DNA from: Akkermansiaceae bacterium
GTDB lineage: Bacteria > Verrucomicrobiota > Verrucomicrobiia > Verrucomicrobiales > Akkermansiaceae
NCBI GenBank assembly: GCA_030725745.1
Contig: JANRFH010000005.1
Span: 1 to 47,694, forward strand
Direction of reading: 5' to 3'
DNA: 47,694 nt
In this document: positions 1 through 47,694 of the stretch, piece after piece
Layout of the letters: each line of letters opens with the position of its first letter
Numbering within the stretch: position 1 is the stretch's first letter
Notes under the pieces: model-generated
Told to the model about the DNA's origin: nothing
What the model saw: the letters and a program-made list of their open reading frames with translations, nothing else
Databases searched by the model: none
Made by a program: the position numbers and the translations under genes

Positions 1-1653
1 CCGGAACAGCAGGAAAAGCGCATGGAGTGGTGGCACGAAGCCAAATTCGGTATGTTCATCCACTGGGGCATCTACTCCGTCGTTGGCGGCCAGTATAAAG
101 GCGAAGAACTCCCCAACAGCGCCGAATGGATGATGTGCCGAGGTAAAATCCCCATCGCTGAATACAAGCAATACGCCGAGCAATTCAACCCGGAGAAATT
201 CGATGCCACCGAGTTCGTCCGCATGGCGAAGGAAGCCGGCATGAAATACATCGTCATCACCGCAAAACACCACGACGGCTTCGCCATGTTCGATTCCGTC
301 TGGGGCGATTACGACGTCGTCGATGCCACACCCTTCAAGCGCGACATCATGAAGGAGCTCTCCCATGCATGCGCCGAGCAGGGGCTGCGCTTCGGCTTCT
401 ACTACTCACAGGCGCAGGACTGGCATCACCCGGGTGGATTCGGGAACAACTGGGACAAGACCATCGAGCGCGTTAGCTCAGATGATTACGTGAACGAGAA
501 AGTCATTCCTGAGGTGAAGCAACTGCTCACCGAATACGGCCCCATTTCCATTCTCTGGTGGGACACCCCACGCGACATGAGCCAAGAGGCGTTCGATAAC
601 ATCTACTCTCTCCGCGACCTCCAGCCCGGCATCATCACCAATGACCGCCTCGGCAAAGACATGCCCGGAGACCACAAAACCTTCGAACGCCACATCCCCG
701 ATCGCGGCCCGGTCGACCAAGCATGGGAAGTCTGCATGCCCATCAGCGGAAGCTGGGGATACAAGAAAATCGACACCGATTTCAAATCCACCAAAGAACT
801 CATCCGCAACCTCGCAGACATCGCCAGCAAAGGCGGCAACTACCTGCTAAACGTCAGCCCCACCGGCGAGGGCGTCGTCCTTTCACAAGCACAGGAACGC
901 CTCAAGGAAATCGGAGCGTGGATGAAGATCAACAGCGAGTCCATCTACGGCACCACCGGTAGCCCCTTTAAGAAACTCGATTGGGGACGTTGCACGAAAA
1001 AACAATACGCCAAAGGCTCCACCCTCTATTTCCACGTCTTCGACTGGCCTGAAGATGGCAAACTCGTCGTCCCCGGTCTGAAAAATGAAATCAAACAAGC
1101 CTACCTCATGGCCGATTGGAAACACCTCGAGACCTCTCAGGACGATTCCGGAACCACCATTTCCCTTCCAGAAAATGCCCCCGACCCAATCAACAGCGTG
1201 GTCGTCGTTCACATCGGCGGCGCCCTCGAAGTCGAGCAATCCGGCATCACCCAAAACGAAGACGGCTCCGTCGACCTGCTCGCCGAAGACGCTTACATCC
1301 ACAACAACGAAGGCAGCCAAAACGCCGCCCTCCAAGACCGTGGTGAAGACCCTTGGAACATTGGCCTCTGGACTGACAAAGAAGCCACCGTCGAGTGGGA
1401 TTTCAAAATCACCGAGCCAACCAGCTTTGAAGTCATCGCCAACATCGCCCTTGAGGAAGACAGTGAACTAACCTTCACGGTCAACGGTGAAACCATCAAA
1501 GCCAAAGTAAAAGCAACCGGTAGCTACGGTGAATACACCGAACAATCACTCGGAAAATTCAGTGTAAAAAGCCCCGGCAATTACAACATCCGCCTCAAGC
1601 CGGAGAAAAACTGGAAGCCGATCAACCTACGTAAGGTCGAATTGAAAAAGTAG
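1..1653 (+). CDS. Alpha-L-fucosidase, GH29 (5' truncated by window edge)
   Basis: Retaining exo-fucosidase that releases alpha-L-fucose from fucans or fucosylated glycans. The reading frame is open to base 1, and the residues before the first ATG (PEQQEKR then MEWW) match the usual lead-in to the GH29 barrel, so the true start and any signal peptide lie upstream of the window. Numbering from the ATG at 22, the GH29 signatures FGMFIHWG, KHHDGFAMF and FYYSQAQDWHHP appear in order. ILWWDTP holds the likely nucleophile Asp181. After the catalytic part (about residues 1-400) comes a beta-sandwich tail with the pattern WNIGLWTDKEATVEW, probably carbohydrate binding. It is followed by a strong hairpin terminator and by a regulator gene on the opposite strand. 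Family assignment is secure; linkage specificity cannot be read from sequence. Confidence 0.93.
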   Translation, partial: PEQQEKRMEWWHEAKFGMFIHWGIYSVVGGQYKGEELPNSAEWMMCRGKIPIAEYKQYAEQFNPEKFDATEFVRMAKEAGMKYIVITAKHHDGFAMFDSVWGDYDVVDATPFKRDIMKELSHACAEQGLRFGFYYSQAQDWHHPGGFGNNWDKTIERVSSDDYVNEKVIPEVKQLLTEYGPISILWWDTPRDMSQEAFDNIYSLRDLQPGIITNDRLGKDMPGDHKTFERHIPDRGPVDQAWEVCMPISGSWGYKKIDTDFKSTKELIRNLADIASKGGNYLLNVSPTGEGVVLSQAQERLKEIGAWMKINSESIYGTTGSPFKKLDWGRCTKKQYAKGSTLYFHVFDWPEDGKLVVPGLKNEIKQAYLMADWKHLETSQDDSGTTISLPENAPDPINSVVVVHIGGALEVEQSGITQNEDGSVDLLAEDAYIHNNEGSQNAALQDRGEDPWNIGLWTDKEATVEWDFKITEPTSFEVIANIALEEDSELTFTVNGETIKAKVKATGSYGEYTEQSLGKFSVKSPGNYNIRLKPEKNWKPINLRKVELKK

Positions 1654-1665
1654 TAACAATCACTC

Positions 1666-1719
1666 AAAGGCGTGGGTATGTGGTGCTATTCCGGCATCAT
1701 CTTACTCACGCCTTTTTTG
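1666..1719 (+). terminator. Rho-independent terminator of the GH29 gene
   Basis: A 13-bp stem with one G-T wobble (arms AAAGGCGTGGGTA and TACTCACGCCTTT) closes a loop of about 25 bases and runs directly into a T tract on the plus strand. It starts 12 bases after the GH29 stop. The opposite strand lacks a good T tract, so it should mainly end the fucosidase transcript. Confidence 0.8.
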
Positions 1720-1735
1720 TAATCACCCATGAGCC

Positions 1736-2422
1736 TCAGGGGTTTCCCTTTCTAGGTCGTCCGTCGTTTCCGAGCAGACCCATCTCGTGCGCCTTATTGA
1801 TTGCAGCTGGCGAATTAGGCACGTTGAGCTTCTCGAAAATGTGCGCAATGTGGTTGGCGACGGTTTTAGGACTAATATGTAGTTCCACAGCGATCTCCTT
1901 CCTTGTAAGCCCTTGGCTGATGAGCCTGAGAATTTCGGCTTCGCGCTCAGTAACTAAAGAGTCGTCATTGAGGACGGCGGATTCATTTCTTACAGTATTC
2001 AGAATGTAGAGAGCCATCTTAGGATCCACGGATGCCCCGCCTTTTGTGACAGCCTGAATCCCCGATTTCAAATCCTGGATCGATGACGATTTGAGCATAT
2101 ATCCCGCAGCCCCCAGCCTGATTGCAGCAAGAACATCGGCTTCACTTTCAGACTGAGTGAGTATGAGTATCTTAGACCTCGGCGTCAGACTGGCGAGTGA
2201 TGGGAGCGCTTCGATGCCAGAAATACCCGGTAATTTCAGATCAAGTAATACCACATCTGGAAACGTTCGGGTCGCCTCGTTTTGGAGACTTCGTATGGCC
2301 AGTTCCGCCGTTCCAAAAATACCGACCAGCTCCATGGTAGGGTCGTCTTGAAGTGCAAATTGGATGACATGCCGATATTCGTGACTGTCTTCCACAAGCA
2401 TGACTTTGATTTTTTCGTTCAT
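1736..2422 (-). CDS. NarL/FixJ-family response regulator
   Basis: DNA-binding response regulator of a two-component system. The receiver domain spans residues 1-125, with the acidic pocket Glu11-Asp12, phosphoacceptor Asp61 in VVLLDLKLPG, the conserved Thr/Ser of ILTQS and the Lys of GYMLKS. The LuxR-type helix-turn-helix is at about 155-215: LVTEREAEILRLISQG, then TRKEIAVELHISPKTVANHI. The start ATG overlaps the stop of the upstream kinase gene by 4 bases (ATGA), so the two are translationally coupled and almost certainly a cognate pair. Position beside the GH95/SASA/PEP-CTERM genes, and the shared 20-bp box before each of those genes, make it the leading candidate for their regulator. The family call is secure; the target genes are an inference. 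Confidence 0.95.
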   Translation of the reverse strand: MNEKIKVMLVEDSHEYRHVIQFALQDDPTMELVGIFGTAELAIRSLQNEATRTFPDVVLLDLKLPGISGIEALPSLASLTPRSKILILTQSESEADVLAAIRLGAAGYMLKSSSIQDLKSGIQAVTKGGASVDPKMALYILNTVRNESAVLNDDSLVTEREAEILRLISQGLTRKEIAVELHISPKTVANHIAHIFEKLNVPNSPAAINKAHEMGLLGNDGRPRKGNP

Positions 2423-4461
2423 CGCTTTGTTTTTAGGAGGTTTGGAAAATACTTAAGGCGATTTTTCAACTTCAGTGAAATCCGCAAGCCCCCACTCTCT
2501 GGAGTCTCAATGTTAACTTTCGATCCGAGAAATCGAGCCCTACGAGCTAGTGAAGGAGGGACTACACCCTGCTCAGCATCGTGGAATCCACGCCCATTAT
2601 CTGAAATACTCAGCTCGATATAACGCGGATCAGCGTGGATCAGGATATTAACTTCAGTCGCGTCTGCGTGCCTGTTGACGTTGATAAGGCATTCTTTGAA
2701 GAATAGGAAAAAATCGGAGCGCGCGCGAGGTCTCAGCTTCTGGAGGAATTCCTCGCCCTCTACCGTAAAGGTGTAATCAAGATTCGCAATCATTCGACCC
2801 GCAGTCCTTTTAAGATCCGCCAATAGATACTCATGGGGCTCCTTAGCCATTTGCTGGTTACAAAAGTCACGGGTGGCCTCATTCGCCCGGGTAGTCATCA
2901 ATCCGATCTCATCCAATGTCTTGGAGAGCTTATCCGGTGAATCAAGAATGTCCTTTGTGTGTGATCCAAGTATGCCGATCGCGTGCAAGGTCGCCCCAAG
3001 GTGATCGTGGAGATCCGCTGTGAATCTCTCTCTCATGCGTGCAGCCTGACGCATCCGCAGATGTCTACCAATAAGCATCGTCAGTGCTACCAGAATCACC
3101 AGCGCGATAGTCACTCGCTTGAGGATCGATAGAGTCGCTTGTTGTCCATCATAGCGTATACCTAATTGAGCGCTTACAATTACAAGCTCAGCCTCCAGAT
3201 CGTGCCGTCGTGCTAGCTGGTTCATCCAAGTGCGAATTGGTAAAATACGCCCGTAAAAATTGTACCCGTCGGTCAGCTTAGCTAATCCGGGTTCGTTAAT
3301 TCCACTGTCTATACCCTTAATTGCGCCTTTCCGATATGCTACATTCTCGCCAGCTGAAAGAATTTCAATTTCGGCAAAGCCAATCTTATTGCTGCCTTCG
3401 TAGCCAGAGAGTTCTGAGCCTTGATCTGCGGCGGAATCTCCCAATATCCTAATGTAGCGGCATATAGTTTTGGGGGTATTCCATTTCAGAATAGGAGCAA
3501 ACTCCCCGTTATCCTTAAATTTGTGCTTCAGAAGCACTGTGGAATCCGAGAAGTCCGGCTGAGTGGCGCCTTCAACGGTGATGACTTTGGGTATTCCTAT
3601 ATTCACGTTAAACTCTGGAGGAGCGCTCTTGCTTTGATAGGCTGCATGAAGGTTGATCGCTGAGATCAAATACTCCTCCTCCAAATCCAGTGTGATCGCA
3701 GGATGCTCGCTGAGTTCTCGAAAGTGTGCGCTTCCCTCTACTCCTTGAGCCGAATCCATCAGGTATGGCATGCTCCCATCCACAATCAATTCCGGCTTCC
3801 AGATTCCACTATTGCGCGGCACATCCGATGCACAAGTCACCGGTTTATGTAGAGCTACATTTTCTTCTTCACTGAAGACAAGGACTTCGGACAATTGGAA
3901 AATGTATTTCCAGTCTCGCTCTCGTAAAGACAACTTGGTGGGCACAATCCGAATCCATGACGCGCGAACTCCGCGCATCGGAATCACGACAGGAGCCACT
4001 CGAGGCAGAAGCCTGTCAGAAGCGTCGTAACTCGCAACTAGCTCTCCATCAGGATCATTCTCCGTCCCCGCAATGATGCTGAATGCTTCTGGAAAACCAT
4101 CAGAATGATAACCCTCCTCGTCATTGTAACGCCAGAGTGTTGGGACTAATACGATCTCGTCCAAGGCAGCTTCCTCCTGAAGATCAATCCGTATCCATTC
4201 CCCTTCAATATCGGGGCTTGATTGCGGAAAAGAGCGATATCCCGAAGTTCCGAGCGCTCCCGTTCTAAGACTAAATAAGGCAAGCTGATCCAATTCCGCC
4301 TTGATCGTATCCCGCCTCTCCTCGAGTTCGGAAACGGTCATTTGATCGTGAGACTCCTCAGCCCATAGGATTCCAGTCACGAAATAAATGCCCGAGAGCA
4401 AAACAAGGGTCACTCGCTTGTGAGCAAAAGAATTCACTCTTATGTTTTGTTTTCCTAACAT
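2419..4461 (-). CDS. Sensor histidine kinase (NarX-type) with discoidin-like periplasmic sensor domains
   Basis: Membrane sensor kinase of 680 residues. An N-terminal signal/anchor segment (about 15-35) is followed by some 380 residues of exported sensor. This part holds at least two F5/8-type-C (discoidin, galactose-binding-like) modules at about 55-200 and 205-370; one has the typical ENVALHKPVT entry and a C-terminal FAEIEIL strand, and another ENVAYRKGA entry follows. A single membrane helix (about 447-467, IALVILVALTMLIG) leads to a HisKA_3 dimerisation domain with RERFTADLHDHLG (His485 as phosphate acceptor) and a C-terminal HATPase domain with FFKECLINVNRHA and ISDNGRGF. Discoidin folds often bind sugars, so direct sensing of a released oligosaccharide is plausible but inferred. 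It is divergent from the GH95 gene. Confidence 0.92.
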   Translation of the reverse strand: MLGKQNIRVNSFAHKRVTLVLLSGIYFVTGILWAEESHDQMTVSELEERRDTIKAELDQLALFSLRTGALGTSGYRSFPQSSPDIEGEWIRIDLQEEAALDEIVLVPTLWRYNDEEGYHSDGFPEAFSIIAGTENDPDGELVASYDASDRLLPRVAPVVIPMRGVRASWIRIVPTKLSLRERDWKYIFQLSEVLVFSEEENVALHKPVTCASDVPRNSGIWKPELIVDGSMPYLMDSAQGVEGSAHFRELSEHPAITLDLEEEYLISAINLHAAYQSKSAPPEFNVNIGIPKVITVEGATQPDFSDSTVLLKHKFKDNGEFAPILKWNTPKTICRYIRILGDSAADQGSELSGYEGSNKIGFAEIEILSAGENVAYRKGAIKGIDSGINEPGLAKLTDGYNFYGRILPIRTWMNQLARRHDLEAELVIVSAQLGIRYDGQQATLSILKRVTIALVILVALTMLIGRHLRMRQAARMRERFTADLHDHLGATLHAIGILGSHTKDILDSPDKLSKTLDEIGLMTTRANEATRDFCNQQMAKEPHEYLLADLKRTAGRMIANLDYTFTVEGEEFLQKLRPRARSDFFLFFKECLINVNRHADATEVNILIHADPRYIELSISDNGRGFHDAEQGVVPPSLARRARFLGSKVNIETPESGGLRISLKLKNRLKYFPNLLKTKR

Positions 4462-4503
4462 CTTAAAATGAACACAAGTGTATGCAGCCTAGTCTGAGAT
4501 GAC

Positions 4504-4523
4504 CAAGGAACAAAAGACCCATA
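4504..4523 (+). promoter_or_regulatory. Conserved 20-bp box, copy 1 (candidate operator)
   Basis: The sequence CAAGGAACAAAAGACCCATA lies between the divergent kinase and GH95 genes, about 157 bases before the GH95 ATG. It shares the 14-base core ACAAAAGACCCATA and an upstream GG at the same spacing with copies at 7006 and 11033. Its position could also allow feedback control of the kinase-regulator pair. Confidence 0.7.
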
Positions 4524-4570
4524 GACGCAAAACCACTTTAAAGACAGCGTAAGTATCTTAGTCAAATCGA

Positions 4571-4590
4571 GGGAATTCTTGTCAATTCCC
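4571..4590. promoter_or_regulatory. Perfect 7-bp inverted repeat in the GH95 leader
   Basis: GGGAATT-CTTGTC-AATTCCC lies about 90 bases before the GH95 start and downstream of the 20-bp box. It could be a second protein-binding site or a leader hairpin. No T tract follows, so it is not a terminator. The function is unknown. Confidence 0.35.
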
Positions 4591-4680
4591 GCAACGGAAA
4601 TTGCCGTCCTACGCTAATCCAAAATTCCATAAAACAAGACGATCACTTACGTTTCGTTTTTCGCACGTTCATCAAGATTC

Positions 4681-6969
4681 ATGAAATTCCCAATCCTTCT
4701 TTCTCTCCTTGGACTGCAGTTCAGCATCATGGCTGAGCCTATTTCCGAAAATTCCACTCACCGCGAAGTCCTCCAAATTGACTGGCCAAGTTTCATTGGT
4801 AAGCAGGATCTGTATTGGAACACCCTCCCACAAGAATGGAATCAAGCTCCATTCATTGGCAATGGCATGATGGGTAGCATGATTTTCCGACAGGACGATC
4901 ATCATCTGGTCATCCAGCTTGGTCGCTCGGATGTGCAGGATCACCGTATGGAGGACGGAAAACATGAGGTTCCCGGCCGTGCCATCCCAAACCAGTCCCG
5001 CCTCCCTATCGGCTACTTCACACTAAAAACCGCGGGTAAACTCAAAGACTGCGACCTTAGGCTCAACCTATGGGATGCCGAGATCAGCGGCAAAATACGT
5101 ACCGAAGTAGGCGAGATTGACCTCATAGCGGTCATGCACTCAGGTAAGGATCTCCTCGCTCTCCGAGCAACTCCCAGCAAAAGGGAATCCTCCTTTTCAA
5201 TCCGCTGGCATCCTGAGGAGGCCTTCTGCCCTCGCATCAAAGACCGCCGAGCAGGTGGCAAGAGCTACATCGATGAATACTTCGGCTCCCCGCTACCTGT
5301 CTTCTCCAATGAAGGAGAAGTTATACTCTGCATCCAAGACCTAATCGCAGGCGGCCAAACGACAACTGCTTGGAGCGTGAAACATGGCGACCACGACAGC
5401 CAAACCCTATATGCAAGCGTCGGCCATTCCTTCCCCGAAAATACCGCAACGGAAACCGCCACCAATGTCGTCAAGGATGCCCTCGACTCGGACTTCAGCG
5501 AACACTTGGAGACCCACCGTCCGTGGTGGAATGAATTCTATACGAAAAGTTACGTCTCGATCCCAGATGCCCGACTCGAGAGCTTTTTCTGGATCCAGCA
5601 CTACAAAATGGCCTGTGCCACCATGGGTGGACGAGCACTGGCCGACAATCAAGGCCCATGGCTCCAACCAACCGGATGGCCCGCTCTTTGGTGGAATCTA
5701 AACGTCCAACTAGCATACTCCCACATGCTCCCGGCCAATCATCCGGAGCTTTCAATTGGACTGCTCAATCATCTGGTAAAGTATCAGCACAATCTCGAAA
5801 AAAACGTCCCGGAAGGTATGGAAGATTCCATAAACCTCAACACCAACTCGGGTCAGGATCTGCTTTCCCCCATGGATCACCCTCTCAAGAAGCCGAAGCA
5901 AAGCGCCGGTAACATGACCTGGGTCATGCACAACTGTTACATGCAATACCGATACACCATGGATGAGGACATTCTCCGTGAGAAAATTTTCCCGCTACTA
6001 CGGAAGTCCATCAACTTCTACCGCCATATTCTTGAGGAAGGTGATGATGGCAAGCTTCACCTGCCACCCCTAGCCTCGCCTGAATACGGTCATGCGGCGG
6101 ACTGCAACTACGACCTCGCCCTGCTCCGTTGGGGCTGCCAGACCTTGATTGATTCCTGCAATATTCTCAAAATCCAAGATACGCTGCTTCCCGAGTGGAA
6201 AGATATCCTCGCCCGGCTCACCGACTATCCAATCGATGAAACCGGATTCATGATCGGCAAAGACATGCCCTACGCGAGGTCGCACCGTCATTACTCTCAC
6301 CTGATGATGATCTATCCGCTCTCCACCTTCAGCCCCGACCTACCGGAGAACCGAAAACTCATCGAGAAATCCATCAACCACTGGTTCAGCTACCCCAAAG
6401 GACTCGCCGGCTATTCATTCACCGGATCCTCCTCCATGTATTCCATTCTCGGAAATGGAGAGATGGCCGAGAAACGCTTGCAGGATTTCCTCAATGACAA
6501 AGTCCACCCAAACACTTTTTACTCCGAAAGCTCCCCAGTTATCGAGACTCCACCCGCTGGCGCGCGCTCAATCGAGGACATGCTAATTCAGAGCTGGGGA
6601 GATCGCATCCGAGTGTTGCCAGCGATTCCAGACAAATGGAAAAACGTCTCATTTGCCGACCTACGAACCGAAGGTGCCTTCCTCATCAGCGCCAAGCGGG
6701 AAAACGGAAAGACCGTCTTCGTCGCCATCAAAAGCCTAGCTGGCGCTCCTTGCCGTATCCAGACTGGTATTGAAGGAGAAATCCTCGTGACTGGCCTTGA
6801 GGACGACAAGATCCGAGACTTGGGTAACGGAATCCTTGAATTGGACATTCCCGCAAACGCTCAGGTTATTGTGTCCTCGAAATCTCTCGCTCCTGATCAG
6901 GCTCAATGGGTGATCACACCATCTAAGCAAGACAACAGGTCAGATTGGCAGTGGGGCATGGAGAACTGA
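4681..6969 (+). CDS. Exported GH95 alpha-L-fucosidase (or alpha-L-galactosidase)
   Basis: Inverting exo-hydrolase of family GH95, typically removing 1,2-linked alpha-L-fucose. The 762-residue protein opens with a clear signal peptide (MKFPILLSLLGLQFSIMAEP). An N-terminal beta-sandwich includes APFIGNGMMGSMIF, and an (alpha/alpha)6 barrel carries LLSPMDHP, LPPLASPEYGHAADCN (Glu468 is the likely general acid) and RSHRHYSHLMMIYPLSTF, matching the HRHVSHL block of the family. A GARSIEDMLIQSWGD block and a small C-terminal beta domain follow. It is the first gene downstream of the two-component system, divergent from it, and carries the 20-bp box in its leader. A GH95 subgroup acting on L-galactose exists, so the exact sugar is not certain. 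Confidence 0.88.
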   Translation: MKFPILLSLLGLQFSIMAEPISENSTHREVLQIDWPSFIGKQDLYWNTLPQEWNQAPFIGNGMMGSMIFRQDDHHLVIQLGRSDVQDHRMEDGKHEVPGRAIPNQSRLPIGYFTLKTAGKLKDCDLRLNLWDAEISGKIRTEVGEIDLIAVMHSGKDLLALRATPSKRESSFSIRWHPEEAFCPRIKDRRAGGKSYIDEYFGSPLPVFSNEGEVILCIQDLIAGGQTTTAWSVKHGDHDSQTLYASVGHSFPENTATETATNVVKDALDSDFSEHLETHRPWWNEFYTKSYVSIPDARLESFFWIQHYKMACATMGGRALADNQGPWLQPTGWPALWWNLNVQLAYSHMLPANHPELSIGLLNHLVKYQHNLEKNVPEGMEDSINLNTNSGQDLLSPMDHPLKKPKQSAGNMTWVMHNCYMQYRYTMDEDILREKIFPLLRKSINFYRHILEEGDDGKLHLPPLASPEYGHAADCNYDLALLRWGCQTLIDSCNILKIQDTLLPEWKDILARLTDYPIDETGFMIGKDMPYARSHRHYSHLMMIYPLSTFSPDLPENRKLIEKSINHWFSYPKGLAGYSFTGSSSMYSILGNGEMAEKRLQDFLNDKVHPNTFYSESSPVIETPPAGARSIEDMLIQSWGDRIRVLPAIPDKWKNVSFADLRTEGAFLISAKRENGKTVFVAIKSLAGAPCRIQTGIEGEILVTGLEDDKIRDLGNGILELDIPANAQVIVSSKSLAPDQAQWVITPSKQDNRSDWQWGMEN

Positions 6970-6973
6970 TTGG

Positions 6974-7000
6974 TTCCCCAGAAATATTCATGCCGGGGAA
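6974..7000 (+). terminator. Hairpin after GH95 (weak terminator candidate)
   Basis: TTCCCC and GGGGAA form a 6-bp stem with a 15-base loop, 4 bases after the GH95 stop. There is no T tract, so termination would be weak. The next 20-bp box starts 5 bases downstream, which fits a separate promoter for the following gene. Confidence 0.35.
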
Positions 7001-7005
7001 GTGAC

Positions 7006-7025
7006 TGTGGCACAAAAGACCCATA
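7006..7025 (+). promoter_or_regulatory. Conserved 20-bp box, copy 2 (candidate operator)
   Basis: TGTGGCACAAAAGACCCATA lies about 151 bases before the SASA gene. The 14-base core is identical to the other two copies. An AT-rich TAGAAT element 26 bases further on is a possible -10 box, consistent with an activator site upstream of the promoter. Confidence 0.7.
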
Positions 7026-7176
7026 GGCGAGGCATCGACTCTAAGCTTATTTAGAATTTAATGAGCTAGAGCGAACACAGTCTTCGTCTTCACACACGTC
7101 CTGCCACAGCGATGACCCGCAAAGCAATTCCCTGTTGGTATGGTTCTAGTGCCACCTCATTTTCACCAAAATTCAT

Positions 7177-10100
7177 TTGAAAACCACTTCCCTCCAGCTT
7201 CCTCGGCACCTCACCGCAGCGATTCTCTCGTTTCAATTTGCTACCTTAGGAACAGCACTCGCTGCCGACTTTATATGGGACAACAGCGACGCGGATAATG
7301 ATTACTCCAATCCATCAAACTGGATCGGAAACGTGGCTCCTGCTGCCGGCAACACTAACTATGCAGTCATTGATCTGACCGGTGGCGACAAAGCCATTTT
7401 CAGCAGTGGAACGAGTGCAAATCTCGCTGGCATCAGAATCGGCTACAACGGTGCTGACGGAGAATTCCACCAAACAGGCGGAACCCTGAATCTTAGCAAC
7501 GGCGGAGCCAGCCGCATCGGCCGCAATGGTGAAGTCGGCACTTATCTCATGACTGGAGGAACGGCTTTCCACAATGCCATTCAGCTGGGTCTGGGCAGTA
7601 GTGGAGCTGGCAACATGACAATCACCGGCGGCGATATGACCATTGTCCGCGGCGCGGGAACCGGAACCTCTAGCTTGATCGTCGATTTCGGCAGCGGCAG
7701 TGTTGCCGGTAATTTCGAAATCTCCGGCGGCTCCCTGCAAACGCGCACGGATATCATCATCGGGGACAACGGCACCTTTTCCGTTCTTGGTAGCGATGCG
7801 ACCAGCATTGGGATCGGCACTTACGAAAGCCTCGATGGACAATGGGTTCAGGAAGCCGGCGGCACACTGCGATGCCGCATCGCCGATACGGCCGCAGGCA
7901 TCACCAAGATCGTTGTAGCGGACAAAGGTGACGCCGGTGACGGAGACGGAAATGTGACTTTCGAAGAAGGCGCGCTGCTGGATGTCGGTTTCCTCGGCGC
8001 TGATGTCGAAGGAGAATGGGACCTCATGAGTTGGGACGGCACACTTACGGACAACGGACTGACTTTTGCTCCCGGAGTTGACCCCACCGTCTGGAGCTTC
8101 GATTTCGTCGATACCGATTCTTCAGGCTCTCCGGACACGTTGCGTGTCAAAACCGGCAGCATCGTCGAGACAAAGGAATTCACCTACGATGCCAATGCGG
8201 GAAACGTAAATCTGCCAGCAGTCTCGGGAGCTTACAGTGGCGATGCCAGTGCCACCGACCATATCAACGATGGCGTCAGCACCTTCGAATCAGAGATCCA
8301 AACCACCAGCGTTAATTTCGGCCCCGCTGGCTTGAATGACGGAACCGCCCTGGGTACTGGAAATATTCTCAACACCTACTATGACAACACGAAGTTCCCT
8401 GCCACGGTCACTTTCGCATTGGACACCGGCATCGTGCCTTCCGGTTACGACATCACTGGCATCACCACCATCGCGGGCTGGGAAAAGAACGGAGCGAATC
8501 TTGCCAATCAGGTTTATGAGGTATGGATCAGCACGGTGGGTGATCCGGACTTCAATTTGCTGCATACCGTGAACTACAAGCCGTTCACCAGCACCGGTCT
8601 GAATGGCAACACAGGCTCCACCAAGGTGAACCTCACCAATGATGGCGGCATCCTGGCCAATGGGGTGGACGAGATCCGCTTCGTCTTCCTCGACGACGGC
8701 GAGAACTTCGGCGCCGTCGACGGAACAGTATATCAGGAAATAGACATCTTCAGCTCCACCGCCCCTCCGCCGGTGCTGGTGACCAGTGAAATGTTCGGAA
8801 GCTCCATGGTGCTTCAACGGGACATGGATGTGCCAATCTGGGGTTCTGCACCGGCCGACGCGGAGATTACTTTGAAAGTCGATGGCACGACAGTGACGAC
8901 CACCACTGCGGACAATTCAGGAAAATGGATGGCTCAGCTCGGTTCGTATCCTGGTGATGGCGGGCAACCACATGTGATCACCATTTCCACCCCGGGCGAA
9001 GCGGATGTCGTGCTCAAAGACGTTGTCTTTGGCGATGTCTACATCGCCTCCGGACAATCCAACATGGCGCGCTCCCTCACTGGTGTGGGAGCTAGCGCTG
9101 AGATCACCGCGGCAAACTTTCCTCTAATCCGTCAAATCAAGATGGCCGAGGTGACTTCTTCAAGCGAAAAGGATGATCCAACGGTTCAATACAACTGGAC
9201 GGTGTGCAGTCCACCCGTTGCTGGCAATTTCTGCGCGGTTGCTTACTTTTTCGCAAAGGAATTGCAGGCCACTACAGGAGAGCCTGTTGGCATTCTTTTT
9301 TCCGCATGGGGTGGCCGTACCATCGAGCGCTTCATCAATCCAGAAGGGCTTGCCGCCGTCCCATCATTGTCAGGTGTCCTTCAGAACAGGGAAGACGGCA
9401 ATATCTCCGGCTATTCTGACATTTATAACGCCATGATCGCCCCGATGAGCCCATACGCCGTGCGTGGCACCCTCTGGTATCAAGGTGAACAAAACGCCAG
9501 CGCCGGAGATGGTGATATCTATCAGCTCAAGATGCGTGCACTCATCCGCGGCTGGCGCGAAAAATGGGGACAAGACGACTTCTCCTTCTACTGGGTACAG
9601 TTGCCTAATTTCATCACCACTGCTAATTGGCCTGCGATCCGCGATGCCCAGACGAAGGCTCTCTCGGAGCCAGACACCGGCATGGCAATTATCATCGATG
9701 CAGGCAACGACAACGACATCCATCCCACAAACAAGCAAGAACCCGGAGAACGGCTCGCCAGCCTCGCTCTAGTTGATGATTTTGGACAATCCAACGTTGC
9801 CAGCGGCCCTCTATTTCATGCCTCCGTAATTGAAGGTTCCCAAATCCGATTGCACTTCGATCATGTCGGAAGTGGATTGATCGTCGGGACTAAGAGCGGC
9901 AGTAATCCTGTCGTCGAAACTGCCGGAACCCTACAGAATTTCGAGATCGCAGGTGCCGACAAGATATTCGTGGAAGCCGTTGCATTGATTGATGGTCTTA
10001 ACGTCGTCGTATCCAGCCCATCCGTCCCCAGCCCTCTCTACGTTCGATATTGTTACTCCAATGCCCCCACCGGCGGCAACAAACTCTATAACCAAGCCCT

Positions 10101-10983
10101 GCTCCCCGCTTCTCCATTTCGCACCGATTTGGATTACGAAATTGAAGTCTATTCAGGAACCGGAAGCGGCACTGGATTACTAGCCGGCACCACGCAATCC
10201 ATCATCGCAGATCCTCCAGCCTCAGGCATGGTCTTTGACCGCTGGATTGGCAGTGCTGCACTGGCAGATCCCAATGCAGCTTCGACCACACTCACCATGC
10301 CCGTGCACGACCTCTACCTGGTTGCCAGCTACAGGGCATCCGGTGACACCAGCTACCCGATCACGGTCAACAACGGCTTCGGTAGCGGAACTTCCCAGAG
10401 CGACTCCATCATCAACATCGAAGCACAAACTCCCGCCGCAGGCATGATCTTCGACCAGTGGAGCGGAGATACTGGAACCGTGGCCAATATCCACGCCCCT
10501 GTGACTACCTTACGCATGCCCTCAGCAAACACTTCCGTCACAGCGGTCTTCAAACCAGCAAGCACAGTTGGCGATGGCATTCCCGACAGCTGGAGAGCGC
10601 TCCACTTCGGCGGAAACGGCACAACGACGAACAGTTTATCCACAGCAGGCGCGGATCCTGATAACGACGGCCAAAATAACCTTGAGGAATACAAGGCAGG
10701 CACTGATCCCAACGACCCCAACTCGGTCTTTGAAATTACCCTTTTCGAAGTGGATAATGACTTGATCACCATCGATTTTACGACCGAAGCCTTCAATCGC
10801 TATATAATTCAAGGCAGTGAATCCTTACTGCTTGGATCGTGGGAAGCCGAGTCGGGCGAGATCGTGGGAGACGGACAGCATATTCGCTTCGAGTTCGCGC
10901 CCGGCAGTGCTCCTCACTATTTCTACCGGGTCTTAAATACCTTGGAGATATCTATACCTCCTGAAGGCTTGAAGAACCCTTGA
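7177..10983 (+). CDS. Large exported multidomain protein with SASA (sialate O-acetylesterase-type) esterase
   Basis: Secreted 1268-residue mosaic, probably deacetylating the polysaccharide. The start is TTG and is chosen because a good signal peptide follows (to about residue 29). Order of parts: a beta-solenoid with repeated TGG/SGG turns (30-325); a beta-domain with GYDITGITTIAGW (325-528); an Ig-like strand block and the SASA/SGNH esterase (about 534-980); two InlB-like B repeats with AGMIFDQWSGD-type motifs (985-1127); and a C-terminal Ca-binding-like DPDNDGQNNLEEYKAGTDP module with a final beta domain. The esterase has nucleophile Ser628 in YIASGQSNMA, the GTLWYQGEQNA block and Asp847/His849 in NDNDIHP. 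The 20-bp box precedes it. The first two modules recur in the two PEP-CTERM proteins of this window. The natural substrate may be any O-acetylated sugar, not sialate. Confidence 0.9.
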   Translation: MKTTSLQLPRHLTAAILSFQFATLGTALAADFIWDNSDADNDYSNPSNWIGNVAPAAGNTNYAVIDLTGGDKAIFSSGTSANLAGIRIGYNGADGEFHQTGGTLNLSNGGASRIGRNGEVGTYLMTGGTAFHNAIQLGLGSSGAGNMTITGGDMTIVRGAGTGTSSLIVDFGSGSVAGNFEISGGSLQTRTDIIIGDNGTFSVLGSDATSIGIGTYESLDGQWVQEAGGTLRCRIADTAAGITKIVVADKGDAGDGDGNVTFEEGALLDVGFLGADVEGEWDLMSWDGTLTDNGLTFAPGVDPTVWSFDFVDTDSSGSPDTLRVKTGSIVETKEFTYDANAGNVNLPAVSGAYSGDASATDHINDGVSTFESEIQTTSVNFGPAGLNDGTALGTGNILNTYYDNTKFPATVTFALDTGIVPSGYDITGITTIAGWEKNGANLANQVYEVWISTVGDPDFNLLHTVNYKPFTSTGLNGNTGSTKVNLTNDGGILANGVDEIRFVFLDDGENFGAVDGTVYQEIDIFSSTAPPPVLVTSEMFGSSMVLQRDMDVPIWGSAPADAEITLKVDGTTVTTTTADNSGKWMAQLGSYPGDGGQPHVITISTPGEADVVLKDVVFGDVYIASGQSNMARSLTGVGASAEITAANFPLIRQIKMAEVTSSSEKDDPTVQYNWTVCSPPVAGNFCAVAYFFAKELQATTGEPVGILFSAWGGRTIERFINPEGLAAVPSLSGVLQNREDGNISGYSDIYNAMIAPMSPYAVRGTLWYQGEQNASAGDGDIYQLKMRALIRGWREKWGQDDFSFYWVQLPNFITTANWPAIRDAQTKALSEPDTGMAIIIDAGNDNDIHPTNKQEPGERLASLALVDDFGQSNVASGPLFHASVIEGSQIRLHFDHVGSGLIVGTKSGSNPVVETAGTLQNFEIAGADKIFVEAVALIDGLNVVVSSPSVPSPLYVRYCYSNAPTGGNKLYNQALLPASPFRTDLDYEIEVYSGTGSGTGLLAGTTQSIIADPPASGMVFDRWIGSAALADPNAASTTLTMPVHDLYLVASYRASGDTSYPITVNNGFGSGTSQSDSIINIEAQTPAAGMIFDQWSGDTGTVANIHAPVTTLRMPSANTSVTAVFKPASTVGDGIPDSWRALHFGGNGTTTNSLSTAGADPDNDGQNNLEEYKAGTDPNDPNSVFEITLFEVDNDLITIDFTTEAFNRYIIQGSESLLLGSWEAESGEIVGDGQHIRFEFAPGSAPHYFYRVLNTLEISIPPEGLKNP

Positions 10984-10993
10984 TAAGGAATCA

Positions 10994-11014
10994 TCTCGGT
11001 TTACTGAGCCGAGA
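10994..11014 (+). terminator. Stem-loop after the SASA gene
   Basis: TCTCGGTT-TACTG-AGCCGAGA forms an 8-bp stem with one wobble, 10 bases after the stop codon. No T run follows, so it may protect the 3' end or pause polymerase and not act as a full intrinsic terminator. Confidence 0.4.
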
Positions 11015-11032
11015 AATCCCCGCATCACTCGG

Positions 11033-11052
11033 TATGGGACAAAAGACCCATA
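11033..11052 (+). promoter_or_regulatory. Conserved 20-bp box, copy 3 (candidate operator, most symmetric)
   Basis: TATGGGACAAAAGACCCATA has matching TATGGG and CCCATA arms around an 8-base centre, the symmetry expected for a dimeric regulator. A TAAATT element 21 bases downstream may be the -10 box. If so, translation of the next gene must start at 11150 and not at the earlier in-frame starts. Confidence 0.72.
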
Positions 11053-11149
11053 TACAGAGGCGGTAACATTCTCTAAATTGAACATGAACACCGATTCACC
11101 CGTGTTAAACGCGTGGGAAAAACCCAAAATATCCAGCCCAAACTATAAT

Positions 11150-12253
11150 ATGTTCAATAAAAACACACGATTAATCTTAGCGGCAAGCACTCTTGGCTTG
11201 CTCTCATCAGGAGTTGATTCAAAAGCTGCCGGAGTCTTTTCAGGTATTACAGGTGATGGCACTTCTTGGGAAGATGCAGGCAACTGGGACGACGGCATCG
11301 TCCCTGTTAGCGGGGCTGCTAATACCTTCAACATCTTCCAAAATAGAACTGCAGATTTTGATGCTGATGCTTGGGCAGCAGTGACTAAGAGTAGTGTTCC
11401 TGCGACTCTTGGGCAATACACTGGTATTACACGTTTTTTCATGGGAGAGAGCACCGCTGGTGGTAACAACGGTAGTCATGTTATGAATTTTAATCCCGGT
11501 GCCGGTGCCATTATGAATGTGACAGCAAGCCAATCAGGAGGCATCTCTACACGGCCGGGCAAGAACGGTACATTGAATGTTCAAAGTGGCTCTTTATTGA
11601 TGGGCTCGAGTACATTCTCAATCGGGAATGTAGCCACTGGAGCCGCAGCCAATGGAGCCATCAACGTCAGTGGTGGGGAGTTGAGTTTTTACCGCGCACC
11701 CGTTACTCTTGGTAATTCTACTGCTGGTGCCGTTGGTACTGGTGCAATCACTGTTTCAGGTGGCGCATTCACCACACGAACTTCACTTACTTTAAACTCA
11801 ACAGGAAGCTTCAATGTGGTTGGTAGCAACGCTACACAAATCGGAATTGGAGCTGCTGGTACTGATGGTAACGGTGCTTGGTCTCAGGCTTCGGGTGCGA
11901 CTTTGAGCATGATGATTGATACTTCAGTCACAAAAATCTTCATCGAGGATGGAAGTATTGCCGGTGTCGGATCTGCAGTGTTTTCCGCAGGTTCAATCCT
12001 AGATCTCGGATTCGTCGGTGCTTTTGCGAATGGAGACTATACGCTCATGGAATTCGAAAACGGCGACATCGACAATGGTGTTTCAAATGATAACCTTTTG
12101 CTTAATTCTGCTGATGCCTTAGCTGGATGGTCATACAGAATCGATAACACAGGAGCTAACGGCTTGCTCATTGCAACATTCGTTCCTGAGCCTAGTACTG
12201 CTTTACTTAGCTTTAGTGCCCTTGGAATGCTACTTTTACGCCGTCGTAGGTAA
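11150..12253 (+). CDS. PEP-CTERM beta-solenoid protein
   Basis: Exported surface or matrix protein of 367 residues, probably held at the envelope by the PEP-CTERM/exosortase route. The start at 11150 is chosen because MFNKNTRLILAASTLGLLSS is a proper signal peptide; an in-frame TTG at 11078 and ATG at 11084 would bury it. The body begins GDGTSWEDAGNWDDG and continues with Gly-rich beta repeats (NVSGGELSF, TVSGGAFTT). A block GSFNVVGSNATQIGIG parallels GTFSVLGSDATSIGIG of the preceding SASA protein, so the two are paralogous over most of this protein. The end is classic: VPEPSTALLS, a hydrophobic helix and RRRR. The gene is visibly AT-richer with more T-ending codons than its neighbours. No enzymatic motif is seen. 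Confidence 0.85.
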   Translation: MFNKNTRLILAASTLGLLSSGVDSKAAGVFSGITGDGTSWEDAGNWDDGIVPVSGAANTFNIFQNRTADFDADAWAAVTKSSVPATLGQYTGITRFFMGESTAGGNNGSHVMNFNPGAGAIMNVTASQSGGISTRPGKNGTLNVQSGSLLMGSSTFSIGNVATGAAANGAINVSGGELSFYRAPVTLGNSTAGAVGTGAITVSGGAFTTRTSLTLNSTGSFNVVGSNATQIGIGAAGTDGNGAWSQASGATLSMMIDTSVTKIFIEDGSIAGVGSAVFSAGSILDLGFVGAFANGDYTLMEFENGDIDNGVSNDNLLLNSADALAGWSYRIDNTGANGLLIATFVPEPSTALLSFSALGMLLLRRRR

Positions 12254-12281
12254 TTTTCTCACCGGTTCATAATATCTCATC

Positions 12282-12315
12282 AACTGCGTTGCCGTATAGG
12301 CAACGCAGTTTTTTT
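12282..12315 (+). terminator. Strong rho-independent terminator
   Basis: A perfect 12-bp stem (AACTGCGTTGCC and GGCAACGCAGTT) around a 5-base loop is followed by a T tract. It ends the PEP-CTERM transcript and separates it from the GH97 gene. Confidence 0.92.
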
Positions 12316-12387
12316 GACTCCATTGACATCCTGATTCACCCAGTTACCTCTCAGAGAAGCCTCACTCATCTACACTCCTGACTCCAA

Positions 12388-14241
12388 ATGACTTCCGGAC
12401 ATAGAATTCTCATTTCCGCTATCTCAATTTCTGCCCTCGGTTCCATTCATGCCGAAGAAACCAACGCAGCCACTCTATCTGTATCGTCGCCGGACGGTCA
12501 GACATCAATTAGCTTTGTGTTAGCAGAACAAGGCGCCCCTACCTACTCGGTATCCTACGACGGAAAACCCATCCTCCTTAGCTCTGCTCTGGGGGTAAAA
12601 CTGAAGGGTGATGCAAACCTCACGGAAGGTTTTGCCATCGGCAGCACTTCCACCAGCAGCAAGGACGAAACTTGGAAGCCCCTCACCGGTGAACGCAGCG
12701 AAATCCGTGATCATTACAACGAGCTTACCGTTGATCTCAAGAAGGACGAAAAGCCTGCCCTGCAGATCAAATTTCGTGCATATGACGAAGGCATCGCCTT
12801 CCGCTACGTCTTTCCCGAAGAAACCGGCTCATTCACAATTACCGAGGAGCTCACACAGTTTAGTTTCGCAGACGACCACTTCTGCTGGGACACCAAAGAT
12901 CCTCAGCATGTCTACCAGCGCGTCCCTATTTCCAAAGCAGGCCGGGATATCGAACGCCCCCTCGTCGTCGAGGTCGGCGACAGCCCATTCGTAGCACTCG
13001 GAGAAGCTCGCATGGTCGACTACGCCCGCCTCCGCTACAACACTCCTGCCGCAAATACCTTCGGCATCGAACTCGGCAGTGATGTCGTAGCCAACGCTCC
13101 ATACGCCTCCCCATGGCGCTATATTATGATTGGAGATACCCCCGGCGAACTTCTCGAAAACAACGACCTCCTCGTAAATCTCAATGACCCCTGCGCCATC
13201 GAAGACACCTCATGGATCAAACCCGGCAAAGTCATCCGCTCAGAATTAAACACGAAAGTCGCCAAGGAAACCATCGACTGGGCAGTGGAAATGAACGCTG
13301 GCTACATCCTCCTCGATGCCGGCTGGTATGGTAACGAAATGGACAACAAGTCCGATGCTACTACCGTAACCATCGATCCTAAACGCTACAGCGGAGAGCT
13401 CGATATGCAGGCAGTTATCGATTACGGCAAGCAACACGACATCGGAGTCATCGTCTACGTCAACCGCCGTGCTCTGGAGAAGCAACTCGATGAATTACTC
13501 CCCCTTTTCCAAGAATGGGGCATCGCTGGCATCAAGTTCGGCTTCGTCAATGTCGGTTCACAGCATTGGACAAATTGGATGCACGACGCTGTGAAAAAGT
13601 GCGCAGAATATAAGATGATCGTCGATATCCACGACGACTACCGCCCGACCGGATGGAGCCGCACCTACCCAAACCTCCTCACTCAGGAAGGAGTCCATGG
13701 CAACGAAGAGATGCCCACCGCCAAGGACAACGTCCTACTCCCCTTCACCCGCTTCCTCTGTGGCGCTGCCGACTACACGGTTTGCTACTATAGCTCGCGC
13801 GTTCAAGCCACCCGCGCCCATCAGCTCGCCGCATCCATCGTTTACTACAGCCCCATCCAGCTCATTTTCTGGTATGACAAGCCCTCACAGTTCAAGAACG
13901 AGCCGGAGCTGGACGTCTTCAAACAAGTCCCCACCATCTGGGACGACACCAAGGTTCTCCATGGAGAAATGGAAAAATTCGTCTCTATCGCGCGCCGCAC
14001 TGGCGACAAGTGGTTCATCGGCACCATGAACGCCGGCGAACCCCGCAAGCTGGAAATCAAACTAGATTTCCTCAAACCCGGCATCAACTACACCGCCGAC
14101 ATCAAGTCTGATACTTACCCCGACGGGAGCGATCGCACAAAGGTTACGAACTCAAGTAAAACTGTTACCTCAGAAAGTGTCCTCACCGCAGACATGGCTC
14201 ACAACGGCGGGCAGGCGATCATCCTGACCCCCGAAAAGTAG
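12388..14241 (+). CDS. Exported GH97 glycoside hydrolase
   Basis: GH97 enzymes are alpha-glucosidases or alpha-galactosidases. The 617-residue protein has a signal peptide (cleavage near IHAEE), the N-terminal beta-supersandwich (LSVSSPDGQTSISFVL, IKFRAYDEGIAFRYVF), the catalytic barrel (YILLDAGWYG, IKFGFVNVGSQHW, VDIHDDYRPTGWSRTYPNLLTQEGVHG) and a C-terminal beta domain. Gly385 in IKFGF stands where retaining members carry the nucleophile Asp, and the DIHDDYRP loop has Asp where the SusB-type inverting branch has a base Glu. It therefore fits neither textbook pattern exactly and may belong to the little-characterised DIHD-E/D-YRPTG subgroup. It sits between two strong terminators, so it is a single-gene unit. 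Family is secure; substrate and mechanism are open. Confidence 0.9.
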   Translation: MTSGHRILISAISISALGSIHAEETNAATLSVSSPDGQTSISFVLAEQGAPTYSVSYDGKPILLSSALGVKLKGDANLTEGFAIGSTSTSSKDETWKPLTGERSEIRDHYNELTVDLKKDEKPALQIKFRAYDEGIAFRYVFPEETGSFTITEELTQFSFADDHFCWDTKDPQHVYQRVPISKAGRDIERPLVVEVGDSPFVALGEARMVDYARLRYNTPAANTFGIELGSDVVANAPYASPWRYIMIGDTPGELLENNDLLVNLNDPCAIEDTSWIKPGKVIRSELNTKVAKETIDWAVEMNAGYILLDAGWYGNEMDNKSDATTVTIDPKRYSGELDMQAVIDYGKQHDIGVIVYVNRRALEKQLDELLPLFQEWGIAGIKFGFVNVGSQHWTNWMHDAVKKCAEYKMIVDIHDDYRPTGWSRTYPNLLTQEGVHGNEEMPTAKDNVLLPFTRFLCGAADYTVCYYSSRVQATRAHQLAASIVYYSPIQLIFWYDKPSQFKNEPELDVFKQVPTIWDDTKVLHGEMEKFVSIARRTGDKWFIGTMNAGEPRKLEIKLDFLKPGINYTADIKSDTYPDGSDRTKVTNSSKTVTSESVLTADMAHNGGQAIILTPEK

Positions 14242-14297
14242 CTGCTCTCTGGAGCCTGAGTGCATTGATGGCACTCATCCAACGCAGAATTCCCATC

Positions 14298-14330
14298 AAA
14301 GCCGCACTTTATCGACAGTGCGGCTTTTTT
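14298..14330 (+). terminator. Rho-independent terminator after GH97
   Basis: An 11-bp stem (AAAGCCGCACT with AGTGCGGCTTT) and an 8-base loop lead into a run of six T. The T tract covers position 14329, so the TTG there cannot be the start of the next gene. Confidence 0.9.
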
Positions 14331-14376
14331 GCGAAACTATAGCACTTCCACACCGTATTTATCGGTGCACAAAACG

Positions 14377-16773
14377 ATGAAAATATCCCAATCCTGCCTG
14401 ATAACCCTCGCAAGCCTCTGCGCTCCCATCTTCGCCCTCGAGATCCACGTCAGCCCATCCGGCGATGACTCGAACACCGGCTCCGTTGAGAAACCGCTCG
14501 CTACCCTTCAAAAAGCTCAAGAACTCCTCCGCAGCTCTGACAAACGAGGCAAGGAACCCGTCTCCATCATCCTCTCGGAAGGCATTCACTACCTCGGCAA
14601 GCCGCTCACCCTCGAAGCCGCAGACTCCGGCAGCAAAGACGCCCCCGTCACTTTCAAAGTAGCCGAAGGCAAAACCGCAGTCATCAGTGGTGGCGCAGAT
14701 CTCGGAAAACTTGACTGGAAACCCTATCGCGACGGCATCCTGATGGCCGCAGTTCCTGAAGGCACCGAAATCGACATCCTCTACGTCAACGACGAGACGA
14801 TGCCCATGGCTCGCTACCCAAACTTCGATCCCGAAGCCCAATATTTCAACGGCATCGCCACCGACGCATTCAGCAAAGAAAAGGCCGCTGACTGGGAAAA
14901 TCCCGCAGGCGGATTCATGCACGCCATGCACAAAGCAAAATGGGGCGGCATGCACTACCGAATCACTGGTAAGGATAAAAACGGCGAGCTGACCCAAGAA
15001 GGCGGCTGGCAAAACAACCGCCCTTCGCCTCCGCACCCAGACATCCGTTTCGTGGAAAACATCTTCGAAGAGCTCGATGCACCCCGCGAGTGGTTCCTCA
15101 ATACAGAAAACAACACCCTCTACTTCTTCCCACCGAAAGACCTAGATTTAGACAAAGCCCTACTCCAGACCGCCCGCCTCGAAAACCTCGTAGAGCTTCG
15201 CGGAAATGAGGAAAGCCCCGCCAAGTTCATCAACTTCTCCGGCATCACTTTCAGCCACGCCGCTCGCACTTTCATGCAGAACAAAGAGAAGCTTCTGCGC
15301 ACCGACTGGACGGTCAACCGCAGCGCCGCCCTCTTCATCAACGGAGCAGAAGACTGCATCATCGAGAAATGCCATGTCCGCGAAGTCGGCGGCAATGCCA
15401 TCTTCGTTAACCACTACAACCAACGCATCACTATCCGCTCCTGCCACATCGAGCAGGCAGGCGGAAACGGCATCGCCATCATCGGAGACCAAGGTGCTGT
15501 CCGCGACGGTCTCGTCGGCTACGGCTCGCGCACCAGCTTCGAAAAAGTCGATAAAACACCCGGCCCCAAGACCAATAACTTCCCCTCAGACTGCCTCGTA
15601 GAAGACTGCTTGATTCGCGACATTGGCCGCGTCGAAAAACAAACCGCCGGTGTCGAGATCGACATCGCCTCACGCATCACCGTCCGCCACACCACCATCC
15701 ACGATGTTCCCCGCGCGGGCATCAATATCGGTGCTGGCAACTTCGGCGGACACATCATCGATTTCTGCGACGTCTTCGACACCGTCATGGAAACCGGCGA
15801 CCACGGCTCCTTCAACTCCTGGGGTCGCGACCGCTTCTGGAAACTCAGTGACGTGGATAACGATGAAATGGGCGCCGTAAAATACAAGGATCTGCCGCTA
15901 CTCGACGTCATTGAACCCATCACCATCAGCAACAGCCGTTGGCGCTGCGATCACGGCTGGGACATCGATCTCGACGATGGCTCCTCGAACTACATCATTT
16001 TCAATAACCTCTGCCTCAGCGGCGGAATGAAGAATCGTGAGGGTTTTCACCGCACCGTGGAAAACAACATCATGGTCAATAACAGCCTCCACCCCCACGT
16101 CTGGTATAAACACAGCCAAGACATTTTCCGGCGCAACATCGTCTTCGACAGCTACCGCCCCGCCCTCATGCCCGAGAAAGATGCTTGGGGTAAAGAATTC
16201 GACCACAACCTCTACGCCTCGAAAGAAAAAACAGGCGCCGCTCTCCCCCTCGCCGGCCAGAGCAAACGTGACGAAAACTCCATCTACGGAGACCCAAAAT
16301 TCCTCGACCCGGCGAAGGGCGACTACCGTGTCGCCGATGACTCCCCTGCCCTGAAACTCGGATTCAAGAACTTCCCGATGGATCAGTTCGGCGTCACCAG
16401 CCCTGAACTCAAAAAACTCGCCCGCAGCCCAGAGCTACCCATCCCATGGGATCCAGCAGAACAGAAATCCAAACGTGACCGCCGCGAACACCAATGGCTC
16501 GGAGCCACGGTGAAAAACGTCGTCGGTGGCGGTGAAATTTCCGCGGCAGGACTCCCGGATGAGATCGGCGTCCTGCTCCTTTCCGTCCCAGATGCCAGCA
16601 CAGCCGCAAAACTTGGCCTTCAGCGCGGCGATGTTGTCCTGAGTTGTAACGGCATGGAAACCGACACCTTCGCCCAACTCCAAGGCGCATGGCATATCGC
16701 CAAAGGCGAAACCGAACTCGGTGTCTGGCGTGGCCAGGAGTTGGTTCCGATGAAAATCGAAAAGGCTCCCTGA
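14377..16773 (+). CDS. GH141-like right-handed beta-helix protein with C-terminal PDZ domain
   Basis: Probable exported glycosidase of 798 residues. The ATG at 14377 is preferred because it starts a good signal peptide (MKISQSCLITLASLCAPIFA) and the longer frame would begin inside a terminator. The opening IHVSPSGDDSNTGSVEKPLATLQKAQELL is the usual entry of parallel beta-helix carbohydrate enzymes. Helix coils run to about residue 640 (INFSGITFSHAA, CIIEKCHVREVGGNAIFVN, RITIRSCHIEQAGGNGIAI, HGWDIDLDDGSSNYIIFNN). A PDZ-like module (LLLSVPDASTAAKLGLQRGDVVLSCNG) ends the protein at about 725-796. Family GH141 contains alpha-L-fucosidases and is common in fucoidan-degrading Verrucomicrobiota, which fits the GH29/GH95 context. 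The fold is clear; the GH141 assignment is from general resemblance, and other beta-helix families are possible. Confidence 0.75.
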   Translation: MKISQSCLITLASLCAPIFALEIHVSPSGDDSNTGSVEKPLATLQKAQELLRSSDKRGKEPVSIILSEGIHYLGKPLTLEAADSGSKDAPVTFKVAEGKTAVISGGADLGKLDWKPYRDGILMAAVPEGTEIDILYVNDETMPMARYPNFDPEAQYFNGIATDAFSKEKAADWENPAGGFMHAMHKAKWGGMHYRITGKDKNGELTQEGGWQNNRPSPPHPDIRFVENIFEELDAPREWFLNTENNTLYFFPPKDLDLDKALLQTARLENLVELRGNEESPAKFINFSGITFSHAARTFMQNKEKLLRTDWTVNRSAALFINGAEDCIIEKCHVREVGGNAIFVNHYNQRITIRSCHIEQAGGNGIAIIGDQGAVRDGLVGYGSRTSFEKVDKTPGPKTNNFPSDCLVEDCLIRDIGRVEKQTAGVEIDIASRITVRHTTIHDVPRAGINIGAGNFGGHIIDFCDVFDTVMETGDHGSFNSWGRDRFWKLSDVDNDEMGAVKYKDLPLLDVIEPITISNSRWRCDHGWDIDLDDGSSNYIIFNNLCLSGGMKNREGFHRTVENNIMVNNSLHPHVWYKHSQDIFRRNIVFDSYRPALMPEKDAWGKEFDHNLYASKEKTGAALPLAGQSKRDENSIYGDPKFLDPAKGDYRVADDSPALKLGFKNFPMDQFGVTSPELKKLARSPELPIPWDPAEQKSKRDRREHQWLGATVKNVVGGGEISAAGLPDEIGVLLLSVPDASTAAKLGLQRGDVVLSCNGMETDTFAQLQGAWHIAKGETELGVWRGQELVPMKIEKAP

Positions 16774-16875
16774 GCTTTTGCTTCACCAAGCTGTAAATCT
16801 AAGCACAACAACGGAATCCTCTGCTTGCTGCTATCGCTCATGTGCCCTTAAATCCTGCACCATACAAAACCCACG

Positions 16876-18261
16876 ATGTCACAAAATCCACCTCCATCCG
16901 CCAACCGGCTCGCCTTCTCCACTGTCACCACCCTCTTCTTTATGTGGGGCTTCATCAGTTGCATGAATGACCTACTCATCCCGAAGTTCAAGGCGGAATT
17001 CGACCTCTCACAGTTCCACGCGAACCTAGTTCAATCCTTCTTCTTCGGAGCTTATTTCCTAATTTCCTTCGCCTACTTCATTATCTCGGCGACGAAGGGT
17101 GATCCCATCAATAAGATCGGCTATAAGAACGGCCTCATCGCAGGTCTAGTCCTCACCGGCAGCGCTTGTCTTATTTTCGTTCCGGCAGCCAACGCGGAAT
17201 CTTACCCTCTGTTTTTGACTGCTCTATGTTTCCTCGGAGGAGGCGTGACTCTGATTCAAATTGCAGCCAACCCCTACATCGCAATCCTGGGTCCCGAATC
17301 ATCCGCATCGTCCCGCCTCAACCTCTCCCAAGGCCTAAACTCTCTCGGCTACGTCCTCACCCCTCTCATCGGCGGATACTTTCTATTTCGTGGCGAAAAT
17401 GCAGAAGGTCTAGACTCTGTGAAAACTCCTTATATTGGCCTCGCAATCGTCCTCTTTATCATCGCTGCCGCTATCAAATTCATTGATCTGCCAACATTTC
17501 GCCAGGAAAACAAAGTGAAGGCCGGAATCAAGGTTTTCCGCCACAAGCATTTCATCTGGGGCTTCTTTGCGATCTTCTTCTATGTGGGCGCCGAGGTCAC
17601 AGTAGGCAGTATTTTGGTCAACTACCTCGAAGGCATCATGGGGCTAACGGAAGTTGAGGGTATCGTTTATCTCTCCTTCTACTGGGGCGGGCTGATGATC
17701 GGACGTCTTATGGGAGCCATCTCGCTGAGTGGTATGGCCGAAGCAAAAAAATATCCCAGCATGGTGGTCGCAGCGCTTATCTCAATCGCGGTCATCTTTA
17801 TCTCCGCAAAAGCCAAGGGGGCAGACATGGGCCTTATCGATCTATGGCCATACATACTCACGGTAGTTCTTAGCTTTGTTTTCTTCCGTCTCGGAAATGC
17901 TATGCCTGGCCGAATGGTCGGACTCTTCGCCACGGTCGCCACGATTCTCTCCGTGCTCGCGATGACCACCCCAGGAGAATTTGCCCTTTGGTCCATCGTT
18001 GGTATCGGCCTCTTCAATTCCATCATGTGGTCGAACATCTTCACTCTCTCCATCCGTGGTCTCGGTGAAGACACCTCGCAGGGCAGCTCCCTACTCGTGA
18101 TGATGATTGTCGGCGGCGCCATTCTTCCGGCCATCCAAGGACTTCTCATGGACAACATAGGCGTACGTCTCTCTCTCTCCATCGTTCTTGTGAGTTACCT
18201 CTATCTCGCATTCTTCGGTTTCATCGGTTCGAAGATCGGACGAAAAGACGCCACAGCTTAA
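16876..18261 (+). CDS. fucP: FucP-family (FGHS) sugar:proton symporter, MFS
   Basis: Inner-membrane importer with about 12 helices and 461 residues. Signatures of the fucose/galactose/glucose-H+ symporter family are present: FFMWGFISCMNDLLIP (Asp32, counterpart of the proton-coupling Asp of E. coli FucP) and QIAANPYIAILGPESSASSRLNLSQGLNSLG (Glu141 in the LGPE motif, the sugar/proton Glu). The His of the E. coli SSGHFRLNL stretch is absent, so the transported sugar could be mannose, glucose or another hexose instead of fucose. It is followed after 18 bases by a ROK kinase, which overlaps a GH92 gene, so import, phosphorylation and release of one sugar look coupled. Confidence 0.88.
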   Translation: MSQNPPPSANRLAFSTVTTLFFMWGFISCMNDLLIPKFKAEFDLSQFHANLVQSFFFGAYFLISFAYFIISATKGDPINKIGYKNGLIAGLVLTGSACLIFVPAANAESYPLFLTALCFLGGGVTLIQIAANPYIAILGPESSASSRLNLSQGLNSLGYVLTPLIGGYFLFRGENAEGLDSVKTPYIGLAIVLFIIAAAIKFIDLPTFRQENKVKAGIKVFRHKHFIWGFFAIFFYVGAEVTVGSILVNYLEGIMGLTEVEGIVYLSFYWGGLMIGRLMGAISLSGMAEAKKYPSMVVAALISIAVIFISAKAKGADMGLIDLWPYILTVVLSFVFFRLGNAMPGRMVGLFATVATILSVLAMTTPGEFALWSIVGIGLFNSIMWSNIFTLSIRGLGEDTSQGSSLLVMMIVGGAILPAIQGLLMDNIGVRLSLSIVLVSYLYLAFFGFIGSKIGRKDATA

Positions 18262-18279
18262 AGCGATCCCTCAGAAATT

Positions 18280-19392
18280 ATGAATCCCGAAGAAGATTCA
18301 CGCATCGTCATGACGCTTGATGCGGGTGGCACGAACTTCAAGTTCTCTGCCATCCGTGGGAACAAGGCGGCGGTAGATTCATTTTCCGTGCCGTCGAACG
18401 CCCATGACCTCGATGCCTGTCTGGGGACTCTGGTGGATGGTTTCAAACGCGTCCGGGAAGCGTTACCCGAAGCGCCCGTTGCGATCAGTTTCGCCTTTCC
18501 CGGCCCCTGCAATTACCCACAAGGCATCATCGGCGATCTACACAATCTCCCCTGCTTCCGTGGCGGCATCGCCCTTGGCCCCATGCTTGAGGAAATCTTC
18601 GGCATCCCCGTTTTCATCAATAACGACGGCGATCTCTTCGTCTATGGCGAGGCAATCGCCGGGCTACTTCCACACGTCAACAAGCAGCTGGAAAACGCAG
18701 GCAGCCCGAAACGCTACAAAAACCTCTTCGGAGTCACGCTCGGCACCGGCTTCGGTGGAGGCATCACGCGCGATGGCCAGCTTTTCGGCGGAGACAACAT
18801 CTGTGCTGCCGAGGTCTGGATCCTCAGCAACAAACTCAATCCCGGCATGCCTGCGGAGGAAGGCGCCTGTATTCGTGCCGTGCAAAAAGCTTACGCAGAA
18901 GGCGCGGGCATCTCCATCGATGAAGCGCCAGAACCCAAAGACATTTTCGAGATCGGAAATGGCAAACTCGAAGGGAACAAAGAGGCCGCCATCGCCGCCT
19001 TCCAACGCCTCGGTGAAGTGGTCGGCGATGCCATGGGAAATGCACTCAGCCTCGTTGATGGACTCGCTGTCATCGGCGGTGGAGTATCTGGTGCGTGGCC
19101 ACTCTTCCTTCCCTCAATCGTTGACGAGCTGAACAGCAATTTCCACAAGCCCTGCGGCGAACCTGTCCGGCGACTCACCCAAGAAGCTTTCAACTTGGAA
19201 GATCCTGCCCAAGTTTCCGTATTCTTAAAAGGTGACTCCCGTGAAATCACCGTCCCGGGCACCGACCGCACCATCAAATACGACCCCATGCCACGCGTCG
19301 GCGTCGGCATGTCCCGCCTCGGAACCAGTGAGGCCGTCGCCATCGGCGCATACGCCTTCGCTCTTCAACAACTTTCCAATTCAAAACTATGA
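18280..19392 (+). CDS. ROK-family sugar kinase, atypical
   Basis: Cytoplasmic kinase of 370 residues for an imported hexose. The ATP loop LDAGGTNFKFS (about 13-23), catalytic Asp116 in FINNDGDLF, TLGTGFGGGI and the AVIGGGVSG adenosine motif identify the ROK/ASKHA fold. The usual ROK zinc site (GH near the sugar, then CxCGxxGCxE) is missing; the region reads AAEVWILSNKLNPGMPAEEGACIRAV. It is also longer than typical ROK kinases. It sits between the FucP-type symporter and, by a 4-base ATGA overlap, GH92, so mannose is a reasonable guess for the substrate. Function by family is good; sugar specificity is inferred from neighbours only. Confidence 0.82.
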   Translation: MNPEEDSRIVMTLDAGGTNFKFSAIRGNKAAVDSFSVPSNAHDLDACLGTLVDGFKRVREALPEAPVAISFAFPGPCNYPQGIIGDLHNLPCFRGGIALGPMLEEIFGIPVFINNDGDLFVYGEAIAGLLPHVNKQLENAGSPKRYKNLFGVTLGTGFGGGITRDGQLFGGDNICAAEVWILSNKLNPGMPAEEGACIRAVQKAYAEGAGISIDEAPEPKDIFEIGNGKLEGNKEAAIAAFQRLGEVVGDAMGNALSLVDGLAVIGGGVSGAWPLFLPSIVDELNSNFHKPCGEPVRRLTQEAFNLEDPAQVSVFLKGDSREITVPGTDRTIKYDPMPRVGVGMSRLGTSEAVAIGAYAFALQQLSNSKL

Positions 19393-21629
19393 TTCGCCTA
19401 CTCGCCCTCACCACCCTTCTCTTTAGTGCCCTAGCTACCACCGCGGCTGAAAAATTGCCCGTCGATTGGGTCAAGCCACAGATCGACACCAAAAAGCCGC
19501 GCTTCTTCTATTTCAGCTCCGCCTGCCGCCCCTTCGGCATGGTCAATCTGAGCCCGGACACAAAAACTGATGGTACTTGGGATTCCGGCTACCGCTACTA
19601 CGATGAGAAAATTCAGTGCTTCAGCCACATCCACGGCTGGCAAATTTCTGGCCTGCCCATGATGCCCGTCGCAGAAAGCTCCGACCACAAGGACTACGCT
19701 TCCAAATTCTCCCACGACGACGAAATCGTCAAAGCAGGCTATCACAAGGTCGTCCTCCAGGATCACGGAGTCACTGCCGAGCTCACCTCCACCACCCGCG
19801 TAGGCTTTCACCGCTATACCTACACAAAAGACGAGGCAGCCCACGTCATCATCGATCTCGGGCGCAAGCTCATGGATCACGAGATGATCAAGCCGGAGGC
19901 CAAACTCCGTGAAGATAAAATGGCAATCGAAGGCTCCAGCACCATGGGCGCCAGCGGGCGTCGCAAGAAAGAATTCACCGTCTACTACGTCGCCGAGTTC
20001 AGCAAACCCTGCGAAGCAATCGGCGATTGGGCGAACGGAAAAGTCGTCGCCAATTTCGGCAAACTCGATGAGCCGCTCCTCATGAAAGTCGGCATCTCCT
20101 ACACCAGCATCGAAGGTGCACGTAAAAATATGGCCGCAGAACTTCCGCACTGGGACTTCGATCAGGTCGTGCAGGAATCCTACGATCACTGGAACGAATG
20201 GCTCGGCCGCATCAAGGTCGAGGGTGGCACAGACGCGCAGAAAACCAAATTCTACACCGATCTCTGGCACGCACATCTCGGTCGCCGCCAGATCAGCGAC
20301 GTCGATTTTTCCTACCCGGACAATACAGGCCCGGAGACTGTCGTCCGCAAAGGCAAGCGCCACCATTACAACTTTGATGCGCTCTGGGGTGCCCAGTGGT
20401 CGCTCAACGTCCTTTGGCCAATGGCTTGGCCGGAGCTCATGGACGACTTCGCAGACACCATGGTGAACATGTATAAAAACGGAGGAATGATCCCCCGTGG
20501 CCCCTCGGGAGGCAACTACACTTTCGTCATGATCGGTGATCCTGCGACATCATTCTTCTCCGCCGCGTACCACAAGGGCATGCGCAACTGGGACAAGGAA
20601 CTCGCCTTCAAAGGACTGATGCGCAACGCCTTCCCCGGCGGCATCCGCGACCACGCCGGCTACGAAACCCAAAAATATTCAAACGGAGGCGGTATGAGCT
20701 ACTACGTTAACCGTGGATACGTCCCCCTTGAAATTCCCAAATCAGATGGCAACCACCGCCAGGGAGCAGCACAGACCCTTGAGTATTCCTATCAGGACTG
20801 GTGTCTCGCCCAATTTGCCAAATCCCTCGACTACAGGGAGGAGGCAGACCTGCTGGAAAAACGCTCCACGAACTACAAAAACGTCTGGGACAAAGAGGTC
20901 GGCTGGATGCGCCCACGCAACATGGACGGCAGTTGGTATGAGCCGTTTAGCCCGATCAATGAGGAAGGTGGTTTCACTTCCCCCGGCTTTGTGGAATCCG
21001 CATCCGCCATCTACACATTCTACATCCAGCATGATCTGAAAGGCCTGTCCGAACTCTTCGGCAGCGAAGACATCATGGCAGAACGCCTCAACAGCAATTT
21101 CGAAAAAGCCGCTCCGGTCCGCTTCATTGCGGAGCATGGGAATCACGCCATCTCATGGGTGGATTACCAAAACCAACCCGCCACAGGAATGGCACATGTT
21201 TTTTCCCACATCGGCAAACCATGGCTCTCCCAATACTGGGTTCGTGAAGTCCTCGACAAGACCTTCTCCGACATCACCCCAGACGGCGGCTACAATGGCG
21301 ACGAAGACCAAGGCCAAATGGGTGCTCTCAGTGCACTCATGGCTCTCGGCCTTTTCGATATGACCGGTGGAGCTGCCCAAGACCCTCAATTCGACATCCT
21401 TGCCCCTATCTTTGATAAGGTGACGATCAAACTGAATCCCGATTACCACGATGGAGGCGAGTTCACCATCATCGCGAACAACCAGAGCCCGGAGAATCGC
21501 TACATCCAGTCAGCCAAGCTCAACGGCAAGGAATGGAAGTCCTTTCAATTCTCATTCGAGACCTTCGCTAAGGGCGGCACGCTGGAGCTAGAGCTAGGCT
21601 CCGAACCCAACAAGTCCTGGGGTAAATAG
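19389..21629 (+). CDS. Exported GH92 alpha-mannosidase with altered acid position
   Basis: GH92 enzymes are Ca-dependent inverting exo-alpha-mannosidases. The protein (746 residues) has a signal peptide ending near TTAAEK, the N-terminal beta domain (RPFGMVNLSPDTKTDGTWDSGYRY, FSHIHGWQISGLPMMPV) and the barrel with MIPRGPSGGNYTFVMIGDP and GGYNGDEDQGQMGALSAL, the usual catalytic-base region. At the place where typical members read GNEPS with the general-acid Glu, this one reads YQNQPATG (Gln596). A GH92 enzyme cleaving mannose-1-phosphodiesters is known to carry Gln there, because its leaving group needs no protonation, so an unusual substrate is possible. It overlaps the ROK gene by 4 bases. 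Family is secure; the residue comparison was made by eye. Confidence 0.88.
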   Translation: MIRLLALTTLLFSALATTAAEKLPVDWVKPQIDTKKPRFFYFSSACRPFGMVNLSPDTKTDGTWDSGYRYYDEKIQCFSHIHGWQISGLPMMPVAESSDHKDYASKFSHDDEIVKAGYHKVVLQDHGVTAELTSTTRVGFHRYTYTKDEAAHVIIDLGRKLMDHEMIKPEAKLREDKMAIEGSSTMGASGRRKKEFTVYYVAEFSKPCEAIGDWANGKVVANFGKLDEPLLMKVGISYTSIEGARKNMAAELPHWDFDQVVQESYDHWNEWLGRIKVEGGTDAQKTKFYTDLWHAHLGRRQISDVDFSYPDNTGPETVVRKGKRHHYNFDALWGAQWSLNVLWPMAWPELMDDFADTMVNMYKNGGMIPRGPSGGNYTFVMIGDPATSFFSAAYHKGMRNWDKELAFKGLMRNAFPGGIRDHAGYETQKYSNGGGMSYYVNRGYVPLEIPKSDGNHRQGAAQTLEYSYQDWCLAQFAKSLDYREEADLLEKRSTNYKNVWDKEVGWMRPRNMDGSWYEPFSPINEEGGFTSPGFVESASAIYTFYIQHDLKGLSELFGSEDIMAERLNSNFEKAAPVRFIAEHGNHAISWVDYQNQPATGMAHVFSHIGKPWLSQYWVREVLDKTFSDITPDGGYNGDEDQGQMGALSALMALGLFDMTGGAAQDPQFDILAPIFDKVTIKLNPDYHDGGEFTIIANNQSPENRYIQSAKLNGKEWKSFQFSFETFAKGGTLELELGSEPNKSWGK

Positions 21630-21648
21630 ATCAAGTCGTTGAAACCCA

Positions 21649-23082
21649 TCAATACTCGTAATCCGCACCGTCGCGGCTGAGTTGGCAGCTCTCATCGAGT
21701 TCCCTAAGCTTGCGCTCTAGCTCGGCGGCCTTCTCGGGCATTTTGGCGATGAGATCGTCCTTCTCTCCGGGATCTTTCGCCAGATCATAAAGCTTCGGAG
21801 CCTTGCCGCCTTTGTCTGCTCCGTAGACCAGCTTGAAGTTTCCGCTGATGACTGACATGCCGTTCGTGCCCTGGTGCAAACGACGGTATCCAAAAAAGAG
21901 ATCCTTTTCCCGCACGTCGACCTTGCCTTCGATGATCGGCATCAAGTCCACGCCATCGATCGGGCGCTCATCCTTCTTTGAAAACTCATAGCCCGTAAGT
22001 TTCGCGATCGTGGGCAGGTAATCAACGGTCGCGCAGCGCACTTCGGTCACGGTGCCCGCTTCAATCGTGCCCGGCCACTCGGCGCAAGCCGGAACCAGCA
22101 GGCCACCTTCATACATGGTGTGCTTGTGGCCTTTGAAGGGGCCAGCGGAAGCCACTCCTTTCTTGGCAAGGCCATCTGCGGGGCCGTTGTCGCTGCAGAA
22201 AAACAGCACTGTATCCTTCTCAATCCCGAGATCCCTCAGTTCCTTGCGCAAGCGCCCGATCTGCTCGTCCATCGCGGTGATACAACCGTAGTAGTTCTTC
22301 CGTGTTTCTCCTCCGTCCGGGTAGAGTTTCTTGTATTCCTCTCCCGCCACACATGGCTCATGCGGCGTGTGGAACCAGACCGTTGCCAGGAAACGCTTGT
22401 CTTTGTTTTCCCTGACGAAAGGGATGACTCGATCCATGATCACGCGGCTGTCATCTCCCGAAATGTTTTCCTTTTCCTCCACGCCGTTGTGCACGTAAGG
22501 GAATCCGCCTTTCCAAGGTTCCCCTTCCTTCGCACCCCATTTTTCCCAGCCTTTCGGCGTGACTCCCGGATCCCAGGTCGGCACGGCGCTGGTGGTGGCG
22601 AAGACTTCCTCGAAGCCATGCTGCGATGGCGGCGAGTAATAGCCCCTAGATCCGGCATCCTCCAGCTTCACCCAGCCAATGTGCCACTTACCGAAGAAAC
22701 CCGTCGCGTAGCCCTTCTTTTTGAGGATTTCCGGAATGGTAATTTCTCCCTGCCTCATCCCTGCGGTGTGTGCAGCAAGGATGCCGTAGCGGAAAGGATA
22801 ACGACCTGTTAGACAACTACCGCGCGTCGGGGAGCACAGCGGGGAGGCGGTATAAAAGCGATCAAACTTCACGCCGTTTGCCGCCATTTCGTCGAGGTTT
22901 GGCGTGATGATGCGGTCGTTGCCATTGAAGCCGACATCACCCCAGCCTTGGTCATCACTCATGATCATGATCACATTTGGCGAGCTGATCTTTTCATCCT
23001 CAGCTCTGAGCAACGGGGCGTTAAATAGGCCAAGTGTCAAGGCGCAGAACAGCAGCCCAAGTGGTATTCTCGTGGATTTCAT
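21649..23082 (-). CDS. Exported Cys-type sulfatase (S1 family)
   Basis: Sulfate-ester hydrolase of 477 residues with a signal peptide (MKSTRIPLGLLFCALTLGLF). The metal-binding start VIMIMSDDQGWGDVGFNG, the formylglycine motif Cys83-Ser-Pro-Thr-Arg87 and TGFFGKWHIG are all present, as is LFFCSDNGPADG. The Cys must be converted to formylglycine by a maturase not encoded in this window. The gene lies 21 bases downstream of the TRAP dctM gene on the same strand, so it is probably the last gene of that operon, an unusual pairing of transport with desulfation. Its stop faces the GH92 stop with only 19 bases between them. The arylsulfatase/GALNS-like class is clear; the sulfated substrate is not. 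Confidence 0.93.
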   Translation of the reverse strand: MKSTRIPLGLLFCALTLGLFNAPLLRAEDEKISSPNVIMIMSDDQGWGDVGFNGNDRIITPNLDEMAANGVKFDRFYTASPLCSPTRGSCLTGRYPFRYGILAAHTAGMRQGEITIPEILKKKGYATGFFGKWHIGWVKLEDAGSRGYYSPPSQHGFEEVFATTSAVPTWDPGVTPKGWEKWGAKEGEPWKGGFPYVHNGVEEKENISGDDSRVIMDRVIPFVRENKDKRFLATVWFHTPHEPCVAGEEYKKLYPDGGETRKNYYGCITAMDEQIGRLRKELRDLGIEKDTVLFFCSDNGPADGLAKKGVASAGPFKGHKHTMYEGGLLVPACAEWPGTIEAGTVTEVRCATVDYLPTIAKLTGYEFSKKDERPIDGVDLMPIIEGKVDVREKDLFFGYRRLHQGTNGMSVISGNFKLVYGADKGGKAPKLYDLAKDPGEKDDLIAKMPEKAAELERKLRELDESCQLSRDGADYEY

Positions 23083-23103
23083 TTTCGGTATCTATTGCTT
23101 CGC

Positions 23104-24411
23104 TCAATCAAGTTCACCAAGCGCACGGGGCAGCCATAGGGATAGATCCGGCCAGTATGTGATGAGAAGTAGTGCGCCAAACATGGCTATGTAAAATGGA
23201 ACCATCTGCTTGGAAACTCCGGCGATCTTCGTTTTCCCAACACCACAGCCCAGGAACAGGCAGGAGCCGACGGGCGGCGTGCAAAGGCCGATGCAGAGGT
23301 TTGCGACCATGATGACACCGAAGTGGACTGGGTGGATGTCGATGCCGATGGCGACGGGGAGGAAAATGGGCGTGAAGACCAAGATGGCCGGTGTCATGTC
23401 CATGAAAATCCCGACGAGGAGGAGGGCGATATTGATCAGGAGAAGAATCACCAGTGCGTTGTCAGAAACGGCAAGCAGGGCACTGGCAGCAGCTTGGGGG
23501 ACTTGCTCGATGGTGAGCAGGCGGCTCATGGCGGCGCTGGTGCCGATGAGGAAAAGGACGATGCCGGTGGTACGGGCGGAGTTGACTAGGATTTCCGGAA
23601 GCTGCTTCCATTTCACATCCCGGTAAAATACGCAGACGAGCAGTAGCGACCAAAGGACAGCGATCGCCGAGGACTCTGTCGCGGTCATGTAGCCTTTGAT
23701 AATGACACCGACGACGAGGACGAGCATGAAAAGGCTGGGAAGCGCTCGTACCAGTGAATTCCAGAATGGCGGGGCTTCATCGATCACGGTAGCTCCTGCG
23801 CCTACGGGTTTGAAGCGGCGGCTCACGAGAAACGCGACGACCATGATCGCCAAGCCGGTGACGATGCCTGGGATCAGACCGGCGAGGAAAAGTGCACCCA
23901 CCGAGACATTCGAGGCGACGAGTGCATAAATGATCATGACGTTGCTCGGCGGGATGAGCAGGCCTGTGGTGGAGGCAGTGGCGGTGAGAGCGACGCTGAA
24001 CTCACGCGGGTAGCCTTTCTTCTCCATTTCCGGAATCATCGCGCCACCGACTGAGGAAATGGCAGCAGTCGCAGAGCCGGAGACGGCACCGAAGAGCATG
24101 CAGGTGAGCGTATTTACGAGAGATAATCCACCTTTCGTGCGACCGACGATGGAGGAGGCGAAATCGATGAGGCGGCGGGCAAGTCCGCCAGTGGCCATGA
24201 GCTCCCCGGCGAGGATGAAGAATGGGATGGCGAGCAGTGGGAAGCTGTCGAGGCCGTTCGCCATATCGCTGGCGACTGAGGAAAAAGAGCCTTCGCGTCC
24301 GAGCGCGAGCGCACCTAGCAGGGTCGCGATGCCGATCACGAAGGCGACCGGCACCTCCAGCAAGAGCAGCACCACGAAGGAAACTAGAAGAACAGCGAGC
24401 CCAACAGTCAT
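23104..24411 (-). CDS. dctM: TRAP transporter large membrane subunit DctM
   Basis: Ion-coupled channel subunit of a TRAP transporter, 435 residues with about 12 hydrophobic segments. Recognisable blocks are FPLLAIPFFILAGELMATGGLARRLIDF, GALFGAVSGSATAAISSVG-type sequence, LTATASTTGLLIPPSNVMIIY and NLCIGLCTPPVGSCLFLGCGV. The ATG overlaps the dctQ stop by 4 bases. A sulfatase follows directly. It works with DctP and DctQ to import an organic acid; see DctP for the likely substrate. Confidence 0.95.
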   Translation of the reverse strand: MTVGLAVLLVSFVVLLLLEVPVAFVIGIATLLGALALGREGSFSSVASDMANGLDSFPLLAIPFFILAGELMATGGLARRLIDFASSIVGRTKGGLSLVNTLTCMLFGAVSGSATAAISSVGGAMIPEMEKKGYPREFSVALTATASTTGLLIPPSNVMIIYALVASNVSVGALFLAGLIPGIVTGLAIMVVAFLVSRRFKPVGAGATVIDEAPPFWNSLVRALPSLFMLVLVVGVIIKGYMTATESSAIAVLWSLLLVCVFYRDVKWKQLPEILVNSARTTGIVLFLIGTSAAMSRLLTIEQVPQAAASALLAVSDNALVILLLINIALLLVGIFMDMTPAILVFTPIFLPVAIGIDIHPVHFGVIMVANLCIGLCTPPVGSCLFLGCGVGKTKIAGVSKQMVPFYIAMFGALLLITYWPDLSLWLPRALGELD

Positions 24412-24911
24412 GATGCGACCTCCGTTTCCCCTTTACCCGCAAGTGTCGCGAGGATTTTTTCAATGGCCAACAGGGAGATAAGTCCTCCGCCGACCGGGAG
24501 AACCAGATAGAACCATGCTTTGCGGATGCCGAGGGTGGCCATCATCTGGCCGGAGTCCAGGCGTTCGGTGAAAAGTCCGATCCCACCGATAAGCAGGACG
24601 CAGGTGGAAAAGCCGAAAACAAGCGCGTGCCCGACCGCGAGCGCGATGCGGCGGCTGCGCGGGTCGAAACGGGCGACTACCAGATCTACCCCGAGGTGGC
24701 GGTCACCGGAGTAAGCAAGCACGCCACCGAGGATGGCGAGCCAGACCAGCAGCAAGCGGGCGAGTTCCTCTGTCCATGCAGGTTGATCTTCGAGAACCTG
24801 GCGGGTGAAGACCCCCCACATGACATCAATGACCAGCACCGCGAAGACGATCACGCAGATACCGCCGAGCGCCTTGGATAGCTGGCGTTGGAACCATTCG
24901 AAGAGCTTCAT
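24408..24911 (-). CDS. dctQ: TRAP transporter small membrane subunit DctQ
   Basis: Four-helix subunit of 167 residues that pairs with DctM. Typical features are the first helix IVFAVLVIDVMWGVFTRQVL, the WTEELARLLLVWLAILGGVLAY block with the conserved EE-R pattern, and a GDRHLGVDLV segment. It overlaps dctM downstream and dctP upstream by 4 bases each, giving a tightly coupled dctP-dctQ-dctM order. Confidence 0.93.
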   Translation of the reverse strand: MKLFEWFQRQLSKALGGICVIVFAVLVIDVMWGVFTRQVLEDQPAWTEELARLLLVWLAILGGVLAYSGDRHLGVDLVVARFDPRSRRIALAVGHALVFGFSTCVLLIGGIGLFTERLDSGQMMATLGIRKAWFYLVLPVGGGLISLLAIEKILATLAGKGETEVAS

Positions 24912-25939
24912 TTGACTTCCTTGATGCGGGTTACGTATTCCATCCGCCCATCTGTGGCGAACTCTTTGACCACTCCTGTGGTGAGTGCCTGAAATGCCGC
25001 AAGATCAGGCCGGGTGATGGTGACTCCTGCTTTTTTCAGCTCCTCAAGGGAGCTTTCGGTATCCTTTTCCCAAAGCTCCCGTTGGAAAGTGCTGGAGCGC
25101 TTGGCCGCCTCACGCACCCAGCCTTTTTCCTGTTCGCTGAGCTTGTCCCAGAATTTCGATCCGGCGATGAGGACGTCGGGGATGCGGGAATGCTCGTCGA
25201 TCATGTAGTGCTTGCAGATTTCGAAATGGCGGCTGGAGAGCAGGCTGGGAGGGTTATTTTCCGCACCGTCCACACCGCCTTGTTTCAGGGATGTGTAAAG
25301 CTCCCCGAAACTCATGGTGACGGCGGATGCGCCGAGGGATTTCACCGTGCTTTCCGCCACCGGATCCTGCATCACCCGGATTTTCAGGCCTTTCAAATCA
25401 GAGGCGGAAGAAAGCGGCCTGATGGCATAGAAGCTCCTTGCTCCTGCATCGTAGTATGTCAGCCCGACAAGTCCGCTGGAGCCACCTTCATCTTTCGTTT
25501 CCAACGCGTCGAGCAGGCTGCCTCCCACTTCGCCATCAAGGACTTTCCAAAAATGATCGCGGTCGCGGAACAGGTAAGGGAGGCTGAAAATCTTGAAGAC
25601 CGGGACGAAATTACCGATGGGGGCGCAGCTGACTTTGGTGATGTCTATCTCGCCCTGCTGGGTTTTTTCCAGGCAGACGGTTTCGGTACCGAGCTGCTCG
25701 CTGGGGAAAATGTTCACCTTCATCGTGCCACCGGAAAGCTCGCTGAGTTCGCGGCCGAATTCCTCGATGCCTTTGTGAACCGGATGCGTGACAGGAAGTG
25801 CGTGAGCAATGGTGACGGTTTTTACATTGGAGCCGGAAAGACCGCTTTCACTGCGCTGGCCGATCCACGCAAAGCCGAGGCAGCAGACGAGTATTCCGAG
25901 CAATAGTCCGAGAATGAAATTTGATTGGGTGGATTTCAT
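24908..25939 (-). CDS. dctP: TRAP transporter substrate-binding protein DctP
   Basis: Periplasmic solute receptor. The start at 25939 gives MKSTQSNFILGLLLGILVCCLGF, a clear export signal or anchor; an in-frame start at 25990 adds 17 unlikely residues. The mature part has AHALPVTHPVHKG, the carboxylate-binding Arg188 in GLKIRVMQDP, and GGVDGAENNPPSLLSSRHFE. The GAENN...H-E-(V/I)-K pattern is typical of receptors for hexuronates and related sugar acids, which agrees with the GH79 enzyme nearby. It is divergent from the GH3 gene and heads the dctPQM-sulfatase operon. The uronate assignment is an inference from motif style. Confidence 0.92.
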   Translation of the reverse strand: MKSTQSNFILGLLLGILVCCLGFAWIGQRSESGLSGSNVKTVTIAHALPVTHPVHKGIEEFGRELSELSGGTMKVNIFPSEQLGTETVCLEKTQQGEIDITKVSCAPIGNFVPVFKIFSLPYLFRDRDHFWKVLDGEVGGSLLDALETKDEGGSSGLVGLTYYDAGARSFYAIRPLSSASDLKGLKIRVMQDPVAESTVKSLGASAVTMSFGELYTSLKQGGVDGAENNPPSLLSSRHFEICKHYMIDEHSRIPDVLIAGSKFWDKLSEQEKGWVREAAKRSSTFQRELWEKDTESSLEELKKAGVTITRPDLAAFQALTTGVVKEFATDGRMEYVTRIKEVK

Positions 25940-26125
25940 GGATTTTGAAAAGCCTCCTGTAGGGGAGAACTTAGAGTTTACGATCTGCACGCATTTGCCA
26001 GAAGGAATTTTGGACTATTTCGCTCAAACTGTGTGCAGGCTCCGTTAAGTTAGGCCGAAATGTGTTTTGCCTTTTACTTTCAGCTTCTTACCAAAAGAAT
26101 CAAAGCCATCAAATCCGTAACCTAA

Positions 26126-28519
26126 ATGTTCCCAATAAAACCAAAACACCTTATCGCTTTATTACTCCTCACCGCAGGAAGTTCAATGGCCGCCGAGATC
26201 TATCAGGACGGCTGGATCGACCGAAACAAGAACGGGGAGATGGATCCCTACGAGAATCCAGAGCTCACGGTAGATGAGCGCGTAGCGGATCTACTGGGGC
26301 AGATGACGATGGATGAGAAGACCGCTCAGATGGGCACCATCTACGGATACAAGCGCGTCATGAAGGATACGCATCCAACCGAGAAATGGAAAAATGAGGT
26401 CTGGAAGGATGGCATCGGCAACATCGACGAACATGCCAATGGCGTTCGTGGTGTTATGGAAATGACGGGGTTCGAGGAACACGCGGAACTTCTCAATACC
26501 ATCCAGCGCTGGTTCATCGAGGAGACCCGGCTTGGTGTTCCTGTTGATTTCACCAACGAAGGCATCCGCGGCGTCTGCCATTCTTATGCTAGTAATTTCC
26601 CCACACAGCTCGCCATCGGCGCGACGTGGGACAAGGGACTCGTCCGCCGCATCGGTGAAATCACCGGAAAAGAGGGCAAGGCTCTCGGTTATTCAAACAT
26701 CTATTCACCCATCCTCGATGTCGTCCGAGATCCGCGTTGGGGTCGTGTGATCGAGTGCTATGGTGAGGATCCATATCTCGTTGGCGAGCTCGGCATCCAG
26801 CAGGTGCTCGGGCTCCAATCTCAGGGTGTGGCATCGACGGTGAAACATTTCGCAGCCTACAGCTCCCCCAGCGGTGGCCGTGACGGACATGCACGCACCG
26901 ATCCGCAGATCCCCTACCGCGACATGCATGAGCTGCTGATGCATCCTTTTGAAAAAGTGATCAAAGAAGCCAAGCCATGGGGCGCGATGAGTTCTTACAA
27001 CACGTATGACGGCATTCCAGTTTCCGCGAATCCCTACTTTTTGACCGAACTCCTTCGCGGAGAATACGGTTTCAAGGGATACGTGGTTTCTGACAGCGGC
27101 GCAGTTTCACGCCTGCATGAGCAGCACAAAGTCGCTGCCGATTGGGAGGAGGCGATCGCGCTTGCGGTCAATGCAGGGCTCAATGTGCGCACCAATTTCA
27201 AGCCGACCAAGGACTTCGTCATCCCACTCCGCAAGGTCGTGGCGGAAGGACGCATCTCCGAGGAAACCATCAACTCACGCGTAGGTGATGTGCTGCGTGT
27301 AAAATTCGAGCTCGGCCTCTTCGACAAGCCCTTCGTTGACGCGAAGGCAGCTCCCGGCATCGTCCACCAAAAAGCCCATGAAGAAGCGACCCTCGAAACC
27401 GCCAGAAAAGCCATGGTGCTCCTCAAAAACGACGGCATCCTACCCCTCGACCCGACGAAATATGGCACCGTTCTTGTGACCGGCCCTGCTGCGGATGATG
27501 TGAAGCCAATGATCAGCCGCTACGGTCCCGGAGCTTCTAATGTCATCACTCCTCTGGCAGGTGTCCGCGAATTCCTCGGCGACAAGGTCAAGGTGCTCCA
27601 CACCGAGGGAGCCTACTACCACGACCAACGTTTCCCTACCTCTGGCATTCTTCCGGAGCCACCGGACGAAAACGAGCAGGCGAAACTCGACAAGGCCGTC
27701 GAGATGGCGAAGACCTCAGACCTCATTATCGCCTTCGTCGGCGACAACGATGATACCGTCGGTGAATCCCGCTCGCGCACCGATCTCGACCTTCCCGGAT
27801 ACCAGAATCTTCTCGTCCAAGAGATGGTAAAAACTGGCAAGCCGGTAGTTGTAGTTCTGCTGCCGGGTCGAGCCGCATCGATCAACTGGATACAAGAGAA
27901 CGTCCCAGGTATTCTCTGCGCATGGCACGGAGGAGAAAAGGCGGGCCAAGCCATCGCTGAGACACTCTTCGGCAAATACAATCCCGGTGGCAAACTCCCC
28001 ATCACCTTCCCTGCCACGGTGGGTCAGATTCCGCTGGCATTTCCACACCGCCACGGGGCATGGGCAGGACAAAGCACCGGACACGATCCTAACGGCTGGG
28101 GCACCACCCGTATCATCGATCCCCTCTATCACCTCGGCTACGGTCTCAGCTACACAACCTTCGAATACGGAAAAGTGAAGATCGAGCCAGCAGAGCCTAC
28201 AGCTGACGATGAAATCACCGTTACCTGCGATGTCACGAACAGCGGAAAAATGGATGGGGATGCCGTTGTTCAGCTCTACACCACTGATGTCGTCGCCACA
28301 GTGACGCCTTTCGAGCAGCTGCTTCGCGGCTTCGAGCGCGTTCCTTTGAAAGCCGGCGAGACGAAGACCGTCACCTTCAAGCTCAATCCCAAACGCGATC
28401 TCAAGATGTTGAATCGCGATATGGAATGGGGCGTCGAGCCCGGCAAGTTCGATGTAATGATCAGCGAGTCTTCCGGCAAGCAAGGCATCAAGCAGAAGGG
28501 AAGCTTTACGATCAAATAG
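26126..28519 (+). CDS. Exported GH3 glycoside hydrolase
   Basis: Retaining beta-glycosidase (beta-glucosidase or beta-xylosidase class), 797 residues. A signal peptide ends at SSMAAE. Next is DRNKNGEMDPYE, residues 32-43, which has the spacing of a Ca-binding EF-hand loop (Asp32, Asn34, Asn36, Glu38, Asp40, Glu43). The barrel contains IYSPILDVVRDPRWGR and SQGVASTVKHFAAY and the nucleophile Asp323 in GYVVSDSGAVSRL. The alpha/beta sandwich (VVVVLLPGRAASINW, LCAWHGGEKAGQAIAETLFGKYNPGGKLPITFP) and a C-terminal fibronectin-III-like domain (VTNSGKMDGDAVVQLY) follow. It is transcribed alone, opposite to the TRAP operon, and ends at a strong terminator. Exact sugar is not determinable. Confidence 0.92.
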   Translation: MFPIKPKHLIALLLLTAGSSMAAEIYQDGWIDRNKNGEMDPYENPELTVDERVADLLGQMTMDEKTAQMGTIYGYKRVMKDTHPTEKWKNEVWKDGIGNIDEHANGVRGVMEMTGFEEHAELLNTIQRWFIEETRLGVPVDFTNEGIRGVCHSYASNFPTQLAIGATWDKGLVRRIGEITGKEGKALGYSNIYSPILDVVRDPRWGRVIECYGEDPYLVGELGIQQVLGLQSQGVASTVKHFAAYSSPSGGRDGHARTDPQIPYRDMHELLMHPFEKVIKEAKPWGAMSSYNTYDGIPVSANPYFLTELLRGEYGFKGYVVSDSGAVSRLHEQHKVAADWEEAIALAVNAGLNVRTNFKPTKDFVIPLRKVVAEGRISEETINSRVGDVLRVKFELGLFDKPFVDAKAAPGIVHQKAHEEATLETARKAMVLLKNDGILPLDPTKYGTVLVTGPAADDVKPMISRYGPGASNVITPLAGVREFLGDKVKVLHTEGAYYHDQRFPTSGILPEPPDENEQAKLDKAVEMAKTSDLIIAFVGDNDDTVGESRSRTDLDLPGYQNLLVQEMVKTGKPVVVVLLPGRAASINWIQENVPGILCAWHGGEKAGQAIAETLFGKYNPGGKLPITFPATVGQIPLAFPHRHGAWAGQSTGHDPNGWGTTRIIDPLYHLGYGLSYTTFEYGKVKIEPAEPTADDEITVTCDVTNSGKMDGDAVVQLYTTDVVATVTPFEQLLRGFERVPLKAGETKTVTFKLNPKRDLKMLNRDMEWGVEPGKFDVMISESSGKQGIKQKGSFTIK

Positions 28520-28540
28520 GATAGTCTCCCTCTCACCCAC

Positions 28541-28581
28541 AAGCCCGGTCGGCGCTCTACGTAGAGGCCACCGGGCTTTTT
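28541..28581. terminator. Hairpin terminator between GH3 and GH79
   Basis: A 9-bp stem (AAGCCCGGT and ACCGGGCTT) encloses an inner self-complementary CTCTACGTAGAG hairpin and is followed by T on the plus strand. It lies between the convergent GH3 and GH79 genes, starting 21 bases after the GH3 stop, and may serve both. Confidence 0.8.
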
Positions 28582-28587
28582 CGTGAA

Positions 28588-30003
28588 TCAGTCGAGGGTC
28601 AGCAAAGCCACACTGACAGGAGCTAGAGTCACTTTCACCTTAGCGTCAGACGCCTTGAGATTTTCGACAACTAGATCGCCGATTGGCTTCCCGTCCTTCG
28701 AACCATCGTAAGTCTGCCCGCCGAGGCGGATGCCAGTTTCAGCGGTCAGCGAAGGGCTTTCCAGACGCTTGAGTGTCGCCTTGTCCTCCGCGCCGACGGC
28801 TACGGTAATGCTAGCTGATTCCTCCAGATCCTTGTTCAGGATCAACAGTCTGCGTGTACCTTCCGAATCGATGACCGCCCATATCTTCGTGCTCTCTGCG
28901 ATCTTGCCTTTCACCGGAATGAAACGTGCCCCGCGCTGAGCCGTTTCCATGAAAAGCAGCATTGCGTAGTAACTCGGCATCGGGATTACCGACTTCGTGG
29001 TGTATTTCCTCGTATCCGTATCATCCTTGATGGCCGAGTAGGCATTGGTACCGACACTATGGAAATTGAGCCCGTCTAGGCCGAGCTCAGCGAGGGAGAA
29101 AGAAAAGTCCAGCTTCCATATAGCGGCGGCGAAGGTATCGCTGAAACCGTCAACCCCACCGGCCCATGCGCTTCCGCACTCCCCAATGCGACAAGCTATC
29201 CCGGCTTTCTGCGCTGCGGCGATACCCGGAGAAAGTTGTTCGATGGTTTCCTGGATTCCAATGTCGCGGAGTAACTTCTCCGGCTTCTTCCCATTGTCTG
29301 GTGCGAAGGAATACAAATGACCGGTGAACATCGAGATCGCGCCAGGATTTCTCCTCACCATTTCTTCCACCACTTCAGCCGGCAATCCACGCGCCCATCC
29401 TGGCCCAATGACACTATCCACCTCGCTAGGGAATATGGCGGCGCGCATCGCTGCGAACTCTTCCTGATAATCATCGATCGTCCAATCCTCCGGCCTATGC
29501 TTACCCTGCCAACCGTCCGGCTCATTACCCACCTCGAAGCCTGCGATCGCCTCCGCTGGCATCTCCTTCTTCGCCTTTCTGATCCAATTTCGGGTCAACT
29601 CCGGATCGCTCGAAGCGAGATTGACGTTGAAAATCATCGGAGCCTTCGAGACTTCGAATACTTGATTCAATTGATCCCAGCGTCCCTCATCAGGCACATG
29701 CTTGGATTTATCCGCTGTGGCTCCACCGATTCGAAAGCTGAGGTCTTGTCCTTCGAACGAGGAGAGATTCCGAATGAGCTGGAGATACTTCGGATGCACC
29801 TTGTCGGGCTTGCCGTCGTTTACAAAAGGGAAGTGCCGCCATTCACGGGATAGACCCATGTAGTCCCGTGGAATAGTCTTTCCGGGCTTACCCACATCAA
29901 GGGCAACGGATGACACGGTTTCAGCGCATGTATGAGAGAACAAAAACAGGCTGGCACCGGCGGCTACTAACAATTTCCCGGGTGGAGCATTCAAAAAAAA
30001 CAT
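28588..30003 (-). CDS. Exported GH79-like beta-glucuronidase
   Basis: Retaining clan-A glycosidase, 471 residues, most like bacterial GH79 beta-glucuronidases. The start at 30003 is preferred because MFFLNAPPGKLLVAAGASLFLFSHTCAE is a proper signal peptide, while the longer frame adds 16 polar residues. FEVGNEPDGWQGKHR contains acid/base Glu161, and GIACRIGECGSAWAGG contains nucleophile Glu275, about 114 residues apart as in this clan. LSFRIGGATADKS and GLNFHSVGTNAYSAI complete the barrel, and a C-terminal beta-sandwich follows. It could release glucuronic acid side groups, matching the uronate-type TRAP receptor encoded nearby. GH39 or GH30 alternatives are less likely. Confidence 0.8.
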   Translation of the reverse strand: MFFLNAPPGKLLVAAGASLFLFSHTCAETVSSVALDVGKPGKTIPRDYMGLSREWRHFPFVNDGKPDKVHPKYLQLIRNLSSFEGQDLSFRIGGATADKSKHVPDEGRWDQLNQVFEVSKAPMIFNVNLASSDPELTRNWIRKAKKEMPAEAIAGFEVGNEPDGWQGKHRPEDWTIDDYQEEFAAMRAAIFPSEVDSVIGPGWARGLPAEVVEEMVRRNPGAISMFTGHLYSFAPDNGKKPEKLLRDIGIQETIEQLSPGIAAAQKAGIACRIGECGSAWAGGVDGFSDTFAAAIWKLDFSFSLAELGLDGLNFHSVGTNAYSAIKDDTDTRKYTTKSVIPMPSYYAMLLFMETAQRGARFIPVKGKIAESTKIWAVIDSEGTRRLLILNKDLEESASITVAVGAEDKATLKRLESPSLTAETGIRLGGQTYDGSKDGKPIGDLVVENLKASDAKVKVTLAPVSVALLTLD

Positions 30004-30160
30004 GGTTTCAAAAGTGGGGGCTGCTGTGCATCGAGCAAGACGAATAGTCACTAAAACGATTCCACCCGCAGCCTTCTATCACCAAGCCATAGGATTCCCG
30101 GCACATCTATCGCCCTTCTGGGCATGGTTTTTTATGGTGCTCGTCCCCCTTCCCTTTAAG

Positions 30161-30174
30161 TTCGATGAATCGAA
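30161..30174. promoter_or_regulatory. Short palindrome upstream of sulfatase gene
   Basis: TTCGAT-GA-ATCGAA lies in the 212-base divergent gap between the GH79 and sulfatase genes, 41 bases before the sulfatase ATG. It could be an operator, but one 6+6 match is weak evidence. The 20-bp box found elsewhere is not present in this gap. Confidence 0.25.
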
Positions 30175-30215
30175 TTTCACCAAGTCGTGCTAGTCCCAAT
30201 TCACCTGAAAAACAC

Positions 30216-31715
30216 ATGAAAAAAACCGCTTGTTGCCTCATTGCCCTGCTTCTGGCCTTGCCCGCGCGTTCTGCAGAGCGCCCGAACATTCTCTTCATCT
30301 TTTCCGACGACCATGCATGGCAAGCGGTGAGTGCCTACAACTCCAGCCTCATCCAAACCCCGAACATCGACCGCATCGCCGAAGAAGGCATCCGCTTTGA
30401 TCGGTGCATCATTCCAAATCCACTCTGCGGCCCCAGCCGAGCAACCGTTTTAACAGGCACCCACAGCCATATCAACGGATTCTGGAGCAACTCACAATGC
30501 ACCTTCGATGGCTCTCAAATCACTTTTCCAAAGCTGCTTCAGAAAGCCGATTATCAAACGGCGGTGATCGGCAAGTGGCACCTTGGCAGCGATCCCACTG
30601 GATTCGATTTCTGGGAAATCCTTCCCGGACAAGGCGATTACTATAATCCGAAGATGATCCTCAACGGCGAGGAAACCAAACTAGAAGGCTATGTCACTGA
30701 CATCATCACGGATCGCTCGCTGGACTGGCTAGAGAAACGCGATCCCTCGAAGCCCTTCCTGCTCATGTGTCACCAAAAGGCACCCCACAGGAACTGGCAA
30801 CCAAATGGAAGCAAACTGAACTTCGATGAAGGCAAGGTATATCCTGAACCCGATAATCTCTTCGACGACTACAGCGGCCGTGGCAAAGGCGCTAGTGCAC
30901 AAGACATGTCGATCGCTAAAACCATGCATCGCCACGATCTCAAGCTTTCCGCCCCTGCGGGTCTGAATAAGGAACAGCGCGCCGTATGGGATGCCTATTA
31001 CCAGCCGAGAAATGAAGCATTTGAAAAAGCAGGATTGGAAGGAGATGACCTCGTCCGGTGGAAATACCAGCGCTACATGCATGACTACCTCGCCTGCGTC
31101 TCATCCGTGGACGATAGCGTCGGCAGGCTGCTCGATTACCTGAAGGAAAATGACCTCGAAGAAAATACCATCGTCATCTACGCGTCGGATCAGGGATTTT
31201 TCCTCGGCGAGCACGGTTGGTTCGACAAGCGCTGGATCTACGAAGAGTCCGCACGCACCCCGTTTGTGATGAAATGGCCGGGAAAAATCAAAGCGGCGAC
31301 GTCCACCAAGGCACTGGTCTCCAATCTGGATTTTGCGGAAACATTGCTCGATGCCGCCGACCTGCCCATTCCGGAACGGATGCAGGGACGCAGCCTGCTC
31401 CCACTTTTCGATGGAGAAACACCTAGCGACTGGCGGAAGGGCTTCTATTTCCACTACTACGATCAGCCGTCCATGCATGAAGTTCCGCGTCACCACGGCA
31501 TCGTCACCGACCGCTACAAGCTCTTCCATTGCTACAAGCCCGATGACTACTGGGAGATGTTCGATCTGGAAAAAGACCCCAACGAAATGCAAAGCGTTTT
31601 CGACAATCCCGAATACGCCCCGATCCGAAAGCGACTTGAAGCGGAACTGGCGAAACTACGCGAGGATCTGGAGGTTCCTGATCAAGATCCGAAACCCAAC
31701 AAAGTAAAAAAATAG
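30216..31715 (+). CDS. Exported Cys-type sulfatase (S1 family)
   Basis: Sulfatase of 499 residues. The ATG at 30216 is chosen because MKKTACCLIALLLALPARSAE is a canonical signal peptide, in contrast to the extra residues from 30165. Motifs are ILFIFSDDHAWQA (metal site), formylglycine Cys71 in CGPSR, TAVIGKWHLGSDP, YASDQGFFLGEHGWFDKRW and a C-terminal MFDLEKDPNEMQSV block. The SDQGFFLGEHGWFDKRW form is typical of a sulfatase group acting on sulfated polysaccharides. It is divergent from GH79 and ends at a bidirectional-looking terminator. The sulfate position removed cannot be told. Confidence 0.93.
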   Translation: MKKTACCLIALLLALPARSAERPNILFIFSDDHAWQAVSAYNSSLIQTPNIDRIAEEGIRFDRCIIPNPLCGPSRATVLTGTHSHINGFWSNSQCTFDGSQITFPKLLQKADYQTAVIGKWHLGSDPTGFDFWEILPGQGDYYNPKMILNGEETKLEGYVTDIITDRSLDWLEKRDPSKPFLLMCHQKAPHRNWQPNGSKLNFDEGKVYPEPDNLFDDYSGRGKGASAQDMSIAKTMHRHDLKLSAPAGLNKEQRAVWDAYYQPRNEAFEKAGLEGDDLVRWKYQRYMHDYLACVSSVDDSVGRLLDYLKENDLEENTIVIYASDQGFFLGEHGWFDKRWIYEESARTPFVMKWPGKIKAATSTKALVSNLDFAETLLDAADLPIPERMQGRSLLPLFDGETPSDWRKGFYFHYYDQPSMHEVPRHHGIVTDRYKLFHCYKPDDYWEMFDLEKDPNEMQSVFDNPEYAPIRKRLEAELAKLREDLEVPDQDPKPNKVKK

Positions 31716-31775
31716 GCCAGCTCCAGATTTCCTCTTCTAACCGTCGGCAGACTACGCTCGTTGTCCTAGCCCAAG

Positions 31776-31814
31776 AAAAAACCGCTACCGACCATTTAGT
31801 CGGCAGCGGTTTTT
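31776..31814. terminator. Bidirectional rho-independent terminator
   Basis: A 15-bp stem with one mismatch (AAAAACCGCTACCGA with TCGGCAGCGGTTTTT) and a 9-base loop has A and T flanks on both sides, so it can end transcripts from both the sulfatase (plus) and the PEP-CTERM gene (minus). Confidence 0.9.
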
Positions 31815-31839
31815 AAAGAACTAATTCGTGCAGGAACTC

Positions 31840-32580
31840 TTAACGTCGGCGACGAAGAAGTGCGAGCAATCCAATGCCGCCAAGAATCGCGACGGATGGT
31901 TCTGGAACGGTTGCTGTCCCAAATACATCAAATTCTCGATAGAGAACGATGGAACCAGGGTTGGCATTATCAAAAGTAGTCCAGGAAATAGCTTTCACTC
32001 CTGTGGCTGTAGTTCCGGCATCTGCAGCAGCTGCCCCACCATTAACAGCTACCGTATCGCTGTTCAGCACGCCTCCGCCATCTTCGGTGAACTCCACTTC
32101 CGTCCAGTAGAAAGAATCTGAGAGGTTAGGCTCCCAGTTCTGTTTGTTGACGAAGGTAGCAGTCGTATCATTGACAAAGGTGAAAGTGATCGCGTAGCCC
32201 TGATTCGAGCGGCCACCACTAAGTTCATTCCATCCTGCCACGGTCTTAATACCTGTGATATCATATCCAAGCGTATTGGTCGTCACGTCGAATGTGAGAG
32301 TGACAGACGTCGTGGTGCTATTAATCCTTACCTCTTCGTTGGTGTCGCCGTCGGTATTTCCAATGCTTCCGTTGTTCAGGCGTTGCGGATTTGCACCTTC
32401 ACTGCCAGTCGAGGTAAAGGTTCCAATCTGACCAAGATCGTTAGCGCTTATCGTAGGCTCTGGTGTCAGATCTGCGAGAGTTCCAAATTTAGCTGTAGTA
32501 ACTATTACTGCTGCACTGGCTGAACAGGCGTAACCTACCAGAGCAGTAGAAACGAGTATTCCAAAGGGTTTGTAGTGCAT
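31840..32580 (-). CDS. PEP-CTERM protein, small
   Basis: Exported protein of 246 residues with a signal peptide (LVSTALVGYACSASAA) and a standard PEP-CTERM tail: VPEPSVAILGG, a hydrophobic helix, then RRRR. The body is a beta-rich domain with TLGYDITGIKTVAGWNE and IVLYREFDVFG. The same domain occurs in the middle of the SASA esterase (GYDITGITTIAGWEK and VYQEIDIFS), so this protein is a stand-alone, surface-sorted version. A short stem (ATCACG/CGTGAT at 32619-32636) lies just upstream. No catalytic motif is seen; a glycan-binding or matrix role is only a guess. Confidence 0.83.
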   Translation of the reverse strand: MHYKPFGILVSTALVGYACSASAAVIVTTAKFGTLADLTPEPTISANDLGQIGTFTSTGSEGANPQRLNNGSIGNTDGDTNEEVRINSTTTSVTLTFDVTTNTLGYDITGIKTVAGWNELSGGRSNQGYAITFTFVNDTTATFVNKQNWEPNLSDSFYWTEVEFTEDGGGVLNSDTVAVNGGAAAADAGTTATGVKAISWTTFDNANPGSIVLYREFDVFGTATVPEPSVAILGGIGLLALLRRRR

Positions 32581-32618
32581 AACGAAGGGAATACTACCTG
32601 AATTTCGGGATTACCTCA

Positions 32619-32636
32619 ATCACGTTTTTGCGTGAT
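32619..32636. repeat. Short hairpin in the FAD oxidoreductase / PEP-CTERM gap
   Basis: ATCACG-TTTTTG-CGTGAT is a perfect 6-bp stem in the gap between two minus-strand genes. On the minus strand it has no T tract behind it, so it is a weak terminator candidate for the oxidoreductase or a leader element for the PEP-CTERM gene. Confidence 0.3.
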
Positions 32637-32662
32637 ACCCTATTTTAGGAAGGGGTTATTGC

Positions 32663-34276
32663 TCAAGGCGTGAGGATCTGGCCGTCTTCGAGTAGCTGTT
32701 CACTCAGCTCCGGGTAGGGCACTTCCTGGATTGTAGTGCCTCCATCAATCGCCAGAACCGCAGCCGTAGCCGAGGCCTGTCCGAGCATCATGTAAACCGG
32801 CTCCATGCGCAGCGAGCCATAGGCGCTGTGGGAGGCGGAAATACAGACCGGCACCAGCAGGTTTGTGCATTCCCCTGCTTTCGGAGTGATGGATCGGTAG
32901 CTGATCCCGTAGGGGCCGACTCCCGTCCACTTCGGGGTGTCCGCATGGAGCGCGCCCTTCTCGTCGACCCATAGCTGTGTGGGGTGAGAATCCATTCCGT
33001 AGGAGCCAAGAGCCACGGGATCCTTTACTTCGCGTTTTTTCCGGAGTTCGTGTTCCGTGGTGACCAGCTCGCCAATCATGCGGCGGCCTTCGCGGACGTA
33101 GAGCTGGAAAGGGAAATGGCCGGTCTCGGTGAATTCGTCTTTGGCATAGCCGAGCTTCGAGGCGTGGCGACGTACATCTTCAGGGACGCGGGGATGATTT
33201 GCGAGAGTCCACAGAAATCCTTGGTGGTAGCGGAGGTGTGCGTCGGTGATTTCCTTGCGTTTTTCGTAATCGGCATCCGGGTAGTCGTCGGCCATGCCTA
33301 TGTAGTCGGTGGACACCCAGCCCGCCTTGTTGGTGTCGGTCTTCTTGTTGGGAATGGGGTTGGAGCCAAGCGGAAGACTTTTTGTATTCCCGGCCTCCAG
33401 CCAGCGGAGGAGGAGTTCGAACTCGGATTCATCGTAACCTTCCGGCTTGTCGAACGGCACGCGGTTTTCCGGAACACTGGTGAGGCAGAGGCGGTAATTG
33501 TAGGCTTGGATACGATGGTCGCCGTCACCTTCCTTACCGATTACTTCGGGCAGAAGCCCCTTGATCACTCCGCTCGTGGGATCACCCGGGATAATGTAGG
33601 GATCGAGTGGCTTGGGCCCCAGCCTTGAAGGCTCCTTGGTTTGCACGCCGTTGATCTGCTCGTCATACTGAGAGTTCGGCTCGCGCCCGATGGTGTAGGA
33701 GACGCCGGCCTTGGCCATGAGATCGCCTTCATAGGTACTGTCGATGAACATCTTGGCGGTAAAGACCCGACCGGACTCCATGCGGATCCCGAGAATTTTT
33801 GAGCCTTCCTTTTTTACACCATCGTTGAGATCGAGCCTTTCGCCGAGGACGACTGAGACTCCTGCCTCCTTTAGCATTTCATTGAGCTTAAGTTCCGCGA
33901 CGTGCGGTTCGAAGACAAACCAAGCATCTTCGGTGATACGATCCCCCTTTGCGACATAATCGTCCTTTGCCTGAAATTTCCAATTTGTCGGATCCTGATA
34001 CCAAGTGTGGAGTGACTGGTAGAACTCGCGAGTGATGCCGCCAATGGTTTCCTGTTTCCCGATATCCGTATTTCCCAAGCCACCGGACGTCATGCCACCT
34101 ATAAATTTGCTGGGCTCTATCAGGACGACGTTTTTGCCCATGCGGGCGGCCTGCACGGCGGTGACCACGCCCGAGGCGGTGCCGCCATAGACGCAGATAT
34201 CGGTTTCGGTGACTTCGGCGGAGGCATTGAAGCCACCTATGATGCCAACGGCAATGCAGGTGAGGAAATGACGCAT
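32663..34276 (-). CDS. Exported FAD-dependent oxidoreductase
   Basis: Protein of 537 residues in the FAD_oxidored family. A signal peptide (MRHFLTCIAVGIIGGFNASAE) precedes a Rossmann dinucleotide fold with CVYGGTASGVVTAVQAARMGKNVVLIEP (glycine loop 31-36, ribose-binding Glu54) and GGMTSGGLGNTDIG. Further blocks are KMFIDSTYEGDLMAKAGVSYTIGRE and the late ISASHSAYGSLRMEPVYMMLGQASATAA. Such exported oxidoreductases are frequent in verrucomicrobial and planctomycetal polysaccharide loci, but their substrate is unknown. It starts 26 bases after a sulfatase on the same strand, so the two likely form an operon. Export of a folded flavoprotein through a non-Tat signal (no twin Arg is seen) is noteworthy. 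Confidence 0.88.
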   Translation of the reverse strand: MRHFLTCIAVGIIGGFNASAEVTETDICVYGGTASGVVTAVQAARMGKNVVLIEPSKFIGGMTSGGLGNTDIGKQETIGGITREFYQSLHTWYQDPTNWKFQAKDDYVAKGDRITEDAWFVFEPHVAELKLNEMLKEAGVSVVLGERLDLNDGVKKEGSKILGIRMESGRVFTAKMFIDSTYEGDLMAKAGVSYTIGREPNSQYDEQINGVQTKEPSRLGPKPLDPYIIPGDPTSGVIKGLLPEVIGKEGDGDHRIQAYNYRLCLTSVPENRVPFDKPEGYDESEFELLLRWLEAGNTKSLPLGSNPIPNKKTDTNKAGWVSTDYIGMADDYPDADYEKRKEITDAHLRYHQGFLWTLANHPRVPEDVRRHASKLGYAKDEFTETGHFPFQLYVREGRRMIGELVTTEHELRKKREVKDPVALGSYGMDSHPTQLWVDEKGALHADTPKWTGVGPYGISYRSITPKAGECTNLLVPVCISASHSAYGSLRMEPVYMMLGQASATAAVLAIDGGTTIQEVPYPELSEQLLEDGQILTP

Positions 34277-34302
34277 GGTTCTGGGTTTCTTGAATGTTGG
34301 GA

Positions 34303-35754
34303 TCAGGGGCGTGTGCGTCCGTTCGCGCGGGCTTTTTCAAGCTCGGTGAGGAACTGCTGGACTAGCTCGGGATTTTCCTTCGCGAGGTTTTTGGTTTCGG
34401 CAGGATCTTCGTTTAGGTCGTAGAGCTGGACGGCTTCGACTTCCTTGCTGCCCTTGCCGGCGATCATTTTCCAACGCCCCGTGCAGATGGCGATGGCATC
34501 GTCTAGCGTATCTCCTTGCACGAAGATGAAGCGGCGGATTTGCGGGGACTTCTCTTTTTCCAACATCCACGGCAGCAGGCTGATAGAGTCTTCTGCGGCG
34601 TCTTCTGGTAGATCTGCTCCGAGGATTTCCGCGGCGGTGGCGAAGATATCCGTCAGGCACAAGGTGTAGTCCGAAGTGGTGTCGGGAGTGACTTTCCCAG
34701 GCCAGCGGACGATAAACGGAATGCGATGTCCGCCCTCCTCCGGATGGCCTTTGCCATCGCGGTAGATGCCGTTGGTCGAGTGACCCATCTTCTTGGCGTC
34801 CTCCTTGGCGCTCTCGTATTTTTCAAGGATGCCGCCCTCCTCGCTGGCAAGGTTAAGTTTGGTGCCAGCAGTGCCTTTGAAGTCTTTGTAGCTTCCGCCG
34901 TTGTCGCTGGCGAAAATGACGAGGGTCTTGTCGGCGATTTTCAATTCATCGAGCGTGTCGAGGATTTCGCCGACATGGGAGTCGAGCTCCTGGATCTGAT
35001 CGCCTAGCAATCCAGCCTTACTTGTTCCGCGAAATTTCGCGGCCGGAGTGACGTGGGTGTGGGGAGTGCATGGCGTGAAGTAGAGGAAGAAGGGCTGCTC
35101 CGCATTTTTCCGGATGAACTCGATGGCCTTCCCTGTGAGCACGGTATCCACCTGGTCTTCTTGGCGGGGTTCAGCAAGGCCTTCGGGGAAATCCTTACCC
35201 TTCACGATGCGATACGGGACGCCGGGTTCACGGCCAACGATGTCGCGATTTTCGATGAAGCAGCGTGTCTCGTCGTTGTGATTCTGGGGAACGCCGAAAT
35301 GGTAGTCGAAGCCGTTTTCGAGCGGCCCCTTGACGATGGGGATGTTCCAGTCAGAGCTGTAGCCGAGGTGCCATTTTCCGATGGCAGCGGATTGATAGCC
35401 TTGTGATTTAAAAAAGCTGGCGAGGCTCAGTTTTTCCGGATCAAGACGGTAGCCGTTGCCTTTTTTTCCGAGTCTCCATGGTGCACTCCCGGTCAGTAGG
35501 CCGTAGCGTGATGGCGAGCAAACGGATGCGGCGGCGTGGGCATCGGTGAAGCGTTTGCCTTGGCTGGCGAGGCGGTCGATGTTAGGTGTATTGATCAGCG
35601 TCGCTCCATAGCAACTGAGATCTCCATAGCCCATGTCATCCGCGAGTATGATGATGACGTTGAGTTTAGAATCGACCTCTGCTGCTACCAGCATGGTGGG
35701 CGGACTCATCAGAATGGCGGCGATAAATGGAATGGCGCGTTTCTTAATACTCAT
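34303..35754 (-). CDS. Exported Cys-type sulfatase (S1 family)
   Basis: Third sulfatase of the region, 483 residues. The start at 35754 gives MSIKKRAIPFIAAILMSPPTMLVAAE as signal peptide; the frame also opens 11 codons earlier. Motifs are VIIILADDMGYGDLSCYG, formylglycine Cys79 in CSPSR, SAAIGKWHLGY, FASDNGGSYKDF and a C-terminal LYDLNEDPAETKNLA block, all typical of the arylsulfatase A/GALNS class. It heads a two-gene operon with the secreted oxidoreductase. Having three sulfatases of distinct sequence suggests that several sulfate positions or linkages are removed in turn. Confidence 0.94.
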   Translation of the reverse strand: MSIKKRAIPFIAAILMSPPTMLVAAEVDSKLNVIIILADDMGYGDLSCYGATLINTPNIDRLASQGKRFTDAHAAASVCSPSRYGLLTGSAPWRLGKKGNGYRLDPEKLSLASFFKSQGYQSAAIGKWHLGYSSDWNIPIVKGPLENGFDYHFGVPQNHNDETRCFIENRDIVGREPGVPYRIVKGKDFPEGLAEPRQEDQVDTVLTGKAIEFIRKNAEQPFFLYFTPCTPHTHVTPAAKFRGTSKAGLLGDQIQELDSHVGEILDTLDELKIADKTLVIFASDNGGSYKDFKGTAGTKLNLASEEGGILEKYESAKEDAKKMGHSTNGIYRDGKGHPEEGGHRIPFIVRWPGKVTPDTTSDYTLCLTDIFATAAEILGADLPEDAAEDSISLLPWMLEKEKSPQIRRFIFVQGDTLDDAIAICTGRWKMIAGKGSKEVEAVQLYDLNEDPAETKNLAKENPELVQQFLTELEKARANGRTRP

Positions 35755-35835
35755 GGGAAATTGGTTTTTCGACTGATTGTCCTTCACTTGTATTACCCTA
35801 GCTCAGCAACGGCAAGTCCATCAATTCGAATGCTA

Positions 35836-36462
35836 TTAAAGCCTCTCTTGCAGGCGTTTCGCGATGACTTCCGTGGCGAGTTCCATGGTGATTTCACTCT
35901 CAGACTCCGCATCGAGGCAGGTCATGCTTACGCCATCGAGGCCGCAGGGGGTGATCGAGAGGAAAGGCGGCAGGGACTCGCGGGTGACGTTGATGGCGAA
36001 GCCGTGCATGGAAATCCATTTTCTAACACCGACTCCGATGGAGGCGAGCTTGCGGTTCTCAACCCACACCCCGGTCATGCCCTCGCGCCGCCCGGCTTGC
36101 ACGCCGAGATCGGCGCAGGCATCGATGAGCGCATCCTCGATGAGGCGGAGGTGAAGATGCAGGTCTTTTCCGCGCGGGGTGAGATCGAGGATGGGATAGC
36201 CGACGAGCTGGCCGGGGCCGTGGTAGGTTGCTTGGCCTCCTCGGTTGATTTCGAAAACGGGATGCGGCAGCGAGGCGGCGGCGCGAAGGGAGGATTGGTC
36301 GCGCAGGCGGCCGATGGTGTAGACCGGGTCGTGCTCAAGCAGGAAAATCGTGTCCTCTGTCTCACCCGAAAGGATGCCCGCGACCATATCTTCCTGGAGC
36401 TTCAATCCATCGGAATAGCTGATCGTTCCGGGGAGGATCTGCGTTTTCAAGGGGGGCGTCAT
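35836..36462 (-). CDS. lipB: Octanoyltransferase LipB
   Basis: Transfers octanoyl from acyl carrier protein to lipoyl domains, the first step of lipoate synthesis in the cytoplasm. All family motifs are present in 208 residues: NRGGQATYHGPGQLVGYPILDL (Arg74 to His81), Lys138 in RKLASIGVGVRKW and the nucleophile Cys173 in ITPCGL. Here the window changes from polysaccharide genes to core metabolism. No lipA is visible nearby. A methyltransferase gene lies upstream on the same strand, 52 bases away. Confidence 0.96.
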   Translation of the reverse strand: MTPPLKTQILPGTISYSDGLKLQEDMVAGILSGETEDTIFLLEHDPVYTIGRLRDQSSLRAAASLPHPVFEINRGGQATYHGPGQLVGYPILDLTPRGKDLHLHLRLIEDALIDACADLGVQAGRREGMTGVWVENRKLASIGVGVRKWISMHGFAINVTRESLPPFLSITPCGLDGVSMTCLDAESESEITMELATEVIAKRLQERL

Positions 36463-36514
36463 CTGGAGCGATTAGCCGGGCTTTTCACTGATGCGGCAAG
36501 GAGAAAGCGGGCGC

Positions 36515-37111
36515 TCACTTCCGGCGGTAGATCGCGATCCATTCTTTGCCCTCGCGTCCCGGGTAGGCGTTTTCTGGGATCCATGCATGCTCGCGCTCGA
36601 ACCACGGGGCGAAGCGTTCGTCGAGTTCGGGGATGGTGGAGTTGAAAGGCGGGCCTTGGTTTTCTTCGTCAGGATCGTTCGGGGTGAGGAAAAATACACC
36701 GATGAGACAGCCTCCGGGCACAATGAGATCGGCGCAGGCTTGGGCATAATCCGGGCGGCATGTGGGATGAATGGCGCAGTAGCAGGTGTGTTCCCAGAGG
36801 GCGGAAAAAGTTTTCCCCTCACGCCATGCAGGATCGAGGAAATCACCGAGAGCGTAGTCTTCAGCCCCGGCAGGCTCATGCGATTTCGCCAACTCCACCG
36901 CGCGTTCCGCAAGATCTAGCCCGAGCGGCGGCAAGCCGGTAGCGGCCAGCGCCCGGACATCATGCCCTGTGCCGCAGCCGGGAACGAGCACACGCCCGTC
37001 GCCCCAGATATCCGTGCCGAGCCTCTCCAGAATCTCTAACAAAGGAGGAGCCGGGCGGCCTTTTTCCCACGGAGTGTCACCGATTTCATACCTGCTGTTC
37101 CAATCCGTCAT
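36515..37111 (-). CDS. TPMT-family SAM-dependent methyltransferase
   Basis: Class I methyltransferase of 198 residues resembling thiopurine S-methyltransferases. The opening WNSRYEIGDTPWEKGRPAPPL and the SAM loop VLVPGCGTGHDV (residues 41-52), followed by GLDLAERAVELA and FSALWEHTCYCAIHP, are characteristic. In bacteria this family includes thiol, selenium and tellurium methylating enzymes and others of unknown substrate. It lies between ruvC and lipB on the same strand with short gaps, possibly one transcript. The family is clear and the substrate open. Confidence 0.85.
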   Translation of the reverse strand: MTDWNSRYEIGDTPWEKGRPAPPLLEILERLGTDIWGDGRVLVPGCGTGHDVRALAATGLPPLGLDLAERAVELAKSHEPAGAEDYALGDFLDPAWREGKTFSALWEHTCYCAIHPTCRPDYAQACADLIVPGGCLIGVFFLTPNDPDEENQGPPFNSTIPELDERFAPWFEREHAWIPENAYPGREGKEWIAIYRRK

Positions 37112-37141
37112 GCAGCGACGCTAACGCCTGCCGCCGAAAAT

Positions 37142-37645
37142 TCAAACCAAGCGCCGATCCAGTAATTTCGCACGTAGCGGATCGGATGCCTGAAGATGAG
37201 CCAATCCGATGGCCAACGCATCCGCCGCATCGGACGGAGGGGTTTCCGCGAGGCCGAGTAGGGCGCGCACCATGAAGGCGACTTGTGCCTTGTCCGCCGT
37301 GCCTTTGCCGACCACCGCCATCTTCACTTTCTTCGGTGAATATTCATAGACACTCAGGCCGTGGTCGGCGGCGGCGATGAGTGCGGCGGCTCGGGCAGCG
37401 CCCATGGAGATCGCGGTTTTGTGGGACTGCACGAAAATGATGCCTTCCACCGCCACTTCATCCGGTTGATGCTTTTTGATGAGATTCACGAGGTGGGTGC
37501 GTATCGCAGAGAGTGCCGCCGATTGCGGAATGCGGGCGGGGATATTGATCACATCGTAGCCGAGCACAGTGGGCTTGCGCGGATCGCCCTCAAGGATCGC
37601 GTAGCCGGTATTTCGGACGGCGGGATCGATGGCAAGGACGCGCAT
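37142..37645 (-). CDS. ruvC: Holliday junction resolvase RuvC
   Basis: Endonuclease that resolves four-way junctions during homologous recombination. The start at 37645 gives MRVLAIDPAVRNTGYAIL and a 167-residue protein, the usual length; the longer frame to 37843 would overlap the divergent gene and adds unrelated residues. The four metal-binding acids are Asp7, Glu67 (VAVEGIIF), Asp139 and Asp142 (PSDAADALAIG), in the same spacing as E. coli RuvC. ruvA and ruvB are not in this window. Confidence 0.95.
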   Translation of the reverse strand: MRVLAIDPAVRNTGYAILEGDPRKPTVLGYDVINIPARIPQSAALSAIRTHLVNLIKKHQPDEVAVEGIIFVQSHKTAISMGAARAAALIAAADHGLSVYEYSPKKVKMAVVGKGTADKAQVAFMVRALLGLAETPPSDAADALAIGLAHLQASDPLRAKLLDRRLV

Positions 37646-37749
37646 GGCTTCAGTTAGCCTGCATGCGAGCGAGCTTGGAAGCGGGAAATGGCCGGAGGCG
37701 CTCCGTTTTGCGATTGTAACCCTCATCGGGAAAAACGAGACTATCACCT

Positions 37750-38250
37750 GTGAGAGCACTTTTCCTGACCTGCATGACACTGCTTCTGGCGGCGGGCTAC
37801 CTGTGCGCACAGGCTCTCTACACGCTCCCACCACCTCCCCCATCCGGACTTTCCGACGAGGGCAATGTCCTTGGGAAAAACTCCGACCTGCAACAACAGG
37901 TGCTCGAGCAACTCAAGCAACTCGAGACGGATCACGGCTATCGCTTGTATGTCATTATCGAGAGATCGCTAATTGCCACCACTCCTAGTGCTATGGCGGC
38001 AGATCTCCAGCAGGAATGGATACCCAAGGGCGAAGGGCTGGTGGTCGTTTTTGAATCGGATACCGGGAAGCTGGGCTTCGGTCGCGGACTCGACGCGAGT
38101 GAAGGTATCATGGATGGAAATGATGGAGTCCCGGCATACAGCCTCGTGGAAATCATCTCGGACGCACTCCAAGCCAGCGAGGGCATCGAAGTCCCCGAAC
38201 TTTTCATCCATAAGCTCGTCGGCGAGATGTGTCAGAATATTGGTGCATAA
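37750..38250 (+). CDS. TPM-domain protein, cut short by an in-frame stop
   Basis: Exported protein with a signal peptide (MRALFLTCMTLLLAAGYLCAQA) and a TPM domain of the YgcG/Psb32 type at about 30-160: YTLPPPPPSGLSDEGNVL, LETDHGYRLYVIIERS, KGEGLVVVFESDTGKLGFGRGLD. TAA at codon 167 stops it, yet the same frame continues for 76 more codons that encode a membrane helix and a glycine-rich tail, the normal ending of such proteins. The native gene therefore most likely spanned 37750-38481. Without its anchor, the truncated form would be released into the periplasm. A sequencing error is the simplest alternative. It is divergent from ruvC. Confidence 0.75.
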   Translation: MRALFLTCMTLLLAAGYLCAQALYTLPPPPPSGLSDEGNVLGKNSDLQQQVLEQLKQLETDHGYRLYVIIERSLIATTPSAMAADLQQEWIPKGEGLVVVFESDTGKLGFGRGLDASEGIMDGNDGVPAYSLVEIISDALQASEGIEVPELFIHKLVGEMCQNIGA

Positions 38251-38481
38251 TTCGAACGCAAGAAAGAGCCCGAAAAGGGAGACCGTTCTCTCCGCCTCGC
38301 GCTGGCCACGATCGGCGCCCTTTCCTTTCTCGCCCTTGGAGGAATGGTGATTGGCTGGATGATGGGCAAGGCCGAAAAGAAGCAGTCACGCGTCCTGAAA
38401 TTCCCTGAAACAAATATCCCAGAAAGATTGGGCGCACCCTACGGAGGCGGCGGGGGAGGCAGCTCATATTTCGGCAGATAA
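38251..38481 (+). pseudogene. Detached C-terminal part of the TPM-domain gene
   Basis: In-frame continuation after the TAA at 38248-38250. It encodes FERKKEPEKGDR, a membrane helix (LRLALATIGALSFLALGGMVIGWMMG) and a tail ending YGGGGGGSSYFGR before a TAA at 38479. No usable start codon precedes the helix. TPM proteins normally finish with such a helix and Gly-rich tail, so this is the remainder of the same gene and not an independent one. Confidence 0.65.
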
Positions 38482-38561
38482 TCCGAAAATTCAAATAACC
38501 GTAGGTATTTGGCGCGACGGATGCTAACCCTCATTTACAAAGTTTTTAAATCCAATCCCCT

Positions 38562-39989
38562 ATGTTCAAAGGCTACGCTGCCGATAAATTCTACGACGAG
38601 ATGTTCTCACCTGACGGAAAAGTCAGGCCACACTGTGAACCACTCCACGAAAAGTTCCAACAGATCGAAAACGACGACTTCCTATCTAGGAAAGCGACTA
38701 GCGAGCTGTATTTCATGCGCCAGGGCATCACCTTCAACGTCTATCACGACAATCAAGGCTCAGAGCGCATTTTCCCTTTCGATCCAGTCCCCCGCGTCAT
38801 TCCGGCGGACGAGTGGGAGCTTATCGAAGCAGGTCTCACCCAGCGCATCACCGCGCTGAATCTTTTCCTTAACGATATCTACCACGATCAGGAAATCCTC
38901 AAGGATGGGGTGATTCCGCGCTTCTACATTGAAGACGCGAAAAGTTTCCGCAAAGAGTTCCGAGGCGTGGACGTGCCGAAGGACATCTACATACAAATCT
39001 GCGGCAGCGATCTAATTCGCGGTGGCGACGGCACCTACTACGTCCTTGAAGATAATGCACGCTGCCCTTCCGGAGCATCTTACCTCTTGGAAAATCGTAA
39101 CGCCCTGAAGCGCGCGTTCCCTGCCCTTTTCGACTCGCTCGGTGTCCGTCCGGTGGATTCATACCCGCGCGATCTCGTCAACATGCTCAATTACATCTCG
39201 CCCCGCCGCGAAGGCGAGTCGGTGTGTGTCTTGCTCACTCCGGGCTGCTTCAACAGCGCCTACTTCGAGCATTGCTACCTCGCCCGCCAGATGGGCATCG
39301 AGATCGTCGAGGGGCGCGACCTCGTCGTGGTCGATAAATTCGTCTACATGCGCACCACCAAAGGCCTTGTCCGCGTGGATGTGATCTACCGCCGCATCGA
39401 CGATGATTTCATCGACCCCGTCGTTTTCCGTAAAGACTCAGTGCTCGGCGTGCCCGGCCTCATGAACGCCTACATGGCTGGAAACGTCGCCCTCGCCAAC
39501 GCCGTTGGGACAGGCATCGCGGACGACAAGGTCATCTACTACTTCGTGCCGAAAATGATCGAGTATTACCTCGGCGAGAAACCCATCCTGCCAAACGTCC
39601 CTACCTTCCTCCCCTCCGAGGAAAAGGACATGGAATACGTGATGAAAAACCTTCCCGAGCTGGTGGTGAAAGCCGCCAACGAATCCGGCGGCTACGGCAT
39701 GCTCATGGGGCCGACTGCTTCTAAGGAAGAAATCGAAACATTCCGCGGGCTCATCAAGGCAGATCCGCGCAACTACATCGCGCAGCCAGTCATTTCCCTA
39801 TCCACCTCACCCACCTGGTGCGATGGTGCGATGGAAGGCCGCCACATCGACCTCCGGCCTTATATCATCAACGGGGAGACGGTGAAAATCGTCCCCGGAG
39901 GTCTCACCCGCGTCGCCCTCAAGCGCGGCTCGCTCGTCGTCAACTCCTCCCAAGGCGGCGGCAGTAAAGATACTTGGGTGCTCAAATAA
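38562..39989 (+). CDS. Circularly permuted ATP-grasp type 2 protein
   Basis: Predicted peptide/amide ligase of 475 residues (older names DUF404/DUF407). Signatures are MFKGYAADKFYDEMFSPDG, GSDLIRGGDGTYYVLEDNARCPSGASYLLENR, VLGVPGLMNAYMAGNVALANAVGTGIADDKVIYYF, VVKAANESGGYGMLMG and HIDLRPYIINGETVKIVPGGLTRVALKRGSLVVNSSQGGGSKDTWVL, covering the full domain. It is followed 19 bases later by an alpha-E protein and then a transglutaminase, the conserved three-gene neighbourhood predicted from comparative genomics to make or modify a peptide. The product is not known. It is cytoplasmic; no signal peptide is seen. Confidence 0.93.
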   Translation: MFKGYAADKFYDEMFSPDGKVRPHCEPLHEKFQQIENDDFLSRKATSELYFMRQGITFNVYHDNQGSERIFPFDPVPRVIPADEWELIEAGLTQRITALNLFLNDIYHDQEILKDGVIPRFYIEDAKSFRKEFRGVDVPKDIYIQICGSDLIRGGDGTYYVLEDNARCPSGASYLLENRNALKRAFPALFDSLGVRPVDSYPRDLVNMLNYISPRREGESVCVLLTPGCFNSAYFEHCYLARQMGIEIVEGRDLVVVDKFVYMRTTKGLVRVDVIYRRIDDDFIDPVVFRKDSVLGVPGLMNAYMAGNVALANAVGTGIADDKVIYYFVPKMIEYYLGEKPILPNVPTFLPSEEKDMEYVMKNLPELVVKAANESGGYGMLMGPTASKEEIETFRGLIKADPRNYIAQPVISLSTSPTWCDGAMEGRHIDLRPYIINGETVKIVPGGLTRVALKRGSLVVNSSQGGGSKDTWVLK

Positions 39990-40008
39990 CTTTTAAAAAA
40001 CCGACCCC

Positions 40009-41058
40009 ATGCTTTCCCGCGTAGCGAACACCCTTTACTGGATGATGAGATATGTCGAACGCGCCGATAACTTGGCGCGCCTCATCGATGTCAACGAACA
40101 GCTCTTGCTCGACTTCGAGAGCCTCGACAGCCAGCGCCTAAGCGGCTTCTGGCTGCCAATCATCCTGAGCACAGGGGATGAATCCGCCTTCAGCGAGCTC
40201 TACGATGAGGCCAGCAGCGACAATGTCATCAGCTTCCTCACCGAGGACACCCGCAACCCCAACAGCATTTTCTCCTGCATCAGCTTGGCTCGGGAAAACG
40301 CCCGCACCATCCGCGACCAGCTTTCCGATGAGCTGTGGGAGGAAATCAATGCCCTCTACCTCTTCGCAAAATCGGACGAAGCCCTGAAACTGCTAGAGGA
40401 CGATCCGCCACAATTTTACGACATCGTTCGGCGCTCCTCGATGACCGTGCTAGGCATTTCCGCCTCCACCACGGCACGGGATGCCGTCTGGGATTTCAAA
40501 ACGCTAGGACGCTACATTGAGCGCGCCGACAAGACCACCCGCTTCCTCGACATCTCCACCTATTTCCCCAAGGGAGCAACGGGGATCGACCTCAGCTCGC
40601 CCGGAGTGCTGCATTGGTCAGCCATCCTCAGCTCATGCGGCGCGATGGGAGCCTTTCGTGCCACAGGCTTGGAAATCAACGCCCGCACGGTGATGGAGTT
40701 CCTCATCTATTCGCCGGATTTCCCGCGCTCTGTCCGCTACTGCATCAGCAAGATCAACGCGACACTCCACCGGATTTCTGGCGCAAGCCACGGGACATTC
40801 TCCACCGAGGCGGAACGCGAAACCGGCAAAATGCTCGCCAGCCTCAGCTTCGGGGATCCCGCCGATGTCCTTGAAATCGGTCTCCACAATTTCCTCGATG
40901 AGATCCAGGCAACCCTGAACAAGATCGCTGAGGAAGTCTTCGCCACCTACGTCCTGCTTCCCGAAAGCATCGACGAAATTCCGGAAAGCAATGCCCCATC
41001 AAAGGTCTCATCGCAGGCTCGCACGAAACAACCTCTGCAGCAGCAACAGAAAGCGTGA
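40009..41058 (+). CDS. Alpha-E domain protein (DUF403)
   Basis: All-helical protein of 349 residues that always accompanies the permuted ATP-grasp ligase. The start MLSRVANTLYWMMRYVERADNLARLIDVNEQLLLD is the diagnostic block (usually R-A-L-Y-W-x-x-R-x-x-E-R-A-x-N), repeated in degenerate form as FKTLGRYIERADKTTRFLD. The conserved ENARTIRDQLSDELWEEINALYL is also present. A Gln-rich tail ends the protein. Its stop overlaps the GTG start of the transglutaminase gene (GTGA). It is probably a partner or scaffold of the ligase; no catalytic role is established. Confidence 0.93.
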   Translation: MLSRVANTLYWMMRYVERADNLARLIDVNEQLLLDFESLDSQRLSGFWLPIILSTGDESAFSELYDEASSDNVISFLTEDTRNPNSIFSCISLARENARTIRDQLSDELWEEINALYLFAKSDEALKLLEDDPPQFYDIVRRSSMTVLGISASTTARDAVWDFKTLGRYIERADKTTRFLDISTYFPKGATGIDLSSPGVLHWSAILSSCGAMGAFRATGLEINARTVMEFLIYSPDFPRSVRYCISKINATLHRISGASHGTFSTEAERETGKMLASLSFGDPADVLEIGLHNFLDEIQATLNKIAEEVFATYVLLPESIDEIPESNAPSKVSSQARTKQPLQQQQKA

Positions 41059-41930
41059 ACGGATCTGAAGACAGGGAATCCGGCGGGTCGAAATTCTCAG
41101 TCAGGCACAGATCGGAGTTTCTCTACAGCGACTGGATCATCGGCAACGCCAATACGCTCCACTTAGAGCCGAGAGATTTTCTTTTCCAAAAGACCTTGGG
41201 CAGCGTGGTGAAGGTACTGCCCGCCACGCGCCTCATTCGTTTCTCCGACCTTTTCGGAAACATCACTCACGTTTACGAGATCGCGACCCAGCACAAGCGC
41301 ATGGTGGTGGAGAGCCAGCTCAAAGTGATCAACCTTCCGCTCTACATCCCGAACGAGGGATACTCCGGCGGAATGGATTTCTACAACTCTCCGGAGATCA
41401 AAGACAGGTGTTGGGAATATCTCCAAGACAGCCGGAGCATAACACTCAGCCCCGATCTGTGGAAACAGGCGGTGGATGTCACACACTCAGAAGATGCCGT
41501 TTTTGAAAAGGCTGCCGCCATCATGCGCTGGATCAATGCAGAGTTCTCCTACGAGCCGGGGGTGACCGATGCAGAGACCCACGCCAACACCTCATTCGAA
41601 CTCCGCAAAGGAGTCTGCCAAGACTTTGCTCACGTCATGCTCGGCATGTGTCGCACGCTCGGCATACCCGCTCGCTACGCTTCCGGGTATATCTACACAG
41701 GTGGGAAAAATGCTCTGATCGGTGCTCAGGCATCCCACGCATGGTGCGAGATCTATCTTCCGGAAACCGGATGGATCGGCTTCGATCCGACCAACGCCGT
41801 CCTCGCCGATGATCGCTACATTAAGGTAGCTGTCGGCAGGGACTACGAAGATGTCGCGCCGGTTCGCGGTGCATTCCGGGGTGTCGCGAGCTGCACCATG
41901 AACATTGAGGTATCCGTGGAATTACAATGA
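41055..41930 (+). CDS. Transglutaminase-like cysteine peptidase of the ATP-grasp/alpha-E cluster
   Basis: Protein of 291 residues with an N-terminal bacterial transglutaminase beta domain (FSVRHRSEFLYSDWIIGNANTLHLEPRD) and a papain-like core. The triad is Cys188 in LRKGVCQDFAHVMLGMCRTLGIPARYASGY, His228 in ASHAWCEIYLP and Asp244 in GWIGFDPTNAVLADDRYIKVAVGRDYEDVAPVRG. The GTG start is set by the 4-base overlap with the alpha-E gene. In this gene neighbourhood it is thought to cleave or process the peptide made by the ligase, but the reaction is unproven. Confidence 0.94.
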   Translation: MNGSEDRESGGSKFSVRHRSEFLYSDWIIGNANTLHLEPRDFLFQKTLGSVVKVLPATRLIRFSDLFGNITHVYEIATQHKRMVVESQLKVINLPLYIPNEGYSGGMDFYNSPEIKDRCWEYLQDSRSITLSPDLWKQAVDVTHSEDAVFEKAAAIMRWINAEFSYEPGVTDAETHANTSFELRKGVCQDFAHVMLGMCRTLGIPARYASGYIYTGGKNALIGAQASHAWCEIYLPETGWIGFDPTNAVLADDRYIKVAVGRDYEDVAPVRGAFRGVASCTMNIEVSVELQ

Positions 41931-41991
41931 CAATACTATTTAAGACGAATCAAATTGACCCTTTGATAGAGTGATGCAAACTTGTCTCCCC

Positions 41992-42624
41992 ATGAAATCC
42001 TTTTCCCTCCTCATGCTGCCGGCTGCGCTTGCCATGGTTGCTTGTGAAACGATGAACGCTCCATTGAGCTCCAGCAGCTTTGATCCTCTGCGCCCGCCCG
42101 GCACTGGACTTCAGGATACTTCTCAGAGCGACTCCGGCCTAACACCTGGGCAGTTCGTTACCGTAAGCATTCCCAATACTCCTTTCTACAAGGACAAACC
42201 AAAAGACAATCAGGATGCCGACAAACTCCTAGATGTAGGCACAGCGATGAAGGTTGTTTCCGTGGAGTCCAACTTCGTGAAGGTCGAAATGGATAGTGGA
42301 GAGACGGGATACGTGCCTTCTGTGATGATTAATACCAGCTCTGAAGAGAGCATTGAATACCTGCCCGGTGACGGCATGTTCCCAGTCTACCCTCCACTTC
42401 CCGAAGGTGGCGGAGTCGAGCCGCTACCCATGCTTGATCCAAATGGCCTTCCGCCAAGCGATGCCATCCCTACTATCATTGATCCGGATGCCCCTATCCC
42501 CGATCCGACCGCACCGATCACGATTGATCCAATTCCCGAGCTAAAGGAGCCAACTGCACCAGTAGAAGAAAAATCTGAGGATGCGGCAGATGCAGCGGAG
42601 AAAGAAGAAGCGCCAGAGGAATAA
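41992..42624 (+). CDS. SH3-domain lipoprotein
   Basis: Small exported lipoprotein of 210 residues. The start at 41992 gives MKSFSLLMLPAALAMVAC, with a lipobox Cys at residue 18. A bacterial SH3 domain follows (about 50-110: VTVSIPNTPFYKDKP, AMKVVSVESNFVKVEMDSGETGYVPSVMI). The rest is a Pro- and acid-rich low-complexity tail ending in Glu/Ala/Asp repeats. SH3 domains of this type often bind cell-wall peptides. It lies 61 bases after the transglutaminase gene and may share its transcript. Confidence 0.82.
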   Translation: MKSFSLLMLPAALAMVACETMNAPLSSSSFDPLRPPGTGLQDTSQSDSGLTPGQFVTVSIPNTPFYKDKPKDNQDADKLLDVGTAMKVVSVESNFVKVEMDSGETGYVPSVMINTSSEESIEYLPGDGMFPVYPPLPEGGGVEPLPMLDPNGLPPSDAIPTIIDPDAPIPDPTAPITIDPIPELKEPTAPVEEKSEDAADAAEKEEAPEE

Positions 42625-42653
42625 GACTTCCTCAGCTTCCAGCCCATACCTCC

Positions 42654-43007
42654 ATGGACAACGATCAGTTGCGCGCCATTGCCGCCGAAGAGGTAGGGAT
42701 GCTCTCGAAAGTCCTTCCGGAAGAGATTGCGCAAGCCGCCTCCAATTGCTCCGTGCATTTCGAGGATAAGCCTGAAGACGATTTCGAAGATCCGGAGATC
42801 TTAGGCTGCTTCGAGGGCAGCTCTTTGATTGACGATCCCGATCCATCAGCTCCGGCAAGGATACGGCTTTTTGTAGAGAATCTCTGGGACTACGCCGGAG
42901 AAGACGAACAAGATTTCAGGGACGAGGTAGGCACGACTTACCTACATGAACTCGGCCACTATCTCGGCTGGGATGAGGACGAAATCGCCGAGCGAGGCCT
43001 CGAATAA
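42654..43007 (+). CDS. Small zincin metallopeptidase (PF06262/DUF1025-like)
   Basis: Cytoplasmic protein of 117 residues. YLHELGHYLGWDEDEIAERGL near the C-terminus provides HExxHxxGxxE (His98, Glu99, His102, Glu108), the zinc and catalytic signature of the minimal MCP-type zincins. The preceding RIRLFVENLW segment is also typical. Acid-rich overall. The cellular target is unknown. It sits 29 bases after the SH3 lipoprotein gene and 9 bases before a membrane protein gene. Confidence 0.87.
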   Translation: MDNDQLRAIAAEEVGMLSKVLPEEIAQAASNCSVHFEDKPEDDFEDPEILGCFEGSSLIDDPDPSAPARIRLFVENLWDYAGEDEQDFRDEVGTTYLHELGHYLGWDEDEIAERGLE

Positions 43008-43016
43008 ACAACCGCC

Positions 43017-43607
43017 ATGCAACTTGCCCAACCTCCTCCTATGTCTGTTAACCAGCAGACTCTGGAGGATGAATCGCACATGCGCACCCTCTCGGTGCTG
43101 CACTTCGTATTGGGAGGTTTCAGCCTATTAGGAATGGCTTTCCTACTCATCCACTTCGCGATCATGGCCGCGATTTTCACGATGGCTCCGGTCAAGACTT
43201 CCTCGTCGCCCACTGTGGTTTCCTATTCCACCACACCAGAAATTGAGGTAGTAGAAGTAACCCCTGAATTTCCTGAGACCACTGATAATCAGGAAGTAAC
43301 GGAAGCTCCGATCACGACTCCTTCGCCCCCAGTCCCGGTCACTCAGCCAGCTGAGATGCCCAAGGAACTCATGTGGATATTGGTAGCTGTCTACGCATTC
43401 TTCGGAATATTCATCCTCGCTTTCTGCATCTGCAATGTGCTTTCAGGTATGTGGATAAAGAAGCGCAAGAACAGGACTTTTTCCTTCGTTGTCGCGGCGA
43501 TGAATTGCCTTCAATTCCCCTTTGGAACTGCCCTTGGAGTCTTCACATTCATCGTTCTAGCAAGACCCACTGTAAAGTCGTCCTACGACGTGAGCAGCCA
43601 AGTCTAA
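43017..43607 (+). CDS. Membrane protein of unknown function
   Basis: No family is recognised. The 196-residue protein has one long hydrophobic segment (about 28-56, LHFVLGGFSLLGMAFLLIHFAIMAAIF), then a Thr/Pro/Glu-rich exported-looking stretch (about 60-110), then two or more helices (LMWILVAVYAFFGIFILAFCIC; FPFGTALGVFTFIVLA) separated by a basic GMWIKKRKNR loop. A second possible ATG is 8 codons in. Its stop shares the bases CTAA with the stop of the convergent MoxR gene, leaving no intergenic space. Confidence 0.7.
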   Translation: MQLAQPPPMSVNQQTLEDESHMRTLSVLHFVLGGFSLLGMAFLLIHFAIMAAIFTMAPVKTSSSPTVVSYSTTPEIEVVEVTPEFPETTDNQEVTEAPITTPSPPVPVTQPAEMPKELMWILVAVYAFFGIFILAFCICNVLSGMWIKKRKNRTFSFVVAAMNCLQFPFGTALGVFTFIVLARPTVKSSYDVSSQV

Positions 43608-44521
43608 GGCACTTTAGTTTGCGCCAATGCCATCCCGATGAGTTCGGATGGCGCGAAGGTTTGATCGCAAAGGATGCGATGCCTCATCACCGCTGGGAAA
43701 ACTGATTGTACATGATCCGGATAAACTGCGGGCGCGGATTCCAAGAATGCATTTGCCCGTGCAGCCCTCAGCAATGCAAGTGACGCACGCACCGAAACGC
43801 TACCTCGCGAGCCAGCAAGATCTCGCAAGGCCTCGCAGAGTGCCGTTATGTATTCCGCAACCGCGCGTGAAACAGGAACAGCAGCGGCCTGTTCCTGAAG
43901 TAATAGGATCGCAGCGCCATCGAGCCCAAAGTCCGGCGTTTCCTCTCCGCCCTGATCGGAGGAAGCATGTGATAGGATGATTTCCGTCTGTTTCTCCGCA
44001 TCGGGAAGAGTCATTTCAAGTGAAAGGAGGAAGCGGTCAAGCTGAGGCTCAGGGAGCGGGAATGTACCGGTGAGGTGTGTGTCGTTTTGGGTGGCAATGA
44101 CGATGAATGGGCGGGGCAGATCACGAGTCACTCCATCAATGGTCACGCGACCTTCGTTCATGCTTTCCAGCAGGGCAGACTGCACACGTGGCGAAGTGCG
44201 GTTGATCTCATCCGCCAGCAGGCAGTTGGAAAAAACGGGGCCAGCCACGAAATCGAATTCGCCACTGCCCGAGCGGTAGATATTGTAGCCAATCAGATCC
44301 GATGGCAGCAAATCCGGGGTGAACTGGATGCGTTTAAAAACGCCACCCACAGATGTCGCTAAAGTGTGTGCTAGCATCGTCTTCCCTATACCCGGCGCAC
44401 CCTCAATCAAAACATGGCCACCCGCAAGCAGTGCGGTCAGCAAGAGTTCACCGGCTTTTTCAGAGCCGATGACCGTTTGTGTGAGATGATCGCGTAATGG
44501 CGAAAGAGAAGAGGAATTCAT
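43604..44521 (-). CDS. MoxR-family AAA+ ATPase
   Basis: Chaperone-type ATPase of 305 residues. Walker A is GAPGIGKT (41-48), Walker B is NCLLADEINRTSP (Asp104-Glu105), and sensor 1 is FIVIATQND. MoxR proteins usually mature a partner complex and sit beside DUF58 and VWA-domain genes; none is visible here, as the downstream side is a convergent gene. The start overlaps the purN stop by 4 bases, so the two are co-transcribed although functionally unrelated. Confidence 0.94.
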   Translation of the reverse strand: MNSSSLSPLRDHLTQTVIGSEKAGELLLTALLAGGHVLIEGAPGIGKTMLAHTLATSVGGVFKRIQFTPDLLPSDLIGYNIYRSGSGEFDFVAGPVFSNCLLADEINRTSPRVQSALLESMNEGRVTIDGVTRDLPRPFIVIATQNDTHLTGTFPLPEPQLDRFLLSLEMTLPDAEKQTEIILSHASSDQGGEETPDFGLDGAAILLLQEQAAAVPVSRAVAEYITALCEALRDLAGSRGSVSVRASLALLRAARANAFLESAPAVYPDHVQSVFPAVMRHRILCDQTFAPSELIGMALAQTKVP

Positions 44522-45099
44522 GGTTTAAGGCGCTTTGAGTATTCCGCGATGATCTGCGGATAAAGTTGGTGCTCGGAGATCTGGATGCGTGCATGGAGGC
44601 TCTCCGGGGTATCACCGGGCAGCACCGGTACCTTTTCTTGGCCTAATATCGGCCCCGTATCCATCCCCGAATCGACAAGGTGGACAGTGACTCCCGATTC
44701 AGAAACACCCGCATCAACCGCCTGCTTCCACGCCTCTAGTCCCGGAAAAGCAGGCAGCAGGGAGGGATGGATATTGAGGATTGCGGATGGAAAGGCATCG
44801 AGCAGTGGTTGTTTCACGAGACGCATGAATCCCGCGAGGCAAACGAGATCTACTCCGGCCTCTTTCAGCTTCATCGCCGTCTGCTCCTGCACTTCTTCTG
44901 GAAATTTCATTCGGAAGGGAGAGCAGTCGATGATCCCGGTAGGAATCCCGTATTTCGAGGCGCGTTCGAGTATGTAGGCACTGGGATTATCCGAGAGTAC
45001 CAAGGCGATGCGCGCGTCCAAACGACCGTCTTCGATCGCATCGACGATGGCCTGCATGTTCGAGCCGGAGCCGGAGCCTAAGATACCGAGTGAGAGCAT
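44518..45099 (-). CDS. purN: Phosphoribosylglycinamide formyltransferase PurN
   Basis: Third step of purine synthesis: transfer of formyl from 10-formyl-tetrahydrofolate to GAR. The 193-residue protein has LGSGSGSNMQAI (substrate phosphate loop) and the catalytic residues Asn109 and His111 in LNIHPSLLPAFPG and Asp147 in DSGMDTGPI, each three positions later than in E. coli PurN. It lies upstream of and overlaps the MoxR gene. An lpxK gene lies 66 bases upstream on the same strand. Confidence 0.96.
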   Translation of the reverse strand: MLSLGILGSGSGSNMQAIVDAIEDGRLDARIALVLSDNPSAYILERASKYGIPTGIIDCSPFRMKFPEEVQEQTAMKLKEAGVDLVCLAGFMRLVKQPLLDAFPSAILNIHPSLLPAFPGLEAWKQAVDAGVSESGVTVHLVDSGMDTGPILGQEKVPVLPGDTPESLHARIQISEHQLYPQIIAEYSKRLKP

Positions 45100-45165
45100 G
45101 GATATGGTTTAAACGGCCTCGCGATTCTGCCAAGAGGCAATTGAGACGGAAGGTATTTTCAAAGA

Positions 45166-46377
45166 TCAAACCCGATAGGAGCCCGCGTTTTTCAAGACCG
45201 GATCGAGCACCGGAATGGGATTGCAAAGGCGGTCGATCATAGCATTCCAGGATTCGCCACCGGTAAGGATCTGCACCTCGATGCGCAGGAAATAGATCGG
45301 CACACTGATTTCTGTAGGACGCGGGAAGCGTACCGCATCTTTTTCCGTGGTCACGATCATTTCCATGTCGCGCTCGACGCAGCGATGCATGAAATCATCG
45401 ATATCTCGCCGGTTGAAGCGGTGATGATCCGAGAAACGTCGCTTGATCTCCACCTTAGCGCCGAGGCTGCGAAGCGAGTTCTCAAAATTCTGCGGCACGG
45501 CAATCGCACTGATCGCGCCTACCCATTTGCCATCCAGTATTTCTAGCGGCTCTTTTTCGCGGGTGTAGAGGTTTTCCAAATGGATGGGGCCGTGGGCGCA
45601 CTCAATGATGTCCGCCGTGGAATTGTATTTGCGGATCCGCGCGATGAGCTCCGAGTTCGATGTGCCGTCGCACTTTGTGATGAGGATGTAGGAGGCGCGG
45701 CGGAGATTTTTTGGAGGTTCGCGCAGAGTGCCACGGGGCAGCAGGGAACCTGTGCCGAACGGCGATCGAGAATCGACGAGGACAATGTCCAAGGAGTGGG
45801 CAAGATCGAGGTATTGCATGCCGTCGTCCAAAAGCAGGATATCGGAATCCAATTCACCGACTGCGAAGTGCGCACCTTTTACCCGGTTCTTGTCCACGAT
45901 CACCGAGACCCCCTCCAGATTTTTTGCCAGCATGAACGGCTCGTCTCCCGCAAATTTAGAATCCAACAAGAGCGCGCCGGGAGTTGAAACCACTTTGGGC
46001 ATTTGTTCTGCGGGGATACGTTTTCCGTTTTTCCCATCCCAATTTTGTGAGCGCTCCAATTTCTTGCTCTTATAACCTCGGGAAAGGATCGCCACTTTTC
46101 GTCCCCTGTCCCTCAGGGATTTCGCTAGCAATTCGACCACAGGCGTCTTGCCCGTCCCACCGACCGTGATATTGCCGATCGAAACAACTTGTGCTCCCAT
46201 GTAAGCTTGGATTTTGCGTCCGCTGCGGTATCGGGAAATGCGCAACTGAACCAGACCTCGGAAAATCCCTGACAAACCCGACATTAGTGCCCGGGTCATA
46301 GTGGCGCGAAAGCCTTTGGCTCGCCCGAAAATCACATCCGCGCCCCATTGCTCAAGTTCGTCAATCCGCTCCTTCAT
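45166..46377 (-). CDS. lpxK: Tetraacyldisaccharide 4'-kinase LpxK
   Basis: Inner-membrane kinase that phosphorylates the lipid A precursor, so the organism has an LPS-type outer membrane. The ATG at 46377 ([22 protein letters not shown]) is preferred over a TTG at 46404; it gives 403 residues. A membrane-near helix is followed by the P-loop [25 protein letters not shown] (Gly73 to Thr78), AILSRGYKS and [24 protein letters not shown], all diagnostic. Longer than E. coli LpxK (about 330), because of the N-terminal part and added loops. Confidence 0.94.
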
Positions 46378-46440
46378 GAATGCTACGGGGAAGATGCTGC
46401 CCAATGGCTACGCATCGGACAAGCACCGCCTGCACCATGG

Positions 46441-46962
46441 TCACCAGAAAAGGAAACGGCGCTTTGCCTTCCGGCGATACTTGCCATCACCCACGGATAT
46501 CACTTCTACCTTTGTCCGCGTCAGGCCTTTATCGTGGAAGCCCAGCTTCTTCGCGGCCTTTGGTGTCACATCGAGAAGCCGCCCAGGAATAAATGGCCCA
46601 CGGTCATTGATCCTAAGATTTACCGATTTTCCGTTTTCCACATTCGTGACTTTCACCAGACATGGAAGCGGCAGGGTCTTGTGCGCTCCAGTGAGATGCC
46701 ACGGCTGCACTTTTTCCCCAAGGGAGGTAGTGCCGCGTTTAAGACCGAAGAAACTGGACTCGTCATACCAAGAGCAGACGCCCGTTTCTTCATAGCCTAG
46801 AGCCTGCCCGACATCCATAGGGTGATAGGTTTGCCCACGCACGGTGTAGGATCTCGTCATGTATCCAGAGTAACCAGACGGACGAGAGGAACACGAAACG
46901 GATCCCAAAAGCAGGCAGGCCTGCAGCAAAAGTATTGCCATCCAAAGTATCCTCCGATTCAT
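46441..46962 (-). CDS. rlpA: RlpA-like lipoprotein (septal lytic transglycosylase family)
   Basis: Lipoprotein of 173 residues with a double-psi beta-barrel. A signal with a possible lipobox (LLLGSVSC, Cys24) precedes EETGVCSWYDESSFFGLKRGTTSLGEK, AHKTLPLPCLVKVTNVENGKSVNLRINDRGPFIPGRLLDVTPKAAKKLG, the family core with the catalytic-type Asp of NDRGPF. RlpA acts on denuded peptidoglycan strands or at the septum. No SPOR domain is attached. It lies 13 bases downstream of the HU-like gene on the same strand. Confidence 0.9.
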   Translation of the reverse strand: MNRRILWMAILLLQACLLLGSVSCSSRPSGYSGYMTRSYTVRGQTYHPMDVGQALGYEETGVCSWYDESSFFGLKRGTTSLGEKVQPWHLTGAHKTLPLPCLVKVTNVENGKSVNLRINDRGPFIPGRLLDVTPKAAKKLGFHDKGLTRTKVEVISVGDGKYRRKAKRRFLFW

Positions 46963-46975
46963 CTGTCTAGCTGCT

Positions 46976-47311
46976 TCAATCGGTTTCGCGTTCGCGGATT
47001 AGATAGAGAGTCGTCGCAACTTTCTCCCTCATGACTTTACCTGGCTTAAACTTCACAGCGGCGCGGGCAGGGATCTGCACGGCTTTACCGGGTTCTTTGG
47101 GATTACGGCCAACCTTAGCTTTCATTTCCCGAACCTCAAATGCTCCGAAATTTCTCAATACTACATTCTTACCCAGTGACAGCGAATCCGTAACCTCATC
47201 CAGCAAGCACTGAATGACCTCATGCACGTCTTGCTGAGTAATATCAACACCTTTGACTCCCAGTTTATCGGTGATATTGACGACGAGTTCTCGTTTCGTA
47301 GTGGTTGCCAT
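46976..47311 (-). CDS. HU/IHF-family DNA-binding protein
   Basis: Nucleoid protein of 111 residues. The helical dimerisation part (KRELVVNITDKLGVKGVDITQQDVHEVIQCLLDEVTDSLSLGKNVVLRNFGAFEVREM) leads to the DNA-gripping arm GRNPKEPGKAVQIPARAAVKFKPGK, the family signature. It has slightly longer termini than E. coli HU (90 residues). Probably the first gene of a unit with rlpA. HU and the IHF subunits cannot be told apart safely here. Confidence 0.94.
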   Translation of the reverse strand: MATTTKRELVVNITDKLGVKGVDITQQDVHEVIQCLLDEVTDSLSLGKNVVLRNFGAFEVREMKAKVGRNPKEPGKAVQIPARAAVKFKPGKVMREKVATTLYLIRERETD

Positions 47312-47694
47312 AACTTGCCTTTGCGGTTTCGCATCCGCACGGCTGGAGGTTAAATCAGGAACCTTCTAAATTGTCGCTAAAAAAAATCATTATTAATCCA
47401 ATTAGCGTAATGAAACTAGACCAAGCAAAGTGCGTCAGCGTTCGGACATTTCAAAAACAACCAGAAACCAAAAAAACTGCCGAATATAGGCAATTAACAA
47501 CTGAAATACCGAAGGTGCCTATTACGTCAAAAACGTTTCACTCCAAATTTCCATACAAGATTCCTAGAAGAAAATTGCATCATGCACATTCATACACAAC
47601 TGAACCTTATCACCCATCACTCCTCGGAGAAATGAGTAGGGCGAATTCTAACTGCTAACGAATACTGAGCGGCTGGTTTCCTCTAGCCCGGTGT
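47312..47694. other. Gene-free AT-rich end of the window
   Basis: No convincing gene, tRNA or repeat is seen. The part next to 47311 should hold the promoter and leader of the HU-like gene. CGCTAA (47374-47379) and TTAGCG (47401-47406) form a weak inverted repeat. An open frame at 47371-47658 on the plus strand has a basic, low-complexity composition with no family match and is not called. Confidence 0.5.

Follow-up and report, generated by a model that had tools for sequence, protein, structure and literature searches.

A probable operator for a NarL-type regulator and its partner kinase with a predicted discoidin-like sensor in Verrucomicrobiota

The window analyzed here, i.e. the whole 47,694-nucleotide stretch from an Akkermansiaceae bacterium, encodes a sensor histidine kinase and a NarL/FixJ-type response regulator among genes for glycan-active enzymes and a PEP-CTERM surface protein (Table 1). 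The kinase and regulator reading frames overlap by ATGA and the kinase is divergent from the GH95 gene, both in keeping with a preliminary description of this DNA that had proposed translational coupling of the pair. The regulator combines the receiver and LuxR-type helix-turn-helix that define the NarL/FixJ type (Pfam: Response_reg, 68.9 bits, cut-off 30.2; GerE, 67.0 bits, cut-off 23.5), with D12, D61, T89 and K111 recognizable in its sequence and PKTVANHIAHIFEKL as its recognition helix.

Table 1. Features of the kinase-regulator locus (positions in the window)
Feature	Position	Strand	Evidence or context
GH29 alpha-L-fucosidase, cut by contig end	1..1653	+	convergent with regulator
NarL/FixJ-type response regulator, 228 aa	1736..2422	-	ORF list, Pfam
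Sensor histidine kinase, 680 aa	2419..4461	-	ORF list, Pfam, structure models
HisKA_3 (H485) and HATPase core (N594, D621, G623, G625)	2458..3051	-	Pfam, conservation
Predicted discoidin/CBM32-fold domain 2, residues 201-372	3346..3861	-	profile search, VIA-align
Predicted discoidin/CBM32-fold domain 1, residues 69-200	3862..4257	-	structure model, VIA-align, neuropilin discoidin profile match
Probable operator 1, TATGGGTCTTTTGTTCCTTG	4504..4523	-	between kinase (centre -52) and GH95 (centre -167)
GH95-family enzyme, probable target	4681..6969	+	Pfam; remote PDB matches
Probable operator 2, TATGGGTCTTTTGTGCCACA	7006..7025	-	upstream of SASA gene, centre -161
Exported SASA-type esterase, probable target	7177..10983	+	N-terminal region akin to PEP-CTERM protein
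Probable operator 3, TATGGGTCTTTTGTCCCATA	11033..11052	-	107 bp upstream of PEP-CTERM gene's likely ATG (11150)
PEP-CTERM surface protein, probable target	11150..12253	+	37% homologue in G274 locus
GH97 enzyme	12388..14241	+	71% identical copy in G710 locus

The kinase displays, in order, a signal anchor (~17-34), a helix (43-59), two discoidin-like domains, a stalk, a transmembrane helix (~446-464), HisKA_3 and HATPase, with both membrane segments called from sequence. Pfam recovers F5_F8_type_C at residues 79-176 (24.5 bits, cut-off 28.2), F5_F8_type_C_2 at 251-289 (18.6 bits, cut-off 27.8), HisKA_3 at 477-535 (20.4 bits, cut-off 24) and HATPase_c at 587-665 (20.8 bits, cut-off 26.4); as all four lie under the curated cut-offs, the evidence from this single sequence is suggestive only. 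An alignment of 54 sequences revealed the invariant residues H485 and D486, the former corresponding to the phosphoacceptor histidine of HisKA_3, as well as E590, N594, H598, D621 and G623, and the N and G1 boxes are present. The G2 lid (GxG[LIM]) typical of HisKA_3 kinases is absent from the window kinase. Of 29 subfamily A members examined, 27 have DNGxG and 26 of these lack the lid too, for which reason kinase activity is not certain; of 65 subfamily B members, 27 have DNGxG and 15 of these possess the lid.

For the exported half, a profile of 60 sequences searched against solved structures recovered lectin and discoidin domains (best E 2.4e-4), with domain 1 matching the discoidin domains of neuropilins and domain 2 fucolectin-related proteins. 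An AlphaFold2 model of residues 36-447 (mean pLDDT 88.7, pTM 0.89) contains two galactose-binding-like beta-sandwiches, of which model residues 34-165 and 207-335 align with CBM32/discoidin structures with VIA Z up to 10.7 and 9.8 respectively; Foldseek matches of the model reach E = 6.6e-07. Thus, this half of the kinase models as two discoidin/CBM32-fold domains, in agreement with the galactose-binding fold expected in the preliminary description, whose layout of F5/8-type modules before HisKA_3 also stands; the exported part is about 410 residues long, rather than the roughly 380 given there. In the full-length model the stalk continues into a single helix (409-504). Domain 2 is less alike than domain 1 in all six same-genome paralogs.

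Examination of the upstream regions pointed to a probable operator, TATGGGNCTTTTGTNCC. The 3.42-Mb genome contains three copies of it, all inside the window, versus about 0.006 exact matches expected genome-wide. A search allowing one mismatch recovered the same three exact matches and the reversed-pattern control none. The exact 14-mer ACAAAAGACCCATA is likewise found three times in the genome, always in the window and upstream of genes (4 matches at up to one mismatch versus 2 for the reversed control). Similarity between the sites stops at the element, their flanks agreeing at 15-21 of 60 bases. Two of the three sites are imperfect dyads, and the copy beside the kinase departs so far from symmetry that at least two other dyads of the same upstream region rank above it. 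The window statistics hinge on exactness, since at up to three mismatches the three window matches are equaled in 7 of 100 shuffles; the five window matches of the dyad pattern are also equaled in 7 of 100. The first operator candidate, the perfect 7-6-7 dyad GGGAATTCTTGTCAATTCCC (4571-4590), was rejected for want of a close second copy: at up to three mismatches the window holds 3 matches versus 2.9 expected, and ten other 20-kb stretches of the genome hold no close copy. A scan for sigma-70 promoters and terminators gave nothing above shuffles.

The element accompanies the kinase in relatives: G274, G710 and G665 each possess one exact match, directly upstream of the orthologous kinase (in G274 also the only match at up to one mismatch; reversed-pattern control 0 in G274, 1 in G710 and 0 in G665). 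The pair belongs to a family found in several groups of Verrucomicrobiota and in Rhodopirellula, and in many relatives a 20-bp dyad with this frame lies upstream of the kinase. This family dyad was first noticed by eye in palindrome lists; when the regions upstream of 28 kinases were then searched for palindromic motifs from random starts, a dyad emerged with a log-likelihood of 78.6 versus 33-39 for five shuffled sets. A motif upstream of subfamily B kinases, from a set including near-identical loci, scored 61.8 versus 34-42 for shuffled sets. Across 22 loci preselected for the dyad or the window element, 27 of 51 pattern matches are upstream ones (control 2.5 of 24.6), a figure that overstates recurrence because of this preselection and because the pattern-defining sites are included; a minority of loci show clear additional copies ahead of their other genes. 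One cross-genome scoring took in only three candidates per genome.

Comparison of recognition helices and operators suggested a simple correspondence. In helices of the form TV-a-X-H, X=T goes with TATC, X=D, E or Y with TACC and X=N with TATG, and F replacing H goes with TG. The association of helix residue with operator bases was reached by 0 of 5000 permutations, in tests inflated by regulator kinship. The first set comprised 46 loci, of which 22, the window not among them, passed a dyad score of 8; four more had been left out beforehand, L023 and L173 because no regulator was found, L024 because its regulator is cut and L066 because its upstream region is short. The score bonuses, given for T1, A2 and T19, for a pyrimidine at position 3 and for the TTT core, favor family-like sites and include no base at position 4. 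The rules were fixed after this set and before the held-out set was viewed. For the latter, 38 of the 85 kinase matches examined were dropped: 25 duplicated the first set or one another, 9 had no regulator, 2 were cut or lacked a helix match, and 2 had too short an upstream region. Of the 47 usable loci, 27 yielded no scored prediction, and at the 20 scorable ones the rule was right 17 times, the misses being L201 and L215 (both TDH with TATCCC) and L256. No clear site was apparent for L006 or for the helices VATY, VDSH and VVSH. The genome of the window codes for six further full-length copies of the pair. Two paralog dyads are each present there only once, in front of the kinase to which they belong; paralogs L002 and L007 have dyads containing TACCCCCC and TATGACAC respectively.

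As to gene contexts, sulfatases or the tested glycosidases neighbor 23 of 29 subfamily A kinases, 4 of 22 in subfamily B and none of 10 other kinases. Nevertheless, this enrichment had to be discarded as evidence of glycan sensing: 12 of 20 arbitrary stretches from seven kinase-bearing genomes have such genes too (p = 0.20; one of the 20 stretches, L180, itself carries a family kinase), and the glycan-enzyme neighbors are not above the background of these sulfatase-rich genomes. A Pfam count found 12 sulfatases among 68 neighboring genes, not an unbiased sample (67 of 132 neighbors, taken two per locus by eye, plus one from outside).

From the computed fold, gene pair, operator distribution and operator-helix link, we consider it rather probable that the locus encodes a local two-component switch. 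A periplasmic ligand, most likely a glycan fragment, would be captured by the tandem discoidin-like domains, with domain 2 the better candidate for ligand specificity, and the signal would reach the HisKA_3 core by way of the stalk and the membrane helix; H485 of this core would serve in phosphorylating D61 of the regulator. A regulator dimer might then occupy the 20-bp TATGGG-N8-CCCATA form at three places and govern its own operon, the GH95 enzyme, the SASA esterase and the PEP-CTERM protein, activation being the assumed sign. Since the region upstream of GH95 carries the shared predicted operator, direct control of this gene, formerly deduced from divergence alone, is likely. For the family as a whole, we lean on balance towards modular control of glycan or surface-protein loci in Verrucomicrobiota and some Planctomycetota, in which each pair would own a dyad operator in the adjacent promoter region and paralogs would be insulated by the few recognition-helix residues that set the operator letters.

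A somewhat unlikely alternative is that the pair monitors exopolysaccharide made by the cell itself, or its envelope, and adjusts how much PEP-CTERM and repeat-type surface protein is produced, the enzymes being passengers. A PEP-CTERM gene is indeed among the divergent genes at all four orthologous loci, paralog L018 (the same kinase as L007) has a single operator, between kinase and PEP-CTERM gene, and other divergent genes code for PKD, cadherin-like or repeat proteins; however, some loci have a TonB receptor or sulfatase gene in the divergent position, and in the window the operator also precedes GH95 and SASA. The discoidin-like domains might also bind, in place of sugar, a protein partner or the membrane, as do their relatives in neuropilins and factor VIII, both of which are among the profile and fold matches. 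We regard this as unlikely, given that sugar-binding CBM32 modules are the best VIA-align matches and that the genomic setting is one of glycan enzymes, albeit not above background. The idea that fucose or fucosyl oligosaccharides set free by GH29 and GH95 are the ligands of the sensor, along the lines of the preliminary description, draws on the flanking of the pair by these two genes, the operator upstream of GH95 and the fucolectin-related matches of domain 2. It now appears quite improbable: stretches of 40, 20 and 14.7 kb around the orthologous kinases in G710, G274 and G665 contain no GH29 or GH95, GH97 or sulfatases and PEP-CTERM proteins being seen instead; GH29 or GH95 occurs within 9 kb of 10 of 29 subfamily loci versus 5 of 20 arbitrary stretches (seven genomes); and the CBM32 fold is common to modules of other specificities. 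That the dyad belongs to another transcription factor, with the pair a bystander, is very improbable in spite of the imperfect window dyads and a second, unlike dyad in the same intergenic stretch, as the site tracks the kinase gene in four genomes despite changing neighbors and its bases track the recognition helix, held-out loci included.

Regulation of glycan loci in Verrucomicrobiota and Planctomycetota appears little treated in the open-access texts retrieved. In Pontiella agarivorans, PF07730/PF02518 kinases and PF00072 regulators are in some cases near sulfatases and glycoside hydrolases, with a possible link (PMC10880615), the passage concerned naming no sensor domain, operator or specificity rule; another account names regulators in such loci in general terms (PMC5615132). 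The open-access papers searched, in which the slash of F5/8 is not searchable, yielded no earlier description in print of the sensor family or operator, and the probable operator of the discoidin-sensor kinase/NarL-type regulator pair, predicted from sequence, is probably new here. With its fold defined, a probable operator in hand and a rule for specificity, the sensor family offers testable predictions of the genes under each copy in this genome and of sensor-glycan pairing, and the regulators could double as orthogonal parts. If the modular reading is true, regulons and sensor-target pairs could be read from sequence.

The pair has the HisKA_3 phosphoacceptor region, N and G1 boxes, REC-LuxR regulator and adjacent genes in common with DesK-DesR, VraS-VraR, NarX-NarL and UhpB-UhpA, the nearest solved kinases by sequence being VraS and DesK. 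Unlike those systems, it has an exported tandem discoidin-like sensor and lacks the G2 lid. NarL sites are heptamers, whereas the predicted family operator is a 20-bp dyad with a TTT core. The hybrid two-component systems of Bacteroidota polysaccharide loci exert local control of glycan loci through a kinase with a periplasmic sensor, as we propose for the window pair; in the hybrids, however, kinase, receiver and helix-turn-helix form one chain, while here there are two separate genes and a discoidin-like sensor. Finally, the CBM32 or F5/8 type C (discoidin) modules, whose fold both exported domains are predicted to adopt, bind substrate in secreted enzymes, whereas in the window kinase they would provide the sensor input.

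The window is one complete contig of a 3.42 Mb draft genome. Near its start lies a genuine gene pair of the known HisKA_3/NarL kind, whose sensor is unusual. The kinase TGA and the regulator ATG overlap as ATGA, and a regulator lies within 600 bp 3' of the kinase in 27 of the 28 other loci examined in subfamily A, the group of kinases closer to that of the window. The opposite strand to the kinase encodes, in order, GH95, a SASA esterase, a PEP-CTERM protein, GH97, a beta-helix/PDZ protein, an MFS carrier, a ROK protein and GH92; sulfatases, a TRAP transporter, GH3 and GH79 lie beyond these.

Coordinates of features in the window
Feature	Position	Strand	Remark
GH29	1-1653		truncated at contig end
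Regulator	1736-2422	-	open frame
Kinase	2419-4461	-	open frame
ATP lid of kinase	2458-2600	-	(V)P.SL.RRA in place of G2 motif
Probable operator	4504-4523		upstream of kinase/GH95
Dyad, kinase/GH95 intergenic region	4571-4590		perfect 7-6-7, GGGAATTCTTGTCAATTCCC
Overlapping dyad	4583-4603		near-perfect, 21 bp
Probable operator	7006-7025		upstream of SASA gene
SASA protein, N-terminal region	7483-8064		homologous to PEP-CTERM protein
Probable operator	11033-11052		upstream of PEP-CTERM gene
PEP-CTERM protein	11150-12253
Inverted repeat	12282-12310		perfect, 12 bp, 5-nt loop, then T run; between PEP-CTERM gene and GH97

Searched as a single sequence, the kinase gave Pfam scores below the cut-off; a family profile matched lectin domains (hPAF, fucolectin-related), neuropilin discoidin domains and CBM32. 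A confident model of residues 36-447, built from 60 sequences, bears out the galactose-binding-type fold proposed for the exported sensor in the preliminary description, with CBM32/discoidin domains assigned to both of its halves by Foldseek and VIA-align. In the full-length model a single helix (409-504) spans the membrane segment and continues into the core of the kinase. Domain 2 is less alike than domain 1 in all six same-genome paralogues (31-39% versus 37-50% identity), and the two are nearer equal in the two intact orthologues (66 and 65% in G274; 72 and 66% in G710), which by inference makes domain 2 the candidate for specificity in the sensor. The ATP lid lacks the G2 motif, and GxG[LIM] is likewise missing in 26 of the 27 subfamily A members having the DNGxG box, which places phosphotransfer by the kinase in doubt; the motif (V)P.SL.RRA recurs in its place across the subfamily. 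In the orthologue of a third genome, G665 (locus L266), a stop splits the kinase frame into 432- and 228-aa pieces, and the upstream operator is intact.

The window's genome holds six more full-length copies of the kinase at 39-43% identity. When the collection of named genomes was scanned, the best 80 matches listed included two groups. Subfamily A comprised 20 loci (38-43%), found in Opitutales and other Opitutae, Pontiellaceae, Pelagicoccus, Puniceicoccaceae, Akkermansiaceae, Rhodopirellula and Mariniblastus; subfamily B was more distant, at about 23-29%. Matches at E <= 1e-90 occurred in 13 of 387 genomes of the phylum sample (the window's own counted), in 35/259 genomes of its family, and in 5/29 of the family of genome G261, with 15, 12, 11, 10 and 3 matches each; the kinase family is thus patchy and strongly multiplied in certain genomes.

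Inspecting the window's intergenic DNA, we found ACAAAAGACCCATA upstream of the kinase/GH95, SASA and PEP-CTERM genes. Its only exact copies in the genome are these three; allowing one mismatch adds a single site on contig C15, as against two matches at this threshold for the reversed control. With one mismatch allowed, the longer form TATGGGNCTTTTGTNCC matches the genome three times, each time exactly and inside the window, with about 0.006 exact matches expected; window matches at three mismatches, taken alone, are not striking. The three regions agree at only 15-21 of 60 bases outside the element, so it is not a duplicated promoter. Directly upstream of the orthologous kinases of G274 (66%), G710 (69%) and G665 (58%) lies TATGGGGCTTTTGTCCCATG, of which each genome has no other copy even with one mismatch allowed, so the putative operator travels with the regulator and not with any particular target gene. 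The two overlapping dyads of the kinase/GH95 region are unlike the family operator, and may be where a second regulator of GH95 binds.

Before the window element was discovered, a search for palindromic motifs in the upstream regions of 28 subfamily A kinases had recovered the dyad TAYCC-N10-GGRTR, whose core is rich in T (log-likelihood 78.6 versus 33.2-38.9 in five shuffled sets). The window did not score in this search; its element shares the 20-bp frame, TAT end and TTT position, with GGG replacing CC. Many loci have no recognisable dyad (24/46 under score 8), and extra sites before further genes are clear in a minority (the window, L054 and L171; group patterns add L053, L063, L067 and L068). 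The dyads of two paralogues, L007 (TATGAC...GTCATG, up to three mismatches) and L002 (TACCCCCC..., up to two), each occur once in the window's genome, upstream of their own kinase, where the divergent genes code for a PEP-CTERM protein and a sulfatase. Subfamily B upstream regions (L008, L071-L124, including near-identical loci) yield another dyad above shuffles, about ATCnCGAnATnTCGnGAT.

Alignment of the regulators showed that residue X of the recognition-helix motif TV-a-X-H varies together with dyad bases 3-4: T with TC, D/E/Y with CC, and N with TG. As kinship of the regulators breaks independence, the following figures are upper bounds on strength: with sites chosen without regard to X, 0/5000 permutations matched the association, whether the threshold kept 34, 22 or 14 of the 46 loci, and at new loci drawn after the rule was fixed (47 usable, 20 with a prediction and site score of at least 8) it was correct at 17/20, or 16/19 for the TC/CC/TG classes (permutation mean 10.5; 17/10000 equally good). 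At L171 (helix VAAH) two YATAGAAC...GTTCTAT dyads, at 17847 and 18092, lie between the kinase and the divergent gene, and L229 (helix IAAH) has a similar site.

NarL heptamer sites, the Bacteroidota hybrid systems and the NarX and UhpB sensor domains belong to the general background. Judged from the listings, literature searches returned no published report of a histidine-kinase sensor of discoidin, F5/8 type C, CBM32 or galactose-binding-domain type; as far as these searches reach, the operator and helix rule are new. Passages of PMC10880615 place HisKA_3 kinases and regulators of Pontiella agarivorans close to sulfatases and glycosidases in some cases, passages of PMC4807772 and PMC5615132 touch on regulators in general terms only, and a term search of PMC7356697 and PMC8857213 found none of the regulator or sensor terms sought.

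The first upstream gene is divergent in 27/34 subfamily A loci versus 16/29 of subfamily B. Of the 17 dyad- or element-bearing loci for which both starts are listed, 13 have the dyad centre 69-135 bp from the start of the divergent gene, and four (the window and G274 included) have it at 167-296 bp. Divergent genes encode TonB receptors, PKD, cadherin-like and repeat proteins, a sulfatase and PEP-CTERM proteins, and several lack a Pfam match. A PEP-CTERM gene is among them at all four orthologous loci, whereas GH95 is seen in the window alone over the stretches covered, which speaks against a conserved fucose signal; at the G710 locus there is, in addition, a GH97 with 71% identity to that of the window. 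Of 29 family loci, 10 have GH29 or GH95 within 9 kb, versus 5/20 arbitrary stretches from seven such genomes, and sulfatase or tested-glycosidase neighbours, though common, are not significantly enriched (23/29 versus 12/20, p = 0.20), so a link to glycans would be carried by the predicted fold and the operator-bearing window genes, not by neighbour statistics. The SASA N-terminal region is homologous to the PEP-CTERM protein (34%, E 4e-21), so two operator-bearing genes share a single surface module. The inverted repeat before GH97 is likely a terminator, and GH97 may thus use a promoter of its own.
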